DNA from: Desulfurellaceae bacterium bin18
Lineage (GTDB): Bacteria; Desulfobacterota; Binatia; Bin18
DNA length: 64,000 nt
Direction: 5' to 3'
Assembly: GCA_002238415.1 (NCBI GenBank)
Contig: MPMI01000016.1
Location: forward strand, 1 to 64,000
In this document: positions 1 to 64,000 of the stretch, one piece after another
How the letters are laid out: each line of letters opens with the position of its first letter
Numbering within the stretch: the first letter of the stretch is position 1
Notes under the pieces: model-generated
Told to the model about the DNA's origin: nothing
Database searches by the model: none
The model's input: only the letters and a program-made list of their open reading frames with translations
Made by a program: the position numbers and the translations under genes

Positions 1-1023
1 GCAAGCGTTGTTCCACCGGATCAATTCCTCAGGGACATTCGTGACGGTTTCGAGAAATTCTGCCATGACGTGTGGGAGCTGTTTCCGAGGCCGTACGAGC
101 CACTCTATAACCCGAAGGTCTTGGAACTCGACGAATTCTCGTGCGCCGATCGTATCGCGGAACTGGATCTCACCGATACGCAGCGTATCCAACTCAATTC
201 CTTCATGGCTTTATATGGCGGTGATGTCACCTCAAAATTTGGCTTGCCCGGCATGCTCAAGCTCTACGCAGCCGGCGGCTGGAATTACGACGCCTTCGCC
301 GACGCCGAAACCCACTATCGCATAGAATCTGGCACCCTTGGTCTCATCACGTGCCTCATCGAGGATAGCGGCTGCGAGGTTCGCCTGAACGCAGCCGTTG
401 AACGCATCGAACACAACACCGGTGCGGTTCGTCTTCATACCCAGGACGGAAACGCGGTCAGTGCCAAAGCTGCCGTCATTACTTTACCACTCAATTGCTA
501 TGCCGACGTTGATTTCGATCCCGCCCTCTCGCTCGCGAAGCAAAACTGGATCAACGAGGGCATGATCTCGAAGGGGGCGAAGTTGTTCGTGCACTTGCGC
601 GAGAACCTGGGCCGCGTATTTGCGTTCTGCGACGAAGCGCGGCCGTTGAACTGGGTGCAAACGCTCGCTTACGGCGATGACGTCGGCACGATTCTCTCTG
701 TCACCGTGGCCCGCGCATCGACCATCGATGTGGACGACGAAGCGCAAATCACCACCGAAGTGCGCCGCCTGTTCGGCGACGTCGACGTGATCGACACATG
801 CGGCTACGACTGGGCAGCAGATCCTTTTGCGCGCGGCGCATGGCCCGCGTACAGCGTTGGACAACTCAGCCGCTTGCCGGATCTGCAGCAGCCTGAAGGC
901 CGTCTCTTCTTCGGGGGCTCAATCACCGCTAACGGCTGGCACGAGTTTATCGACGGCGCGATAGAGAGTGGCCTACGCACCGCGCGCGAGGTGCAAATAT
1001 TGCTCGGCGGTGACGGCTCATGA
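1..1023 (+). CDS. Flavin-containing amine oxidase, C-terminal part (5' partial)
   Basis: The reading frame is open from the first base of the window, so the N-terminal FAD-binding Rossmann motif lies outside. The visible part has the layout of the amine oxidase family: a middle substrate domain, then a C-terminal FAD-contacting segment. That segment reads GRLFFGGSITANGWHEFIDG and continues into AIESGLRTAREV, which is the family signature around the isoalloxazine ring. Such enzymes oxidise primary or secondary amines to imines with release of hydrogen peroxide; the substrate cannot be told here. The next gene downstream is a broken luciferase-like monooxygenase in the same direction. The family call is secure from the C-terminal block; the specific function is unknown. 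Confidence 0.82.
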   Translation, partial: ASVVPPDQFLRDIRDGFEKFCHDVWELFPRPYEPLYNPKVLELDEFSCADRIAELDLTDTQRIQLNSFMALYGGDVTSKFGLPGMLKLYAAGGWNYDAFADAETHYRIESGTLGLITCLIEDSGCEVRLNAAVERIEHNTGAVRLHTQDGNAVSAKAAVITLPLNCYADVDFDPALSLAKQNWINEGMISKGAKLFVHLRENLGRVFAFCDEARPLNWVQTLAYGDDVGTILSVTVARASTIDVDDEAQITTEVRRLFGDVDVIDTCGYDWAADPFARGAWPAYSVGQLSRLPDLQQPEGRLFFGGSITANGWHEFIDGAIESGLRTAREVQILLGGDGS

Positions 1024-1106
1024 GCGAGCGTCCGTACGCGAATGCGATGACCCACAAAAGAATGATACGCTGCGGCTAATTGCTTCCCGACCACGAGGTC
1101 CGAGAC

Positions 1107-2250
1107 ATGAAATTCACCATACTCGCGATCCCGTTCATGCGCAGCCATGGTGAAGAAATCGGCATGGCCGGGCGCGATCCTGCGCGATTTTAGGCCACGC
1201 TGGGTAAAGTGAAGGACCAGATGGTGTTTGCCGAGTCGCTCGGTTTCAACGGCTTCTGCCTCACAGAGCATCACATGCAGATAGAGGGTGTCGAGGCGAC
1301 GACAAATCCGATCATGTGGGACATGTATGTTGCACAGCACACCGAGACCATGCGCGTCGGCCAGCTCGGCATGAACCTGACTGCCATGAACCCGATCAAG
1401 GTGGCTGAAGACATTGCCATGCTCGATCAGATGACAGGCGGCCGCGCATTCGCTGGTTTCTCTCGCGGCAACACGCCGCGCTGGACCGCGACGATGGGGC
1501 AGCATCTCGACATCACCTCCGCCGAATCCGATCGCTCGGAAGCCGATCAACGGAATCGGCGAGCGCTGTACGAAAACTGGGCGCTGGTGAAGTCTCTCTG
1601 GACTGACGACCTCACCGCGCACGATGGCGAATTCTGGAAATTCCCGCTGCCGGTGGAATGGGAATTCGGCCCCACCTCACGCTGGGCGCCGGATCAAGTC
1701 GATGCCGGAGGCGTCCTCAGACGCGGTAGCATCACGCCGCGCCCATTGCAGCAGCCGCATCCGCCGATATATGCCCCATTCAGCTATTCGATGGAGACCG
1801 CGCGCTTTTGGGGTAGAGTAAGGTGCCAAGATGGTCAACTTCGTGCGTTAGGAGAAAGAGGAATTCATCCCGCTCGTGATCGATAACTGTATCGAGGCCG
1901 CCGCAGAAGTTGGAAAAACGGTTCAGGCGAAAGACGTTCTCGCCCTCGGCGGTATGCTGGTTATGGGTGACACGCCCGCGGAGAGCAAGCGCTATCACGG
2001 CATGTTCCAAGATTTATGGCAACTCGCCTACGACGCACCGCCATACCACGTGCCGGTCGGGCGGTTGTGGACGAGATCGCGCCGGGAAGTCCAGGATGAC
2101 GTCCTGCGGGTGATTGACAAGTTCGAACTCGATGAGATCTTCATCTGGCACCATATCGGATTTTTCGGTGACGAGTTGGAACGCGCTGCGCTCAATGCGT
2201 TTGCGGAAGCAGTGATCGAGCCGCTACGGAAACAAGGTAGGGCGGCGTAA
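1107..2250 (+). pseudogene. Decayed luciferase-like flavin monooxygenase
   Basis: An ATG at 1107 opens a frame that meets an in-frame TAG at 1194-1196. It resumes as a clear luciferase-like monooxygenase (GFNGFCLTEHH, DQMTGGRAFAGFSRGNTPRW, QPHPPIYAPFSYS). The frame shifts by one near 1800-1830, and in the new frame there is another TAG just before EKEEFIPLVIDN. The C-terminal part then runs intact to 2250. Two stops plus a frameshift in one gene point to a pseudogene, or less likely to several sequencing errors. Intact members are about 370-400 aa FMN-dependent alkanal-type monooxygenases. No other gene fits this span; long reverse-strand frames here are antisense shadows. Confidence 0.75.
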
Positions 2251-2436
2251 TTTCGGAAAATCGCATTCGCTGTGTCCGTATCAAGAAAGGGGACGTTGCC
2301 TGTTTCTTCAGGTTTTAGAAAATTCCCCTGCTCAGCTTTGCGGATATTCTCTGCCCGAACCGGCCTCGGGAAGGCTGGCAGCCGCGTAAGGCGACTCTCA
2401 TTCGACCTCATACTGGGTGAAGTGCATACTCATTTT

Positions 2437-2451
2437 CGATAACTTGACAAT
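2437..2451 (+). repeat. Left copy of a 15-bp inverted repeat flanking the AidB-like gene
   Basis: CGATAACTTGACAAT lies 57 bases beyond the stop of the acyl-CoA dehydrogenase gene. Its reverse complement with one mismatch lies 46 bases upstream of that gene's start (4193-4207). The two arms therefore bracket one compositionally distinct gene. Confidence 0.5.
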
Positions 2452-2508
2452 GCGTACAGGGCGCTTGCCGGCGTCCCGAAACGACCGGGGTTCCGCGCGG
2501 CTCCGTCG

Positions 2509-4146
2509 TCACTTCGAGGGGACAGCCCGACCGGCGATGGCACGCAGCCGGCTGTCGGCCGGCAGAGTGCCCAGCTCGCTTCCCCAGTCACCTTCCAGGC
2601 GGGATCGCAGGTACATCTCGGTCACCCCATCGTCGCCGTGACGAACCATAAGGGTGGCGGCCCAGGCTACGGCCAACTGCTCGACCAGGCGACGTGCATC
2701 GACCTCTTCGTGAGGCAGGCGGGCCAAGGCATCCCCGACCTCCCGCACGACTCGGTCGACCCGGGGGTCGAGCCCATCCGCCAGTGCAAGCTCAGCTCCG
2801 AAGGCGTCGACCACCTCGGGGTTTCGGGACAGGGCGCGGAGCACGTCGAGGGCGATCACGTTGCCCGAGCCCTCCCAGATAGAGTTCAGCGGAGCCTCGC
2901 GGTAGAGCCGGGGCAGGATCGACTCCTCCACGTAGCCGTTGCCGCCCACGCACTCAAGCGCCTCCCGGACCACCGGGGTCGAGCGCTTCGTGATCCAGTA
3001 CTTGGCCACGGCAGCACCAATCCGAGCCAGCGCCGCCTCTCCGGAATCGATCGGGGCACGCTCGAAGGCGCCGGAGAGGCGGACGTCGAGCAGGATGGCC
3101 GCTTCGGTCTCGATCTCCAGGTCCGCCAGCACGTTCTGCATCAGGGGCTTGTCGATCAGGGTGGCACCGAAGGCGGCCCGATGGGCCACGTGCCATGCGG
3201 CCTGGCTTACGGCCTGGCGCATGAGGGCGACGGCCCAGGTGGTGCAGTCGAGACGGGTGCCGGCCACCATGTCGATGATCGTGGGCACCCCCCGGCCCTC
3301 CTCGCCGACCAACCAAGCGGTGGCGTCGACCAACTCCATCTCGCTCGATGCGTTCGACCGGTTCCCGAGCTTGTCCTTCAGTCGCATCAGGTGGAGCCCG
3401 TTCCGGGTTCCGTCGGGTCGGATTCTCGGCACCAAGAAGCAGGACAGTCCGCCCGGGGCGTAGGCCAGGGTCAGGAAGCCATCGCACATGGGCGCGGACA
3501 CGAACCACTTGGAGCCATTGACTCGATACAGGCCTCCCGGACCACCGCCCTCGACCGGCTCCGCCGACGAGGTGTTGGCTCGCACGTCGGAGCCACCTTG
3601 ACGCTCGGTCATTGACATCCCCAACAGCACGCCACCCTTGTCGACGATCGGAGCCAGCTCCGGTTCGTAGGTACGGGAACGCAGCTTGGGCCCCCACAGG
3701 GCGGCTAGGTCGGGCTGATGCTCCAGGGTGTAGAGTGCGGCTCCAGTCATGGAGATCGGACAGGCATGGCCCACCTCGGCCTGGGTCATCAACAGCATGG
3801 CCGCGTTGCGGCGCACGAGCTCCCCGTCTCCGGGGGCGCCTCCGTAGTGGCGACAGTGCAGCCCCTCCGACACCGACAGCTCCAGGAGAGCGTGGTACGC
3901 CGGGTGGTAGCGGACCTCGTCGATCCGCTCGCCGAAACGATCATGGGTCACGAGCTCCGGCTCGTGGCGGTTGGCCTGGTGGCCCCAGTCGGCCACCTCG
4001 GCGGATCCCACGCGTCGTCCGAAGGCGGCCAGCTCATCCAGCCCCTTCGGGCCTCCCTCGCGCTCGACCGCTGACGCGAGCACCGGGTCCGAGGTGAAGG
4101 GATCGTAGGACTCGAGGGGCGGGGGCTGGTTGGCCGAGGTGCTCAC
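2509..4146 (-). CDS. AidB-type acyl-CoA dehydrogenase
   Basis: A flavin acyl-CoA dehydrogenase of the AidB branch, 545 aa. The N-terminus (NQPPPLESYDPFTSDPVL) is typical of AidB. Further marks are MTERQGGSDVRANTS, RLKDKLGNRSNASSEMEL and a C-terminal ECVGGNGYVEE followed by LPRLYREAPLNSIWEGSGN. AidB relatives bind FAD and protect DNA or dehydrogenate branched acyl-CoAs; which applies here is not visible. I place the start at GTG 4146 because the family N-terminus begins there, although the frame is open further upstream. No Shine-Dalgarno sequence precedes it, so it may be leaderless. G+C is visibly higher than in the neighbours, and inverted repeats flank the gene. Both suggest horizontal acquisition, perhaps from an actinobacterium-like donor. 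Confidence 0.88.
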   Translation of the reverse strand: MSTSANQPPPLESYDPFTSDPVLASAVEREGGPKGLDELAAFGRRVGSAEVADWGHQANRHEPELVTHDRFGERIDEVRYHPAYHALLELSVSEGLHCRHYGGAPGDGELVRRNAAMLLMTQAEVGHACPISMTGAALYTLEHQPDLAALWGPKLRSRTYEPELAPIVDKGGVLLGMSMTERQGGSDVRANTSSAEPVEGGGPGGLYRVNGSKWFVSAPMCDGFLTLAYAPGGLSCFLVPRIRPDGTRNGLHLMRLKDKLGNRSNASSEMELVDATAWLVGEEGRGVPTIIDMVAGTRLDCTTWAVALMRQAVSQAAWHVAHRAAFGATLIDKPLMQNVLADLEIETEAAILLDVRLSGAFERAPIDSGEAALARIGAAVAKYWITKRSTPVVREALECVGGNGYVEESILPRLYREAPLNSIWEGSGNVIALDVLRALSRNPEVVDAFGAELALADGLDPRVDRVVREVGDALARLPHEEVDARRLVEQLAVAWAATLMVRHGDDGVTEMYLRSRLEGDWGSELGTLPADSRLRAIAGRAVPSK

Positions 4147-4160
4147 GGCCGGACTGTAAC

Positions 4161-4176
4161 CTCGTCGACTGACGAG
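4161..4176. promoter_or_regulatory. Operator-like palindrome upstream of the AidB-like gene
   Basis: CTCGTC-GACT-GACGAG is a perfect 6-bp inverted repeat with a 4-base spacer, 14 bases upstream of the GTG start at 4146. Its position suits a repressor binding site. No regulator gene is adjacent, so the binding protein is unknown. Confidence 0.4.
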
Positions 4177-4189
4177 TGCAAGGGTCGCG

Positions 4190-4205
4190 GGTATTGTCAA
4201 CTTAT
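4190..4205 (-). repeat. Right copy of the TTGACA-centred repeat (arm 1)
   Basis: On the minus strand this reads ATAAGTTGACAATACC. It is the inverted partner of 2437-2451, and it also pairs head-to-head with 4238-4253 (14 of 16 bases). Confidence 0.5.
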
Positions 4206-4207
4206 CG

Positions 4208-4611
4208 TTCTCTTGTGAAGGCAAACTCCTTAATTCAATAATTTGACAGTACCATGGTCGTACAACAGAAATAGGAATTGTATCACTCTCAAGAGGGGTC
4301 AAACACGCTCGCACTGACCCAGCGTGTTTTTCTTAGCTACTTCGCCACCTGGCTTTCAGCAGGGTCGCTCACTCCAACTTCAGCTCCGCTCTTTGCTAAA
4401 ACAGCTACTAAAGCCTTGGACGACTCCGGGGCTTATAGCCCCACACAGAGAGGACTACGCGGGACTTTCGCCTTGATTTTTTTGAGCTGACTCCAAGACA
4501 ACTCCGAAACCTCAACTTTCTGCGTAAATCCGCTCGCTGGTCCTTTCTCTTGATCTCTGCCTGCTTCAAGGGGTAGGAGTACAGGTGTCCAAGAAGAAGG
4601 AGGATCTGAGC
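4208..4611. other. Non-coding stretch between the AidB-like gene and the molybdenum hydroxylase operon
   Basis: No convincing gene is seen here. The stretch contains the third copy of the TTGACA-centred repeat (4238-4253) and a hairpin GGGGCT-TAT-AGCCCC at 4428-4442. It has short unconserved reading frames on both strands and the Shine-Dalgarno sequence of the next operon near 4598. Base composition is lower in G+C than both flanks, which fits remnant mobile or recombined DNA, but no transposase fragment could be recognised. Confidence 0.4.
4238..4253 (+). repeat. Third copy of the TTGACA-centred repeat (arm 2)
   Basis: ATAATTTGACAGTACC is an inverted partner, with 14 of 16 bases matching, of 4190-4205; 32 bases separate the arms. 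Together they could form a hairpin, a divergent promoter pair, or the end of a small mobile unit. Confidence 0.4.
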
Positions 4612-5478
4612 GTGGATGCATTCGAGTACGCTGCTCCGCAGAATCTACAAGACGCCGTGGCCTTGCTGGCCGAGGCAAGTGGGGAGGCCCGACCCCTGGC
4701 GGGCGGGACCGACCTCATTGCCCAGATGAAGGAGAATCGCCGGAGCCCGTCTCTGGTCGTTGACGTTAAAAAAATTCCCGAGCTCAATGTCCTCTCCTAT
4801 GAGGCCGGGCTCCGCATTGGTGCGGCCGTGTCGTGTACGCAGATCGCAGAGTTCGAGCCGGTGCGCGTCCACTACCCGGCCCTAGCCGAGGCCTGCGCCC
4901 TGATCGGTTCGTATCAAATACAGAACCGCGCCGCGCTGGGCGGCAACTTTTGCAACGCCGCTCCATCCGCAGATGCCGTTCCGCCGGCGATAGCATATGG
5001 AGCAGCGCTGGTGATCGCCGGGCCAAACGGACAGCGGGAGATTCCGGCAGAGGATTTTTTTGTTGGGCCGGGTCAGACTGTACTGGAAAAAGGCGAGGTC
5101 CTGGTCGAGATTGTGCTGCCGTCGCCCCCGCCCCATTCCGGCGCGGCCTATCTGCGTTTTATCCCACGCGAAGAGATGGATATTGCGGTGGCTGGGGTGG
5201 GTTCGTTTGTCCAGCTCAGCCCGGACGCTCGTACCTGTGGGCAGGCTCGCATCGTGCTTGCCGCAGTGGCCCCCACTCCCGTCCGGGCAAAGGAGGCCGA
5301 GGCGTTTTTAACTGGGCGGGCTTTGGATGAGACAACGCTTGCTCAGGCCGGGGAGCTGGCGTCCCAGGCCGCCAGCCCGATCTCCGATGTGCGTGGTTCG
5401 GCGGCCTATCGGATTGAATTGGTGAAGGTGCTGACGCGGCGCACGCTGGGCATGGCGCTGGAGAGAGCGAGAGGGTAA
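4612..5478 (+). CDS. Molybdenum hydroxylase FAD-binding (medium) subunit, CoxM-like
   Basis: FAD subunit of a xanthine-dehydrogenase-family enzyme, about 288 aa. It carries electrons from the 2Fe-2S subunit to an external acceptor. The FAD-binding signatures are RPLAGGTDLIAQM near the N-terminus and IQNRAALGGNFCNAAPSAD about 100 residues later. I choose GTG 4612 over the longer frame starting at GTG 4585 because AAGGAGG (4598-4604) lies seven bases upstream of 4612. The resulting N-terminus (DAFEYAAPQNLQDAVALL) also matches the family. It is the first gene of a medium-small-large operon, five bases before the next gene. Its substrate is set by the large subunit and is unknown. Confidence 0.88.
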   Translation: MDAFEYAAPQNLQDAVALLAEASGEARPLAGGTDLIAQMKENRRSPSLVVDVKKIPELNVLSYEAGLRIGAAVSCTQIAEFEPVRVHYPALAEACALIGSYQIQNRAALGGNFCNAAPSADAVPPAIAYGAALVIAGPNGQREIPAEDFFVGPGQTVLEKGEVLVEIVLPSPPPHSGAAYLRFIPREEMDIAVAGVGSFVQLSPDARTCGQARIVLAAVAPTPVRAKEAEAFLTGRALDETTLAQAGELASQAASPISDVRGSAAYRIELVKVLTRRTLGMALERARG

Positions 5479-5483
5479 CCATC

Positions 5484-5960
5484 ATGAGACAGGCGATTGA
5501 ACTGAACGTCAACGGCGAGCCGCACGACGCGCTGGTCGATAGCCGTGAAACGCTGCTGGACACCTTGCGTTACAAGCTGGGCCATATGGGGCCCAAGGAG
5601 GGCTGTGGCAATGGCAACTGCGGAGCCTGCACGGTCGTCCTGAACGGCGCGGTCGTCAATGCCTGCCTCGTGTTCGCGGTAGAAGCCGCAGGCGCGGACG
5701 TGACTACAGTCGAAGGGGTTGCAGCTGAGGGCAACCTCCACCCCGTGCAGCAGGCTTTTATTGAACACGGGGCCTTGCAGTGCGGGTTTTGTACGCCAGG
5801 TTTTATCATGTCGGCCAAGGCATTATTGGAGCGCAACCCGAACCCGAGTGAACCGGAGATTCGTCTGGCGATCTCCGGTAACCTGTGTCGCTGCACGGGC
5901 TATGACAAAATTGTTCGCGCGATTCAGGCCGCGTCGCAGGCACTTTCACAGACCGCCTAA
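5484..5960 (+). CDS. Molybdenum hydroxylase [2Fe-2S] (small) subunit, CoxS-like
   Basis: A 158-aa iron-sulfur subunit. An N-terminal plant-ferredoxin-type cluster is bound by GCGNGNCGACT and a further downstream cysteine. A C-terminal helical cluster is bound by QCGFCTPGF and NLCRCTGY. These two clusters relay electrons from the Mo site to FAD. Start and stop sit tightly between the medium and large subunit genes (gaps of 5 and 11 bases), so the three are co-transcribed. Length and all eight cluster cysteines are normal. The family is certain; the physiological substrate is not. Confidence 0.92.
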   Translation: MRQAIELNVNGEPHDALVDSRETLLDTLRYKLGHMGPKEGCGNGNCGACTVVLNGAVVNACLVFAVEAAGADVTTVEGVAAEGNLHPVQQAFIEHGALQCGFCTPGFIMSAKALLERNPNPSEPEIRLAISGNLCRCTGYDKIVRAIQAASQALSQTA

Positions 5961-5971
5961 GGAGGGACAGC

Positions 5972-8272
5972 ATGGCTGAGTATAGTGTGATTGGAACGTC
6001 TTTGGCCAAAGTTGACGCCCCGGAGCGGGTCACGGGCAAGGCGACCTATGGGGCCGATCTCGATCTGCCCGGCATGCTGTGGGCGAAACTCGTCCGTAGC
6101 CCGCATGCCCACGCCCGCATCAAGCAGATTGGTACCAGCCGGGCCAAAGCGCTGCCCGGCGTGAAAGCCGTCATTACCGCCCACGACCTGCCACCCCTGC
6201 CAAAAGGGGCGACCGCCCCCCTGGTGGGGGAAGTCAGCATCGACATGAGCGCCATCCGCGAGATTGTCATGGCCTCGGACAAAGTTCGCTATCATGGTCA
6301 GGTCGTAGCCGCGGTGGCCGCTACCGATCCGTTTATTGCCGAGGAGGCGGCCGGCTTGGTTGACGTCGACTACGAACCTCTGCCGGTCGTGGAAGACGTG
6401 CTCCAGGCTATGCAGCCGGACGCCCCGCTCGTGCACGAAGACCTGCACACCCTCGAAGAGGCGACCCAGGAAAAATCCGGCCAACCGAGTAATGTTTCTA
6501 CCCATATGGTCTATACCCGGGGCGATGTTGAGGCCGGGTTTGCAGCCGCCGATGCGGTTGTTGAGAAAACGTATACGACCCAGATGGTTCACCAGGGGTA
6601 TCTGGAACCCCAGGCCTGCGCCGCGCGGATCGAGCCTAACGGCAAGGTCACCTTATGGACCTCGGCCCAGGGACATTTCACCGTTCGGACCCAACTCGTG
6701 ACCTTGCTCGGTCTCCCGGCCAGCCAACTGAAAGTCGTACCCATGGAGATCGGGGGCGGATTCGGCGGCAAAGCCCTGGCGCTGTTTGAGCCTACCGCCA
6801 TTGTTCTGGCTCAAAAGACCAGCCGGCCGGTCAAACTCGTAGTCTCCCGGGAAGAGGTGCTACGCGCAACCGGCCCAGGGGCGCCCGCGGTCATCACCGT
6901 GAAAGCCGGCGCCACACAGGACGGAAAGATTACCGCGCTGACGACAACCATGCGCTATGATGCCGGCGCTTTCCCCGGCTCGCCGGTCGCCCGCGGCCTG
7001 CTAGTGGGTTTAGCTCCGTATAAGCTGGACAATATGGTCGCCGAAGGGTTTGACGTGCTGACCAACAAGCCCCGCGTTCAAGCCTACCGCGCCCCTGGCG
7101 GCACGCCGGCGGCCTTTGCGGTTGAAGCCCTGATGGATGCCCTGGCGGCTGAGATCCACGTCGACCCGCTGGCGTTTCGGCAGAAAAACGCCGCCGAAGA
7201 AGGCGATACCCTGCCCCTGGGTATGCCACTCAATCGCATCGGCCTGACCCAGATGCTGAAACAGATTGAGACGCATCCGTGCTGGACCACGCCGCTGGAG
7301 GGTCCCCACCGCGGTCGGGGACTGGCTCTGGGCTATTGGATCGGCGGCTCTTTCACATCGAGCGCCGAGGTCAAGATCAACCCGGACGCCACCGCCTCCA
7401 TCTTTGTCGGCACCGTGGATCTGACCGGCACCCGCACCACGATTTCCCAAATGGTGGCCGATGAACTCCAGCTTGACCCCCAGGACATCACCATCACAGT
7501 GGGTGATACCGACAGCGCCCCCTTTGCCGACCTGAGCGGTGGCAGCCGGATTACCTACACGATGAGCGCCGCGGCGCATCAAGCCAGTCAGGATGTGTTG
7601 ACCCAACTCAAAGAGCGCGCCGCGGAAAAGCTCAAGGTGTCCATCGCTGAGGTAGAGTATCAGGCAAAACGTTTCTGGGCCAAGGACGATACCCGGAACG
7701 AGGTCAACCTAGCCGAGCTGGCCCGCGAGAGTGTCGCCTGGGGCAGCGGGCCGATTATCGGCAAAGGCAGCACCACCCGGATGCAGCCGGCCCACGCCTA
7801 TGCCGCTCATGTCGCGGATGTTGAGGTTGATCCGGACACGGGCAAGGTGACCATCCTGCGCTATACCTGCTTCCAGGATGTCGGCAAGGCCATCAATCCG
7901 ACCCAGGTTGAAGGTCAGATCCAGGGAGGGGCCGTGCAGGGCATAGGCTGGGCCCTGAACGAAGAATACATTTTCGATAACGGCGAGCTGAAAAATGCCA
8001 GCCTGCTGGACTATCGCTGTCCGGTGGCGCTGGACCTGCCCATGATCGAAACCGTCCTGACTGAGGTCCCAGCCTCCGAAGGCCCCTATGGTCTGCGCGG
8101 AGTGGGCGAAGTGCCCATCGTGCCGCCGGGCGCAGCCCTGGCCAATGCGATCTACCGCGCTACCGGCACTCGGCTGTACGAATTGCCCATGAACCCTGAA
8201 CGGATCTTTTGGGCCACGCGCGGCAATGGGACCAACGGGTCACACGGGGCTAACGGATCAGGTGGGGAGTAG
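5972..8272 (+). CDS. Molybdenum hydroxylase molybdopterin-binding (large) subunit
   Basis: Large catalytic subunit, 766 aa, preceded by AAGGAGG. It has the Mo-pyranopterin fold signatures GGGFGGKALALFEP and YRAPGGTPAAFAVEAL, plus LRGVGEVPIVPPGAALANAI, whose glutamate is the catalytic base of the family. The active-site loop reads AYRAPGG. It is neither the AYxCSFR loop of form I CO dehydrogenase nor the AYRGAGR of form II, so oxidation of CO is unlikely. Hydroxylation of an N-heterocycle, aldehyde or aryl-CoA compound is more probable. There is no signal peptide, so the enzyme is cytoplasmic. The C-terminus carries a short Asn-Gly-rich tail (NGTNGSHGANGSGG), possibly disordered. The gene ends in TAG, showing that TAG is a normal stop in this genome. 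Confidence 0.88.
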   Translation: MAEYSVIGTSLAKVDAPERVTGKATYGADLDLPGMLWAKLVRSPHAHARIKQIGTSRAKALPGVKAVITAHDLPPLPKGATAPLVGEVSIDMSAIREIVMASDKVRYHGQVVAAVAATDPFIAEEAAGLVDVDYEPLPVVEDVLQAMQPDAPLVHEDLHTLEEATQEKSGQPSNVSTHMVYTRGDVEAGFAAADAVVEKTYTTQMVHQGYLEPQACAARIEPNGKVTLWTSAQGHFTVRTQLVTLLGLPASQLKVVPMEIGGGFGGKALALFEPTAIVLAQKTSRPVKLVVSREEVLRATGPGAPAVITVKAGATQDGKITALTTTMRYDAGAFPGSPVARGLLVGLAPYKLDNMVAEGFDVLTNKPRVQAYRAPGGTPAAFAVEALMDALAAEIHVDPLAFRQKNAAEEGDTLPLGMPLNRIGLTQMLKQIETHPCWTTPLEGPHRGRGLALGYWIGGSFTSSAEVKINPDATASIFVGTVDLTGTRTTISQMVADELQLDPQDITITVGDTDSAPFADLSGGSRITYTMSAAAHQASQDVLTQLKERAAEKLKVSIAEVEYQAKRFWAKDDTRNEVNLAELARESVAWGSGPIIGKGSTTRMQPAHAYAAHVADVEVDPDTGKVTILRYTCFQDVGKAINPTQVEGQIQGGAVQGIGWALNEEYIFDNGELKNASLLDYRCPVALDLPMIETVLTEVPASEGPYGLRGVGEVPIVPPGAALANAIYRATGTRLYELPMNPERIFWATRGNGTNGSHGANGSGGE

Positions 8273-8311
8273 TGGTTTGCAGGATTTCTTTAGGAATTGA
8301 TCCGCCGCCCC

Positions 8312-8728
8312 CTAACGTTGAGCTGAAGCCCTGACGTACAGGTGCTGGCCTAGAGCGCCCAGTGCGGCGTCCAATTGGTCCATGCGCGAGTTGTGCTGTA
8401 CGTCCAATACCCGGTCTACCTGTGGGAGGTGCCAGCCGAGGCGACGTGCCAGCTCTGCCTTCCCGATACCCTGCGCCCGCATCTCCCGATACAGCATCAC
8501 CTTGACAGCGGTGAGCGTCGGCAGCACGGCGACCGGACGTCCTTGCGAAGGGAGTGGAATATCCCGGCCGTCATGGATACGGGCCGCTATCGCTTCCTCT
8601 AAGGCATCAACCCCCCGCGCGAGCGCCTCGTCTGTGTCAATTCCAAACGTCGTCAGTTCCGGGAAATCCGGGGACGTCGCGAGCAATGAACCTTCGTCGT
8701 CTTCGAGGACAATAGGATAGGCCAGCAT
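8312..8728 (-). CDS. hicB: HicB-family antitoxin
   Basis: A 138-aa antitoxin. Residues 1-70 form the HicB partial RNase-H-like domain (YPIVLEDDEGSLLATSPDFPE). The C-terminus holds a helix-turn-helix (GIGKAELARRLGWHLPQVDR) that would bind the operon's own promoter. Its start codon overlaps the stop of the upstream hicA by one base (TAATG), so translation is coupled. HicB binds and inhibits the HicA ribonuclease and represses the pair. The pair sits downstream of, and converges with, the molybdenum hydroxylase operon. Confidence 0.85.
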   Translation of the reverse strand: MLAYPIVLEDDEGSLLATSPDFPELTTFGIDTDEALARGVDALEEAIAARIHDGRDIPLPSQGRPVAVLPTLTAVKVMLYREMRAQGIGKAELARRLGWHLPQVDRVLDVQHNSRMDQLDAALGALGQHLYVRASAQR

Positions 8729-8916
8729 TAGTTCAACCCCAGGTCTTTCTTGATTTTTGCCACCAGCCCGCGGCCCAATTCCTTGCTGCCACCGTGCATT
8801 GGCAACTGAGTCGTGCGCTCCCCGAGTCGGACTGTGACATGCCCACTGCCTCCCTTATGCGTATGAAATGTGCAGCCTCGTTTCCTGAGCCAACGCCGAA
8901 GCTCGTGGGCGTTCAT
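8728..8916 (-). CDS. hicA: HicA-family mRNA interferase toxin
   Basis: A 62-aa toxin with the double-stranded-RNA-binding-like HicA fold. It begins MNAHELRRWLRKRGC, and the catalytic histidine lies in KGGSGHVTV (about residue 26). HicA cleaves mRNAs and tmRNA. The frame is open 12 codons further upstream, but the HicA family N-terminus starts at ATG 8916, which I prefer; no strong Shine-Dalgarno sequence marks either start. It is first in the operon and overlaps hicB by one base. The length is normal. Confidence 0.82.
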   Translation of the reverse strand: MNAHELRRWLRKRGCTFHTHKGGSGHVTVRLGERTTQLPMHGGSKELGRGLVAKIKKDLGLN

Positions 8917-9015
8917 AGAACACGGATGACACAACAGACGTGTTAATATCAACAGAAATGTTGTGTTGGTTCCGCCCCACCCTCGGCCCCGCCTTGTGGG
9001 TGGCAGTGATCAACC

Positions 9016-10365
9016 CTACTCTGTTCCGTTCGTCTCTCCGGTGAAGACAATATAGCCGGCGTCCTCCTGGGCCTGAATTCTCTCTTCGAGGTAGGTCGGC
9101 AGGACAAGGCTGCGCTCTTCGGGAAACTTGCCGCGATGGAGTTGGGGTCGGAGGAAAAACTCCTCGGGAACACTGATCCCGGCTTGCGTCTTGAGCGGTG
9201 CGGGAAACCAGGTGCGGCGCATGAAGTCCGGGTTAAAGAACACGTCTTTGTCCTCTTGGGACCAGTCCCGAAGCTGCATGGCGTCGTGGATGCCGTAGGA
9301 GTAGAAGTCCTGCTGCGGGTCCCACCACAGGGTAATCAGGTTATGATAGCCGCGCTCCTTGAGGCGTGGGTTCATCAGCTTGGCCACGCGCTCTTCTATC
9401 ATAACCGGCTCTCCGTTCTTACTGTAGATTTCGGTCCGCAACGGATAGAAATAGTGCTGGTCCGCCCAGAACAGAATCCTGGGCGCATAGTAATCGGGCA
9501 ACCAATCCGACTTGGCTATGGCCTCGACCAGATAGCATTTGACGCCATTATCTTCGGTATAAAACGGATAGTCATCGCCCATCAGTTTTATGGCGCTGGC
9601 CGGTACGTCCTGAAAAGTGCCGTCCTCGCTCTGGAGCGTGATCGACTGGCGCGTCTTTGGAAAGCGCGCGGTTTTGTAGAGCACATCGGTCCCCACAATA
9701 CGCCAGGAGAACTCCCAGGCGTCGCGGCCCAAGAAATCGTCATATGCCATGGGCGCGTTTGGAAATTTTTCCTGGCGACGCGGCTGGGGAAAGCGGCGCA
9801 CCCGGCGCATACTCAGGGAATACCCGAACAGGTCAGCTTTTTTGGTCAGGTGTTGGTCAGTCCGAAACGTACTGAAGAGCATCTGGTTGCCATAGTTTTC
9901 CGGGGGAGCGACATCCTGGGTGAGCCAGCGCGAGTAGACTTCTCCCGGCTCGGCCAGAATCTGGCCCATCAGTCCTTCCGGGTCGCGATAATGTACCAGG
10001 GCGATAATCTGTTGCACAAAGAGATAGCCGGTCGGCGTGAGCGTGCCCGTGTCCTCAATCTGAACACAGTTCCAGCGGGGCATATGCGGGAACTCCATGA
10101 TCCGATAGCCCACCTCTTCGGGCGTGTAGGGCGGCTTGAAAGGGTAGGCTTCCGCCGGCATATACGGGATGTCTGCGTGGCGGGGCGTGTCCGTTGAAAA
10201 GTCGAAGCGGGCAAGTTCTTCTTCCGACAGTTCGTCCAGCATGCGCCAGGTCCGGCTCTCGTTGTCCTCGGCCGAAACCGGCGTCCACCCCAGCCAGCAC
10301 CCCAAGACGAGTATTCCCCACAGCCAGCGTCGCACGAGGCTCGCAGCAGTCTGCCCTCTCGACAT
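9016..10365 (-). CDS. DUF1329 outer-membrane-lipoprotein-sorting-like protein
   Basis: A 449-aa exported protein. Residues 1-32 are a Sec signal peptide (two arginines, a hydrophobic stretch, cleavage after PVSAE). The rest matches the DUF1329 family, whose fold resembles LolA/LolB-type half barrels that carry hydrophobic ligands. Aromatic-rich segments such as YYAPRILFWADQHYFYPLR are typical. GGGAGG precedes the ATG. In other bacteria DUF1329 genes often accompany hydrophobic-compound transport or surface-lipid genes; here it stands alone between HicAB and a macro-domain gene. No lipobox cysteine is evident, so it is probably periplasmic and soluble. Confidence 0.75.
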   Translation of the reverse strand: MSRGQTAASLVRRWLWGILVLGCWLGWTPVSAEDNESRTWRMLDELSEEELARFDFSTDTPRHADIPYMPAEAYPFKPPYTPEEVGYRIMEFPHMPRWNCVQIEDTGTLTPTGYLFVQQIIALVHYRDPEGLMGQILAEPGEVYSRWLTQDVAPPENYGNQMLFSTFRTDQHLTKKADLFGYSLSMRRVRRFPQPRRQEKFPNAPMAYDDFLGRDAWEFSWRIVGTDVLYKTARFPKTRQSITLQSEDGTFQDVPASAIKLMGDDYPFYTEDNGVKCYLVEAIAKSDWLPDYYAPRILFWADQHYFYPLRTEIYSKNGEPVMIEERVAKLMNPRLKERGYHNLITLWWDPQQDFYSYGIHDAMQLRDWSQEDKDVFFNPDFMRRTWFPAPLKTQAGISVPEEFFLRPQLHRGKFPEERSLVLPTYLEERIQAQEDAGYIVFTGETNGTE

Positions 10366-10455
10366 ATGTCCCTCCCTTCCGGAGCAGCCAGCCTTACCAT
10401 ACTCGGTCCGAGAAAGGGAGAGGTTGAGGGGAACAGGGGCTGATCGAACTGATTC

Positions 10456-11022
10456 TTATGCCGCCGGAAACGTGTGGTGCGTCAGGAAAATATCAGCGTC
10501 CTGCTGGGCAAAGAACACCAGGCGGGCTGCTGTAATAGTCGCATCGGCGACCAGGAAATCGGTAATTGCCCGCGAGGCAACTGCCGCGGCCTCCTCACGC
10601 GGATAGCCGTACACGCCGGTGGAGATGGCCGGGAAAGCCAGCGTCGTCAGGGTATGCTGTCCGGCCAACGAGAGAGAATTACGATAACAGGCGGAGAGCA
10701 GATCGGCCGCCCGCTCTCCGGCAGCACTATAGACCGGCCCGACCGTATGAATCACCTGCCGGGCCGGCATACGTCCGGCTGTAGTGAGGACGGCTTCCCC
10801 CGTGGGCAGACCGTCAGGATAGCGGGTCCGCCGCAGTTCCTGACAGGCCGCCAGAATATCCGGCCCGCCCGCCCGGTGGATGGCACCATCCACACCTCCG
10901 CCACCCAACAGGGTGGAGTTGGCCGCATTCACCACGGCAGCGACCTGCTGTTGGGTAATGTCACCCACCAGCACGGCAACGCGACCGTTGAGAAATGTGT
11001 GCAGTATCGAATCCTGCGACAT
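10456..11022 (-). CDS. Macro-domain protein, ADP-ribosyl hydrolase / O-acetyl-ADP-ribose deacetylase-like
   Basis: A 188-aa single macro domain. The ADP-ribose-binding loop VVNAANSTLLGGGGVDGAIH is the YmdB-type signature, and the second loop is AFPAISTGVYGYP. Enzymes of this type hydrolyse O-acetyl-ADP-ribose or remove ADP-ribose from proteins. The frame extends five codons upstream; I use ATG 11022 (MSQDSILHTF) because it gives the usual N-terminus. It lies 33 bases downstream of a small ferredoxin gene on the same strand, with no obvious functional link. The biochemical activity is well supported by the conserved Asn, Asp and Gly residues of the loop. Confidence 0.85.
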   Translation of the reverse strand: MSQDSILHTFLNGRVAVLVGDITQQQVAAVVNAANSTLLGGGGVDGAIHRAGGPDILAACQELRRTRYPDGLPTGEAVLTTAGRMPARQVIHTVGPVYSAAGERAADLLSACYRNSLSLAGQHTLTTLAFPAISTGVYGYPREEAAAVASRAITDFLVADATITAARLVFFAQQDADIFLTHHTFPAA

Positions 11023-11055
11023 ACGGGCAGCCCCCAATAGGGGCCCTATCTCGAT

Positions 11056-11238
11056 TTAATCTTCCTGTACGGTCAGCGCCCCTGACGGACATTTGGCAAC
11101 AACAGCCCGGACTTCGTCCTCTGATGCGGCACTGGGATCAATCACGAATTTCCCGCCTTCGACCTTAAAGACTTGTGGCAGGCCCTTCACACAATTCGCC
11201 GAATGCGTGCAAACTTCCTCATCCCAATTCACTTTCAT
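11056..11238 (-). CDS. Small mono-cluster ferredoxin
   Basis: A 60-aa iron-sulfur protein of the divergent single-cluster ferredoxin group. It has CTHSANCVKGLPQVF, with further cysteine in KCPSGAL. Only three cysteines are plainly placed as ligands (C10, C16, C50), which is usual for 3Fe-4S or unusual 4Fe-4S cytochrome-P450-type ferredoxins. GGGAGG precedes the ATG. It likely donates electrons to an oxygenase; no partner oxygenase is adjacent. It is divergently oriented to the aor operon 210 bases away, so the two may share a promoter region. Confidence 0.78.
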   Translation of the reverse strand: MKVNWDEEVCTHSANCVKGLPQVFKVEGGKFVIDPSAASEDEVRAVVAKCPSGALTVQED

Positions 11239-11448
11239 ACTACGCCCTCCCGTATGGTGTTGATTTCCGTAGCCTAGCGCTTTCCTTGGGTGGTCGGCAA
11301 GCCGGCTTTACAGCGGCAGGCTGTTTGAGTCACCTCTCGCCGCAGGAGCGGATAACAAAGGTCGGCCTTCTGAGGCCCTGGACTGCCTGACTTTTGTGGC
11401 ATTTTTCAGACGAATCTGTTAGAGGAAGGGCAGGAGGGCCAACACCGT

Positions 11449-11940
11449 ATGAAACAACTCCGCGTGATTACCGAGAAATGCACAAGCTGCATTCAGTGCG
11501 AGTTGGCTTGTGCCTTTGTTCAAACCGGGACCTTTCAGCCGTCGCGTTCCGTTATTCGCGTCCATATATTTGACGAGCAAGCCGTCTACGCGCCCTATAC
11601 CTGCTTTCAGTGCGATGAGGCCTGGTGCCTGACGGCCTGTCCGGTGAATGCGATTGGCATTGACCCGGACACGGACGCGAAGGTTGTGATGGACGACGTA
11701 TGTGTCGGCTGTGCGGTCTGCACGGTAGCCTGCCCCTACGGCACCATGTTCTATAACCCGGATAGCCACAAAGCCTTCAAGTGTGACCTGTGTGGCGGTG
11801 ACCCGGCGTGCGTCAAGTCCTGCCCGACCGGCGCACTCGAATATGTGGATATGGATCAGCCGGACTGGCTGGCCAGTTGGGCGGACAAAGTCAACCGGGG
11901 CTTTCAACATATGCAGGACGAAGAAGGAGGCAACGCATGA
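11449..11940 (+). CDS. aorA: Four-cluster ferredoxin subunit of tungsten aldehyde oxidoreductase (AorA-like)
   Basis: A 163-aa polyferredoxin. Sixteen cysteines fall in four groups: C11-C14-C17-C21, CFQCDEAWCLTAC, CVGCAVCTVAC and CDLCGGDPACVKSC. This predicts four [4Fe-4S] clusters. The order ferredoxin, tungsten subunit, FAD subunit, MoaD-like protein matches the aorABCD operon of Aromatoleum. In that organism the AorA subunit wires the tungsten site to an FAD subunit and can stack into filaments. An AGGAGGG sequence lies upstream, and the 3' end overlaps aorB by four bases (ATGA). It is cytoplasmic. The assignment rests mainly on this gene order plus the 16-cysteine pattern. Confidence 0.82.
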   Translation: MKQLRVITEKCTSCIQCELACAFVQTGTFQPSRSVIRVHIFDEQAVYAPYTCFQCDEAWCLTACPVNAIGIDPDTDAKVVMDDVCVGCAVCTVACPYGTMFYNPDSHKAFKCDLCGGDPACVKSCPTGALEYVDMDQPDWLASWADKVNRGFQHMQDEEGGNA

Positions 11941-13796
11941 GCGCGACGAACACAATGCACGGCTGGACCGGTACTGTCCTGCGCGTCAATCTGACCAGCG
12001 GCAACATCACCAAGGAGCCCCTGAACGCCGAATGGGCCAGAGACTATGTCGGTGGCCGCGGGCTCGGCGTCAAATATCTCTACGAAGAGATGGACCCCAG
12101 CGTCGATCCGCTCAGCCCGGAGAACAAAATGATCTTTGCCACCGGGCCGCTGACCGGCACCAACGCGTCGTGTGGCTCGCGCTATATGGTCGTCACCAAG
12201 GGCGCGCTGACCAATGCCGTTACCACCTCGAATTCCGGTGGATTCTGGGGACCGGAGATGAAATTCGCCGGCTATGACATGATCATCCTAGAGGGCAAGG
12301 CCGCCCAGCCGTCCTACCTGTGGATCTATGACGATCGGGTGGAACTGCGCGATGCGACCCATCTGTGGGGCAAGACGGTCTGGCAGACCGAAGAGGCCCT
12401 GCGCGCCGAAATCGGCGTGCCGGACAGCATTATCGCCAGCATCGGCCCGGCCGGAGAAAACCTGGTGCGCTTTGCCTGCATCATGAACGATCTGCACCGG
12501 GCTGCGGGCCGGTCCGGCGTGGGTGCGGTCATGGGCTCCAAAAATCTCAAGGCCATTGCCCTGCGCGGCACCGGCGGTGTGTCTCTGGCCGACCCGCAGG
12601 CATATATGGAAGGCCAATGGGCCATGAAGGAAAAGCTGCGGCAGTCGCCCGTGACCGCCGAGGGTCTGCCCATGTACGGCACCGAGGTGCTGGTCAACGT
12701 GATCAACGAGCACGGCGCCCTGCCGACGCGCAACCACCAGCAGACCGTCTTCGATGAGGCCGAAAACATCAGCGGCGAAACCCTGACCGAAACCCGTCTG
12801 GTCGCCAATAAAGCCTGTTTTTCCTGTACCATCGCCTGCGGGCGGGTCAGTACCCTGCCGGGCGAAGCTTCCTCGAAATACTCGGTCACCACCAATCCGC
12901 AGAACTGGAAAATCGCGGGGGAAGGCCCCGAATACGAAGCGGCCTGGGCCATGGGCTCGGAGTGCGGCGTGGGCGATCTGGACGCGCTGATCAAAGCCAA
13001 CTGGCTGTGCAACGACCTGGGCATGGATTCCATCAGCTTTGGGGCAAGCGTGGCCGCGGCCATGGAGTTGTTCGAGAAGGGTGTGGTCGGCCAGAACGAA
13101 ACCGAAATTCCGCTGGAGTTCGGCAGCGCCGAGGCCCTCATCGCCATGGCTGAGAAGACCGCCTATCGACAGGGTTTTGGCGACGCCCTGGCCGAAGGCT
13201 CCAAACGCATGACCGAGACGCTGGGCCGGCCCGAGTTCTTCATGGGCGTCCGTGGCCAGGAGTTTGCCGCGTATGAAGCCCGCGCCATTCAGGGCATGGG
13301 CCTGGGCTATGCCACCTCGAACCGCGGGGCGTGTCATTTGAAAGCCTATACGGTGGCGGCCGAAATCCTCGGCCTGCCGCGTCAGATGGATCCGCGCGCC
13401 ACAGAAGAGAAGGCGGAGATTACCAAAGTCTTCCAGGACGCCACCTCAACCGTTGACGCCACCGGCCTGTGCCAATTCCTCACCTTTGGGGTTGGCCTGG
13501 AAGAGATGCTGCCTCAACTGTCGGCAGCCACGGGCGTAGCGTATACGCTGGAAGAACTGGTCCACATTGGGGAGCGCATCTGGAACCTGGAGCGACTCTG
13601 GAACGAGCGGGCGGGCTTCACCGGCAAGGACGACACCCTGCCCAAGCGGATTCTGGAAGAGCCCATCCCGTCCGGCCCGGCCAAGGGCGAGGTCAACCGC
13701 CTGGGTGAAATGCTGCCCGAGTATTATGAACTGCGAGGCTGGGAGAAGGACGGCAAAATCTCGGAGGCAAAGAAAAAAGAGTTGGGGCTGGAGTAA
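11937..13796 (+). CDS. aorB: Tungsten-containing aldehyde:ferredoxin oxidoreductase large subunit (AorB-like)
   Basis: A 619-aa catalytic subunit that oxidises aldehydes to acids, or reduces acids at low potential, using a tungstopterin. The N-terminal domain reads GWTGTVLRVNLTSG, with GGRGLGVKYLYEE. The 4Fe-4S ligands are C294, C297, C301 (ACFSCTIAC) and C512 in DATGLC, the same spacing as in archaeal AOR. Its ATG overlaps the aorA stop (ATGA), which fixes the start; the open frame upstream is the aorA shadow. AOR family members act on short and aromatic aldehydes; the specificity here is unknown. It is followed by an unusual 9-base repeat hairpin and then by the FAD subunit gene. Confidence 0.9.
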   Translation: MSATNTMHGWTGTVLRVNLTSGNITKEPLNAEWARDYVGGRGLGVKYLYEEMDPSVDPLSPENKMIFATGPLTGTNASCGSRYMVVTKGALTNAVTTSNSGGFWGPEMKFAGYDMIILEGKAAQPSYLWIYDDRVELRDATHLWGKTVWQTEEALRAEIGVPDSIIASIGPAGENLVRFACIMNDLHRAAGRSGVGAVMGSKNLKAIALRGTGGVSLADPQAYMEGQWAMKEKLRQSPVTAEGLPMYGTEVLVNVINEHGALPTRNHQQTVFDEAENISGETLTETRLVANKACFSCTIACGRVSTLPGEASSKYSVTTNPQNWKIAGEGPEYEAAWAMGSECGVGDLDALIKANWLCNDLGMDSISFGASVAAAMELFEKGVVGQNETEIPLEFGSAEALIAMAEKTAYRQGFGDALAEGSKRMTETLGRPEFFMGVRGQEFAAYEARAIQGMGLGYATSNRGACHLKAYTVAAEILGLPRQMDPRATEEKAEITKVFQDATSTVDATGLCQFLTFGVGLEEMLPQLSAATGVAYTLEELVHIGERIWNLERLWNERAGFTGKDDTLPKRILEEPIPSGPAKGEVNRLGEMLPEYYELRGWEKDGKISEAKKKELGLE

Positions 13797-13800
13797 AGGA

Positions 13801-13890
13801 GGTCTGTTGGGTCTGTTGAGTCCGTTAAGTCTATAGAGTCCGTTGAGTCTTTGAGACCCAAGAGACCCTAAAGACCCGAGAGACCTACAA
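13801..13890. repeat. Ten tandem 9-base units forming an imperfect palindrome
   Basis: Units run GGTCTGTTG (twice), AGTCCGTTA, AGTCTATAG, AGTCCGTTG, AGTCTTTGA, GACCCAAGA, GACCCTAAA, GACCCGAGA, GACCTACAA. The first half is (A/G)GTCY-rich and the second half is its reverse complement (GACCC-rich). The transcript can therefore fold into one long stem between aorB and aorC. It is a strong candidate for an RNA processing or expression-balancing element, or a tandem repeat that arose by slippage. Confidence 0.75.
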
Positions 13891-13902
13891 GGAACATACG
13901 TC

Positions 13903-15333
13903 ATGGCACACCACATCATTATCGGAGGGGGGCCGGCCGGCGTAGCCGCGGCGGAAACGATCCGGGCAACCGCAGGCCCTGAGGCACAGATTACGCTCAT
14001 CTCCAACGAGCCGGCCTACTCGCGCATGGTCCTGCCCTACTATCTGGCGAACGATATTCCGGAGCGGCACGTACTGACCGGAGACGCGGCCTATTTTGAA
14101 CAACACGGTATTACATCCGTGTCGGGCCAAGTCGAGAAAATCGATACCCAGGCGCGCACCGTCACACTCGGTGACGGCTCAAGCCACGCGTTTGATACCT
14201 TACTCATCGCGACCGGCTCTTCGGCCCAGCGTCCTCCTATTGCCGGCATTGACCAGGAAGGCGTGTACACCTTCTGGACGCTCGAAGACGCAAAACAGGT
14301 CATGGCGAAAGCGCAGGGCACGCCCAGGGCTGTGCTCATCGGTGCCGGCTTTATTGGCTTCATCGTCTTGAATGCCATGGCCAAGCTGGACTGGAATCTC
14401 TCGGTGGTTGAAACTGAAGCTCAGGTCTTGCCGCGCATGCTCGACGCCACCGGTGCACAAGCGGTCGAGGGCTGGCTGACCAGCCAGAATGTGGCTGTTC
14501 ATACCGGCGCGCAGGTCCAGAGCATTAGCCGTGAGGGCGAGGCCCTCAGCCTGTCGCTGAGCAACGGCGCCAGCCTGAGTGCGGATATTGTCATTCTGGC
14601 CACCGGCATTCAGCCCAACCTGGGATTTCTCGACGGCTCCGGCATTCAGGTTGACGGTGGCATTGTGGTGGATGACCGCATGCAGACCAATATCCCTGGC
14701 ATCTATGCGGCCGGTGATGTCGCCGCCGGGCCGGACCTGTTGAATGGGTCGGTCGCGGTGCATGCGATTCAACCCACGGCCGTGGACCATGGCCGGATTG
14801 CCGGCGCAAACATGGCCGGCAAAGAGACGCACTATCCGGGCAGTCTGCTGCTCAACGTCTTGGATGTCATCAATCTGCACTGCGCCAGCTTTGGCCAGTG
14901 GCGGACAGATGCGAATGAGTCGATCACTACCGTCTGGAACCCGACACGCCCTATCTATCGCAAATACGTCTGGGACGGCGATCGCATGGTCGGGGCGCTG
15001 TTCGTCGGACCGATTGACGATGTCACCATGCTGAACGATGTCGGTATGGTCAAGGGACTCATTCAGGCCCAGCAGGCCCTGGGAAACTGGGCGGACTACG
15101 TCAAAGAGAACCCGACCGATGTGCGCCGCGCCTATGTCGCCACCGGGACCGCGCAGCAACTGGTCGGTCACACTCTCCTGGGCGCACCCGCCACAGCACG
15201 TGCCTACCGGGTGGATGGGAAGACGCCCTCGGCCTGGCAAAAAGGCTCGCACGGCCCGCTTATCGGCTCTCGCCCGGACGCGCTGGATACCCTGCCACGG
15301 ACACCGACACCAGGCCTTGATAAGGGTAAATAA
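13903..15333 (+). CDS. aorC: FAD-dependent pyridine nucleotide oxidoreductase subunit (AorC-like)
   Basis: A 476-aa flavoprotein of the pyridine-nucleotide-disulfide oxidoreductase class without the redox disulfide. The FAD-binding motif IIGGGPAGVAAAETI is at the N-terminus, the NAD(P)-binding motif VLIGAGFIGFIVLNAMAK lies near residue 145, and the second FAD motif is IPGIYAAGDVAAGPD near residue 265. In aor operons this subunit passes electrons from the polyferredoxin to NAD+, which makes the aldehyde oxidoreductase NAD-dependent. Assignment as the partner comes from its position between aorB and the MoaD-like gene. The C-terminus is about 60 residues longer than a minimal member and rich in Pro and Arg. 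Confidence 0.78.
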   Translation: MAHHIIIGGGPAGVAAAETIRATAGPEAQITLISNEPAYSRMVLPYYLANDIPERHVLTGDAAYFEQHGITSVSGQVEKIDTQARTVTLGDGSSHAFDTLLIATGSSAQRPPIAGIDQEGVYTFWTLEDAKQVMAKAQGTPRAVLIGAGFIGFIVLNAMAKLDWNLSVVETEAQVLPRMLDATGAQAVEGWLTSQNVAVHTGAQVQSISREGEALSLSLSNGASLSADIVILATGIQPNLGFLDGSGIQVDGGIVVDDRMQTNIPGIYAAGDVAAGPDLLNGSVAVHAIQPTAVDHGRIAGANMAGKETHYPGSLLLNVLDVINLHCASFGQWRTDANESITTVWNPTRPIYRKYVWDGDRMVGALFVGPIDDVTMLNDVGMVKGLIQAQQALGNWADYVKENPTDVRRAYVATGTAQQLVGHTLLGAPATARAYRVDGKTPSAWQKGSHGPLIGSRPDALDTLPRTPTPGLDKGK

Positions 15334-15349
15334 TCAAGGGTGAATAATC
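15322..15349 (+). repeat. Tandem 14-base duplication at the aorC-aorD junction
   Basis: AAGGGTAAATAATC followed directly by AAGGGTGAATAATC, 13 of 14 bases identical. It covers the aorC stop codon and ends one base before the aorD start. Each copy brings an AAGGGT sequence, so the duplication supplies the weak ribosome binding site of aorD. Confidence 0.7.
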
Positions 15350-15350
15350 G

Positions 15351-15596
15351 ATGCAGGTCAATATCAAACTCTTTGCCAATCTTCGGAAGAAACTCCCCAA
15401 AGGCTCTATGGGGAAAGCCACACTTGACCTCACAGATCAGGCAACCATCAACGATCTGATTCACCAACTCGACATTCCGCTCGACCTGGCCCAAATGGTC
15501 CTGGTCAACGGCGAGCAAACCCGGGAATTCGGTCAGGCGCTTACGGACGGCGACCAAGTCAGCATCTTTCCGCCGGTGGCCGGCGGGAGCGAGTGA
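15351..15596 (+). CDS. aorD: MoaD/ThiS-family ubiquitin-like sulfur carrier (AorD-like)
   Basis: An 81-aa beta-grasp protein (VNIKLFANLRKKLPKG ... DQVSIFPPVAGG). MoaD relatives receive sulfur as a C-terminal thiocarboxylate for building the pterin dithiolene; the copy in aor operons presumably serves the tungsten cofactor. Here the terminal Gly-Gly is followed by Ser-Glu before the stop, so the carrier would need trimming to expose the glycine, or it may act differently. It is the last gene of the aor operon. No MoeA- or MoaE-like gene follows; the next gene is on the opposite strand. Confidence 0.8.
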   Translation: MQVNIKLFANLRKKLPKGSMGKATLDLTDQATINDLIHQLDIPLDLAQMVLVNGEQTREFGQALTDGDQVSIFPPVAGGSE

Positions 15597-15677
15597 AGCC
15601 TCTTACGTGAAAAGGTGGTCAAACCATTTCTATAACCCGCCTTTTCACTGCCCGCCTTCCTTCACCCGTTCACCCAC

Positions 15678-17429
15678 TCAGCGGGGAATAATCGGCAGCA
15701 CCACATGTGAGGGATGCGCCTCGTCATGAAAGACGTGCTGGAGGGCCGGCTCCAGGCGACTGGCCTCGCCACTGGCCTCGCCGGTTTGCGGGTTCCGATC
15801 AAAACGCGGAAAGTTTGAACTGGCGATGTCAAGACGAATACGATGACCTGCTTTGAAAACATTGCTGGTCGCCCACAGGTCTATGGTGAACTCGTATACT
15901 TCATCTGGCTGGAGGAGCGTGGCCTGAGCTTTCGAGACTCGATAGCGGCCCCGCATGATCCCGTCCGTCAGGTTCTGCGCGTATCCTTCGGGATGCACGT
16001 CCACCAGCTTGGCTGTGAAGTCTGTGTCCGTCGCACTCGTGGCCGCATACAGAGTTACCGTGACAGGCCCGGTGACCTCGACATCCTGCTCAAGGACGGG
16101 AGTGGTATACACCAGAACGTCTTCCCGCTCTTCCACGGAACGTTGATCGAACGCCCCGCCGGGAACGGCCGCCGGCCAGCAGCATAACCCGCCGCCCTTG
16201 GTCGGAACGGGGTGACGCGGGTCGGAGACGAAGACGTCCGTGGGTTCGCTGCGTGGAGCCGCAGGGCTCAGGCTGCCGTCACCGCGCAGGCTGTTCGCGT
16301 TGCCGGCGCTGTGCAAATAGTACGGCGTGTACTGCGTCCGAGCCAACGGCCATTCGTCCTCGTTTCGCCACACATTCTCGCCCATAACGAAAATACGTAC
16401 CGGCGGTTCTTCCAACAGTCCGTTCTGTTCTCCCTTGAGCCAGTAGTCAAACCAGCGCAGGTGCAGCCCGTCCAGGCCCGCGGCCAGTTGCGTCGTTGAG
16501 AGCCCGAAATTCGCCTCGCCCACAACATTGTTCAGCGGCAGCGTATGGTGCCACGGGCCGATCACGAGTTTTTGGCCGTCGCGTGCCGGCGGCGTAGCAC
16601 CGCGCTCGCGCATACCCAGATAATTACGAATGGTGCCGCCCAGGAAGATGTCATACCAGCCACCGACATTACACGCCGGAACCGGAATCGTATCATGCCG
16701 GTTCTCGATATTGATTTGCGCCCAGTAGTCGTCGTCATCAGGATGGGCCACCCAGTCGTAAAAATAGGACGCAGACTGGTGAAAGAACGGAAAATCTTTG
16801 AGCGGCAGGTGACGAAAAGCATCACACATGTCGTCGACCCCGGACAGGAGCTGTCCGACGTCGTCCCGCAGCTCGGGCCGGTCTTTCGCCAACCGCATGG
16901 CCGTATCGGGCGCCAGGCCGGTCATGGTCCAGCTCGCATTAAACCCCAGCGCAAAGGCTCCGCCCTGATACGTCCAGCCTTCGTGATAATCGGACGCCGT
17001 AATCAGCGGGAAGATGGCCTTCAAATGGGGCGGCCTGCTCAACGCAGCCAACCATTGGGTGGCACCAACGTAGGACGCGCCATACATGCCCACGTTGCCG
17101 TCTGACCACGGCTGTACGCCACACCATTCAACCGTGTCATAGCCGTCGGCTATATCATCCCGAAAGGTGTAAAACTCGCCGTCCGAGGCATAACGGCCAC
17201 GCGAGTCCTGGATGACAACGGCATAGCCCGCACTGGCGGTCCGAATGACATCGAGCATGAGCATGGCAATCGTCGTCAGCCCTTTGTCGTACGGAGTCCG
17301 TTGCAAGATAACCGGATGCCTGCCCGTTGCCGGACGATAGACATCGGCGCGCAGCAGCGTGCCGTCCCGCATGGGGACGGCTACATCTCTTTCAACCGTC
17401 AGGGTGGACTCGCTCGTGGTCTCGCTCAT
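15678..17429 (-). CDS. CocE/NonD-family acyl hydrolase (X-Pro dipeptidyl-peptidase-like)
   Basis: A 583-aa alpha/beta hydrolase. The nucleophile elbow is GMYGASYVGATQW, with Ser about residue 125. The C-terminal jelly-roll domain (LDIASSNFPRFDRNPQTG) and the His near the end (HPSHVVLPIIPR) match the CocE/NonD family, which cleaves esters such as cocaine, acyl-amino acids or Xaa-Pro peptides. TAAGGAGG lies just upstream of ATG 17429, which I prefer over the longer frame. The ribosome binding site overlaps the stop of the aldo/keto reductase gene, so the two form an operon. There is no signal peptide, so it is cytoplasmic. The substrate is unknown. Confidence 0.85.
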   Translation of the reverse strand: MSETTSESTLTVERDVAVPMRDGTLLRADVYRPATGRHPVILQRTPYDKGLTTIAMLMLDVIRTASAGYAVVIQDSRGRYASDGEFYTFRDDIADGYDTVEWCGVQPWSDGNVGMYGASYVGATQWLAALSRPPHLKAIFPLITASDYHEGWTYQGGAFALGFNASWTMTGLAPDTAMRLAKDRPELRDDVGQLLSGVDDMCDAFRHLPLKDFPFFHQSASYFYDWVAHPDDDDYWAQINIENRHDTIPVPACNVGGWYDIFLGGTIRNYLGMRERGATPPARDGQKLVIGPWHHTLPLNNVVGEANFGLSTTQLAAGLDGLHLRWFDYWLKGEQNGLLEEPPVRIFVMGENVWRNEDEWPLARTQYTPYYLHSAGNANSLRGDGSLSPAAPRSEPTDVFVSDPRHPVPTKGGGLCCWPAAVPGGAFDQRSVEEREDVLVYTTPVLEQDVEVTGPVTVTLYAATSATDTDFTAKLVDVHPEGYAQNLTDGIMRGRYRVSKAQATLLQPDEVYEFTIDLWATSNVFKAGHRIRLDIASSNFPRFDRNPQTGEASGEASRLEPALQHVFHDEAHPSHVVLPIIPR

Positions 17430-17439
17430 AGGGGCCTCC

Positions 17440-18381
17440 TTAATTTCCCGACACGCTATCGACCTGCCCGAACAGCGCAGCCAGCCGCTCACAGTCCGCC
17501 AGCGGCAGCGGTGCTTTGAGCAGCGCGGTTACATTTTCTTTGAGATGCTCGACACTGCCGGTACCGGTCAGGACGCTGTCCAGCCCAGGCTCATACCGGC
17601 AGTAGCGGTAGGCCGCCTCGGGAATGGTCTTGGCCTTCCCCATGTCAGTCAGAAAGCCGAGTACGTCCGGCATCTCGCACAGGGCAGGGTCGATCTGGTT
17701 TTTGTCTCTGAGTTCGGTCAGAATTTTTTTCAGGTGAGCCGGTCGGCTGAGCGCGTTCCGCACGGCGAACATGCCCATGGTCCCAATGTTCTTGGCCTGC
17801 GTTTGGGGGAACACCCGCTGGCGGGCGGATTGGTTCAAAAAATTAAACCCTATCATCATCACATCCCAGCAGTCGTCCCGAAGCGCCTGCTCGGCCATCG
17901 CGTGCTGCGGGTCGGGAATAAAGGCTTCGGTCACACCGACAAAGCGCACCTTGCCCTGCTCTTGCATCTGCAGCAGTCCAGGTAAGAGCGTGTCGCGGGC
18001 GTATTGATATTGCCCAGCCCGTACGCCGTGCAGATAAAAGACATCGACATAGTCGGTCTGTAAGCGCTTGAGGCTGTGTTCAACTCCACGTCGAAGTTCA
18101 CCGCTTGGGTCGTCACTCTCACGATCCGGACACAGCTTTTTTGTAGAAATGACGAGCTGGTCCCGAGCGACATCCTGTATCGCCTTCCCCACAATGCTCT
18201 CAGTCCCATAGGCTTCGGCAGTGTCAATCAGGTTGATTCCCAAATCCAATGCTTGGCGAACGACCTGAATAGATTCTTGCTCGGTTCTGCCGGTTTTCTG
18301 TCCCAGTCGGCTGTGGCCGCCGCATCCCAGACCGGCCACACTGACATTGAGACCAGTTCGTCCGAGGGTGGTGTATTGCAT
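17440..18381 (-). CDS. Aldo/keto reductase
   Basis: A 313-aa TIM-barrel oxidoreductase beginning LGRTGLNVSVAGLGCGGHSRL. The family tetrad is visible: Asp and Tyr in NLIDTAEAYG, Lys in ISTKK and His in FYLHGVRAG. NAD(P)H-binding residues lie toward the C-terminus (TGTGSVEHLKENV). These enzymes reduce aldehydes and ketones to alcohols. It is transcribed with the downstream CocE-like hydrolase, with ten bases between stop and the next ATG. The cofactor preference and substrate are not evident. The glycine-rich first strand resembles the group that includes L-galactose dehydrogenase-like enzymes. Confidence 0.85.
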   Translation of the reverse strand: MQYTTLGRTGLNVSVAGLGCGGHSRLGQKTGRTEQESIQVVRQALDLGINLIDTAEAYGTESIVGKAIQDVARDQLVISTKKLCPDRESDDPSGELRRGVEHSLKRLQTDYVDVFYLHGVRAGQYQYARDTLLPGLLQMQEQGKVRFVGVTEAFIPDPQHAMAEQALRDDCWDVMMIGFNFLNQSARQRVFPQTQAKNIGTMGMFAVRNALSRPAHLKKILTELRDKNQIDPALCEMPDVLGFLTDMGKAKTIPEAAYRYCRYEPGLDSVLTGTGSVEHLKENVTALLKAPLPLADCERLAALFGQVDSVSGN

Positions 18382-18545
18382 ATATCGGTATTCCCCGCGC
18401 AGCCTGGAATCTCCAAACCATATGCTCCCTCCCCTCTTTTCTGCAAGATGTTCAATCGAGGAAAGAGAGCGTCTTGCTTTTCGGCCGGTCCGGCGCTATG
18501 GCCAGAAGGACGATTGAACAACACACCAAAGGAAGGGAGTCACAC

Positions 18546-18968
18546 ATGGCGAATAAAGATTTTGAGGTCAAACAAATCCTCAAGGCGTATCGGCAGGGGC
18601 TGATCTCGGACGAACTCTTTGCCGAACAGATGCAGGAACTCGGGGGCAACGGCGCGACGGGCGGGCTTGATGTGGCCAATGTTTTTGACCACCGCGGCAG
18701 TGAGGTTGCCAAGCTACAGGAAACCCCGCTGAGTCAAACCGTGGCCTTCACGCTGCCGGCCGGCTATAGCAACGACACCGAGAATACCCACAAGGGCGAC
18801 CAGATCATTTATGTCGTCGAGGGCTGTGCGACCGCTAAAGTGTCCGGCACAGAGCAGGACATCAAAGCCGGCGATGTGCTCATGATTCCGGCCGGCGCTC
18901 CTCACACGCTTCGAACCGGGAACGAATCGTTCTTTGGCTTTACGATCCTGGCGCCGCCGGAACTGTAG
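18546..18968 (+). CDS. Cupin-domain protein
   Basis: A 140-aa protein. An N-terminal helical stretch (about residues 1-35, charged) precedes one cupin barrel. The barrel has THKGDQIIYVVEGCATAKVSG, then DIKAGDVLMIPAGAPHTLR, the two cupin motifs. Metal ligands appear reduced to His in the first motif and His in the second; the usual HxH pair reads HKGD. Start ATG 18546 has AAGGGAG ahead of it; the open frame upstream lacks one. The role could be small-molecule sensing or isomerisation. It converges with an isochorismatase-like gene and a shared hairpin. Confidence 0.72.
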   Translation: MANKDFEVKQILKAYRQGLISDELFAEQMQELGGNGATGGLDVANVFDHRGSEVAKLQETPLSQTVAFTLPAGYSNDTENTHKGDQIIYVVEGCATAKVSGTEQDIKAGDVLMIPAGAPHTLRTGNESFFGFTILAPPEL

Positions 18969-18999
18969 CCACTCTCGGACGACCTCTTCGTCAATACCG

Positions 19000-19023
19000 G
19001 GGGACGCAGCAGGCTGCGTCCCC
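19000..19023. terminator. Shared hairpin between convergent genes
   Basis: GGGGACGCAGC-AG-GCTGCGTCCCC is a perfect 11-bp stem with a two-base loop between the cupin stop (18968) and the isochorismatase-like stop (19023). It suits a bidirectional terminator, although there is no clear T-run on either side. The sequence also resembles dispersed GC-rich REP-like palindromes. Confidence 0.55.
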
Positions 19024-19646
19024 TACGCTAACGCCCGGATCACCTCATCCGACGTACACACGGTCGTGAGCCCTCCCAGGGCTGCGCCTAAAATGACCCT
19101 GTGGGCCTCTTCGGTCGTGGCGGCACAGCAATCTTCGGGAATGAAGATATGATAGCCGCGGTCAGTCCCGTCCCGGGCCGTGCCTTCGACAACGCCATCC
19201 GTGGCGATGCCGGTCAGCACCAGGTGGGTGCGCCCTTGGGAATTGAGAATGGCTTCCAGAGGACTGGCGTAAAAGGAACTCACCCGCGTTTTGGTAATCA
19301 CCAGGTCTTCCGGCTCAGGGGTGAGGTCGGCATGGATCTCCGCTCCCCACGTCCCGTCCTGCAAGGCTTCCATTTGCTTGATCACCTGAAAGACCTTTAC
19401 GTGCTCCAGTAAGTCGGAGTAATCCGACCGGTAGGCATGTCGCACATGGATGATCGGTACGTGAGCCGTCCTCCCCGCGGCAGCCAGGGCGCTGATATTT
19501 CCCAGGACGTTCTTTTCCTTAATGAGCCTGGGCATGGTCCCGCCAGTGAGGTGCCCGCCAAATTTACCGTCTTCATGCACAATATCGTTCTGGCAGTCCA
19601 TTACCAGAATGGCGGTTTTCTCTTTTGGTAACGTGAGTTCACTCAT
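19023..19646 (-). CDS. Isochorismatase-fold hydrolase lacking the catalytic cysteine
   Basis: A 207-aa Rossmann-like hydrolase of the isochorismatase/nicotinamidase superfamily. The catalytic aspartate D17 is in LVMDCQND, and the lysine is in LVITKTRVSSFYASP. The position that is normally cysteine in T-N-V-C-V-E reads T-D-G-V-V-E (GIATDGVVEGTARDG), so the nucleophile of the nicotinamidase-type enzymes is missing. True isochorismatases also lack this cysteine and cleave a vinyl ether by acid catalysis. The protein may therefore be an ether-type hydrolase or inactive. GGAGGAG precedes the ATG. It has no neighbours of a siderophore or phenazine pathway. Confidence 0.82.
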   Translation of the reverse strand: MSELTLPKEKTAILVMDCQNDIVHEDGKFGGHLTGGTMPRLIKEKNVLGNISALAAAGRTAHVPIIHVRHAYRSDYSDLLEHVKVFQVIKQMEALQDGTWGAEIHADLTPEPEDLVITKTRVSSFYASPLEAILNSQGRTHLVLTGIATDGVVEGTARDGTDRGYHIFIPEDCCAATTEEAHRVILGAALGGLTTVCTSDEVIRALA

Positions 19647-19763
19647 GCGACTCTCCTCCTTTTTGCGCTCTCTCGTTTATCCGGCGCGTTCACTTTCACT
19701 CCATATCAATATCACATCATTTCAGATTGACAGACCGGGACATCCTCTATCTAATCGCGGCTG

Positions 19764-21065
19764 ATGAGAGAGCCAGGGTCCTTGGACGACCTCAAGAGCG
19801 AGGACGGGAGCGCAGACCGTAGCGAAGGCATCTTCTATGGCTGGCTGATTGTCGGCGTCCTGTTCTTTATCTCCATCATCGACGGGGGGTTCACCTATAC
19901 CTTCTCGACATTTCTGAAGCCGCTCACCCAGGAATTTGGCTGGTCACGGGCCGAGACCGCCACGGCATTCTCCCTGTATTTGCTGGTTGCCGGCCTGGTT
20001 CTACCCGCCTGGGGTTGGCTTATTGACCATGTTGGTGCCCGCTGGGTCTTTCTGCTGAGTGCCCTGATTGACGGCGTCGCCCTGTTCCTGCTCAGCGCCG
20101 TCAGCAGCCTGCCCGGCTTCTACGCCCTATACCTGTTTTTGGGCGTCGGGCTGGCGGGCATCGGACCCATGCCGGTGGGGAAGGTCATTACCCAGTGGTT
20201 TGTGGACAAACGGGGTCTGGCGATGGGCATTGCCCTGGTCGGCGCGAGTGGTGGGGGACTGGTGCTCGTCCCGCTGTGCGGTTTTCTGATCGCCGAGTTC
20301 AGTTGGCGGGTGGGCTATCAGGTCTTAGCCGGCCTGTCTCTCTTCGGCATGCTGCCCTTGGTCTGGTTCTTTGTCGTTAACACCCCGCAGGAAAAGGGCC
20401 TCAAACCCTTGGGACAGGATTATTCGAAAGTACGTCACACGCTGCTGGGACCTGAGCCGGAGCAGGACGTGCGGGACTGGACCCTCAGACAAGCGCTGTC
20501 CACCTCGACATTCTGGCGCTTAGGAGCCGCATTCTGCCTGGGGCTGATGGCGGGTGGAGCGGTGCTTGCCCACCAGGTCGCGTTTTTTCAGGATGCCGGG
20601 TATAGCCTCGAATTTGCCTCAACGATTACCGGCATCTCTTTGGGCATGAGTATGGCCGGGCGATTTCTGGCAGGCTGGGTCAGCGAACACATCCGTCACC
20701 CCCACGCCATCCTGGCCGGTTGTCTGTGCATGCAGGCGGCCGGCATCGGAGTGTTACTCTTTCTGGAGAGTCTCGGGTTTTGGGCGCTCACGCTGTTCGT
20801 GTCGCTCTTTGGACTGGGGTATGGCGGCATGATTGTGCTGTGGCCCTTGATCGTCGGACACAATTTTGGCCGGCAGGCTTTTGGGGCCATTGCCGGAGTA
20901 TTGGGGACGTTGGGACTGAGTATCGGCGGCGCGTTGGGGCCCATTATTGCCGGCGTGTTATACGATAACACCGGCAGTTATGACTGGGCATTTCTGTCTT
21001 GCGTCGGCGTGTTTTTTGCGGGCGCAGGGGCCGCGGCCGTAGCGCCGGAGCCACAGGCGACGTAG
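19764..21065 (+). CDS. Major facilitator superfamily transporter (monocarboxylate/oxalate type)
   Basis: A 433-aa inner-membrane carrier with about 12 transmembrane helices, starting after a polar N-terminal tail of 23 residues (FYGWLIVGVLFFISIIDGG). The MFS loop motif between helices 2 and 3 is seen as GWLIDHVGARWVF. FGWSRAETATAFSL near helix 1-2 is characteristic of the OFA/monocarboxylate-like group. It likely takes up a small organic acid. No clear Shine-Dalgarno sequence precedes ATG 19764. It stands alone: divergent from the isochorismatase-like gene and convergent with a DUF1772 gene. Confidence 0.85.
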   Translation: MREPGSLDDLKSEDGSADRSEGIFYGWLIVGVLFFISIIDGGFTYTFSTFLKPLTQEFGWSRAETATAFSLYLLVAGLVLPAWGWLIDHVGARWVFLLSALIDGVALFLLSAVSSLPGFYALYLFLGVGLAGIGPMPVGKVITQWFVDKRGLAMGIALVGASGGGLVLVPLCGFLIAEFSWRVGYQVLAGLSLFGMLPLVWFFVVNTPQEKGLKPLGQDYSKVRHTLLGPEPEQDVRDWTLRQALSTSTFWRLGAAFCLGLMAGGAVLAHQVAFFQDAGYSLEFASTITGISLGMSMAGRFLAGWVSEHIRHPHAILAGCLCMQAAGIGVLLFLESLGFWALTLFVSLFGLGYGGMIVLWPLIVGHNFGRQAFGAIAGVLGTLGLSIGGALGPIIAGVLYDNTGSYDWAFLSCVGVFFAGAGAAAVAPEPQAT

Positions 21066-21170
21066 AGCGGTTTGCAGTTGTGTAGGGGTCCGGACAAGAG
21101 GAGCTCTCACCCTAGCCCTTGTATGCTGACATAACAGGGGGGGGGTAGGGTCAAAAATCAGGGCTTACGG

Positions 21171-21608
21171 TTAGGTTGTAACACCAAGATACACATACAA
21201 GATTGACGCGGCAAAGCTTGAAACGCTGCGGACAGCATGAAGTCTGCCCCACTTCTCAAGCAGCACTTGGGTTTCTTCTGAGGTGCGGTCGCGCGCTGGG
21301 TCAAGCAGCTGCTTGTTCGTCGGCAGGATACCTAAGAAAGTGAACGGCACGACGCTGAAGATGAGGCAAGCCCCCACGAACCAGAGCCCTGCCCCTCCGT
21401 TTATCGCTACCGCAACGCCTGCCAGTGTTGCGAGAAGCGCGAGAGAAGCCTGCATAACTGCGGCGCGCTTGTAGCTTGGCCCAAAAACAGTGGCGGCGAG
21501 TTCCGTTCCACATGCGAGGCGGGCCGGATGCTCCACCACAGTACCGTAAATCGCAGCGCCAGCAAAAATCGAGCATGCAAGGATAGCGATAATTTCTAGA
21601 ATTTCCAC
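21171..21608 (-). CDS. DUF1772 integral membrane protein (anthrone-oxygenase-like)
   Basis: A 145-aa membrane protein with four predicted helices: near residues 5-25, 50-70, 75-95 and 125-143. It has the DUF1772 signatures YGTVVEHPARL and FTFLGILPTNKQLLDP. Family members include fungal anthrone oxygenases and many bacterial proteins of unknown role. The start is GTG at 21608. Length is normal. It lies 38 bases downstream of the D-aminoacylase stop on the same strand, so the two could be co-transcribed. Function is not predicted beyond the family. Confidence 0.7.
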   Translation of the reverse strand: MEILEIIAILACSIFAGAAIYGTVVEHPARLACGTELAATVFGPSYKRAAVMQASLALLATLAGVAVAINGGAGLWFVGACLIFSVVPFTFLGILPTNKQLLDPARDRTSEETQVLLEKWGRLHAVRSVSSFAASILYVYLGVTT

Positions 21609-21646
21609 ACTCGCCTCACAAAACGGCCTCCCAGTCCTGTCAGGTT

Positions 21647-23356
21647 CTAGCCAGTGGCCCGCGGTCCCCGCAGCAACCGACCGGGCAAGGCGCCCGTGTG
21701 TTCGTTGTGACGCAAGACCGTCTCGCCGTTCACGACGGTGGCGAGGAAACCCGTCGCCTGTTGCTTGAGTCGCCGCGCGCCAGCCGGCAGATCGCAGACG
21801 ACCTCCGGTAACTGGGGTTCGGTGGTCTGAGGATCAAAGATCACCACATCGGCGTTCCAGCCCTCACGCAACAACCCTCGCCCTCTCAGACCCCAGTGAG
21901 AGGCCGGCACGAAACTCAACTGTCGCACCGCCTCTTCCAAGGTCAGCGCCTGCTTCTCCCGAACCCAATGACCGAGGACATGGGTTTGGAGTGAAGAGTC
22001 CATGATCTGGGAGACATGCGCACCGGAGTCGGAGAAAGTAATGACCGAGCGCGGGTGCCGCATCATCTCCAGCACATGCTCTTGGTTATGGTTGACGAGC
22101 GGTTGGAGGAAGAAGCGTTTCAGGCCCTTCTCCAGGGCCAGATCAATAAACACTTCGACCGGGTCTTGCTGACGCTCATCAGCAATCTCGGCGATGGAAC
22201 GATACGGTGGAGTGGCAGAGTCCATGACAAACAGCCACTTAAAATTCGCCGCGCGCGGCTCTGCACCAATTCCCTTGTTCTGACCGCGCGGCCTGCGGTG
22301 GACGGCTTCGATCAGCTTCTGACGAGTTTCCGGATTCCGTAGCGCAGCTTCCTGGTCGGCTAGGGGGAGTTTTCTGATATCCTCCCACACGGGCAAGGTA
22401 TCGAACGGCGTGGCCGTCTCGAATGACAGCACGACATTCAGCGGGCGACTATGCACCTGGATGAACATCCGCCCGCCCGCCTCGGCGGTTTCGTCGGCCA
22501 GGGCAAAGAACGGCTGCCACATGTTTGGCGCCTGGCGACTGCTGAACATGCCAAACGTGACCGGCACGCCGGTATCAACGGCCAGTGCTTTGAGTCGGCC
22601 CAGATACTCATCAATCCGTTCGGGGTCGAATCGGGCATCTTCGTTGGCAATCTCAAACACACCGGCGTTCAGCTCACCCATGGCGCCCACCAGTTGGCGC
22701 ACTTCCTCCCAGGTCGCCAGTCGGCTGGCAACCGGCTGACCGTCCGGCGTCTGATGGTTGTGGGTACGTGAGGTGCTCAGTCCGATAGCGCCTGCCTGAA
22801 TGGCGGCCCGCACTTCGCGCTGCATGGCTTCCAGGTCCGTCGAGTTCGCTTCTTGCGTAAATGCGCGCTCACCCATGACATGGGTCCGCAGCGCCGAGTG
22901 CCCGATATAGGCGGCATAGTTGATGCCCTTCGGGAGCGCATCAACCGCATCCAGGTATTCCGGGTAGGTGGTCCAACTCCACGGAATACCGGCTTCCATT
23001 GCTTCCGGGGCAATGTCTTCTGCCCGTTCAAGGTTGCGCATCACCAGCAGTTTGTCCTGCTCGGCGCACGGGGCGAGCGAAAAACCGCAATTCCCCATTA
23101 CCACACTGGTGACGCCGTGCCAGCAGGAACACGTCCCCAGCGGGTCCCAGAACACCTGGGCATCCATATGGGTATGGGCATCGACAAAGCCCGGAGCAAC
23201 CACATGCCCCTCGGCGTCAATCACCTCGCGTGCACTGTCGCGGATTCTGCCGATGGCCGCGATTTTTCCGTGGCTGATACCGACGTCAGCCTGAAAGCGA
23301 GTCAGTCCCGAACCGTCAATAAGCGTACCGTTTTTGATAAGCAGATCGTATTGCAT
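21647..23356 (-). CDS. N-acyl-D-amino-acid deacylase (D-aminoacylase) family amidohydrolase
   Basis: A 569-aa metal-dependent amidohydrolase that hydrolyses N-acyl-D-amino acids or related amides. The N-terminal sandwich is DLLIKNGTLIDGSGL. Metal ligands lie in FVDAHTHMDAQ and the cysteine ligand in VMGNCGFSLAP. A C-terminal aspartate is in FSDSGAHVSQIMD. The final segment reads HWGLRGRGLLREGWNADVVIFD, as in dihydroorotase-like enzymes. The start ATG 23356 has GAAGGA upstream; the longer frame is not supported. It is divergent from an amidohydrolase gene at 23464, so the two may share a regulatory region of about 100 bases. Confidence 0.85.
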   Translation of the reverse strand: MQYDLLIKNGTLIDGSGLTRFQADVGISHGKIAAIGRIRDSAREVIDAEGHVVAPGFVDAHTHMDAQVFWDPLGTCSCWHGVTSVVMGNCGFSLAPCAEQDKLLVMRNLERAEDIAPEAMEAGIPWSWTTYPEYLDAVDALPKGINYAAYIGHSALRTHVMGERAFTQEANSTDLEAMQREVRAAIQAGAIGLSTSRTHNHQTPDGQPVASRLATWEEVRQLVGAMGELNAGVFEIANEDARFDPERIDEYLGRLKALAVDTGVPVTFGMFSSRQAPNMWQPFFALADETAEAGGRMFIQVHSRPLNVVLSFETATPFDTLPVWEDIRKLPLADQEAALRNPETRQKLIEAVHRRPRGQNKGIGAEPRAANFKWLFVMDSATPPYRSIAEIADERQQDPVEVFIDLALEKGLKRFFLQPLVNHNQEHVLEMMRHPRSVITFSDSGAHVSQIMDSSLQTHVLGHWVREKQALTLEEAVRQLSFVPASHWGLRGRGLLREGWNADVVIFDPQTTEPQLPEVVCDLPAGARRLKQQATGFLATVVNGETVLRHNEHTGALPGRLLRGPRATG

Positions 23357-23463
23357 CTTCCTTCTATAAACGAGGCGGAAGCTCGAAAGCAAGGCATGGA
23401 AAACCGGCCAGATCTGACGTAGAGTATGCACAACGAAGAGCAAGCAGTAAGGAGGGAACGCTC

Positions 23464-24576
23464 ATGTCAGAGTATACACTCATTTCAGCCGACTCCCATT
23501 TCGTCGAGCCGCCCGGCATGTGGGCCGAGCGCATAGATAAAAAGTTTCGCGACCGTGCTCCGCGTACCGTCAAGGGGTTGAACGGTCGCGCCGGCGAGTG
23601 GTTCGTGTGTGAGAACATCACCCCCATGTCGGTCGCCGGCTTCTTTGGAGCGGGCGTGCCGTCACCGGAACTGCCCGAGCACAACAAAAAGGGTTTTGAT
23701 GAAGCCCCCAAGAGCGTCTGGGACCCCGCCTATCGGATCGCGGACCAGGACCGTGACGGCGTCCGGGCAGAGGTTATTTATACCTCCATGGGGATGCCGC
23801 TGTTCGGCTTGGACGACGCGGAATTGCGCTATTCCTGCTTTCGCGCCTTTAATGACTGGGCCACCGAGTATTGCAGCTACGACTCGAAACGCCTCGTCCC
23901 GTTGGGTCTGATCACGCTGGAAGACATTCCACTGGCCGTGGACGAACTGCAACGCATCGCCAAACAGGGCATGCGGGGTGCCATGATCTGGGCCGAACCG
24001 CCGGACGACCGTCCCTATAGTCATCCCGACTATGAGCCGTTTTGGGCGGCCGCCCAGGACCTGAATATGCCGCTCTCCCTCCACATTCTCACTGCCCGGA
24101 GCGGCACGGGCGCAAATCAGGCAAGTGGCAAGGGTTTCCTGCTGTCCCTGGCGACCCTCCACCACCAGATTGAGCGCTCGATTTCCGAGATGGTCTATGG
24201 CGGTGTGCTGGAGAAGTTTCCCGGCCTGAAAATCGTCTCTGCGGAAAACGATGTCGGCTGGATGGCCTACTTGATGTATCGGCTCGACATCGTGCAACGC
24301 CGCTTGGGCGCACTCGGCAATATGGACCTGCCCATGCGTGCCAGTGACTATGTAAAGCGTCAGGTGTATGCGACCTTTATCGCCGACCCCGTGTTCGTGG
24401 ATTCGCTCCATCGCTACGGCCCGGACAACACCATGTGGTCATCCGACTATCCGCACACCGCGGCAACCTTTCCGCGCTCGCGGGAGATCGTCAACAAGCG
24501 GCTGGGCGCACTTTCCGAAGAAGATTTGCGCAAGATCGTTCACGATACCGCCGCGCGCGTATACGGCCTGGAATAG
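23464..24576 (+). CDS. Amidohydrolase (ACMSD-like, amidohydrolase-2 family)
   Basis: A 370-aa TIM-barrel hydrolase or decarboxylase. The N-terminal metal motif reads ISADSHFVEPPG, the DxH variant common in this branch. A catalytic aspartate sits near the end in WSSDYPHTAATFPRS. A His-rich middle (SLHILTARSG) provides further ligands. AAGGAGG precedes the ATG. Relatives decarboxylate or hydrolyse aromatic or heterocyclic acids. A second member of the same branch is at 39001-40119, and they share the DSH and SDYPH motifs. A strong hairpin follows the stop. Substrate is unknown. Confidence 0.85.
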   Translation: MSEYTLISADSHFVEPPGMWAERIDKKFRDRAPRTVKGLNGRAGEWFVCENITPMSVAGFFGAGVPSPELPEHNKKGFDEAPKSVWDPAYRIADQDRDGVRAEVIYTSMGMPLFGLDDAELRYSCFRAFNDWATEYCSYDSKRLVPLGLITLEDIPLAVDELQRIAKQGMRGAMIWAEPPDDRPYSHPDYEPFWAAAQDLNMPLSLHILTARSGTGANQASGKGFLLSLATLHHQIERSISEMVYGGVLEKFPGLKIVSAENDVGWMAYLMYRLDIVQRRLGALGNMDLPMRASDYVKRQVYATFIADPVFVDSLHRYGPDNTMWSSDYPHTAATFPRSREIVNKRLGALSEEDLRKIVHDTAARVYGLE

Positions 24577-24608
24577 AGCCGAGCCGTTATTGATACCTGC
24601 CATATACA

Positions 24609-24640
24609 GACAAGGCCGAGGGTACGCTCTCGGCCTTGTC
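24609..24640. terminator. Hairpin after the amidohydrolase gene
   Basis: GACAAGGCCGAG-GGTACGCT-CTCGGCCTTGTC is a perfect 12-bp stem with an 8-base loop, 33 bases after the amidohydrolase stop and before the CMD-protein start. There is no T-run, so termination could be incomplete and the hairpin could instead stabilise the 3' end. Confidence 0.6.
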
Positions 24641-24665
24641 ATACTTGCTAGAGAAAGAGGACGCC

Positions 24666-25217
24666 ATGAAACTCTCACAGCCCCGCATCACCCCACTCAC
24701 CGCAGACGAATGGACGGACGAACAACGCGCTTCCCTTGAGACTCGCTCCCGTGAAGGCCGGGTGTATAATGTCGTTGGTACGCTGGCGCGACATTGGGAA
24801 GCTGCGAAGAAATTCCAGGTTTGGGCCTACCACATCATGGGCGAGACCTCGACCTTGGTCCCTAGAGAACGCGAATTATTGATCCTGCGTATCGGCTGGC
24901 TGTGTCAGGCGGAATACGAGTGGGGCCAGCATGTTATTTTTGGCAGAGAAGCCGGGCTGACGGACGAAGAAATCGCACGGATTAAAGAGGGCCCGGACGC
25001 GGACGGCTGGGAGCCGTTTGACGCCAGCCTGCTGCGCGCCGCGGACGAACTGCACGCGGACGCGTTTATCAGTGACGGAACCTGGGTGGCCCTGAGCGAG
25101 CGCTATACGACCCAGCAACTCATGGACGTGGTCTTCACCGTCGGCCAGTACAATATGGTGTCCATGGCGCTCAATTCCTTCGGCGTCCAACTGGACAACG
25201 GCGTCAAAGGCTTCTGA
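24666..25217 (+). CDS. Carboxymuconolactone-decarboxylase/AhpD-fold protein
   Basis: A 183-aa all-helical protein. The core motif ERELLILRIGWLCQAEYEWGQH matches the carboxymuconolactone decarboxylase-like group that replaces the AhpD redox CxxC with ExEW; one cysteine lies four residues before it. Such proteins act as gamma-lactone decarboxylases or uncharacterised enzymes next to aromatic degradation genes. The start at ATG 24666 has AAAGAGG ahead of it. It is in tandem with the upstream amidohydrolase, so the pair may form a catabolic unit. Peroxidase activity is unlikely without the cysteine pair. Confidence 0.78.
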   Translation: MKLSQPRITPLTADEWTDEQRASLETRSREGRVYNVVGTLARHWEAAKKFQVWAYHIMGETSTLVPRERELLILRIGWLCQAEYEWGQHVIFGREAGLTDEEIARIKEGPDADGWEPFDASLLRAADELHADAFISDGTWVALSERYTTQQLMDVVFTVGQYNMVSMALNSFGVQLDNGVKGF

Positions 25218-25284
25218 CACTCGTCCTTCCCTTGGAAGAATAGGCCAAGAACAAGGCTCTCACTCGGACACCAGTCGCCTTGCC

Positions 25285-28200
25285 GTGGATTTTCTCGCTC
25301 TAGACCTCGAAGTCGGACGGAATGACGATCGCATACATGCCTTTGGTGCGGTGCGGTCGCGGAGCGGCAAGGCCCAAACATTTCACGGCGGAGACCTGGA
25401 CACGGCCCTGAAAAACCTGGACGCATTCGCCAAGGGTGCGGATTACCTGCTGGGCCATAATCTGATCGCGTTCGACCTGCCCCATCTGAATGCGGCAAAA
25501 CCCGACCTGCGACTGTTGCGCCTGTCTGCGGTAGATACCTTGCGGCTCAATCCCCTGGCCTTCCCCCGCCACCCCTATCATCATCTGGTCAAGCACTATC
25601 AGGACGGACAGCTCAAACGCGGACGCGTCAACGACCCGGAGCTGGACGCCCGCCTCTCCCTGGACGTTTTCAGCGACCAGCAAAAAGCGCTGAGGGAGGC
25701 GAATCCCGACTTGCTGGCCGCCTGGCATTGGCTGACCAGCGCGGACGATACTGGGGCCGGCTTTAACGCTTTTTTCTCAGCCCTGCGAGGGGCAGCCCGA
25801 CCGTCCCACGTTGATGCCTATAGGGCGATCCGCGACCGGCTCGCGGACACGACATGTCTCACCCAGAGCCGTGCAGTGCTGCAAGAAGTCCTGGCGGATA
25901 CGGCCGGCAACGGGTGGGGGCTGGCCTATGCGCTGGCCTGGCTGTCGGTGGCCGGCGGAAACTCTGTTATGCCACCCTGGGTACGGCATCAGTTCCCCGA
26001 AGCCGGTGCGCTGATACGCCGGTTGCGAGACACGGCCTGCACCAGCCCGGCCTGCAAGTGGTGTCGGGAACGGCACGACGCCCGCAAGGAGCTGACCCGC
26101 TGGTTCGGGTTTCCAGACTTTCGTACAGAACCCCGCGACGAGAATGGCCGGCCCATGCAACAGGCCATTGTCGAGGCGATCATGGCCGGACAACACGTGC
26201 TGGGCATTTTGCCGACCGGCACCGGCAAATCCCTATGCTATCAAATCCCGGCCTTATCCCGATACGATAAGACTGGCGCGCTGACTGTGGTCATCTCGCC
26301 GCTGGTGGCGCTTATGGCAGACCAAGTCGCCGGCTTGGAAGCCAACGGCGTCGTGTCCAGCGTGACCATCAACGGCATGTTGTCCATGCCCGAGCGCGCC
26401 GCGGCCCTGGATCGGGTGCGCCTGGGCGATACCAGCATCCTCATTGTCTCACCCGAGCAACTGCGCAGCCGGGCCGTGCGCCGAGTCCTGGACCAGCGCG
26501 AGATCGGTACCTGGGTACTGGACGAGGCGCATTGTCTGTCACGCTGGGGCCACGACTTCCGGCCCGACTACCGCTACGTAGCCCGCTTTATCCGCGAGAA
26601 GACACCCGACGGGCAAATAGTCTGCCTGACGGCAACGGCCAAGCCCGATGTGCGGGAAGACATCCGCGTCCACTTCCGTGACAAGCTCGGCGTTGACCTG
26701 ACCGTTTTCGACGGCGGCGCACAACGCACCAACCTGGAATTTGAGGTTGTGCCGACGACGGGCGGCGAGAAATTCGCCCATATCCACCAAATCCTGACCG
26801 TAGACCTGCCGCCGGGAACGTCCGGCGGTGCTATCGTCTACTGCGCTACGCGCCGCCAAACCGAAGATATTGCCCAATATCTCTGCGCCAAGAATATCGA
26901 TGCGGCCCATTTTCATGCCGATCTGTCACCGGAGACCAAGAAGAGTGTGCAGCAGCACTTCATCAGTGGCGATATCCGGGTAATCGTCGCTACCAACGCC
27001 TTCGGCATGGGTATCGACAAACCGGACGTACGGCTGGTCATTCACGCCGACATCCCCGGTTCGCTGGAAAACTATGTGCAGGAAGCGGGCCGGGCCGGTC
27101 GCGACCGGGAAAAGGCGCGCTGCGTACTGCTCTACACCACGGACGATGTCGAGCGACAGTTCGGTATGTCGGCCCGCTCGCGGCTGACCCGACAGGAAAT
27201 CCACGCCATCCTCAAGGCGCTGCGCAACCTGGATCGCAAGAAGCGCATGAACGGCCAAGTCGTCGCCACCGCAGGAGAGATTCTGGGCGAGGACGAGGAC
27301 GCCGCGTTCGAGCGCGACTCCGCGACCGACGATACCCGCGTACGGACTGCCATCTCCTGGCTGGAAGAAGCCGAATTATTAGCCCGTGGGGAGGACCGCG
27401 TACAGGTCTTCCCATCTTCCCTGCGTGTCAGCTCAATAGAGGAGGCCCGCGCCAAACTGGCCAGGACACCCGTTACAACCGACTATCGCAAGCGGTTATT
27501 AGCCATTACCGAGAGCGTGATCGATGCCGATCCTGACGAGGGTATCTCTACCGACGAGTTGATGACAGTCTCCGGGTTGCCTGCGGAACAGGTACGCCGC
27601 GCCCTGCACGACCTGGAGCGACTGGGGATTGCCAATAACGACACTGCACTGACCGCCTTTGTCCATACCGGGGTCCAGCATGCCTCGCCAAAACGCTTCG
27701 ACGAAGCCGCGGACCTAGAGCGCGCCCTCATCGCCTCCCTGCAAGAAGCGGCCCCAGACATGGGGAAGGACGACACCTCAACGCTGCACGTGCGCCTCGC
27801 AACCCAGCGGCTCAAGGACGCCGGTCACACTTCCGCCCTGCCGGAACGTGTGGTGCGCATTCTACGCGGTCTTGCCCTAGACGGACGCGGTGAGGAGGGC
27901 GGCAGGGGCAGTCTGGGCTTACGCGAGTTGGGCCGCGAGGCCGTACAGATCACGCTCCAGCGCGAGTAGGCCGCGCTGATAGAGACCGCGGAGCGGCGCC
28001 GGGCTGCGGCTCGGGTGCTGTTGGACCATCTGCTCAACAGCCTGCCACCAGGAAGTCGAGGTACGGACCTGTTGGTCGAAACAACGCTCGGCAAGCTGCT
28101 AAATGCGATCCGATCCGACCTGGAACTGAAGACCACGGTCAGGAATCCCGAACGGCTGCTGGACCGCGCCCTGCTGTGGCTGCACGAACAGGAGATCATC

Positions 28201-30366
28201 CGCCTCAATAAGGGACTGGCCATCTTCCGCCCCGCCATGTCCATCCGTCTGAGTCAGGACAGACGCGGATTCGTCAATGCTGATTTCGAACCGCTCAAGC
28301 TCCATTACCAGGACCAAGTGCTTCAGATTCACGTCATGACGGAGTATGCCCAGCGCGGCTTGCAGGCCATGACCGACGCGCTGGTTCTCGTCATGGATTA
28401 TTTTGGTCTGAAGCAGCAGGACTTTTTACGTCGCTGGCTGCCAAATCACGACAAGGACATTACACGCCAGACCACGCCGGAATCGTGGCGGACCATTGTG
28501 GAAGACCTGAGAAATCCCGTCCAGCAGCGCATCGTCGCTGACGACCGGGAGCAGACCAACGTCCTGGTACTGGCCGGCCCCGGCTCCGGCAAGACGCGAG
28601 TCCTAGTGCATCGGATTGCCTATCTATTACGCGTGCGGCGCGAAAACTCGCGCGGCATTCTGGCCCTCGCCTATAATCGCCATGCCGCGGTAGAAATTCG
28701 TCGTCGCCTGGCCGACCTGCTCGGTGACGATGCCCGAGGCGTGACCGTGCTCACCTGTCACGGCTTCGCCATGCGGCTGATGGGTGCCAGCTTCAGCGGG
28801 CGCGCGGAACGCCTGGACAACGACGCCTTCCGAAAGATACTCCGGCAGGCGGTGGACCTGCTGCGAGGCGCAGGTCTGCCAGCGGACGACGCCGATGAGC
28901 AGCGGGCGCGGCTGTTGGCCGGTTTCCGCTGGATACTCGTAGACGAATACCAGGACATCGGCCCGGAGCAATATGAGTTGATCTCGGCCCTGGCCGGCCG
29001 CACCTTGGCTGACGAGGACGATAAACTCAGCCTGTTTGCCGTGGGCGACGACGACCAGAACATCTACGCTTTCGATGGTGCGTCGGTCGAGTTTATCAAG
29101 CGTTTCGAGGCGGACTATCGGGCCAGACCGGCTTTCCTGACGGACAATTACCGCTCTACGGCCCACATCATTACCGCGGCCAACGCAGCTATTGAGCCAG
29201 CGGCACAGCGCATGAAATCCGACCATCCCATTCATATTGACCGGGCACGCACCAAGCAGCCGTTCGGCGGAGTCTGGGAAGAGTTGGACCCCGTGTCGCG
29301 CGGACGAGTGCAGATTCTACCCATACGGCGTGACCCTATCTCGCAGGCCCAAGCAGTAATAGCGGAGTTGCAGCGCCTGTCCGCCCTGGCGCCGAGATGG
29401 GACTGGTCCGGCTGCGCGGCCATTGCTCGCAAGTGGCAATACCTGGAGCCGGTGCGGGCCTGCTGTGAAGTCCACGGTATTCCGGTCCAGATGGGAAATG
29501 AGGAAATCCCGGGGTTTTGGCGATTACGAGAGACCCAGGCATTGCTTGCCTGGCTACGCCAACGCAAAACCGATCTCGTGGACAGTACCGTCCTCAGCGC
29601 TTGGCTGGACGGCCAATTCTCTAATCCCTGGACCGAACTGCTGCGAGAAGCCATAGACGAATATGCTCTGGAAACCGGTAGGACGGAAGCTCCGCTGGAT
29701 CACTTTATCGAGTGGCTGGCGGAGTGGGGGCGAGATGTGCGCCGTCGACAGCGCGGCCTGTTACTATTGACCGCGCACCGTGCCAAAGGACTGGAGTTCG
29801 ACCACGTGGTCGTTCTAGACGGTGGCTGGAACAGCCTCAGCCGCGGCGAAGACCCAGACGCACCGCGCCGGCTCTACTACGTGGCCATGACCCGTGCCAG
29901 GCAAACCTTGGCGCTGACGTGCTTTGACGAGTCCCATCCGTTCCAAGCGACCTTGCGCAATCATCCTTCGGTTCTGCACCGCCCCCCGGTCGCAGTACCG
30001 CCGCCCATCCTAGATATGACCACCCGCTATCAGCGACTCAGTCTGCGCGATGTTGATCTGAGCTTCGCGGGACGCTACCGGGCCAACGACCCAGTGCATC
30101 GTGCCATCACCGCTCTTTCGCCCGGTGACCCGCTCCGAGTCCGTACCACGCAGCAACCGTGGCAACTGCTGGACCGCGCCGGCAACGTGGTGGGCCGCCT
30201 CGCCAAAAGCTATACGCCGCCGCCTGCCATGCGCTTGCGGACGGCAACAGTCCTGGCCATTGTGATGCGGAGACGGAGTGATTCGGAACCGCAGTACCAG
30301 AACGCTCTCAAATGCGAGGAATGGGAGGTGGTGGTGCCGGAACTGGTGTTTCAACGCGCGGGCTGA
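25285..30366 (+). pseudogene. Exonuclease-RecQ-UvrD giant helicase, interrupted by an in-frame TAG
   Basis: One frame runs from GTG 25285 to 30366 (1693 codons) with a single TAG at 27967-27969. Residues 1-150 look like a DnaQ/DEDD exonuclease (FLALDLEVG, LLGHNLIAFDLPHL). Residues about 280-650 are a RecQ helicase: ILPTGTGKSLCYQ, DEAHCLSRWGHDFRP and QEAGRAGRDREKARC. After the TAG comes a UvrD/Rep helicase: LVLAGPGSGKTRVLVHR, ILVDEYQDIGPEQYE, GDDDQNIYAFDGAS, TAHRAKGLEFDHVV and YVAMTRARQTLAL. RecQ-UvrD fusions of about this length are known in bacteria. No ribosome binding site supports the downstream GTG at 28015. A nonsense change (Gln or Glu to TAG) or a base error is the simplest reading; expression as two proteins is possible. 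Confidence 0.7.
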
Positions 30367-30431
30367 TCCACTCCGTTGTTTCGCCATGCGGAGGATGGAG
30401 GACGTTGGTATCCAACACCCAGACAGAGACC

Positions 30432-30605
30432 TCAGACACGCCGCACTCTTTGTTTCCGTTCCCGCCGTGCGGTTCTGATCTCCCGCTCTACGTCTACGGG
30501 CGTGATAGCCTCCGCGCCGTTTTTGGAGGCCCGTGTCCGCATCGCGAGCACAGCCCGGCGAGCACAGGCAAACAGACCACTGAGTCTTTCAGCCTTCATC
30601 AACAT
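30432..30605 (-). CDS. Possible small arginine-rich protein, unrecognised
   Basis: A 57-aa frame beginning MLMKAERLSGLF. Its C-terminus, EAITPVDVEREIRTARRERK, is reminiscent of the tails of some small antitoxin-like proteins. It overlaps the 3' end of the luciferase-like gene by 17 bases on the same strand and has no clear ribosome binding site. No toxin gene follows. It may be an antitoxin remnant or a chance frame. Confidence 0.2.
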   Translation of the reverse strand: MLMKAERLSGLFACARRAVLAMRTRASKNGAEAITPVDVEREIRTARRERKQRVRRV

Positions 30606-31602
30606 ACTCTCGCAGCGCCGGTAACACCTGCTCGCCCAATAAGCGTAGGCCCTCTGCGGTTGTGAGACCATGGGGAGTACCAAACTCGACCCGTCGGGCA
30701 CCGGCTTCAAACAGCGCCGCGGCTTGGTTGGCCACCTGGTCCGGCGTTCCGGCAAAAGCCAACCGCTGGAGTAAATCGTCAGAGATATAGCTCCCGGCCT
30801 GCTCAAAATCATAGGCATCGGTCGCCTCCTTGAGGCGCGTCAACAACTCGGGCTCAATGGCCAGGCTGTGGTCCAGCGTGGCGATAATCGGCAGATAGAG
30901 CGCGGCTTCTCGTCGAGCCAGATCACGAGCGGCTTTCCCGTCCGTATCAACCACGGTGACCGCGCCAACCACTAGGCCAATTTCGTCAGCCTGCCGTCGG
31001 GCCTGCACAGCACTCTCGACTATAGCAACGCGCATCTGAGACACTGCGGTTGGGTTCGTTGTTCCGCCGAGTTTGACCTCGGCAATGTCTTCAATACAGG
31101 CGGCAAGCGTCTTCTGCCCCCACGTTCCCAGCAAAAAAGGCAGCTCTGGCCTGTGTATCTTCCAGCGCAGAGCCGCGCCACCTGCTAAGGAAAATACCTC
31201 TCCCCGATAGGGTTGGGTCGATCGGCTGAGCAGATGTCGAATGCAACCAAACGCCTCACGGAGTGCGGTGATGGGTCGCTGAGGATGCAAACCGACAAAA
31301 TCCAGCCAGCCTCCACGCGCCAAGCCCAAGTACGCCCGCCCGTGCGAGGCTTCATCCAGAAGCGCGATATTGCCGGCGATATTGATAGGGTGACAGGTGA
31401 ACGGATTAACCGCCGCGGGACCGATACGGACGCGGGTCGAGTGTCGCGCGATTTCCAGCAACGGCAGCCAGGCCGGCTGATACAGCATGTCATTATAGAC
31501 ACTCACGCCAGCAAAGCCGTAGTCTTCAACTGTTTTCGCCAGCGGCCCGTAGGCGGAGAGGGGTTTATCCGTCTGAAAGGCAATGCTGACTGAACCGCGC
31601 AT
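30589..31602 (-). CDS. Luciferase-like (F420-type) oxidoreductase
   Basis: A 337-aa TIM-barrel flavin or F420-dependent enzyme. Family marks are GFAGVSVYNDMLYQPAW near residue 30, RVRIGPAAVNPFTCHP near residue 60 and GRAYLGLARGGWLD near residue 90. The layout is of the methylene-tetrahydromethanopterin reductase-like group. I choose ATG 31602 (MRGSVSIAFQ) over a TTG five codons upstream. It is 66 bases downstream of another F420-type gene on the same strand, forming a two-gene operon. Substrate is unknown. It overlaps the exonuclease-helicase region only by convergence. Confidence 0.82.
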   Translation of the reverse strand: MRGSVSIAFQTDKPLSAYGPLAKTVEDYGFAGVSVYNDMLYQPAWLPLLEIARHSTRVRIGPAAVNPFTCHPINIAGNIALLDEASHGRAYLGLARGGWLDFVGLHPQRPITALREAFGCIRHLLSRSTQPYRGEVFSLAGGAALRWKIHRPELPFLLGTWGQKTLAACIEDIAEVKLGGTTNPTAVSQMRVAIVESAVQARRQADEIGLVVGAVTVVDTDGKAARDLARREAALYLPIIATLDHSLAIEPELLTRLKEATDAYDFEQAGSYISDDLLQRLAFAGTPDQVANQAAALFEAGARRVEFGTPHGLTTAEGLRLLGEQVLPALREYVDEG

Positions 31603-31668
31603 GACCAGCCTGTTCAAGAGCGACCGGCACCGTATTCCGACCGGCCGCTCTTGCGCTTCCTGTTCGAC

Positions 31669-32547
31669 CTACGCACCGGGCGCGAAGGCTTCAACCGCAC
31701 GCATATCGGGTAGGGATTCATCGTCTGCCTTGACCGGCAGGAAGCAGACATGCGTGGCACCAGCTTTGAGATGGGCGTCGATACGGTCCTGAATCTGCTC
31801 TTCGCTACCCCAGGCAACAATAGCATCCACCAGAGCATCGCTGCATCCGTCCTCAAAGTCCACGTCCTTCCAGCCCAGATTTTTCAGGTTGTTGGTGTAA
31901 TTGGGCAGGCGGGGGACATAGGTCTTCATATACTGCCGCGCGGCGGCACGGGCCTTGGTCGCATCCTTTTCGAGGATGACGGCTTGGGCGGCGCAGATCC
32001 AGGCGTCAGGGCCGATCTGCTCGCGCACATTGGCCGTGTGTTCCGGCGGCACGAAATAGGTATGCGTACCCTGGGCCTGTTCGGCTGACAGGGCCAGCAT
32101 CTTGGGATGCAGGGCGGCAATAACGATGGGAGCCGGCTCTTTGGGTTTCGGCGCTTGGTAAAAGACGTCTTTCAGTTTCGGCAGATATTCCTTCATATAG
32201 CTATAAGGCTTGTTGTAGTCATGTCCGCGCAGATTGGACACAATCGGCTTGTGGCTGACGCCGATGCCGAGCACAAACCGACCGCCCGACAGCTCAGCCA
32301 CCGTGTTGGTTGCCGTGGCCATGGTATAGGCGTCCCGCGCCCAGATATTGGCAATCCCGGTCGCAATGGACAACTGTTCGGTATGACTCAGCAGATAGGC
32401 CGCATGGGCAAACGGCTCGCGCCCGACAGCCTCCGGAATCCACAAGGTCTTATAGCCGGATTTCTCAACCGTCTGGGCGAATTGGGCGCTTTCAGGAGCC
32501 GTCATTCCATCCAGAAAAAACCAGACACCTACTTTGCCGATATCCAT
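31669..32547 (-). CDS. F420-dependent luciferase-like oxidoreductase (TIGR03620-like)
   Basis: A 292-aa TIM-barrel oxidoreductase. KVGVWFFLDGMTAPESAQFA at the start, then WIPEAVGREPFAHAAYLL, ATGIANIWARDAYTMA and YFVPPEHTANVREQIGP, match the TIGR03620 F420-dependent family closely. F420-type members transfer hydride to oxidise alcohols or reduce unsaturated bonds. GAGGAGG precedes ATG 32547. It is co-directional with the neighbouring F420-type gene and divergent from a third luciferase-like gene at 32728, with about 180 bases of shared upstream DNA. No F420 biosynthesis gene occurs in the window. Confidence 0.86.
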   Translation of the reverse strand: MDIGKVGVWFFLDGMTAPESAQFAQTVEKSGYKTLWIPEAVGREPFAHAAYLLSHTEQLSIATGIANIWARDAYTMATATNTVAELSGGRFVLGIGVSHKPIVSNLRGHDYNKPYSYMKEYLPKLKDVFYQAPKPKEPAPIVIAALHPKMLALSAEQAQGTHTYFVPPEHTANVREQIGPDAWICAAQAVILEKDATKARAAARQYMKTYVPRLPNYTNNLKNLGWKDVDFEDGCSDALVDAIVAWGSEEQIQDRIDAHLKAGATHVCFLPVKADDESLPDMRAVEAFAPGA

Positions 32548-32727
32548 ACAAAACCTCCTCACTCAGCAATCTCGTCGTTAATGACGAACCGCACCATATG
32601 CCGGGCGTTATTGGGCTGTCAATCTTGGGGCGGCTTGAGAGCCGCTCTCCCTCGTAAAGACTTGCTCGGATGTGGTATAGCAGCAGGCGAGAGAAACCTC
32701 GCTAGACAAAGAAAGAAGGAGGCATTT

Positions 32728-33600
32728 ATGAAATTCGGCATCCATTATTCTCTGGGTGTTGGCATGAATCCAACCATGGACGATTATGTACGCGTGGCCG
32801 TAAAGGCCGAAGAACTCGGCTATCACTCAGCCTGGTTGGGCGACCACGTTGTCATCCCAGAAAAAATTGAATCTACCTATCCGTATACGCCTGATGGCTC
32901 AGCCAGCTTTCCTCGGCGCTTGCCCTTTCCAGATACCTTTGTCGTCCTGGCAGCCCTGGGCGCTCATACAAAAACCATCAAACTCGGCACCAGCGTAATC
33001 GTCGTCCCGTACCGCAATCCGCTCCCTGTGGCCAAGGCGGTGGCGACGGTCGATATGGCGACCAATGGCCGCTATCTTTTTGGCGTTGGGGTGGGGTGGC
33101 TGGCGGAAGAGTTTGAGGCGTTGGGAGAGAAATTCTCTGAACGGGGCAGCCGCACCAGAGAATATCTTCAGGTCATGAAAGCCGTCTGGCAGGAAGAGGC
33201 CGCCAGCTTTGAAGGCAAATATTTTTCCTTTCCCGACCTGTACGCCCTGCCGCTGCCGGTCCAAAAGCCGCACCCGCCCATCATCTTTGGTGGCGAGAGC
33301 ATGCCGGCCCTCAAGCGCGTCGCCGACTTGGGCGACGGCTGGCAGCCCGGTCCGGTCCCGCTCGAGACGTTGAGAGAACGTATGGGACAACTGAGAGAGC
33401 TTATGGCCGAACGTGGCCGGGATTTTTCGCAGTTGTCAATCTCCATGCTGGGCGATGTCAAAGACCTTCAGGAAAATCCCGATACGCTGGCCGCACTCCG
33501 TGAACTCGGAGTCCAAGAGATGGTGTTATTTATGACAGCCCTGGACACGGATAAGACGCTGGCACAGTTGGAAGAAGCCGCAAACACATTTATGTCCTAG
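32728..33600 (+). CDS. Luciferase-like oxidoreductase (TIGR03619-like)
   Basis: A 290-aa TIM-barrel oxidoreductase with MKFGIHYSLGVGMNPTMDDY at its start. Also seen are LGTSVIVVPYRNPLPVAKAV, GRYLFGVGVGWLAEEFEALG and KPHPPIIFGGESMPALKR, which are the TIGR03619 family marks. AAGGAGG lies seven bases before ATG 32728; a longer open frame upstream is not used. It is followed after 26 bases by a TauD-like dioxygenase in the same direction, so it likely belongs to the same operon. FMN or F420 would be the cofactor. Substrate is unknown. Confidence 0.86.
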   Translation: MKFGIHYSLGVGMNPTMDDYVRVAVKAEELGYHSAWLGDHVVIPEKIESTYPYTPDGSASFPRRLPFPDTFVVLAALGAHTKTIKLGTSVIVVPYRNPLPVAKAVATVDMATNGRYLFGVGVGWLAEEFEALGEKFSERGSRTREYLQVMKAVWQEEAASFEGKYFSFPDLYALPLPVQKPHPPIIFGGESMPALKRVADLGDGWQPGPVPLETLRERMGQLRELMAERGRDFSQLSISMLGDVKDLQENPDTLAALRELGVQEMVLFMTALDTDKTLAQLEEAANTFMS

Positions 33601-33626
33601 GCTGCTTTAAGGGAGGACCGGTTCAT

Positions 33627-34520
33627 ATGACCCTGACATTTCGCAAGCTCCATCCCCATTTCGTGGCCGAGGTCAGCCCCATTGCTCTCCGCCAAGTGAC
33701 TGACCCTGAGACGCTGCTGGAGATTCGCGCCGGCATGGACGAGCACGCCCTGCTCGTCTTCCGCAACCAGCACTTCACGGACGAGGAGCACTTGGCCTTT
33801 GCGCAGCGCCTGGACGGCCGGTTGCACACCAAGACCGGTATCAGCGCGTTCCAGAAAAGCCGCCTGGGCAACGAGGCATTGGCCGACGTCTCCAATCTTA
33901 ACGCGAGCGGGGAAGTCTATCAGGCCGACGACCGCAAGCGCATGTACGGCTTGGGCAATCGGCTCTGGCACGCGGACGCGTCCTTCCAGGACCCGCCCGG
34001 TCGCTACTCCATGCTACTTGCCCGAGTTGTCCCTCCGGTCAACGCGGACACGGAATACGCTGATATGCGAGCGGCCTATGATGCCCTGACTCCAGAGATG
34101 AAAGGCCGGCTTGAGGGGTTGCGTGTGCATCACTCGATTGCCCATTCGCGCGAAATTCTTGGTTTTGAATTTTCCGAGGAAGAACAGGACATCCTCAAGG
34201 GCGCGATTCAGCCGCTGGTCCGCACCCTGCCACGCACGGGACGCAAGTCACTGTACATCGCGGCGCATGCCTCCAAAATCATCGACTGGCCGATTCCCGA
34301 AGGGCGGCTGCTGCTGCTCGACCTGATTGAGCACGCCACCCAACCCGAGTTTGTCTACCGTCACTCCTGGCGCGTCGGAGACCTCGTGATCTACGACAAC
34401 CGAGCGACCATGCACCGGGCCCGGCCGTATGCAGACACGACATACCGGCGCGAGTTGCGGCGGGTGACGACGCTTGACGTCGACCACGCTATCGAGCAGG
34501 CTAGAGCGGTCCATCACTAA
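33627..34520 (+). CDS. TauD/TfdA-family Fe(II)/2-oxoglutarate dioxygenase
   Basis: A 297-aa dioxygenase of the taurine/2,4-D type. The facial triad is seen as LWHADASF (His-x-Asp) and a distal His in TMHRARPY, followed by the 2-oxoglutarate-binding Arg (RRELRRVTT). These enzymes hydroxylate a substrate carbon next to a heteroatom and release sulfite, phenol or similar groups. It lies between a luciferase-like oxidoreductase and a phosphotriesterase-like gene, all in one direction. A second TauD/TfdA gene at 44118-44981 is only distantly similar. Substrate could be an aryloxy acid or sulfonate; this cannot be settled here. Confidence 0.86.
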   Translation: MTLTFRKLHPHFVAEVSPIALRQVTDPETLLEIRAGMDEHALLVFRNQHFTDEEHLAFAQRLDGRLHTKTGISAFQKSRLGNEALADVSNLNASGEVYQADDRKRMYGLGNRLWHADASFQDPPGRYSMLLARVVPPVNADTEYADMRAAYDALTPEMKGRLEGLRVHHSIAHSREILGFEFSEEEQDILKGAIQPLVRTLPRTGRKSLYIAAHASKIIDWPIPEGRLLLLDLIEHATQPEFVYRHSWRVGDLVIYDNRATMHRARPYADTTYRRELRRVTTLDVDHAIEQARAVHH

Positions 34521-34555
34521 GCAACACACAAGGAGAGAGGAAAGGAGGTCCACCT

Positions 34556-35527
34556 ATGGCCAATGTCCAGACCGTACTCGGCGACCGTTCCACTGACGAT
34601 TTGGGATTCACCCTGATCCACGAGCATTTAACCGTCGGCTTCCCCGGCTATGAATGGGACAACATTAGCTTTGACCGTAAAAAGGAGATCGCCGGCGCTG
34701 TAGAAAAACTCAAAGAGATCAAAGAGCTCGGCGTGACCTCGTTTGTTGATCCCTGCCCGATGGAATTGGGTCGCGACCCGGAATTTGCCGCGGAATGCGC
34801 GGACAAATCCGGCCTGAATGTCGTAGTCGCCACCGGCCTGTACAACGAAGCGCTCGGTATTCCGCCCCACTTCCGGAGCCTGCCCGTAGACGATATCGCC
34901 GAGATTTATGTGCGGGAGATTACGGACGGCATTGATAAAACGGGCATTAAAGCCGGGATCATCAAGACCGCGACCGGCGGGATTCCGGGCATGACCGAGA
35001 CCGCAAAAACGATCGGTACGCACGAAGAGACCTGTCTGCGCGCGGCCGCCCGTGCCCACAAGGTGACGGGTATTCCCATCCTCTGCCATAATGACGAGTT
35101 GGGTCCATTTGGCCGCGAGACCCTGGACGTGTTTGAAGATGAAGGCGTGGATTTCAACCGCGTGCTCATCGGCCACGCCTGTGGTGTAGGCGATATGCGC
35201 TATTATTTTGACGTTTTGGAGCGCGGCGCATGGATCGGTTTTGACCGCTTCGGCATCGACATCATTGCGCCGGATAAAATGCGCCTGGCCTCGCTGATTG
35301 GCCTGCTGGCCGTCGGCTATGACCGGATTATGCTCTCGCACGATGCCGTCCATTGTCTGATGGGCCGCCCCAGCAAAGCCTGGGAGCAGTTTATCGAAGC
35401 CTGCCCAAACAATAATTATTCGCATATTCTGAAAAACATCATTCCTACCCTGGCCAAAGCCGGTGTGAGCGAAGGCACCATTCACACCATGATGGTCGAA
35501 AATCCCAAGAGCTATTTTGGCGGATAA
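34556..35527 (+). CDS. Phosphotriesterase-family metal hydrolase
   Basis: A 323-aa TIM-barrel hydrolase. Metal ligands are seen as LIHEHL (H22-x-H24), a lysine in GIIKTATGG, histidines in ILCHND and LIGHACG, and an aspartate in MLSHDAV. This is the binuclear-metal pattern of the phosphotriesterase-like lactonase group, so it probably hydrolyses lactones or organophosphates. AAAGGAGG precedes the ATG. It is downstream of TauD-like and luciferase-like genes in the same direction, and a DUF2332 gene follows. The two Lys/His halves are complete, so it should be active. Confidence 0.86.
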   Translation: MANVQTVLGDRSTDDLGFTLIHEHLTVGFPGYEWDNISFDRKKEIAGAVEKLKEIKELGVTSFVDPCPMELGRDPEFAAECADKSGLNVVVATGLYNEALGIPPHFRSLPVDDIAEIYVREITDGIDKTGIKAGIIKTATGGIPGMTETAKTIGTHEETCLRAAARAHKVTGIPILCHNDELGPFGRETLDVFEDEGVDFNRVLIGHACGVGDMRYYFDVLERGAWIGFDRFGIDIIAPDKMRLASLIGLLAVGYDRIMLSHDAVHCLMGRPSKAWEQFIEACPNNNYSHILKNIIPTLAKAGVSEGTIHTMMVENPKSYFGG

Positions 35528-35611
35528 GTCTCGCTCTGGGCGGTTGCCTCGGACAACGCAGCCGCTCAGCCCGCCGTTCGATACGGCAGGCCCGGAGAGT
35601 AGCCCTCAGCC

Positions 35612-36750
35612 ATGTCTTCCCAGCCAGCTAGCGACCTCGATCAGGTCCGCACCTACTTTCGCAACTTCGGCCTGAAACAGGCACCGGAAAACGGCTCGCC
35701 CCTCTATCACGCCTTGTCCTTAGGCGTGCTGAACGACCCCGACATGTTGCGCTTGGCCGCAAGCTGTCCGCCCTCGCAACCGTCGGCCAACCTGCTGTTC
35801 GGCGCGGTGCATTATCTCCTCCTGGGTGGAGTCCAGCATCCCTTGCGCGATTTCTACCCGGACGTGGTCGCTTCGGAAAAAGCGCCGTGTCCGCCCGCCC
35901 AGGAGACCTATCCACTGTTTCAAGATTTTGTCTGGCATCACACCGAGACAATCAGACGGCTCATTACCACCCGCCTGGTCCAAACCAACGTCGTCCGCCG
36001 CACGACCTGCCTTCTGCCGGTCTTTGCTCAGTTGGCGAGAGAGGCCGGGGGCCCGCCCCTCCTGCTGCCCTGCGGCCGGTCTGTGCACGGTCGGGGAGAG
36101 AGGCGGGGAGCCAGCCCCTCTCGATGATTGAGGTCGGCAGCAGTGCCGGCCTGAACCTGCATTGGGACCGCTATTACCATCGCTATGAGTATCCGTCCGG
36201 GGCGAGCAGCGTGTGGGGCAACAAGGACGCCGCCGTCCGGCTTTCAACCCTGGTCAGAGGGACTGTCCCCCTCCCGCTCCTGCCCGAATCATTCCGTATC
36301 GCCTGGCGCGCGGGGATCGACCTCAACCCGATCGATGTGACTGACGCTGATGCTATGCGCTGGCTGCGCGCGCTCATCTTTCCCGAACATCTGGAGCGCC
36401 ACCAGGAAACGGAAGCCGCCGCCCGTATCGCACGCACTCATCCGGTTCCGATTGTGACAGGCGACGCGCTTACCCATTTGCCGGCTCTGTTAGCCCAGGC
36501 CCCACAGGGCTCACACCTGTGTCTCTACGCTTCTATGGTCCTCTACCAATTCTCGCCTGAAGCCCGCAAAGACTTATGGAGGATGTTGGCCGCATTCTCA
36601 GCGACCCGGCCCGTCTCCGCCGTCATCCTGGATGGTGTCCCGGAGGGCTGGGCGCAGCTCCTCATCAGAGACTTCAGAAACGGCAGCTCTACCAAACGCC
36701 ACATGGCCGCTGCTCATGCCCACGGGCGTTGGTTGGAGTGGCGGGAATAA
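35612..36750 (+). pseudogene. DUF2332 gene disrupted by an imperfect 59-base tandem duplication
   Basis: The first half reads RTYFRNFGLKQAPENGSPLY, LLLGGVQHPLRDFYPD and RLVQTNVVRRTTCLLPVF up to REAGG. The second half continues one frame away from ALIEVG-like sequence (MIEVGSSAGLNLHWDRY) to the stop at 36750. At the junction, AGAGAGGC-type sequence at 36038 recurs at 36097, 59 bases later, with imperfect copies on both sides. Deleting one copy restores the DUF2332 frame (LAREAGG-QPLSMIEVG). DUF2332 proteins have a SAM-methyltransferase-like core (VGSSAGLNL). Alternatively the two halves could be expressed separately, or the duplication is an assembly artefact. Confidence 0.72.
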
Positions 36751-36758
36751 GCTTCTCT

Positions 36759-36793
36759 CTTGGCCCCAGCATCCCAAGATGCTATGGCCCAAG
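36759..36793. terminator. Hairpin between the DUF2332 gene and the CMD gene
   Basis: CTTGGCCCCAGCAT pairs with ATGCTATGGCCCAAG across a 6-base loop with one bulge, just before the AAGGAGG of the next gene. It may attenuate transcription or shield the ribosome binding site. Confidence 0.4.
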
Positions 36794-36810
36794 AAAAAGG
36801 AGGACACTTT

Positions 36811-37191
36811 ATGAGCGCATCTGACGCGCGGGCGGCAACGAGTTCCTACGCCGAAGCCGACCCGCAACTGTACGCCTTTCTCGATTGGATGGAGCAGCAA
36901 GACCCCGACTACGCCAAGGCATTCCGAGCCTATGGCGAGAAGGGCACCGGGGAGGGTCAGGCCCTTGCGGTCAAATACCGAGAAATGGTCATGACTGGCA
37001 TTCTGGTGTTCGCGGGTCGCAAGGAAGGAGCCGTAGCCCATCTCAAACGGGCGATCGAACATGGGGCCACAAAGCGCGAGCTGTTCGAAGCCGGCCAATC
37101 CGCGGCTATTCCCGGCGGGGGGGTCACCTTAGGCCTGTGGATGCAAATCCTCACCCAACTCGATAGCGAAGGCGCTTTTATCAACGGCTAG
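36811..37191 (+). CDS. Carboxymuconolactone-decarboxylase/AhpD-fold protein (cysteine-less)
   Basis: A 126-aa helical protein with REMVMTGILVFAGRKEGAV then AHLKRAIEHGATKRELFEAG, the carboxymuconolactone decarboxylase core. The AhpD redox cysteines are absent. The likely role is lactone decarboxylation or a related isomerisation in an aromatic or dicarboxylate route. AAGGAGG precedes ATG 36811; the frame before it is not used. It is followed after 16 bases by a glyoxalase-fold gene, with an acyl-CoA dehydrogenase next, so these are transcribed together. Confidence 0.8.
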   Translation: MSASDARAATSSYAEADPQLYAFLDWMEQQDPDYAKAFRAYGEKGTGEGQALAVKYREMVMTGILVFAGRKEGAVAHLKRAIEHGATKRELFEAGQSAAIPGGGVTLGLWMQILTQLDSEGAFING

Positions 37192-37207
37192 GTAAGGAGG
37201 GAGCCCT

Positions 37208-37723
37208 ATGGCACAATCAACGACAACACCGTCCGAGCCGGTCCACCCTCAGACCCGCATCGGCCATATTCATCTGACGGTGACCGACCTGGATCGCTCC
37301 TTAGCCTTTTACCGCGACCTGTTGGGCTTTGAGGAGACCATGCGTTACAAGGATTCGGCCGTGTTTCTGTCCGCGGGCGGCTACCATCACCACCTGGCGC
37401 TGAATACCTGGGCCGGACCGGATGCCAGCCCGCCCCCGCCCGGACATACCGGGCTGTACCACTTTGCCATTCTCTACCCCAGCCGTCGGGAACTGGCCCG
37501 GGCGGTAAAGGCGCTACGGCAGGCCGACTACCCGTTGCAGAGCACCTCCGACCACGGCGTGTCCGAGTCCGTCTACCTGGCTGACCCGGACGGCAACGGA
37601 GTGGAGCTGTCGGTGGACCGGCCACCCGAGACTTGGTCCCGCGACACGCAGGGCAATATTCAGGCCGGCCGTGGGAAGGTGGACCTGGACGAGCTACTGG
37701 CCGAGTTGGAGGAGAGGGCCTAG
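37208..37723 (+). CDS. VOC-family (glyoxalase/extradiol-dioxygenase-fold) protein
   Basis: A 171-aa vicinal-oxygen-chelate protein with two beta-alpha-beta-beta-beta repeats. Metal-ligand candidates are His in IGHIHLTVTDL, His in GLYHFAI, and Glu in GNGVELSVD. The pattern resembles CatE-type catechol 2,3-dioxygenase or a lyase. AAGGAGG precedes the ATG. It ends two bases before the acyl-CoA dehydrogenase gene. Length is normal for a single-domain VOC protein. The substrate is unknown, but the neighbouring acyl-CoA dehydrogenase and CMD genes suggest a role in ring-cleavage or lactone metabolism. Confidence 0.8.
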   Translation: MAQSTTTPSEPVHPQTRIGHIHLTVTDLDRSLAFYRDLLGFEETMRYKDSAVFLSAGGYHHHLALNTWAGPDASPPPPGHTGLYHFAILYPSRRELARAVKALRQADYPLQSTSDHGVSESVYLADPDGNGVELSVDRPPETWSRDTQGNIQAGRGKVDLDELLAELEERA

Positions 37724-37725
37724 GC

Positions 37726-38910
37726 ATGGATTTCAAATTCAGCTCGGAAGACGAAGTTTTTCGGCAGGAATTCAGAAGCTGGCTCGAACACAATATTCCC
37801 CGCGACTGGCGGGACGACGAACTGCACGACCCGGACACCCTGGAAGAGTTCGAGCGGCGGCGCGCCTGGCATCGCCGCTTGTACGACGGGGGCTGGATGT
37901 GCATCCACTGGCCCCAGGAGTATGGTGGCCGCGGTGCGAGCCTGATCCAGCAAGTCATCTACCAGCAGGAACTCGACCGCGCCAAGGCGCCACCCACGGT
38001 CAATTTTCAGGGTATCGCGCGGGTGGGACCGACGCTGATGCAATGGGGCACGCCGGAACAGAAGCAGCGCTATATTCCCAAGATTCCACCGGCTGAAGAA
38101 ATCTGGTGCCAGGGCCTGTCAGAACCCGATCACGGCTCCGACCTGGCCGCGGTAGAGACGCGGGCGGTTGACCGGGGCGACCACTTCCTGGTCAACGGTT
38201 CCAAGGTCTGGACCTCCAACGCCCACCGCGCCGACTTCACCACCCTGCTGTGCCGGACCGACCCCGATGCACCCAAGCATAAAGGACTCAGCTATCTGCT
38301 GGTCGATATGAAAAGTCCCGGCATCACCGTGCGACCACTGGTCCAGATAACCGGGGAGAGCGGTTTCAACCAGGTGTTTTTCGATGATGTCCAGGTTCCC
38401 CTGGCCAATCTGGTCGGCGAGAAGAACCGGGGCTGGATGGTCGCCATGACCAATATGATGTTCGAGCGCACGATTCACGGCGGTCGCACCGACATGATGG
38501 TCGAGGTCAGACAGCTCGCCGAATTGGCCAAAAAAGTAGACCGGGACGGTCGCCCGGCCTGGGAGGATAGCTATGTGCGGCAACGCCTGGCCGGCTTCGC
38601 CTGCGAGGCCGCCGCGCTCAAATATACCAGTTTCCGGCAGCTCACCAGCCAGCTCAAAGGGCTGCCGCCCGGGCCGGAAGGCTCGATGATGAAGCTCGGC
38701 ACGAGCGGCCTGAACCTGCGCATGCAGGACTTTGCCATGGAACTGCTGGGTCCCTATAGCCAGTTCGAATATCAGGCCGGCGGGGCGATTGACCGCGGCA
38801 AATGGTCGCATCGCATGCTGGCGGCGCGGCGCGGCACCATCGCGGCCGGGACCAACGAGATTCAGCACAACATCATTGGCGAGCGGGTACTCGGGCTACC
38901 CAAGGGCTGA
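37726..38910 (+). CDS. Acyl-CoA dehydrogenase
   Basis: A 394-aa FAD-dependent dehydrogenase starting MDFKFSSEDEVFRQEFRSWL. Conserved segments are CQGLSEPDHGSDLAA (FAD binding), VNGSKVWTSNAHRAD, and C-terminal RRGTIAAGTNEIQHNIIGER. It oxidises an acyl-CoA to the enoyl-CoA and passes electrons to ETF. The start fits the family, and its ATG lies two bases after the VOC gene stop, so they are coupled; the open frame upstream is not used. The gene belongs to the CMD-VOC-ACAD-amidohydrolase-SDR run and is unrelated in detail to the AidB-type gene at 2509-4146. Confidence 0.9.
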   Translation: MDFKFSSEDEVFRQEFRSWLEHNIPRDWRDDELHDPDTLEEFERRRAWHRRLYDGGWMCIHWPQEYGGRGASLIQQVIYQQELDRAKAPPTVNFQGIARVGPTLMQWGTPEQKQRYIPKIPPAEEIWCQGLSEPDHGSDLAAVETRAVDRGDHFLVNGSKVWTSNAHRADFTTLLCRTDPDAPKHKGLSYLLVDMKSPGITVRPLVQITGESGFNQVFFDDVQVPLANLVGEKNRGWMVAMTNMMFERTIHGGRTDMMVEVRQLAELAKKVDRDGRPAWEDSYVRQRLAGFACEAAALKYTSFRQLTSQLKGLPPGPEGSMMKLGTSGLNLRMQDFAMELLGPYSQFEYQAGGAIDRGKWSHRMLAARRGTIAAGTNEIQHNIIGERVLGLPKG

Positions 38911-39000
38911 CCGGCCCCCTACTTTCGTAATGACAGAGGTGATACCACACAACAGCCTGAGCGGCGATGAAAAAGCAGCACATACTGGAGGGAGCTGACT

Positions 39001-40119
39001 ATGCGTGACGGATTCAAAATTGTCGATACCGACTCTCATATGATGGAGCCGGACTGGCTGTGGGAACGGCATATGGAAGACGCGTATAAGGCCGAAGCAC
39101 CCCGAATGGGCGAGGTGCCGGGGTCGGGCCGTCGTACCTTTCTGGTCGAAGGCGAGTCGTTTACGCGCGAAAAGGGCAAATACCCGATGGCGGCCAAGGC
39201 GTTTCTCAAGGCCGCGTATAAGGCCATGGACCGCTTTGAGCGGGCCAAAGACACCGGCTTTAGCGCTAAAAGCCGACTCGTGGACATGGACGAGCAAGGC
39301 GTGGATGTCCAGATTCTCTACCCGACCTATACCGGCCAGATGCTCGGCCGCGAGTTCCGTGACACCAAACTGCTGGCGGCCTGCTGCCGGGCCTATAATA
39401 ACTGGGCCGCCGACTACACCTCCGAAGCGCCCGAGCGCCTGCGCTGGGCCGCGGCCCTGCCCATGCAGGAACCGGAGGAGGCGATCAAAGAGGCTGAACG
39501 CGCCGCGGCAAACGGCTGCGTCAGTTATTATATGCGGCCCAATCCGGTCGGCGGCCGCACCCTGTGGCATGAGGACTATCACCCGCTGTGGGCGACCATC
39601 GAAAGGCTGGGCCGGCCGATCTCAACCCATGACTCGGCTTCGGCCTCGGTGCCCTCGTTTGGCGATCGCATGGACACGCATACCAGCGGCCATATTTTAT
39701 CCCATCCATTTGAGGCCATGGCGGCCATGGCCGGTCTGATCTGGTTCGGTATCTTTGAAAAATTCCCCCAACTCAAAGTCATCCACGTTGAGGGCGACGG
39801 CGGCTGGACCCCGTACTGGCTGCAACGCATGGAGCAGCACTGGGAATTCAGCGGCAACGCCGAACATGAATATCTCACCCGGCCGCCAACGGAGTATTTT
39901 CGCAGCAATGTGTGTGTGGGCTTCCGGGGCGACGAGCCCACCATGAAAGCCGCGGTCGAGCTGGTCGGTGACGATAATTTCACCTGGGACTCCGACTATC
40001 CGCATCCGGACGGCACCTATCCCTGGGGCGTGCAAGCCATGCTTGATCAGCCCATACCGGCAGAGTCGAAACGCAAGCTGTTCTGGGATAACGGGGCGCG
40101 TGTTTTTAATCTGGAATAG
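39001..40119 (+). CDS. Amidohydrolase (ACMSD-like, amidohydrolase-2 family)
   Basis: A 372-aa TIM-barrel hydrolase or decarboxylase. The first metal motif is VDTDSHMMEPDWLWERH; the catalytic Asp lies in WDSDYPHPDGTYPW, and a His in LKVIHVEGDGGW. It is a paralogue of the 23464-24576 protein. Members near F420-type enzymes and acyl-CoA dehydrogenases are common in organisms that degrade complex organics. GGAGG precedes the ATG. The SDR gene begins 26 bases after the stop, so they are probably one operon. Confidence 0.86.
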   Translation: MRDGFKIVDTDSHMMEPDWLWERHMEDAYKAEAPRMGEVPGSGRRTFLVEGESFTREKGKYPMAAKAFLKAAYKAMDRFERAKDTGFSAKSRLVDMDEQGVDVQILYPTYTGQMLGREFRDTKLLAACCRAYNNWAADYTSEAPERLRWAAALPMQEPEEAIKEAERAAANGCVSYYMRPNPVGGRTLWHEDYHPLWATIERLGRPISTHDSASASVPSFGDRMDTHTSGHILSHPFEAMAAMAGLIWFGIFEKFPQLKVIHVEGDGGWTPYWLQRMEQHWEFSGNAEHEYLTRPPTEYFRSNVCVGFRGDEPTMKAAVELVGDDNFTWDSDYPHPDGTYPWGVQAMLDQPIPAESKRKLFWDNGARVFNLE

Positions 40120-40145
40120 TCGCGGCTGCTGAGGAGACACAGACT

Positions 40146-40949
40146 ATGGATTTTAGCGGTAAAGTCGGCCTGGTGACGGGCGCAGCCTCGGGCATTGGCC
40201 GTGCGACCGCACTGGGATTTGCCCAGCGTGGCGGTGCGGTTGCGGTGGCTGACATCAACGAAGAGAATGCGAGCGCGGTGGTCGCCGAGATCACGGAGGC
40301 GGGCGGAAAGGCCATGTCGGTCATCGCCGATGTGACCCAACAGGCCGACCTCGACCGGATGATTGCGACCACGACGGATGCCTTTGGCCGGCTCGATTTT
40401 CTGCATAATAATGCCTTTGGGCTGCCCGCGGCCCGGCCTGACAGTACGGTCATGGCCCGCACAGCCGACCTGGAAGATCGCGTCTGGGATAATACGATAG
40501 ACTTGGGCTTGTCGTCTGTCTTCCACGCCATGAAGAAGGCAATCCCGGTCATGCGCCAGAACGGCGGTGGGGCCATCGTCAACACCGCCTCCATTTCGGG
40601 TCTGCGGGCCGATTACGGCATTGCCGCGTATAATGCCGCCAAGGCTGGGGTGATCAATCTCACCCGAGTGGTTGCCATTGAGTATGCCCGCTCCGGCATT
40701 CGGGCCAACTGTATCTGTCCGGGAGCCATCGACACGCCGCTGATCGCACCCGCCCTGGAGCAGCCGGGGTTTGCCGAGAAGTTCGACGAGATCATCCCCA
40801 TGGGGCGGCTGGGCAGGCCGGAAGAAATGGCCAATGTTATCCTGTTTCTGGCCTCTGATCTGGCCTCTTTTGTGACGGGCGCGGCGTTTGTCGCCGACGG
40901 CGGCCAGACCGCCAAAACGGGCAGCCCGTCGTTTCTGCCGGAGGGCTGA
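40146..40949 (+). CDS. Short-chain dehydrogenase/reductase
   Basis: A 267-aa NAD(P)-dependent oxidoreductase. TGAASGIGRATALGFA is the dinucleotide-binding motif. The catalytic Ser is in TASISGLRADYG and Tyr-x3-Lys is in AAYNAAKAGV. It ends with SFVTGAAFVADGGQTAK, the classical SDR tail. It probably oxidises a hydroxyl group of an intermediate made by the acyl-CoA dehydrogenase or amidohydrolase. GAGGAG precedes the ATG. The NTF2-like gene follows 50 bases later and likely belongs with it. Confidence 0.9.
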   Translation: MDFSGKVGLVTGAASGIGRATALGFAQRGGAVAVADINEENASAVVAEITEAGGKAMSVIADVTQQADLDRMIATTTDAFGRLDFLHNNAFGLPAARPDSTVMARTADLEDRVWDNTIDLGLSSVFHAMKKAIPVMRQNGGGAIVNTASISGLRADYGIAAYNAAKAGVINLTRVVAIEYARSGIRANCICPGAIDTPLIAPALEQPGFAEKFDEIIPMGRLGRPEEMANVILFLASDLASFVTGAAFVADGGQTAKTGSPSFLPEG

Positions 40950-40999
40950 CAACACCCTGCCCCTCTCCAAAAAAGGAAGGAATAAAAAAGGAGGACAAC

Positions 41000-41437
41000 A
41001 TGGCAGACAAGAGTATCGAGGCGCAGATGCAAGACATGATTGACCGCGAGGCGATTCGCAATCTGCCTTTGCAGTATTGTCACTGTGTGTGGCAGCAGGA
41101 TTTGGACGGATACGTCAATCTCTTTACCGAAGACGGCTCGTTCTCGACCGACGACCCCAGCCTGCCGGGCGCGCAAGGCCACGACGGCTTGCGCACGATG
41201 ATCAAGGGTGGCTTGGCGATGCAGCCACGGCCCTTCATCCATAACCACGTCATCGAACTGAGTGGGCCGGATCAGGCCACGGGGACGTGTTATGTGGAAG
41301 TCCACATGAACCGAGAGGGCAAAAAGTGGGAAATGAAGGGCTGGTATAACGACGAGTACGCCAAAGTTGACGGCGAGTGGAAGTTCAAGTCGCGCCGGAT
41401 CACGACCGATTCCTTTGGACCCAAGGACACAGCCTAG
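41000..41437 (+). CDS. NTF2-like/SnoaL-fold protein
   Basis: A 145-aa cone-barrel protein with IEAQMQDMIDREAIRNLPLQ at the start and LFTEDGSFSTDDP early. These features mark the SnoaL-like polyketide-cyclase and dehydratase group. Members can be isomerases, dehydratases or hydroxylases, or have no catalytic role. AAGGAGG precedes the ATG. It is in tandem with an SDR gene and converges on a luciferase-like gene. The fold is well supported; catalytic residues were not identified with certainty. Confidence 0.8.
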   Translation: MADKSIEAQMQDMIDREAIRNLPLQYCHCVWQQDLDGYVNLFTEDGSFSTDDPSLPGAQGHDGLRTMIKGGLAMQPRPFIHNHVIELSGPDQATGTCYVEVHMNREGKKWEMKGWYNDEYAKVDGEWKFKSRRITTDSFGPKDTA

Positions 41438-41450
41438 CGGAATCGACAGC

Positions 41451-42284
41451 TCAGTCTCTGGGCACCTCAGCGTACACGCGCTGCATGGTGTCCAGATGGC
41501 CCTGGGCGTCCAGACCGCCCCCGAGCGTGCGTAAGCATATATGGCTCAGGCCGGCCCGCCGCCACCCTGACACCCGGTCGCGCCATTCCGCTTCTCGGGG
41601 ACCGACCACAGCCACGCCGGCTTCGGTGCCGATATCCTGCGGACTCCGGCCAGCCGTCTCGGCGGCACGCAGAATATCGGCCTGTATGGCCGGAAACTCT
41701 TCCGGCGTACACAGCACAAACCAGCCGTCGGCCAGGCGTCCGATCCGGCGCCGGATGCGCGGGATGGGGACACTCTGCGCGCCAATCCAGAGCGGGATCG
41801 GCCTTTGGACCGGAAACGGATTCAGACCGGCCCCGGACACCCTGTCCCAACGTCCGTCAAAGTCCACCGTGGGCTGCGTCCAGAGCTGCTTGAGGAGGCA
41901 CATCTGTTCCTCGCAGCGATCCCCCCGCGTCTGAAAGTCCGCACCCAGGGCGCGGTATTCCTCGGCGCTGGGACCGACACCGATGCCGAGACGCAAACGA
42001 CCGCCGGACAGCACGTCCAATTCCGCGGCCTGCTTGGCGACCAGCACGGTCTGGCGCGAGGGCAGGACAATGACCGAAGGCACCAGCTCTATCCTCTGCG
42101 TGAGTGCCGCAACATAGGCCAGCAGCGTCAACGGCTCGTGCACATAACCACTATCGGAGCGGAGGACCTGATCCGGGACGCGCAGATGGGTGTAGCCCAA
42201 CTCATCAGCCGTTTGGGCAAATGCCCGGATCGCTCCCAAATCGCCCTGAAGCTCTCTTACTGGAAGTGAAATCCCGATCCTCAT
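41451..42284 (-). CDS. F420-dependent luciferase-like oxidoreductase (TIGR03619-like)
   Basis: A 277-aa TIM-barrel oxidoreductase. It opens MRIGISLPVRELQGDLGAIR, with LVPSVIVLPSRQTVLVAKQA, then GGRLRLGIGVGPSAEEYRAL and RPIPLWIGAQSV. These are marks of the TIGR03619 F420-type family. AGGAGA precedes ATG 42284. It is the most downstream of three genes on the minus strand (with GST at 42353-42985 and a TIGR03559-like gene at 43012-44043) and may be co-transcribed with them. Confidence 0.84.
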   Translation of the reverse strand: MRIGISLPVRELQGDLGAIRAFAQTADELGYTHLRVPDQVLRSDSGYVHEPLTLLAYVAALTQRIELVPSVIVLPSRQTVLVAKQAAELDVLSGGRLRLGIGVGPSAEEYRALGADFQTRGDRCEEQMCLLKQLWTQPTVDFDGRWDRVSGAGLNPFPVQRPIPLWIGAQSVPIPRIRRRIGRLADGWFVLCTPEEFPAIQADILRAAETAGRSPQDIGTEAGVAVVGPREAEWRDRVSGWRRAGLSHICLRTLGGGLDAQGHLDTMQRVYAEVPRD

Positions 42285-42352
42285 GAATTTTCTCCTACTC
42301 ATTCAACCCCTTCTCGCAGGTGGAAGGGAGTGTCAACGCTTCGGTGTCGCAC

Positions 42353-42985
42353 CTAGAATTTCAACACCGATTGAGCCGCCACACGTTGGCGGTACGTGGC
42401 ATCCCAGCGTGTGAGATGTGGATAGCCTACGATGAGATCAAACTTGGCAAAGCGCATGAACTGCAAGGCGGCCTGAAGGGTGCAGTCGGCAACCGAGACG
42501 CGATCGCCTAAGAGCAGTGCACGACCGTCAGCTAAAACATTCTCAAAGTACTGAAAGGCAACCGGCAGTGCCTGCTTGGCCTGCATCGCGGCCTCGGGAT
42601 TCGGAGGAAGTCCGATAGGCGATTTCGTGGCATGGACATAACGCCCGACTTGAAGCAGAACACGCAGATCGGCGATACGTTCCAGCTCACGGGCGCGTAT
42701 GCGTTCACGCGTCCCATTCCCCCACATCGCCGGTTGGGGAAAGCGCTCTTCCAAATACTCGATAATCGCCAGAGATTCGACAATGTAATCATGGTCCGCA
42801 ACCTCCAGCACAGGCAGACTCCCAAACGGATTGCGCGCCAGATGATCCGCACTCTTCTGCTCATTTTTAAGCGTATTGACGAGAACCTGTTCGACATCCA
42901 TCTCAGTCCCGGCGGCCGTTTTTTCGGCAATATACAACATCACTTTCGTGGGGTTTGGTGCAGCGGGAACCATATAGAGTTTCAT
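42353..42985 (-). CDS. Glutathione S-transferase family protein
   Basis: A 210-aa two-domain protein. The thioredoxin-like N-terminal half (MKLYMVPAAPNPTKVMLYIA) contains the glutathione-binding loop NPFGSLPVLEVADHDYIVES. The C-terminal half is helical (SVADCTLQAALQFMRFA). The Pro-Asn-Pro before the first helix suggests a Ser/Asn/Thr-type active site rather than Tyr. It could dehalogenate, isomerise or conjugate a substrate. ATG 42985 is used; twelve further codons are open upstream. The stop of the upstream F420-type gene is close, which suggests one operon. Confidence 0.85.
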   Translation of the reverse strand: MKLYMVPAAPNPTKVMLYIAEKTAAGTEMDVEQVLVNTLKNEQKSADHLARNPFGSLPVLEVADHDYIVESLAIIEYLEERFPQPAMWGNGTRERIRARELERIADLRVLLQVGRYVHATKSPIGLPPNPEAAMQAKQALPVAFQYFENVLADGRALLLGDRVSVADCTLQAALQFMRFAKFDLIVGYPHLTRWDATYRQRVAAQSVLKF

Positions 42986-43011
42986 AGGGAGAAGGCTCCT
43001 CATGCGGGGGG

Positions 43012-44043
43012 CTACAGGCACAGCTCCGCCAGGGTGCGCAGAGCTTCAACCTGATTCGTGCCAATAATCATGGTCGTAACGGGCGACACCTTCCAGCGCG
43101 TGAGTTGCTCGGCAATGCGTTCTTTGGGACCGACCAGGGCGACGGCATCAACCAGCTCATCGGGCACGGCCGCTTGGGCTGCCGCCTTTTGGCCCGAGAG
43201 ATATAAATCCTGCAGGGTTGTGGCTAGGCCCTCATATCCGAAGTTCCGGACGTAGCTGTTATAGAAATTCTTGGTACGGGCTCCCATGCCGCCGATATAC
43301 AAGGCCAGACTGGCTTTGACCGGGGCACGACATTGGTCCAGGTCGTCTCCCATCACACACGTCACATATGGGGCGAGATCAAAATCCCGCAGGCTTTTGC
43401 CGTTTCCGGCTGTGGCAAATCCGGCTTCGAGATACGGGAGATAATACGAGTCGCACCAATCCGGGCTCATCCACACCGGGAGCAGGCCGTCGGCAATTTC
43501 CGCCGCAAGCGCAATGCCCTTGGGGCCAATTGAGGCGGTATAGATTTTCATATCGGACCGGCCATGGAGAATACTCTTCAGCGGCTTGCCTAACCCGCAG
43601 GCATCCGGCCCGGCGTACGGAATCTGATACTCCTGGCCATCAAACTCAAGCCGTTCCTTACGGGCCAGAATCTTGCGCACAATTTCGACATACTCCCGAT
43701 AGCGTTGGAGCGGCTTGCCATAGGGCACGCCGTGCCAGCCCTCGATGACCTGCGGATTCGACGGTCCCAACCCAATCAGAAAGCGCCCGTCGGTCAAACC
43801 ATCCAGCGTCATAGCGGTCATGGCCGTCATGGCCGGGGTCCGCGCCTGCATCTGCAAGATGCCCGCTCCCAGTTTGATTTTTGACGTACGCGCCCCAACA
43901 AAGGCCAGGAAAGAGACCACGTCCGACCCCCAGGCCTCACCAGTCCAGACCGAGTCAAACCCGAGGCGTTCGGCCTCAAGGATCACCTCCATAGTGTGCT
44001 GCATCCTTGGGCCTGAGTATCCGGTGACTAATCCAAGTCGCAT
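43012..44043 (-). CDS. F420-dependent luciferase-like oxidoreductase (TIGR03559-like)
   Basis: A 343-aa oxidoreductase. [56 protein letters not shown] and [20 protein letters not shown] match the TIGR03559 family. These enzymes are predicted to use F420. AGGAGG precedes ATG 44043, which begins the operon with GST and the TIGR03619-like gene downstream. The TauD-like gene at 44118 lies 75 bases upstream on the same strand. Confidence 0.88.
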
Positions 44044-44117
44044 CGCACTACCTCCTGTGGGTTCGGAGTATAGCGTTCACACGCCGAAGGGACAAAGGGA
44101 GGCTGGGGAGAGACATC

Positions 44118-44981
44118 TCACACCCGGACGTCTTCGACCGTGCTACGGCGCAACTCCCGTCGCCGGGAAAGATCGTAGCGACGGCCACGATGCAGCACAG
44201 CGCGATTGTCCCAGATCACCAGATCGCCCGGACGCCAGGTATGGCGGTACACAAACCGACGTTGCGTCGCATGCTCTAAGAGCTCGGCGAGCAGGAGCCG
44301 TCCTTCCGGAACGGGCCATTCCACAATGTGCGTGGCATGCGCCCCGATAAAGAGTGTCTTCCGCCGGGAGCCCGGATGAGTACGGACGACGGGCCATTCC
44401 ACGGTCGGATACTTGGCCAAATCTTCCGGCGTGTATTGCTGATCGCCGAGCTGCATACGCGAATGAAAGGCAGAGTGTTCGGCCACCAGCCCTTCGATCT
44501 CCCCCCTGACATCGTCCGGCAGAGCATCGTAAGCCGCACGCATATCAGCGAACTCGGTTTCCCCCCCTTGTTCGGGGAGGATACAAGCCAACAAGAACGA
44601 ATACTTCGCGGATGGTTGCTTGAACGAGCTGTCGCTGTGCCAGAGCTGGTTGGCCAGCATAGTAATCAGGCGCGGGTCGTCCCGCTCTAGAATCTGGCTT
44701 TCGAGATCCACGTTGGAGATGTCGATCATCCCGGCCTCTTTGAAGCGACTCCGCCGCTGCAACACCTTGAGCAGCCCCATATCAACGGGACCAAGCGCGC
44801 GGGTAAACGCCATCTGCTGGGATTCGTCCAGAACCTGGTCGCGGAAGACCAGTACGGCGAACTCATCCATGGCAGCCTCTATCTTGGCTGCTAGATCTGC
44901 ATCAGTTGGTTGCCGCAGATCAATCCCTTGGACTTCGGCAGCGAACACGGGATGCAATGGAGACAAGGTTAGGGTTTGCAT
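44118..44981 (-). CDS. TauD/TfdA-family Fe(II)/2-oxoglutarate dioxygenase
   Basis: A 287-aa dioxygenase, start ATG 44981 with GAGGGA ahead of it. The His-x-Asp motif is in LWHSDSSFKQ and the distal His in VLHRGRRYD, followed by RRELRRSTV. A 2-oxoglutarate-binding Thr/Arg pair is present at family positions. It probably oxidises a sulfonate, aryloxy acid or similar substrate. It heads a minus-strand run of F420-type and GST genes and is divergent from hyuB (165 bases). A paralogue lies at 33627-34520. Confidence 0.86.
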   Translation of the reverse strand: MQTLTLSPLHPVFAAEVQGIDLRQPTDADLAAKIEAAMDEFAVLVFRDQVLDESQQMAFTRALGPVDMGLLKVLQRRSRFKEAGMIDISNVDLESQILERDDPRLITMLANQLWHSDSSFKQPSAKYSFLLACILPEQGGETEFADMRAAYDALPDDVRGEIEGLVAEHSAFHSRMQLGDQQYTPEDLAKYPTVEWPVVRTHPGSRRKTLFIGAHATHIVEWPVPEGRLLLAELLEHATQRRFVYRHTWRPGDLVIWDNRAVLHRGRRYDLSRRRELRRSTVEDVRV

Positions 44982-45146
44982 GGGGTTTCCCTCATCAAGT
45001 GAGTATGCCCGCACGAGATAGATTTGGGAAGAAGCGTAGCGCGCGCTCACGCATTGATTCTTCCCGCCTCAGCGTTTACGATTCGGAGACGTTTTCCTGC
45101 GGTAGTCCGGTCTGTGAGTAGAACCGTTTCGTAAAGGAGTGCACCC

Positions 45147-47072
45147 ATGGCAACGGCCAGTAAGATTGATGCCATCCCCCTGCCGCCCACGGAGGCAGCG
45201 TTCGACCCCATCACTTTCAGTGTGATCCGTAACCGCTTTGAAGCCATCGGTCAGGAAATGACCCTAGCGATGGAGCAGACGGCGTGGACCTCGGTCATTG
45301 CCCTGGCCCGCGACTACTCGTGCATGATCTACGACGCCCATGCCAGCGGACCGCGTCAGGTCACCATGGCCGATTGCCTGCCCATCCACTGCAACAGCAT
45401 TCGGACCCTGCTGATGGAAATCGTCTCTGTGTTTGGAGACGACATCCACGACGGCGATGTGTATATGTCGAACGATCCCTATCGGGGTAACACCCATATC
45501 CCGGACTTGGTGACGGCCCAGCCGGTCTTCGTGGACGGCAAGCAGGTGTTCTGGACCGTGGCGCGCGGCCATCAGCTCGATACCGGTGCTATCGAGGCGT
45601 CGAGCATCGTGCCCGCGGCCAAGACCATCTTCCAGGAGGGCATTGTCATTCCGCCTACCAAGCTGGTCGACCGCGGGGTCGAGCGCCACGATATTGTCGA
45701 ACTGTATCTCTCGAATGTGCGTTACCGGGACGCCCTGCACGGCGACCTGCGCGCCCAGCTCGGGGCCTGCGGCGTGGCCCGCAAGGGCCTGATCGAGCTA
45801 TGCGAGCAGTACGGCCGCGACGAGGTGGTGCGCTATAGCGACGGGCTCATGGACTACGCCGACCAGCGCGCCTCGGAGGAGTTCCGCGCGATTCCCGACG
45901 GCGTCTACGCAGGCGAGACCTGGACCGACACCGACGGCAACGGGGCGACCGATATTCCGATTCGGGCCACCATCACTAAGAAGGGTGCGGATATCCACGT
46001 CCATTACAGCGGTGGGCCACCGTCCACCGGCTCTTTCAACGCGACCTATGCGGTCATGATGGCGACCTCGACGATCCCCTTCCTGTACTATATCGACTCG
46101 GACATTCCGCATAACCACGGCGTGCTGCAACACATCAGCGCCGACGCCGACGATAACACCATCTGCCTGGCCAAGTGGCCGGCCGCGGTTGCAGGGGCAA
46201 CCCAGAATCCGGCCGACCCCATGCACGATGTGATCAATATCGCCATGGCCGAGGCCATTCCCGATCGTGTGCCCGCCGGCGGGGCGCATACCGCCCACGT
46301 CCCGAACTTCAACGGGGTTGATTCGAGAACCGGCAAGGAGTGGGGCTGCATGCTGTTCAACAGCGGCGGAGGCCAGGGCGCGGCAAAAGACGCCGATGGC
46401 TGGCCGGTCCTGTGCACCATTGCCGGCATGGGCGGGCTCACCTCAGCCTCGGTCGAGCAGTTGGAACTGCTGTATCCGCTCCGCGTTGAGCAGAACGAAA
46501 TCGAGACCGACGCCATGGGCAAGGGCCAATGGATCGGCGGCCCAGGGCTGCGCACGCGCTATCGGCCAATTGCTGGCGACATGGAGTGCGTGGGCTTTGG
46601 CGAGGGCTTGAAGAACCCGCCGCACGGGGTGAACGGCGGCACCATGAGCCCGGGCGGCGGTATTTATATCGAGCACGCAGACGGCCGACGTACGTTTACC
46701 TCCTCCGCGGGACAACTGCTGATTCGCGAAGGCGAAACCTGGAATGGCGTGTCCGCGGGCGGCGGTGGCTGGGGCAACCCGCTCGACCGCGACCCGGAAC
46801 AAGTGCGCCGCGACCTGCGGGACGAGTGGATCAGCGAAGACACGGCCCGTAACGTGTTCGGTATAGTCGTCAAGGACGATCTTGAGCGCAGCCTCGATGT
46901 TGCCGCAACCGAGCAGCTCCGAGCCGAGCTGCGCAAGCACGAGCGCCCGACGATTGAACCCACCACCCCGGCGGCCGGCACCTGGACGCAGCAGAACATG
47001 CGCCCCGGCGACCGCTATCTCGAAGCCCCGACCATCGCCCGGAACTTCAGCGCGACGCCGCAGGAGACGTAA
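45147..47072 (+). CDS. hyuB: Hydantoinase B/oxoprolinase-family subunit
   Basis: A 641-aa subunit of the ATP-dependent hydantoinase/oxoprolinase/acetone-carboxylase superfamily. The start is DPITFSVIRNRFEAIGQEM, with DGDVYMSNDPYRGNTHIPDL and the metal-binding HQLDTGAIEASSIVPAAKT later. AAAGGAG lies before the ATG. It is followed two bases later by hyuA, so the pair form one enzyme that hydrolyses hydantoins, 5-oxoproline or related ring amides, or carboxylates ketones, using ATP. Subunit order here is B then A. It starts a long co-directional block that ends at the sox genes. Confidence 0.9.
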   Translation: MATASKIDAIPLPPTEAAFDPITFSVIRNRFEAIGQEMTLAMEQTAWTSVIALARDYSCMIYDAHASGPRQVTMADCLPIHCNSIRTLLMEIVSVFGDDIHDGDVYMSNDPYRGNTHIPDLVTAQPVFVDGKQVFWTVARGHQLDTGAIEASSIVPAAKTIFQEGIVIPPTKLVDRGVERHDIVELYLSNVRYRDALHGDLRAQLGACGVARKGLIELCEQYGRDEVVRYSDGLMDYADQRASEEFRAIPDGVYAGETWTDTDGNGATDIPIRATITKKGADIHVHYSGGPPSTGSFNATYAVMMATSTIPFLYYIDSDIPHNHGVLQHISADADDNTICLAKWPAAVAGATQNPADPMHDVINIAMAEAIPDRVPAGGAHTAHVPNFNGVDSRTGKEWGCMLFNSGGGQGAAKDADGWPVLCTIAGMGGLTSASVEQLELLYPLRVEQNEIETDAMGKGQWIGGPGLRTRYRPIAGDMECVGFGEGLKNPPHGVNGGTMSPGGGIYIEHADGRRTFTSSAGQLLIREGETWNGVSAGGGGWGNPLDRDPEQVRRDLRDEWISEDTARNVFGIVVKDDLERSLDVAATEQLRAELRKHERPTIEPTTPAAGTWTQQNMRPGDRYLEAPTIARNFSATPQET

Positions 47073-47074
47073 AC

Positions 47075-49141
47075 ATGGGGCATCGAGTCGGCATCGATAT
47101 CGGCGGCACCTTCACCGATGTGGTCCTGCTGCGCGACGACGGCAGGTTCCACGTCTACAAGGAAGACTCGACTCCCGACCAGCCGCTGCTTGCGATTACG
47201 CGGGGTCTCGCCGGCATGGCCGAGGAAGCCGGGACCACGGTGGAAACGCTGCTGCGTGAGACGGAATTTCTGGTGCATGGTCAGACCATGGCGACCAATG
47301 CCCTGATACAGCGCAACGGTCCGGTCATCGGCCTGCTATGCACCCAGGGCTTTCGCGACATCATATATCTGGGCCGGGGCGGGAAGCCCGAACGGTTCAA
47401 CATCCACCTCCAGAAGCCCGAGGACTTTATTCCGCGCTATTTGCGTCTGGGCATTCCCGAGCGTATCGGCGCGGACGGTTCCGAGGTCTTGCCGCTCGAC
47501 GAAGAGGCCGTTCGCAACGCAGCCCGGCGCTTCGGCGCCCACAGTGTCAAAGCGGTAGCGGTTGCCTATCTGTGGTCCATCGTCGATTCGAACCACGAAA
47601 GGCGCACCGCCGAGATCGTGCGCGAGGAGCTGCCCGGCGTCGAGGTGCTGTGCTCCTGTGATGTCCTGCCCGAGATTCGGGAATGGGAGCGCACCTCGTC
47701 AACCGTGCTGTCCGCCTATATCGCACCCATTATCGGCGACTATCTGCGCGCCTTTGAAAAAGAGATGGCAGCCGGCGGCCTGCCCCATCCGCCGCAGATC
47801 ATGCAGGTCAACGGCGGCTGTGCGTCGGTTGAGGACCTTTTGGCGCGTCCCGTCAACGCGGTGGCCTCAGGCCCCGCGGCTGGCCCAGCCGCAGGGGCGC
47901 ACTACGCCTCGGATACCAAAGCCCCCGACCGGCTGATCATTATCGACATGGGCGGGACCAGCTTCGACGTCTGCATGCTGCGCGACAGCGAGCCGGTCAT
48001 GTCAACCGATATTCGGGTCGCGCATCAGCCCATCGGGGTGAACGGGGTCGAGGTGCTATCGATCGGCGCCGGCGGCGGCTCTATTGCCTGGCTCGACAGC
48101 GGCAAGGCGCTACGGGTCGGGCCGCAGAGCGCGGGTTCCCAGCCGGGACCGGCCTGTTACGGCCGGGGTGGCCGCGCGCCCGCAGTCACCGACGCCAACT
48201 TGGCCGTCGGGCGGATGTCGTCCGGTGCGTTTCTGGGTGGGCGGCGGTCCCTCAGCGAGCACCTGGCGCAGCGAGCCCTTGCCGAGCATATTGCTACGCC
48301 GCTAGGACTGTCCGTCCGCGAGGCTGCGGCCGGTATCCTGACCATTGTGAACTCGAATATGGCCTCGGCCATCCGGGCGGTCTCGATTGAGCGCGGTATC
48401 GATCCCCGCGACTATGTCATGGTCGCGGGCGGCGGGGCCGGCGGCCTGCACGCGGCCGAACTGGCTCGTATGCTTGAGATCGGCGAGGTGCTGATTCCGC
48501 GTTCCGCGGGTGGTCTGTGCGCCTTCGGTATGGCGGTCACCCCGGTACGGCACGACTATGTGCGCCTGCACCACTGCTATACGGATCGGCCGGACGCGGC
48601 CACGGGCATCGCTCAGGTATTTGACGAGTTGATCGCCGAGGGCGGCTCCCATCTTGAGGAGGAGGGCTTTCAGCCCGAAGAGATTCGGTTCGCCCGGCAC
48701 CTGGAGGGGCGCTATCCGGGCCAGGTGCATAACCTGACCGTACCGCTGCCCGACGGACCGATTGACGCCGATCTCTTACGTCGGCTCGAAGCCGACTTTC
48801 ATGACGAGCACGAGCGGCGATTTACCTATTCGATGCGCGACCAGCCCATCGAGTGCCTGCACTGGCGCATCGCCGCCACAGGCAACCGCCCCGCTCCTGA
48901 GGGACGGCTGGCTACACAGTCCGCGAACCGGCTACAACCGACCAGCCGACGCAGGGCCTATATGGCTGGGGTCAATGCCGAGGTGGAAACCGAAATTTAT
49001 CAAGGCGACGCGCTGGCAGCAGGTGACCAGCTCACCGGCCCGGCCATCGTTGAGTTCGCCACAACCACGGTGGTCGTCAACCCGGATGACCGGTTGACCG
49101 TCCAGGCCGACGGCAGTTCTCTGCTGACGATTGCCCTCTAA
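47075..49141 (+). CDS. hyuA: Hydantoinase A/oxoprolinase-family ATP-binding subunit
   Basis: A 688-aa subunit. It begins MGHRVGIDIGGTFTDVVLL, the phosphate-binding motif of the actin-like ATPase fold. Residues near 290 read DMGGTSFDVCMLR, the second phosphate loop, and VAGGGAGGLHAAELAR is close to the nucleotide. It activates the substrate carbonyl with ATP for the HyuB subunit. It begins two bases after hyuB stops and is followed by an SDR gene 14 bases later. The specific substrate cannot be inferred from sequence. Confidence 0.9.
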   Translation: MGHRVGIDIGGTFTDVVLLRDDGRFHVYKEDSTPDQPLLAITRGLAGMAEEAGTTVETLLRETEFLVHGQTMATNALIQRNGPVIGLLCTQGFRDIIYLGRGGKPERFNIHLQKPEDFIPRYLRLGIPERIGADGSEVLPLDEEAVRNAARRFGAHSVKAVAVAYLWSIVDSNHERRTAEIVREELPGVEVLCSCDVLPEIREWERTSSTVLSAYIAPIIGDYLRAFEKEMAAGGLPHPPQIMQVNGGCASVEDLLARPVNAVASGPAAGPAAGAHYASDTKAPDRLIIIDMGGTSFDVCMLRDSEPVMSTDIRVAHQPIGVNGVEVLSIGAGGGSIAWLDSGKALRVGPQSAGSQPGPACYGRGGRAPAVTDANLAVGRMSSGAFLGGRRSLSEHLAQRALAEHIATPLGLSVREAAAGILTIVNSNMASAIRAVSIERGIDPRDYVMVAGGGAGGLHAAELARMLEIGEVLIPRSAGGLCAFGMAVTPVRHDYVRLHHCYTDRPDAATGIAQVFDELIAEGGSHLEEEGFQPEEIRFARHLEGRYPGQVHNLTVPLPDGPIDADLLRRLEADFHDEHERRFTYSMRDQPIECLHWRIAATGNRPAPEGRLATQSANRLQPTSRRRAYMAGVNAEVETEIYQGDALAAGDQLTGPAIVEFATTTVVVNPDDRLTVQADGSSLLTIAL

Positions 49142-49155
49142 CAGAAGGAGATAGG

Positions 49156-49902
49156 ATGTCGGGTGTCATGATCGTGACAGGCGGAAGTCGCGGCATTGGA
49201 GCCGCCATTTCACGCCGAGCGGCGCGGGCCGGGTTTGACGTGTGCGTCAACTATGCGCGCGCCAAAAACCGGGCCGAAGAGGCGGTCCACGACGTGATAC
49301 AGGCCGGGCAACGGGCTATTGCCGTGCAAGCCGATGTAGGAACAGAAGAAGGCGTTATTGAGCTGTTTCGCCGGACCGATGCCGAACTCGGCCCGGTCAC
49401 TGCCCTGGTGAATAATGCCGCGATCGACTATGAGACCGCAGTCGTCGACGCCGAGTTGGAACGCGTCCGGGGCGTTTTTAATCTCAATATCTTTGGCGTG
49501 TTCGTGAGCGCCCGCGAGGCCATCAAACGCATGTCCACCAAACGCGGTGGCACCGGCGGCGTGATCGTCAACGTCGGCTCCATTTCCTCACGGTACGGCG
49601 GGCTACCGGGCGATGTGGTCTACGCCTCAAGCAAAGGCGCGCTTGATTCCTTTACCCTGGGTCTGTCCAGGGAAGTCGGGCCCGAGGGGATTCGGGTCTG
49701 TTGCGTGCGGCCTGGGATTACCCGGACGGAAATTTTTGAAGCGAGTATCGGTATTGAACGCGCCGAAGCCATTGCCAAGGCGCAGACGGTCTTGGGGCGT
49801 ATCTGCGAACCCGAAGAGGTGGCCAATCTGGTGGTGTGGATCTGCACGGATGAGGCCTCGTACGTCACCACGACGATCTACGATATTTCGGGTGGACGCT
49901 GA
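49156..49902 (+). CDS. Short-chain dehydrogenase/reductase
   Basis: A 248-aa NAD(P)-dependent oxidoreductase. TGGSRGIGAAISRRAARAG is the Rossmann motif; the catalytic Ser is in VGSISSRYGG and Tyr-x3-Lys is in VVYASSKGAL. It ends with YVTTTIYDISGGR, the classical tail. AGAAGGAG precedes the ATG. It lies between hyuA and the copper amine oxidase gene and is probably co-transcribed with both. The likely role is to oxidise or reduce an intermediate in the same pathway. Confidence 0.88.
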   Translation: MSGVMIVTGGSRGIGAAISRRAARAGFDVCVNYARAKNRAEEAVHDVIQAGQRAIAVQADVGTEEGVIELFRRTDAELGPVTALVNNAAIDYETAVVDAELERVRGVFNLNIFGVFVSAREAIKRMSTKRGGTGGVIVNVGSISSRYGGLPGDVVYASSKGALDSFTLGLSREVGPEGIRVCCVRPGITRTEIFEASIGIERAEAIAKAQTVLGRICEPEEVANLVVWICTDEASYVTTTIYDISGGR

Positions 49903-49933
49903 ACAGGCCACATTAATAAAAGGAGAAACCAGC

Positions 49934-51883
49934 ATGACCAGCGCCATACAGGACACACAGACAGACCACGCGCAGACCCTTCCAACGCATCCCCTGGAGC
50001 CGCTGAGCCGGGACGAGATTGAGCGCGGCGTGGCCATCCTCACCGGCTCGGGCGAACTGAGCGGCCAGCTCGCCTTCTCCAGTGTCAGTCTGGTAGAGCC
50101 GCCCAAAGATGAGGTCAAGACCTTTACCCCAGGCGCGCCGTTTACTCGGGCGCTGCGCTTTCTGGGGGTGGACGAATCTGCCAACGGGAGGCAGGCGGGC
50201 AGTTTTGACGCACGGGTCAATATCACGACGGGAGAGCTGCTTGGGGTGCAGCGCCTCAGCGGCGGACAGGCCCCATTTGGGGGGCGAGACTTGGCGCAAT
50301 CGATCAAGCTCACCAAAGCCGACCCCGCCTGGCAGGCCGCGGTGAGACGGCGCGGCGTCGAGGATATGGGCCGGGTGCAGATCGATATGTGGCCGGGCAG
50401 CGGCCCCCTGCCCGACGGCGTGGATGCAACCCATCGCCTGGCCCGGACAATTGCTTTTGTGCGTGAAGACAAGACCGACAACGGCTATGCCCGCCCGCTC
50501 CAAGGGCTGATTGCCCATGTGGACCTGACCGCAGGCCGGGTGGTCCATCTGGAAGACCACGGCGCGACCGTCCTGCCACCGGAGAGCGGACGCTACGAGG
50601 CTAGCCATCAGCCTTCACTGCGGACCGATTTGAAACCGATTGCCATTACCCAGCCCGAGGGGCCGAGTTTCCGCGTCGACGGGCACGCGGTGGAATGGCA
50701 GAAGTGGTCGTTCCGGGTCGGCATGCACCCCCAGCACGGCCTGGTTTTGCATACCTTGAGTTATGACGATGCCGGGGAGCGGCGGTCGATCCTGTATCGG
50801 GCGTCGCTGGCGGACATGGTGGTTCCCTATGGCGACCGCGACCCCATGCACACCTGGAAACACGTGCTGGATGCCAGCGAGGCGAGTGTGGGCAATCTGG
50901 CCAATTCGCTCAGCCTGGGCTGCGACTGTCTGGGCGAAATCCATTATTTTGATATGGACACCCTGCTGGCCGACGGGTCCGTCTATACGATTGAGAACGC
51001 CATATGCATGCATGAAGAAGATTACGGCGTGCTGTGGAAGCATCGCGACTTGCTGTCCGCGACCACGGAAGTCCGGCGCTCGCGGCGTTTAGTAGTCAGC
51101 TCGTTCTTTACGGTCGGGAATTATGAGTATGGCTTCTTCTGGTATTTATACCTGGACGGCACAATTCAGATGGAGGTCAAGCTGACCGGCATCGTCGGCG
51201 TCAGCGCGGTAGAAACCGGGGCCGAGCAGCCCGAATTCGCCCCGCTCATTGCGCCCAACCTGGCCTCCCCGATTCACCAGCATCTGTTCTGTTTCCGGCT
51301 CGACTTTGATGTGGACGGTGAGAATAACTCGGTCTACGAAGTCGATGTCGAACCCGTGCCGCACGGGCCGGACAATCCGCACGGGACCCAGTTCCGCGCC
51401 AAGACGACCCTCCTGGAGTCCGAAGATGTTGCTCGGCGAGATATTGCCCCGCAGGCCGGTCGGAGCTGGAAGATCGTCAACCCGCAGCGGACAAACCGGC
51501 TGGGGGTCCCGGTCGGCTATAAGCTGCTTGCCGGCGCAACGCCTACCCTGTTTGCCCAGGCGGACTCCTATGTGGGGCAACGGGCCGGGTTTGGCCAGCA
51601 TAATCTGTGGGTCACCGCGTTTGCGCCGGACGAACTCAGCGCGGCCGGCGACATCACGCTCCAGAGCCCCGGCGGTGAGGGTCTGCTGCGCTATTCACGC
51701 GACCGCAATATCGAGGACACCGACATCGTTGTCTGGCATACCTTTGGCCTTACGCATATTCCGCGGCCCGAGGACTGGCCGGTGATGCCGGTCGAGTATG
51801 CCGGCTTCAGCCTGATGCCGGTCGGCTTTTTTGAACGCAACCCCGCCCTGGACGTACCGCCCAGTCCGCATGCGTGCAAATAG
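49934..51883 (+). CDS. Copper-containing primary amine oxidase
   Basis: A 649-aa oxidase that converts primary amines to aldehydes with ammonia and hydrogen peroxide. The topaquinone motif NYEY lies at residues 396-399; Tyr 397 would be the modified residue. The copper ligands are HQH in IHQHLFCFRLD and a His in GQHNLWVTAF. The catalytic Asp is in KHVLDASEASVGN. There is no signal peptide, so it is cytoplasmic or exported by another route. AAAAGGAG precedes ATG 49934; the open frame before it is the shadow of the SDR gene. Together with the exported Mo enzyme downstream it forms an amine-to-acid route. Confidence 0.9.
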   Translation: MTSAIQDTQTDHAQTLPTHPLEPLSRDEIERGVAILTGSGELSGQLAFSSVSLVEPPKDEVKTFTPGAPFTRALRFLGVDESANGRQAGSFDARVNITTGELLGVQRLSGGQAPFGGRDLAQSIKLTKADPAWQAAVRRRGVEDMGRVQIDMWPGSGPLPDGVDATHRLARTIAFVREDKTDNGYARPLQGLIAHVDLTAGRVVHLEDHGATVLPPESGRYEASHQPSLRTDLKPIAITQPEGPSFRVDGHAVEWQKWSFRVGMHPQHGLVLHTLSYDDAGERRSILYRASLADMVVPYGDRDPMHTWKHVLDASEASVGNLANSLSLGCDCLGEIHYFDMDTLLADGSVYTIENAICMHEEDYGVLWKHRDLLSATTEVRRSRRLVVSSFFTVGNYEYGFFWYLYLDGTIQMEVKLTGIVGVSAVETGAEQPEFAPLIAPNLASPIHQHLFCFRLDFDVDGENNSVYEVDVEPVPHGPDNPHGTQFRAKTTLLESEDVARRDIAPQAGRSWKIVNPQRTNRLGVPVGYKLLAGATPTLFAQADSYVGQRAGFGQHNLWVTAFAPDELSAAGDITLQSPGGEGLLRYSRDRNIEDTDIVVWHTFGLTHIPRPEDWPVMPVEYAGFSLMPVGFFERNPALDVPPSPHACK

Positions 51884-51910
51884 AGAGCGTTGAGATGGGA
51901 AGGAGACAGC

Positions 51911-52384
51911 ATGATTTCACTGACCGTGAACGGAACGGAACACAGCGTTGATGTCGGCTCGGACATGCGGCTGCTGTGGGTGTTACGCGATATCCTGGGG
52001 CTGACCGGGACGAAGTTCGGCTGTGGCATGTCCTTGTGTGGAGCCTGCACCGTCCATCTGGATGGCGAACCGGTGCGCTCGTGCGTTATGCCGGTCTCCA
52101 TTGCCGCGGGCAAGAAAATTACGACCATAGAAGGGCTCTCTACAGATGGCGGCCATCCCTTACAGCAGGCGTGGATTGCCCATCAAGTGCCGCAGTGCGG
52201 ATATTGCCAGACCGGCATGATTATGTCGGCCGCGGCGCTGCTGAAGAAAAATCCCCAGCCAACCGACACCGACATCAACGAATCCGTAACGAATATTTGC
52301 CGGTGCGGGACGTATGTGCGTGTTCGGGCCGCCATTCATACTGCCGCTCAAAAATCCGGCTCGAACGACGGGATGAAGGGATAG
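51911..52384 (+). CDS. [2Fe-2S] subunit of an isoquinoline-1-oxidoreductase-like molybdenum enzyme
   Basis: A 157-aa iron-sulfur subunit. The first cluster is bound by [11 protein letters not shown] plus RSCVMP, the second by QCGYCQTGM and NICRCGTY. It differs from the CoxS-type gene at 5484 in lacking any FAD partner, which is the hallmark of the IorAB branch: electrons leave to a cytochrome. AAGGAG precedes ATG 51911. It is 10 bases before the large subunit gene. Confidence 0.86.
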
Positions 52385-52394
52385 GGGCGCACCG

Positions 52395-54578
52395 ATGAAA
52401 CAAATATCGAACATGTCCCGTCGTTCGTTCTTGTTACGCTCAGCTGCGGTTGGGGGCGGACTGTTACTGGAAGTGACGCTTCCGAAGTCTTCTGTGGCAG
52501 AGGCCGAGCAGGTGAGTGCTCAGGCTGAAACCAGTCCTGAGGTAACCGCCTGGGTCCTGATCCGGCCGGATGATACCATCATCATTCGAGTCGCGCGGGT
52601 AGAAATGGGCCAGGGTAATTTTACCGGCCTTCCCATGCTGGTCGCCGAAGAGTTGGCCTGTGACTGGAGCAAGGTGCAGGCCGAGTATGCGTCAACCAGC
52701 GAACATCTCAGACGCAACCGGATTTTTCGCACCATGCTGACCGGCGGCAGCCGGTCGATCCGTGACAGCCAGGAGTATTTACGCACGGCAGGGGCCGCGG
52801 CCCGCCTGATGCTGACCAGCGCGGCCGCGCGGCGCTGGGACGTACCGGTTGCGGAATGTGTGGCCGCGAACAGCATCATCACCCATACCCCAACCCAACG
52901 GCAGGTCAGCTTTGGAGCGGTGGCAGCAGAGGCGGCCACGCTCGACATCCCCGAAAATCCGCCGCTCAAAGACCCCGCGGACTGGACCATTTTGGGTCAA
53001 CCGGCCCAGCGGTTTGACATCCCGGATAAGGTCACGGGCAAGACCGCGTTTGCGATTGATACCCGGCTGCCCGGCATGGTCTATGCCGCGATTGCCCAGT
53101 GCCCGGTGTTCGGCGGCAGTCTGAAAAGCGTGGACGCTGAAAAAATTGCCGACATGCGCGGGGTGGTCAAGGTTGTTCCCCTGGAAGACGCGGTCGTCGT
53201 CGTTGCCAAAGAAAGCTGGTGGAACGCGCAGCAGGCACTCCGCGCGCTGCCGATTGAGTGGGATTTTGGGGAGCACGCCCAAGTGAGCAGCGACAGCATC
53301 CTGGAATTTCTGCGCGAGGGCATACAACTCGAAAAGGCGCCGGTCTCCCGTCAGGAGGGCGATATCGACAGCGCGTTTGCCAGTGCGGCCACAACAATTG
53401 AAGCCGACTATTATGCCCCCTATCTTGAACACGCCACCATGGAGCCGCAGAACTGTACGGCGCTGTATACGGAACAGCGGGTTGACGTCTGGGCGCCGGC
53501 CCAGAACAGCGAGGCCACCGCGGCCGTGACCGCTGAGACCGCGGACGTGCCGGTGAGTCGGGTCGAGGTCCATAAAGTCCATCTCGGGGGGGGCTTTGGG
53601 CGGCGCGGGCTGTATATTGAGTTTGTGCGCCAAGCCGTCAGGATTGCCAAGACTATGCCCGGCACCCCGGTGCAATTAATCTGGTCCAGAGAAGAGGATA
53701 TTCAGCACGGCCGCTATCGGCCGGTGGCCCTGGTCCGCATGAGAGCTGCGCTCAACGCCTCCGGGGAACCAACCGCCTGGTCTGTGCGGCAGGCCGAGCA
53801 GTCGATTTTCAGTGCAGTCCGCCCTCATCTGATTCGGGACGGGGTTGATATCGTCGGTGTTCGGACTTTTGCCGACGCGCCGTACGCCTTCCCGAACATG
53901 CATATGGAATACGCCATGCGCAACACCCACGTGCCGCCAGGACCGTGGCGGGCAGTAGCGCATACTCATAATCCGTTCTTTCGGGAGAGTTTCATTGATG
54001 AGTTAGCCCATGCGGCCGGGCAGGACCCGTACCAATTTCGCCGCACCCTCCTCCAGACCCCCCAGGCGTCGAAGGACCTGGCCATTCTGGACGCGGTCGC
54101 CGAGGCCGCCGAGTGGGACAGCCCGCTGCCGGAAGGCGTCCACCGCGGGATTGCCGTGCAGGATTCTTACGGAAGTTATACCGCAGCGGTAATTGAAGCG
54201 TCAGTTAATGGTGCAGGTGAGTTGACTATCCACCGCGTGGTTACTGGTATTGACTGTGGGTATGTGGCCAATCCCGACTCGGTCCGGGCTCAGCTCGAAG
54301 GCAGCGTCGTCTACGGCCTGACAGCCGCGCTGTACGGAGAGATCACCATTAAGGCGGGCCGGGTTGAACAGTCGAATTTTCATGACTACCAGATGATGCG
54401 GTTGGCCGAGATGCCCACGGTTGAGGTGATCCTCAAGCCGACTGGTGGTTTCTGGGGCGGCGCGGGCGAGCCCGGTATGGCCCCGCTTGCGCCGGCGCTG
54501 TGTAATGCCATCTTTGCGGCAACCGGTAAGCGTATTCGTTCGCTGCCGTTAAAGAACCATGATTTACGCCCGGCCTAA
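52395..54578 (+). CDS. Molybdopterin-binding subunit of an isoquinoline-1-oxidoreductase-like enzyme, Tat-exported
   Basis: A 727-aa large subunit. The N-terminus carries a twin-arginine signal (MSRRSFLLRSAAVGGG, residues 7-30), so the holoenzyme is periplasmic. GGGFGRRGLYIEFVRQAVR and GFWGGAGEPGMAPLAPALCN include the Mo-pterin contacts and the catalytic glutamate. This branch oxidises N-heterocycles or aldehydes and passes electrons to cytochrome c. Position after a copper amine oxidase suggests that it oxidises the aldehyde product. It overlaps the soxY start by about 20 bases. The cytochrome c of the sox genes could be its acceptor. Confidence 0.86.
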   Translation: MKQISNMSRRSFLLRSAAVGGGLLLEVTLPKSSVAEAEQVSAQAETSPEVTAWVLIRPDDTIIIRVARVEMGQGNFTGLPMLVAEELACDWSKVQAEYASTSEHLRRNRIFRTMLTGGSRSIRDSQEYLRTAGAAARLMLTSAAARRWDVPVAECVAANSIITHTPTQRQVSFGAVAAEAATLDIPENPPLKDPADWTILGQPAQRFDIPDKVTGKTAFAIDTRLPGMVYAAIAQCPVFGGSLKSVDAEKIADMRGVVKVVPLEDAVVVVAKESWWNAQQALRALPIEWDFGEHAQVSSDSILEFLREGIQLEKAPVSRQEGDIDSAFASAATTIEADYYAPYLEHATMEPQNCTALYTEQRVDVWAPAQNSEATAAVTAETADVPVSRVEVHKVHLGGGFGRRGLYIEFVRQAVRIAKTMPGTPVQLIWSREEDIQHGRYRPVALVRMRAALNASGEPTAWSVRQAEQSIFSAVRPHLIRDGVDIVGVRTFADAPYAFPNMHMEYAMRNTHVPPGPWRAVAHTHNPFFRESFIDELAHAAGQDPYQFRRTLLQTPQASKDLAILDAVAEAAEWDSPLPEGVHRGIAVQDSYGSYTAAVIEASVNGAGELTIHRVVTGIDCGYVANPDSVRAQLEGSVVYGLTAALYGEITIKAGRVEQSNFHDYQMMRLAEMPTVEVILKPTGGFWGGAGEPGMAPLAPALCNAIFAATGKRIRSLPLKNHDLRPA

Positions 54579-55041
54579 TCGCCTGTCACGGCGGCGCGCG
54601 CTTGTCGGTCTGCTTGGCTGCCTGGGCTGCCTGCTCGTGCCGCTCAGAAAGGCGCGTTCGGCAGACGCGCTTCCCGAGAAGCTCGCACCGCTCATTCGCC
54701 AGGCAACCGGAGGGGTCATGCCCCAGGTCGGCCGCGTCACGCTTACTCTGCCGGCCCTGGCCGAAAGCGGCCATTCCGTCCGGCTGCGGGTCCGAGTCGA
54801 GAGTCCGATGACGCCACAGGCCCATGTAAGACAGATTCATGTTTTTTCGGAAAAGAACCCCAGACCGGTTATTGCCCGCTTCTCGCTGGGACCGCGAGCC
54901 GGACGGGCCGAGGTGCACACCCGGATTCGACTGGCCGGTACCCAGCAGGTTGTTGCGGTTGCGGTCATGAACGACGGCACGGCCTGGATGGCAAGCGCGG
55001 AAGTCGTTGTCACGGCTGCGGCCTGTGTTGAGGGAAGCTGA
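54559..55041 (+). CDS. soxY: SoxY-like sulfur carrier protein with a divergent C-terminus
   Basis: A 160-aa exported protein with a twin-arginine signal (LSRRRALVGLLGC) and the SoxY core with VRLRVRVESPMTPQAHVRQI then HVFSEKNPRPVIARFSLGP. In canonical SoxY the sulfur-carrying cysteine sits in a C-terminal GGCGG. Here the end is VVVTAAACVEGS, so the cysteine is retained but the glycine arm is missing. It binds SoxZ, encoded 15 bases downstream. The gene overlaps the end of the Mo enzyme gene and lacks a clear ribosome binding site, so it is probably translationally coupled. Confidence 0.82.
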   Translation: MIYARPNRLSRRRALVGLLGCLGCLLVPLRKARSADALPEKLAPLIRQATGGVMPQVGRVTLTLPALAESGHSVRLRVRVESPMTPQAHVRQIHVFSEKNPRPVIARFSLGPRAGRAEVHTRIRLAGTQQVVAVAVMNDGTAWMASAEVVVTAAACVEGS

Positions 55042-55056
55042 CCGGACCCATGCGAT

Positions 55057-55380
55057 ATGGCCAAGGCGAGAATCAAAGTCCCCGAAGTTGTCAAACGCGG
55101 AGCGGTTTTCGAGGTGCGTTTGCTCATCCGTCATCCCATGGAAACGGGCTTCCGGTATAACAACGTGGGCCAGAAGATTCCCAAAAACATCGTGCATACC
55201 GTCCGATGTGTGTATAACGGGGCAGAGGTTTTCCACGCAGAGTTATTCCCTGGTATTGCCGCCAATCCGTATTTCTCGTTTTTTACCACAGCGGAAGCGT
55301 CGGGCGAGCTGGAGTGTGTGTGGACAGATGACACTGGGGTCACGATGTCCGAGCGCGTCGCGCTCACGGTCAGCGAATGA
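55057..55380 (+). CDS. soxZ: SoxZ sulfur-compound chelating protein
   Basis: A 107-aa immunoglobulin-like protein that forms a heterodimer with SoxY. It starts MAKARIKVPEVVKRGAVFEV, includes LIRHPMETGFR and ends ERVALTVSE. These match SoxZ throughout. It has no signal and is exported bound to SoxY. The length is normal. Its stop overlaps the cytochrome c start by four bases (ATGA), so it is coupled to that gene. No other soxZ is visible in the window. Confidence 0.88.
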   Translation: MAKARIKVPEVVKRGAVFEVRLLIRHPMETGFRYNNVGQKIPKNIVHTVRCVYNGAEVFHAELFPGIAANPYFSFFTTAEASGELECVWTDDTGVTMSERVALTVSE

Positions 55381-55682
55381 AATGTTTTGTTGTCCTGCTG
55401 GCAGGCCTGCTGGCCGTCCCGGCCCTCGCGGGCACCGCCTCTGTCTCTGAGCGCGGCGCGGCCTGGGCCCGGGCATGTACGGCCTGTCATGGCCCTGACG
55501 GACAGAGCCAAGGAGCCATTCCGGCGCTTGACCGGCTGTCACCCGAGGACTTCAGGGTGGCCATGCAGGCATTTCGGACCGAAGAGCGTCAGGGAACCGT
55601 GATGAATTATATTGCCAAGGGGCTGAGTGAGGCGGATGTCGAGGCCGTGGTGGCGTATTTTGCAATAATGCAGGCACGTTGA
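55377..55682 (+). CDS. Monoheme c-type cytochrome (FccA/SoxE-like)
   Basis: A 101-aa periplasmic cytochrome with a Sec signal (VVLLAGLLAVPALAG) and one heme site ACTACHG; a Met in GTVMNYIAKG is a candidate sixth ligand. It directly precedes the FccB-like flavoprotein, an arrangement seen for flavocytochrome c sulfide dehydrogenase and SoxEF. It could accept electrons from FccB or from the periplasmic Mo enzyme. Its start overlaps the soxZ stop by four bases. Length is normal for a small class I cytochrome. Confidence 0.84.
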   Translation: MKCFVVLLAGLLAVPALAGTASVSERGAAWARACTACHGPDGQSQGAIPALDRLSPEDFRVAMQAFRTEERQGTVMNYIAKGLSEADVEAVVAYFAIMQAR

Positions 55683-55741
55683 GCGGTGCGGTGTACTGGT
55701 CCGCAGACCCCTCACCCCTTAGGGGAAAGGGAGTAAATGTA

Positions 55742-55765
55742 GGGGCAACCCCCCGTGGTTGCCCC
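55742..55765. repeat. GC-rich dispersed-type palindrome
   Basis: GGGGCAACC-CCCCGT-GGTTGCCCC forms a 9-bp stem with a 6-base loop in the 97-base gap between the cytochrome and fccB. Similar GGGGCAACC palindromes are often dispersed in genomes as REP-like elements. It may also end transcription partially. Confidence 0.55.
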
Positions 55766-55779
55766 GCGACGTTTGACTG

Positions 55780-57057
55780 ATGCCCCCATATCTCACCCGC
55801 CGTCAATTCTTCAGCCTGGCCGGAAGCCTGCCTTTTGTCCGCCCGCTGACCGGCAGAGCGCGGGCGAATACCCAGGCCAGGGCCGTCGTCGTTGGCGGTG
55901 GTTTTGGCGGGGCGACCTGCGCAAAGTATTTACGCCTGGCCGACCCGAGCCTTGAGGTCACGCTGGTGACCCCCCAGCCTCAGTTTATCACCTGTCCATT
56001 CAGCAATGCAGCTTTGGTTGGTCTTCGCTCGCTCGCCTCGTTGACCTATACCTACCAACGGCTCCGGGAAGGCTATGGCGTACAAATTGCCCATGCCCAA
56101 GCACAGGAGATTGATCCGACCACGCGGCGCCTCACCCTCTCTGACGACACTACTCTCACCTATGACAAACTTGTCTTATCCCCCGGTGTTGAACTGCGCT
56201 GGGACGCAATAGAAGGTTACGACGCCGAAGCCAGTACGGTGTTCCCACACGCCTGGCAGGCGGGTTCGCAGACGCTGCTGCTACGCCGTCAACTGGAAGC
56301 CGTGCAGGATGGCGGGCTGGTGGTGGTGAGCGCGCCGGAGACGCCCTACCGCTGTCCGCCGGGGCCGTACGAACGGGCCAGTTTGATCGCCCACTATCTC
56401 AGAACTCACAAGCCAAGATCGAAAGTCTTGCTGCTTGATGCCAAGGACAGTTTTACCAAGGACGGACTATTTCTAGCCGCGTGGGAGAGGCTGTATCCCG
56501 GCCTGCTCGAATGGGTACCGGGTGCCCAGGGCGGGCGGGTCACCCAGGTCGATACCCGCACCGGCATCGTCCACACGGAGTTTGACGAGTACAAACCAGC
56601 GGTGGCCAATATCATTGCCCCGCAGCGCGCGGCGGCGATTGCGCGGGCGGGCGGCCTCGACGCCGGCACGGGCTGGTGCCCCGTATACGGTGGCACATTC
56701 GAATCCCGCATACACCCCAACATTCATATTATTGGCGACGCGGCTATCGCCAGCCCCATGCCCAAGTCCGCCTTTAGCGCCAATACTCAAGCCAAGGTCT
56801 GCGCCGCGGCCATTGTGGCTCTGCTCCGGGGCGAGCCGGTTGCCCCGCCGGCGTTGATGAATACCTGCTACAGCCTTGTTGCGCCTGATTACGGTATCTC
56901 TATTAGCGCTGTGTATGCCGTTGAAAACGATACGATTCAGGTTGTCCCAGGATCGAGCGGCACAAGCCCGCTTGACGCGCCGGGGACAACGCGCACGCTC
57001 GAAGCGGCCTACGCCCGCTCGTGGTACGCCAATATTACCGCCGATACGTTTGGGTAA
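55780..57057 (+). CDS. fccB: Flavocytochrome c sulfide dehydrogenase flavoprotein subunit (FccB/SoxF)
   Basis: A 425-aa flavoprotein with a twin-arginine signal (LTRRQFFSLAG), so it is periplasmic. The FAD motif is VVVGGGFGGATCAKYLR; one redox cysteine is in PYRCPPGPYERASLIAHYL and the other near MNTCYSLV, the FccB pattern. It oxidises sulfide or polysulfide and reduces the adjacent monoheme cytochrome. It sits between that cytochrome and the fused soxXA gene. The first residues after the signal match FccB, and the length is normal. The start ATG is at 55780. Confidence 0.88.
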   Translation: MPPYLTRRQFFSLAGSLPFVRPLTGRARANTQARAVVVGGGFGGATCAKYLRLADPSLEVTLVTPQPQFITCPFSNAALVGLRSLASLTYTYQRLREGYGVQIAHAQAQEIDPTTRRLTLSDDTTLTYDKLVLSPGVELRWDAIEGYDAEASTVFPHAWQAGSQTLLLRRQLEAVQDGGLVVVSAPETPYRCPPGPYERASLIAHYLRTHKPRSKVLLLDAKDSFTKDGLFLAAWERLYPGLLEWVPGAQGGRVTQVDTRTGIVHTEFDEYKPAVANIIAPQRAAAIARAGGLDAGTGWCPVYGGTFESRIHPNIHIIGDAAIASPMPKSAFSANTQAKVCAAAIVALLRGEPVAPPALMNTCYSLVAPDYGISISAVYAVENDTIQVVPGSSGTSPLDAPGTTRTLEAAYARSWYANITADTFG

Positions 57058-57070
57058 AGGCGACGCTACG

Positions 57071-58363
57071 ATGCACGGAATCCATTGGAAAGCTTTTGTC
57101 ATTCAGGTGTGGATCGGACTTCTGGTGCTGAGCGATCTCTGCGCCCAGGGGAATCAGCAACTCGACGGTTTGCAGACCCGGCATGAAGGGATTCCCACCC
57201 CGTTGACCGACCAGCCCGGTGATGCGGAGCGGGGACGGCATATTGTGCTCGACCGGGAGCGCGGCGATTGTGTGGTATGTCATGCCCTGCCGCAAAGAGT
57301 AAACCTGTCTTCCAATAAGCAGGCAGATGTTGACAGGTTTACTCTTTTGCCCGAACGCCGCTTCCACGGCACGGTGGGACTGCCCTTGGACAACGTTGGG
57401 AATCGCCATACCGCCGCGGAGTTGCGCCTGCGACTGCTGGACCCCAAAGCGCTGAACCCCCGCTCCATCATGCCGGCGTATCATACCGTGGAAGGTCTGC
57501 ATTCCGTACTCGAAGCCTACCGGGGCAAGCCGATCCTCACCGCGCAGGAAATTGAAGATGTTGTGGCCTATCTCCTGACGCTTCGTCAGGACGCTCCACA
57601 GGCTGCTGAGGCTCTCCAAACTCCGGGCAGTTCGCAGCACGAGACTTCCCCGTACAGCGTCGAAGGCCGTCGCTCCGGGTATACTTATCTGTCGGAGGAA
57701 CACCGACAGTTACAGGACGACGCGTTTGGCAATCCGGGGATGTTATGGATCGAACGTGGGCACGATTTATGGGACCAGACCCAGGGCGACAGCCAACAGG
57801 CGTGTGCCGGTTGTCATGGAGACGCGGCAACAAGTATGCGCGGGGTGCGTACACGCTATCCGCAATTCGATCCACGCACAAAAAAACTCATCAATCTGGA
57901 GCAACGGATTAACCGCTGTCGCACCGAGCAACTCCAGGCCGAAGCCTACCCGTATGAATCCGAAGCCCTGTTGGCGCTCAGCGCCTTTGTGAGTTTTCAG
58001 TCCCGCGGGCTGCCGCTGAACGTGGACATCACGGGGCCGGCCACGCCGTTTTTCGAGGCGGGTAAGGCGTCCTTCATGCGCCGCCGCGGCCAACTCAACA
58101 TGACGTGCAGCCATTGCCACGACGAGTACGCCGGGCAACGCCTGCGGGGTGAAGTCGTCAGCCAGGGACAGACCAACGGCTTCCCAGTCTATCGGCTGAG
58201 CTGGCAAACACTGGGATCGACACACCGCATGTTTGTCTGGTGCAACACCGCGATTCGTGCCCAACCCCTGGCCCACGGGGCGGACGACTACGTGAATCTG
58301 GAATTGTATATGGCCTGGCGGGGTCGTGGCTTACCGGTAGAGACACCGGGCGTGCGCCGCTGA
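57071..58363 (+). CDS. soxXA: Fused SoxX-SoxA triheme cytochrome c
   Basis: A 430-aa periplasmic protein that joins two subunits normally encoded separately. Residues 1-25 are a signal peptide. Residues 50-175 are SoxX: heme site C67-C70-H71, MPAYH with the Met 134 ligand. Residues 220-430 are SoxA: heme sites C245-C248-H249 and C346-C349-H350, with the persulfide cysteine C391 in HRMFVWCNTAIRAQP. SoxXA links thiosulfate or persulfide oxidatively to SoxYZ. An in-frame 54-bp palindrome disturbs residues about 75-93 just after the first heme. Frame from 56876 is open, but ATG 57071 starts at the signal peptide. soxB and soxCD are absent from the window. Confidence 0.86.
   Translation: MHGIHWKAFVIQVWIGLLVLSDLCAQGNQQLDGLQTRHEGIPTPLTDQPGDAERGRHIVLDRERGDCVVCHALPQRVNLSSNKQADVDRFTLLPERRFHGTVGLPLDNVGNRHTAAELRLRLLDPKALNPRSIMPAYHTVEGLHSVLEAYRGKPILTAQEIEDVVAYLLTLRQDAPQAAEALQTPGSSQHETSPYSVEGRRSGYTYLSEEHRQLQDDAFGNPGMLWIERGHDLWDQTQGDSQQACAGCHGDAATSMRGVRTRYPQFDPRTKKLINLEQRINRCRTEQLQAEAYPYESEALLALSAFVSFQSRGLPLNVDITGPATPFFEAGKASFMRRRGQLNMTCSHCHDEYAGQRLRGEVVSQGQTNGFPVYRLSWQTLGSTHRMFVWCNTAIRAQPLAHGADDYVNLELYMAWRGRGLPVETPGVRR
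57294..57347. repeat. In-frame palindromic insertion inside soxXA
   Basis: AAAGAGTAAACCTGTC at 57294-57309 and GACAGGTTTACTCTTT at 57332-57347 are perfect 16-bp inverted arms with a 22-base loop. The whole is 54 bases, so it adds 18 codons without a frameshift. It lies between the heme motif CHALP and ERRFHGTVG, which join directly in typical SoxX proteins. Confidence 0.85.
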
Positions 58364-58399
58364 AGGGAGGGAGGAACTGAAGGCGTACTCTCCTTTCTT

Positions 58400-58741
58400 C
58401 TACGCAACGCTTTCTTCCATTGAGTCAGCAGGACGCCGGATGAGCGAGTATTGCCGAATTCTCTTCAGCTCCTTGGCCTCTGAGCGCTGGGCATAATACA
58501 GGTCCCAGCGGAGTTGAAGGTTAAGCCAGAAAGCGGCAGAAGTACCAAAGAACTTCGCTAAGCGCAGAGCCGTTCCCGGGCTTACGCCGCGTCGCCCTCG
58601 CACCAACTCGTTAACCCGCTGATATGGCACATGAAGCTTTGCTGCAAGCTCACGCTGGGTTAAGCCCATAGGGCGCAGGAATTCCTCCAGGAGCACTTCC
58701 CCCGGATGGGTTGGAGAGCGATGGGTTGGAATGCGAACCAT
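58400..58741 (-). CDS. higA: HigA-family antitoxin
   Basis: A 113-aa helix-turn-helix antitoxin. HPGEVLLEEFLRPMGLTQRE then LAAKLHVPYQRVNELVRGRR form the DNA-binding domain, followed by the family tail WLNLQLRWDLYYAQ. It inhibits the HigB ribonuclease and represses the promoter of the pair. AAAGGGAGG precedes the ATG. The toxin gene lies upstream, 20 bases before it. Length and order (toxin first) are typical of higBA. It abuts the 3' end of soxXA, which converges on it. Confidence 0.88.
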   Translation of the reverse strand: MVRIPTHRSPTHPGEVLLEEFLRPMGLTQRELAAKLHVPYQRVNELVRGRRGVSPGTALRLAKFFGTSAAFWLNLQLRWDLYYAQRSEAKELKRIRQYSLIRRPADSMEESVA

Positions 58742-58761
58742 GTTTCCTCCCTTTGATAGCC

Positions 58762-59055
58762 TTAATGGTAGTCAGTGATCTCGACCTGTACCGGTCCTGT
58801 CTTTGTCCAAGTAAAACAAATCCGGTATTGCGCATTTATACGTATGCTATGCTGTCCCCTCCGGTCTCCCAAGAGCGCCTCTAAATAGTTGCCTGGGGGA
58901 ACCTTCATTTCTTCGAGTGCTTCGGCTGAGTCAAGCTGATCAAGCTTACGACCTGCGACCTTCCAAAGTGAGAGAGGGCAACACTTCATTGCATTTTTCG
59001 TTCGTCTGCCGTTGAAGACATCTTCCGTTCCGGCGTTTTTGAACGACTGAATCAT
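58762..59055 (-). CDS. higB: HigB-family toxin (RelE-like mRNA interferase)
   Basis: A 97-aa RelE-fold ribonuclease that cleaves mRNA on the ribosome. It begins MIQSFKNAGTEDVFNGRRTK and ends GQHSIRINAQYRICFTW ... VEITDYH, the HigB family signatures with conserved Arg, Tyr and His. Antitoxin HigA is encoded 20 bases downstream. A 5-bp inverted repeat upstream (59066-59084) could be the HigA operator. The pair lies between soxXA and a degenerate copy of its 3' tail, which suggests insertion. Confidence 0.88.
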   Translation of the reverse strand: MIQSFKNAGTEDVFNGRRTKNAMKCCPLSLWKVAGRKLDQLDSAEALEEMKVPPGNYLEALLGDRRGQHSIRINAQYRICFTWTKTGPVQVEITDYH

Positions 59056-59065
59056 ATCAGCATAG

Positions 59066-59084
59066 TAGCACGGTATCCATGCTA
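59066..59084. promoter_or_regulatory. Possible higBA operator
   Basis: TAGCA-CGGTATCCA-TGCTA lies 11 bases upstream of the higB ATG. HigA-type repressors bind such short inverted repeats near the promoter. No -10 or -35 box is confidently placed. Confidence 0.35.
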
Positions 59085-59120
59085 TACTTGGGAGACAGCT
59101 ACTATCCGAACTGTTAAATG

Positions 59121-59272
59121 CTAGGATCGACGCACCGTATGTTTGCCTGTTGTAATACCGCGCCCCGCGCCCAACCTCTGGCCCATGGGGCCGAGACTAC
59201 GTGAATCTGGAACTCTACCTGGCCTGACGCGGTCGTGGCTCGCCGGTAGAGACACCGGGGGTGCGACGGTGA
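59121..59272 (+). pseudogene. Degenerate copy of the soxA 3' end
   Basis: The sequence matches the last 150 bases of soxXA (58211-58363) with many substitutions, one deleted base and a TGG-to-TGA change. The SoxA persulfide segment reads HRMFACCNTA here, and the end is again near a GTGCG...TGA terminus. It lies 909-910 bases from the original, with higBA between the two copies. It is not expected to encode a functional protein. Confidence 0.85.
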
Positions 59273-59358
59273 GGGAAGAATATGGAAAAGTATTAAGCGC
59301 GCATAACTTGCTAAGGCGAAGCCATGACCCTTTATCCCTCGATATCTCTATAGCAGAG

Positions 59359-59979
59359 TTAACCTTTTATAACTGCAAGTAAGATGATCTGCGTCTTTCG
59401 ACAAAACTGTTCCAATAGAAGTGGCGAGAAACGACTGGACAGTAACATTTTTCCGGGTGTTATAGCGTTAACATTCGCCCCATAGTAATTGCGCACCACT
59501 TCATTGAACTTCTGTCTTGTCCCAACACTGCCGTGGGCAATGTGATTCCTCATTTTCCTCAAGTCGGAGATGAATTGCCCATGCCCAACAACCGTATGAA
59601 TAAAGTGTTCCCTCGGTGAGAATAAGTATTCAAGGTTCTTCCTTATTTCTCTCGCCCTACCCCATCGAAGTTGAAATTTTTCTTTTGCTGGGTTTGGACG
59701 CTCGAAAGTACGCATCGCGTCTCGGGCACGCTCAAAGCCCTGAGTCGGATGGGGCCTCTGTAGTAGAGGAGAGGAACCATCACAATACTTCGCCCCACAA
59801 ATTAATCGACAGGCTGAGTCTTCAATAATTGCTTCAAATAAGGAATAGAGGCGGACGGTGATCATTTCAGCAACATATACACGTGGAAGACTATCAACGG
59901 ACCGGATATGCGTCGCTAATGTCAACGCCGTTGCTGTAGTCTGGCGAATTTGATCAGCCTGTGTACGCAGTGTTGACAT
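59359..59979 (-). CDS. HEPN-domain protein (RiboL-PSP/MAE_28990-like), putative RNase or toxin
   Basis: A 206-aa helical protein. The HEPN ribonuclease motif R-x4-H is visible as RNHIAHG (R144 to H149), in the usual position toward the C-terminus. The rest is poorly conserved. Proteins of the MAE_28990/MAE_18760 HEPN group are frequently encoded next to DUF262 proteins. HEPN RNases often act as toxins in defence or toxin-antitoxin systems. Its ATG lies two bases after the stop of the DUF262 gene, so the two are translationally coupled. G+C is clearly lower than in the metabolic genes, as for a transferred module. Confidence 0.72.
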   Translation of the reverse strand: MSTLRTQADQIRQTTATALTLATHIRSVDSLPRVYVAEMITVRLYSLFEAIIEDSACRLICGAKYCDGSSPLLQRPHPTQGFERARDAMRTFERPNPAKEKFQLRWGRAREIRKNLEYLFSPREHFIHTVVGHGQFISDLRKMRNHIAHGSVGTRQKFNEVVRNYYGANVNAITPGKMLLSSRFSPLLLEQFCRKTQIILLAVIKG

Positions 59980-59981
59980 CG

Positions 59982-60983
59982 CTAGTTCATAAATTTGCTA
60001 ATATAGCGACTACGCACTTTCCGACTGGCAATACGCTGCGTGCTTGCGCGACATGCTTCGTAGAATTCACTATCCGCCTTAGGGCGTTCATTCGGAGGCT
60101 TGTCAGAATTGAACCGAGCATCAATCTTACCGAGCGCATCTTCGAGTTTCCTTCCTTTAGCATGGGGATTTTCGTCAAGAACGAGAACCAAGGAAAAAAA
60201 CACCGGTTTCCTGGAGAAAATCGTGTCACGAATTGTTGATGGCGATATTGATACGATACGAGAAAACACAGAATCAAGTCTCTTCTTTATATCCGACGCT
60301 TCCTGAAAATTTTCTTCGTTATCCGTATAAATCTTGTTAAGCTTTGAGTTTGAGAAGTCCGATAATCCCTCTAGCATGTTTAAGATGACATCAGAGATAA
60401 ATTCGATTTCTTGCATTCTAGCAATATCGTTTGCGGTGAATATCTCCAGGTCTCTCCACAACGAGACACGAGAAGCAGCTTCATGGAGGCAGAACTGCTT
60501 AAATTCTCCACTAAAATCTGCATTACGCTTCTCTTGATGGTTGAGTGTTTTTGCAACTGAATTCAAGCGTCCAAAAACCTCGATCACATCTGCGTCTGTT
60601 GCCTCCAGAAGCCAACCACCGGAAAGTTTTGTTGCACGAAACCTTTTCTTCTGGTCTGAGGAAAGTTCATCATATGTTACTTTTCTCTTGCGATCCGGGT
60701 GGAAGGCAGAAAAGTCTCCTTTGATATACTCAAGAACTGCTCGAATTCGTTGCTGCCCATCGACAACCTCTCTAAGGCTCTTATCCTGCTCAAGATCAAC
60801 GTTGTGGCGAAAGTAAAGCGTTGGTACAGGCTTTTGCTCGAACAGAGTGTTAAGGAGGTAGGATTTCTGGGGCGTAGTCCACACGGAGCGACGTTGGTAC
60901 CAAGGGCTTAGCTTAAGTTCTTGATGTTTTTCCCAGTTAATTAAGTCTTGGACGATGAGAGGTTCGTAATCAACACGGTCCAT
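59982..60983 (-). CDS. DUF262 (ParB-like) nuclease/NTPase-domain protein
   Basis: A 333-aa protein with a DUF262 domain at the N-terminus. WYQRRSVWTTPQKSYLLNTL and the hallmark EVVDGQQRIRAVLEYI (D75-G-Q-Q-R79) are present. DUF262 modules occur in GmrSD, BrxU and SspE as nucleotide-dependent nucleases. The remainder is a helical region without a DUF1524 HNH domain, so the protein is a short solo DUF262 type, presumably acting through its HEPN neighbour. Codon use and A+T content are unlike the flanks. A 20-bp near-palindrome lies upstream. Confidence 0.78.
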   Translation of the reverse strand: MDRVDYEPLIVQDLINWEKHQELKLSPWYQRRSVWTTPQKSYLLNTLFEQKPVPTLYFRHNVDLEQDKSLREVVDGQQRIRAVLEYIKGDFSAFHPDRKRKVTYDELSSDQKKRFRATKLSGGWLLEATDADVIEVFGRLNSVAKTLNHQEKRNADFSGEFKQFCLHEAASRVSLWRDLEIFTANDIARMQEIEFISDVILNMLEGLSDFSNSKLNKIYTDNEENFQEASDIKKRLDSVFSRIVSISPSTIRDTIFSRKPVFFSLVLVLDENPHAKGRKLEDALGKIDARFNSDKPPNERPKADSEFYEACRASTQRIASRKVRSRYISKFMN

Positions 60984-61095
60984 AATCTACTCCCTTCGAC
61001 ACTCAACAGCGAAGTTGGATAGAAGTCGGCCTCTAGGTTGCTTCAGTCAATGTACAGGTGGGGAAGCTCAATGTCTTCATGAGCCTTTAGAATAC

Positions 61096-61115
61096 AGGTG
61101 TAAAATTTTACTCCT
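61096..61115. promoter_or_regulatory. 20-bp palindrome upstream of the DUF262-HEPN pair
   Basis: AGGTGTAAAATTTTACTCCT is a palindrome with one mismatched pair, with a perfect 12-bp core GTAAAATTTTAC (61100-61111). It lies 113 bases upstream of the DUF262 start and 28 bases after the SMP-30-like stop. It could be an operator, a terminator for the upstream gene or the edge of the acquired module. Confidence 0.4.
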
Positions 61116-61142
61116 CGTCTCCACCTTTATTTCACGCTGCCC

Positions 61143-62090
61143 TTACACCTCTCCTCGCGGTACCGGGATGCCCGGAATCTTCACCCGCATCCTGCCCATC
61201 TCACCAAACGTGGTGATAAACAAGGTCTTCCAGTCATCATCCCCGAAACACATATTGGTGACATGTTTGCCGCCGCTCAGAATAGTCCCGAGATGTTTGC
61301 CTGAGGAACCCATGATCCAGATACCGCCAGGGCCGGAGCAGTAGACGTTCCCCTGCACATCGACCTTCATCCCGTCGGGTACGCCTGGCCGGGAGTCGGC
61401 GCTCATATCGCAGAAGACGCGGTCGGTCGCCATGTTCAGCATGCCCGAGCCCCAGAGCGAATCGAGATCAAAAGCCCGGATATGTTTTTGCAGCGAATCG
61501 TTGATGTAGAGAACCTTCTCGTCAACCGAAAAGGCCAGACCGTTAGGAAGCACAAAGTCGCGCACAAGCAGATTGATCTGCCCCAGGTCGGGTGAAACCC
61601 GGTACACACCGGCAATGTCGAGTTCGGGCTGAACCCCCAGCGTCACCGGATCGGTGAAATAAATCGCCCCGTCGGATTTGACCACCACGTCATTGGGCCG
61701 GTTCAAACGCTGTCCACGATAATTATTCGCCGCAACGGTCAGGCTGCCATCAAGCTCTTCGCGGGTGACCTGACGGCTGGCATGCTCACAGGCGATGAGC
61801 CGGCCTTGACGGTCACGGGTTAGCCCGTTGGCATCATTCGTCGGCTCTTTGTAGAGCGTGACCCCCTCGCCCTCTTTCCATTTATAGCGCTTATTGGTGG
61901 CATTATCGCTGAACAGCAGAAAGCCGCCTTCATCCCACCAGCCGCCGGCGTTCCACCACACCGGGCCTTCAGCGACGCCTCGGATCATGCCGTTTTCATC
62001 AAACCCACCATAGCCTTCACCCAACCATTCAATTTCCTCGTTGAGAGCGACAATATCTTCAATCTCCGATGACATTTTCTCCACTGCCAT
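61143..62090 (-). CDS. SMP-30/gluconolactonase-family protein
   Basis: A 315-aa six-bladed beta-propeller lactonase. WLGEGYGGFDENGMIRGVAEG is at the start, with EGPVWWNAGGWWDEGG, CEHASRQVTREELDGSL, NRPNDVVVKSDGAIYFTDP and LPNGLAFSVDEKVLYINDS later. These include the Asn and Asp metal ligands of SMP-30. It opens sugar or other lactones. AAAAGGAGG precedes the ATG. It is downstream of the LamB/YcsF gene on the same strand, with 14 bases between them. Confidence 0.88.
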   Translation of the reverse strand: MAVEKMSSEIEDIVALNEEIEWLGEGYGGFDENGMIRGVAEGPVWWNAGGWWDEGGFLLFSDNATNKRYKWKEGEGVTLYKEPTNDANGLTRDRQGRLIACEHASRQVTREELDGSLTVAANNYRGQRLNRPNDVVVKSDGAIYFTDPVTLGVQPELDIAGVYRVSPDLGQINLLVRDFVLPNGLAFSVDEKVLYINDSLQKHIRAFDLDSLWGSGMLNMATDRVFCDMSADSRPGVPDGMKVDVQGNVYCSGPGGIWIMGSSGKHLGTILSGGKHVTNMCFGDDDWKTLFITTFGEMGRMRVKIPGIPVPRGEV

Positions 62091-62104
62091 CCGTTCTCCT
62101 CCTT

Positions 62105-62887
62105 TTAGCGACCGTTCGCAGCATGAAGCGCACTGCGGATCGTCACCCCCTCACGGGTCAGGGCCTCTCGCAGTGACTGCAGTATCTTCGGAGCCTGCAT
62201 CAACTCGCCCGATATAGCAATACTTTCTGCGTCAAGCGCGAGCTCTTTGCCACCCGTGGTCGTGACCTTCCCCTCGGTGACAACTCTCATAACGAGTCGT
62301 ACTGCTTCTTCCACACTGTCCTCGCCGTGCCCGTACGTCAGGTCTCCATCATCCTTGTATCCTAACCCTGGGTAGAACTCTTTGACGACCCGCATCCCCA
62401 GTTGCTCGGCGACTTCCAGTACGGGGTAGCGCGGAAGCGCTGGTAGGTAGGCTACGATGTCCGGGTTCACCGCTTGAAATCCCTCAAGCATCGCTCGGGT
62501 ATTCTCCTCGCTGAGCTGCGCCCACACGTAAAACGCACTATGCGGCTTGGCCGCCTCAAGCCGCAGTCCTGCTGCTTCGGCAAAGGCTTTCAGCGCCCCG
62601 AGTTGATACACAACATAATCCTTGCCCTCTTGGGGAGTGATATGCATAAGTCTCCGGCCGAAACCCAGCATATCGGGAAAGCCAGGATGGCCCCCGACTG
62701 TCACACCGTACTTCTTGGCACTCTCGACAGAGCGACGGACCCAGCTTGGATCGCCGGCGTGAAAGCCACACGCGATGTTGGCGTGGCTAATCCCCTGCAT
62801 CACCTCCTCAGGCCGTCCCAGCACATAGTTCCCAAAGGATTCACCTACATCGCTGTTGAGATCAATCCACGTTCTCGTGGTGCTCAT
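62105..62887 (-). CDS. pxpA: LamB/YcsF (PxpA)-family 5-oxoprolinase subunit A
   Basis: A 260-aa protein. It begins STTRTWIDLNSDVGESFGNY; ANIACGFHAGDPSWVRRSV, GGHPGFPDMLGFGRR, KPHSAFYVWA and EFYPGLGYKDDGDLT follow. PxpA acts with PxpB and PxpC to hydrolyse 5-oxoproline with ATP; no pxpBC is visible here, so the partner is unknown. GGGAGG precedes ATG 62887, which is better supported than a TTG two codons earlier. The usual PHGALYN motif reads PHSAFYV, a difference from the canonical protein. Confidence 0.84.
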   Translation of the reverse strand: MSTTRTWIDLNSDVGESFGNYVLGRPEEVMQGISHANIACGFHAGDPSWVRRSVESAKKYGVTVGGHPGFPDMLGFGRRLMHITPQEGKDYVVYQLGALKAFAEAAGLRLEAAKPHSAFYVWAQLSEENTRAMLEGFQAVNPDIVAYLPALPRYPVLEVAEQLGMRVVKEFYPGLGYKDDGDLTYGHGEDSVEEAVRLVMRVVTEGKVTTTGGKELALDAESIAISGELMQAPKILQSLREALTREGVTIRSALHAANGR

Positions 62888-62973
62888 GCTCAAACCTCCC
62901 CGCCTGTCTTAGAAAAATCAGATGTTCCGTTTTGCCACGCCTGCCCGCACTCTCTACGCCGCCCGGACAGCAG

Positions 62974-63375
62974 TTACTCGAACTCCGAAGCTCCGGTTGC
63001 GGGCGGATATTCGTTCCACCACTCCCGGAATACTCGACACTGGCCACTCTCGGTCAGGGTGATCAAAAAGATCCCTTCCATTTTGACGGATTGCCCCGTC
63101 TGCACGGATGCCATCGATGCCCACCAGCGCGCGAGGTAGCGCCCGTCTTCGGTCCTCGCAAGGGGTTCGTAACCGAACGTAATCCCGGCCTGATTCCCCT
63201 GGGTAGCCGTCTCCCAGGCGCGGCGGATCGCCGGCTGACCTGTGATCGGCTCGGCGAACGGACCCCAGACGTAGGTCCCGTCCTCGGTAAAGAGTGCTGC
63301 CGCGGCCTCCGGGTCCTGGTTCTCCCAGGCCCTGCCGTAGGCATCGAGCCAGACGTTGAGCGCCTCGAAACCCAT
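62974..63375 (-). CDS. NTF2-like (SgcJ/EcaC or SnoaL-type) protein
   Basis: A 133-aa cone-barrel protein. The start MGFEALNVWLDAYGRAWENQ is followed by AAALFTEDGTYVWGPF and by RVFREWWNEYPP. It is a SnoaL-like protein of unknown function. AGGAGG precedes ATG 63375, and the longer frame is not supported. It is the first gene in a minus-strand series with the YcsF and SMP-30-like genes. It is divergent from the BtpA-like gene at 63550. Confidence 0.8.
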   Translation of the reverse strand: MGFEALNVWLDAYGRAWENQDPEAAAALFTEDGTYVWGPFAEPITGQPAIRRAWETATQGNQAGITFGYEPLARTEDGRYLARWWASMASVQTGQSVKMEGIFLITLTESGQCRVFREWWNEYPPATGASEFE

Positions 63376-63549
63376 AGGAACCTCCTTTGTACGGTTGAAG
63401 ACCATACATAGCGCCCAACGGCGGATTGTCCAGAGGCGGCACTGCCTGTTCGCCTGTGTGGCTTGACAGCGGCATGAGAAGCATTCCACAGTTGGGGCTA
63501 CGCACCGCGCGAGGCGTATATTCGGAGCAGAGAGTGGGGAGGGCCGACC

Positions 63550-64000
63550 ATGCGAGATTTCGCAACCCTGGGCAAACGTAAAGCCGTGTTGGGCATGATT
63601 CACCTGCAACCGCTGCCCGGCGCCGTGTTTTACGCGGACGGCAATTTCAACCAAACCCTTGAGACGGCGGTCGAATCGGCCCGCGCACTCTACCACGGCG
63701 GGGCGGACGGATGTCTGGTACAGACTGTCGATCGTATTTACAGCGTAAAAGACGAATCCGACCCGGCGCGTACGACCGCCATGGGCTTGATTGTGCATGC
63801 CATTGTCCAGGCTACGGGCGCAGACTTTCAGGTCGGGGTACAATTGATGCGGAACGCGCTCAAAGCGTCGGTGGCAGTAGCAAAGGTGGCGGGGGGCAGT
63901 TTTATTCGGGCCGGCGCGCTGGTGGGCAGGACGCTGACCGCGCACGGCATGGTCGAAGCGAATCCGCTCGACGTGATGGAGTATCGCAAAAAGATCAACG
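63550..64000 (+). CDS. BtpA-family protein, N-terminal part (3' partial)
   Basis: The open frame from ATG 63550 continues past the window end, giving 150 residues so far. LGMIHLQPLPGAVFYADGNF at residues 15-35 and ALYHGGADGCLVQTVDR are the BtpA/SgcQ family marks of a TIM-barrel protein. BtpA is needed for stability of photosystem I in cyanobacteria; non-photosynthetic members are thought to be sugar-phosphate or nucleoside enzymes. GGGAGGGCCGACC precedes the ATG. It is divergent from the NTF2-like gene. Confidence 0.82.
   Translation, partial: MRDFATLGKRKAVLGMIHLQPLPGAVFYADGNFNQTLETAVESARALYHGGADGCLVQTVDRIYSVKDESDPARTTAMGLIVHAIVQATGADFQVGVQLMRNALKASVAVAKVAGGSFIRAGALVGRTLTAHGMVEANPLDVMEYRKKIN

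Follow-up and report, generated by a model that had tools for sequence, protein, structure and literature searches.

A single-chain SoxX-SoxA fusion, conserved in a family of uncultured Binatia, ends an operon with a Mo hydroxylase and an unusual SoxY

SoxXA is normally made of two separate proteins, but in a family of uncultured Binatia it is one chain, encoded in an operon without the usual partner enzymes. The fused frame lies on a window of 64,000 nucleotides from Desulfurellaceae bacterium bin18, which is the whole stretch of DNA analysed (Table 1). The fused SoxXA is a conserved and genuine variant of a known enzyme. On balance, we favour the reading that it is a single chain, exported once and carrying three c-type hemes, that serves a non-canonical Sox branch, and that a palindromic insertion within it is a mobile repeat which the protein accommodates as a disordered loop on its surface. 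The alternative operon, in which the role of the Mo hydroxylase is a putative one, is of greater interest than the fusion itself.

Table 1. Features of the bin18 window around the fused soxXA gene
Feature	Position	Strand	Remarks
Copper amine oxidase	49811..51883	+	start codon uncertain; directly upstream, 27 nt before the [2Fe-2S] subunit gene
[2Fe-2S] small subunit of Mo hydroxylase	51911..52384	+	
Mo hydroxylase large subunit, xanthine oxidase family	52395..54578	+	RRSFLL twin-arginine leader, read by eye
SoxY paralogue	54559..55041	+	C-terminal AACVEGS arm; TIGR04487 best match
SoxZ	55057..55380	+	TIGR04490 84.7 bits, cut-off 76
Small mono-heme cytochrome c, SoxE/FCSD heme-subunit-like	55377..55682	+	
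Flavocytochrome c sulfide dehydrogenase (FCSD) flavoprotein, FCSD/SoxF-like	55780..57057	+	PF21706 and PF09242 over cut-off; synteny
soxXA, single-chain SoxX-SoxA fusion	57071..58363	+	430 aa; ATG at 57071, stop at 58361-58363; N-terminal signal sequence; ORF, profiles, PDB matches, orthologue alignment
SoxX domain	57191..57586	+	residues about 41-172; heme motif C67VVCH71 at 57269-57283; axial Met134 at 57470-57472
In-frame 54-nt insertion	57293..57346	+	residues 75-92, QRVNLSSNKQADVDRFTL; copy of a dispersed palindromic repeat family
SoxX-SoxA linker	57587..57670	+	hydrophilic; 28 residues (19-37 in family); without signal-peptide-like hydrophobic stretch
SoxA domain	57671..58360	+	residues 201-430; hemes C245AGCH249 and C346SHCH350; C283; catalytic Cys391 at 58241-58243; Met387 at -4

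The sequence-only reading had described one frame of about 48 kDa holding a SoxX domain (C67-C70-H71, Met134) joined to a diheme SoxA domain (C245-C248-H249, C346-C349-H350) with Cys391, and profile searches, PDB matches and orthologues bear out each of these assignments. The N-terminal half by itself scored 63.4 bits against TIGR04485 (cut-off 61) while the whole chain stayed slightly below at 59.2 bits, the palindromic insert splitting the CxxCH motif from the remainder of the match. The SoxA half scored 221.7-223.7 bits against TIGR04484, well above the cut-off of 110. SoxA and SoxX of Paracoccus and Rhodovulum were among the PDB matches, with 2c1d_A (9e-54) and 1h31_A (1e-53) for the SoxA half and 1h31_B (6e-19) for the SoxX half. 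The three CxxCH motifs' cysteines and histidines, Met134 and Cys391 are invariant across 13 fused orthologues. The same is true of C283, absent from the earlier list, which aligns with the second conserved SoxA cysteine and is Cys in 13/13. The computed mass of the unprocessed chain is 48.3 kDa. AlphaFold2 gave a mean pLDDT of 84.9 and a pTM of 0.80 for the bin18 product, and 90.8 and 0.88 for an insert-free orthologue; the modelled SoxA domain superposed on 1h31_A with an rmsd of 0.9, and the modelled SoxX domain on 1h31_B with a TM of 0.70 by target length.

Like the SoxXA (SoxAX; 1h31, 2c1d) of Rhodovulum sulfidophilum and Paracoccus pantotrophus, the fused protein has one Met-ligated SoxX heme, two SoxA hemes and both conserved cysteines. 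Unlike these two-chain enzymes, it is one chain, carries an 18-residue insert after the SoxX CxxCH, has Met in place of Arg at position -4 from the catalytic Cys and lacks a basic residue at -2. Arg at -4, a conserved SoxA feature outside the formal TIGR04484 definition, was present in 71/71 proteins from SoxB loci (43/43), Mo-hydroxylase loci (26/26) and alphaproteobacterial fusions (2/2), and Met occupied this position in all 13 Binatia fusions and in Devosia. At -2, the customary basic residue is replaced by Ala, Val or Gln in the Binatia fusions and Devosia. Because the Arg-to-Met change is common to Devosia, it probably predates the fusion.

A frameshift or an assembly error joining two genes is excluded, because the fused frame is open in 13/13 Binatia family genomes with a full-length match, bin18 included and two of them single-contig; the relatives' proteins are 54-88% identical to that of bin18. 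Within the phylum sample (n=395 genomes), bin18 alone had a SoxA over cut-off. The fused Binatia proteins form one clade (support 100/99), with Devosia SoxA as its sister (95/87) and nearest unfused relative, and in Devosia soxX and soxA adjoin each other as separate genes. Given this arrangement, neighbouring soxX and soxA genes are the most likely origin of the fusion, and the SoxA signal peptide would have given way to a short Pro/Ser/Thr-rich linker. A second fusion type, found on a plasmid of Indioceanicola profundi and in the alphaproteobacterial genome G570, rules out that the fusion is exclusive to the Binatia lineage. These proteins also have SoxX followed by SoxA in one frame and exceed both NCBIfam cut-offs but, unlike the bin18 protein, they are encoded beside SoxB and SoxC in canonical clusters and have no Cys aligned to C283. 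The starred branches of the tree require at least two changes of fusion label, indicating that the fusion arose at least twice, with the alphaproteobacterial pair diverged on a separate branch. SoxX-SoxA fusions are thus rare and not unique to the bin18 lineage. Matches were found in 75 of 385 sampled Alphaproteobacteria genomes, G570 being the sole fusion among the matches listed; further fusions may occur in unsampled groups, Gammaproteobacteria among them. An Allomeiothermus plasmid match was ruled out as a fusion, its soxX and soxA being adjacent yet separate. The portions of the open-licence literature searched hold no description of a SoxXA fusion, which is no proof of novelty.

The linker bears on whether the protein stays one chain. 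The best 11-residue hydropathy of the linkers ranged from -1.3 to 0.5 in the 13 family fusions, against 2.6 for the bin18 SoxXA N-terminus and 2.9 for the N-terminus of the separate Devosia SoxA, and no second signal peptide was found in any of the 13 linkers. Cleavage of the linker after export, which would turn the mature enzyme into an ordinary SoxX-SoxA heterodimer, would fit a linker that is variable and predicted to be flexible. However, the lack of a second signal peptide across the 13 linkers argues against it, as do the unconserved sequence and length, which are not what is expected of a protease site, and we consider such processing very unlikely. Provided that the chain is uncleaved, a fixed 1:1 SoxX:SoxA stoichiometry is predicted to follow from the fusion. 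A natural single-chain SoxXA represents a direct test of whether dissociation of SoxX from SoxA matters in catalysis. Another natural fusion is TsdBA of Marichromatium purpuratum (5lo9). Its enzyme part, TsdA, is not SoxA and converts two thiosulfates to tetrathionate with no SoxYZ. TsdA, a thiosulfate dehydrogenase, is joined there to a di-heme electron acceptor (PMC6879331).

The operon runs in the order [2Fe-2S] subunit, Mo hydroxylase, SoxY, SoxZ, cytochrome c, FCSD flavoprotein and, last, SoxXA. This order is kept in Binatia family loci across several genera, the shortest loci spanning the operon end only, and the copper amine oxidase gene also adjoins the operon in congeners. The SoxY is the sole SoxY in the bin18 genome and ends in AACVEGS, not GGCGG. 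It scored 165 bits against TIGR04487 ('SoxY-related AACIE arm'; cut-off 172, relatives 145-164) and 105.7 bits against TIGR04488, below 125. An AACIE-arm SoxY is not described in those parts of the open-licence literature that the search covered, and the novelty of the operon is not thereby proven. A plasmid operon of Methylobacterium sp. NMS14P has the same eight parts, unfused there, with its SoxY annotated 'AACIE arm'. Loci of Bosea, Roseomonas and Comamonadaceae likewise encode an AC-type SoxY next to Mo hydroxylase, SoxX, SoxZ and SoxA, but FCSD and cytochrome c were seen at some of these loci only. Unlike in bin18, these unfused Mo-hydroxylase operons place soxY and soxZ between soxX and soxA, and their SoxA retains the Arg residues. 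In Devosia enhydra, a cultivable carrier of the operon type that has no SoxB over cut-off, a fused SoxYZ-like carrier protein (L007, 4741-5460, minus strand; TIGR04557 116 bits, cut-off 140) adjoins the soxX-soxA and Mo hydroxylase genes. Downstream of the bin18 operon, beyond an HTH/HigB-like toxin-antitoxin pair (58400-59055), positions 59108-59278 repeat the 3' end of soxXA in degenerate form (81% identity), and a similar relic (85%) is present in genome G398.

No SoxB match was found in the bin18 genome, a draft of 83 contigs that is 96.4% complete, and none over cut-off in its 12 Binatia relatives. SoxC over cut-off was also missing from bin18; the best match was a sulfite-oxidase-family protein elsewhere in the genome (218.9 bits against 420), which may still play a SoxC-like part. 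Among 80 SoxA loci, 30 carried this Mo hydroxylase, 43 SoxB, none both and 7 neither, counts that are non-independent because the loci were picked by similarity to the bin18 protein and include many close relatives, and that cover flanks of 6 kb, beyond which a partner gene could be missed. The SoxY tail was GGCGG at SoxB loci and AC-type at Mo-hydroxylase loci where the tail was read. The exclusion is weaker at the genome than at the locus level: of the 23 proteobacterial genomes that were searched, the majority having a Mo-type locus, 13 encode SoxB elsewhere, so SoxB could act in trans there. The canonical Sox setting implied by the suggestion that the fusion might change SoxYZ docking is not supported for bin18, which has no SoxB, a sole SoxY without the GGCGG arm and a SoxA with Met for Arg at -4. 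Because of these differences, altered SoxYZ docking, if any, is not attributable to the fusion alone.

From the absence of SoxB, the SoxY arm, the Mo-hydroxylase operon and the Arg-to-Met change, we infer that the fused SoxXA belongs to an alternative Sox branch and not to ordinary thiosulfate oxidation. The N-terminal signal sequence would export SoxXA once, with three c-type hemes attached, and the periplasmic oxidation of sulfide or a sulfane compound would fall to FCSD with the small cytochrome. SoxXA would then oxidatively couple a sulfur species onto the C-terminal Cys of SoxYZ. Within the one chain, the SoxA catalytic heme would hand electrons to the SoxX His/Met heme, from which cytochrome c would receive them. 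Finally, the exported Mo hydroxylase would take the place of SoxB and SoxCD and act on the SoxYZ-bound group, a putative role on a putative substrate. The best solved relative of the large subunit is 8gy3_C, an aldehyde dehydrogenase large subunit, and since the enzyme is closest to aldehyde dehydrogenases, its substrate may not be SoxYZ-bound sulfur. Tentatively, then, we propose a Sox branch needing neither SoxB nor SoxCD, in which a twin-arginine-exported Mo hydroxylase of the xanthine oxidase family processes the group loaded by SoxXA on an AC-arm SoxYZ, the loader in Binatia being a single triheme chain with an altered active site. That Mo hydroxylase and SoxB exclude each other at the locus level suggests, together with the operon itself, that an alternative Sox branch is widespread, occurring in Binatia and many Alpha- and Betaproteobacteria.

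Two other readings of the operon have to be weighed against this proposal, and we regard each as rather unlikely. If the operon were an ordinary truncated Sox system, SoxXA would carry out canonical thiosulfate conjugation, SoxB would be lost or missed, and the Mo hydroxylase and amine oxidase would be unrelated neighbours. That SoxZ and SoxA exceed the canonical cut-offs, and the SoxB genes found elsewhere in 13/23 related proteobacterial genomes, would agree with this. By contrast, none of the 13 Binatia genomes has a SoxB over cut-off, Mo hydroxylase and SoxB co-occur in none of the 80 loci, the operon keeps its Mo hydroxylase in different genera and phyla, and bin18 departs from canonical systems in its SoxY arm and in residues of the SoxA active site. 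Alternatively, the operon could serve an organosulfur compound or thio-aldehyde, with the amine oxidase producing an aldehyde, the Mo hydroxylase oxidizing it, and SoxXA/SoxYZ and FCSD taking the released sulfur. The position of the amine oxidase gene 27 nt upstream of the [2Fe-2S] gene, which recurs in congeners, and the similarity to 8gy3 favour this scheme, but an amine oxidase is missing from the 12 kb read of the Methylobacterium operon, indicating that the amine oxidase is not a core component.

Set against sister species, the insert behind the SoxX heme motif measures exactly 18 codons. Its arms (57294-57309 and 57332-57347; 16 nt each) are perfectly complementary and enclose a loop of 22 nt. 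The insert is present in soxXA of four of seven congeners, bin18 included, and missing from the other three and from other genera. A single gain within the genus was rejected: the DNA tree, built on nine sequences only, requires four changes, and its starred branches force at least two, so loss of the insert or allele exchange is likely. The bin18 genome holds 39 full palindrome copies (for example at L146, L151, L153, L189 and L197) against 0 for the reversed pattern; the arms are AGAGTAAACGTGTC, and the searched arm ends stand 46-51 bp apart. All seven congeners carry copies, as do both genomes of a second genus in the family; seven other genomes have none. In-frame copies lie in soxXA, HEAT, cytochrome c, APH-like and TonB-plug frames, the empty site having been compared for soxXA alone; they encode RVN(V/L)SSN...DTFTL-like peptides, and other copies use a second frame. 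In the AlphaFold2 model, residues 77-97, which cover most of the insert, have a pLDDT below 50.

The palindrome might instead be a functional RNA or a terminator, given that the arms are identical in 32/39 copies and covary between copies, and that two both-sided changes separate species within soxXA itself. Nevertheless, no Rfam match was found, the insert is missing at the soxXA site in three congeners, a mismatch on one side only is seen in one soxXA copy, and copies lie both within and between genes, leaving little probability for an RNA role compared with a tolerated mobile insertion. Rickettsia palindromic elements are described in a review as dispersed palindromes of ~150 bp in frame in unrelated protein genes (PMC10969869). 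The bin18 palindrome resembles them in being dispersed and in frame in unrelated protein genes, but it is ~54 bp long and its host belongs to Binatia, not Rickettsia. By analogy it appears to work like such an element without being classed as one, suggesting that protein-coding mobile palindromes are apparently not confined to Rickettsia. One bin18 copy lies close to the frame start of a Monooxygenase_B (PmoB/AmoB-type) gene (L196, 242-1603, minus strand).
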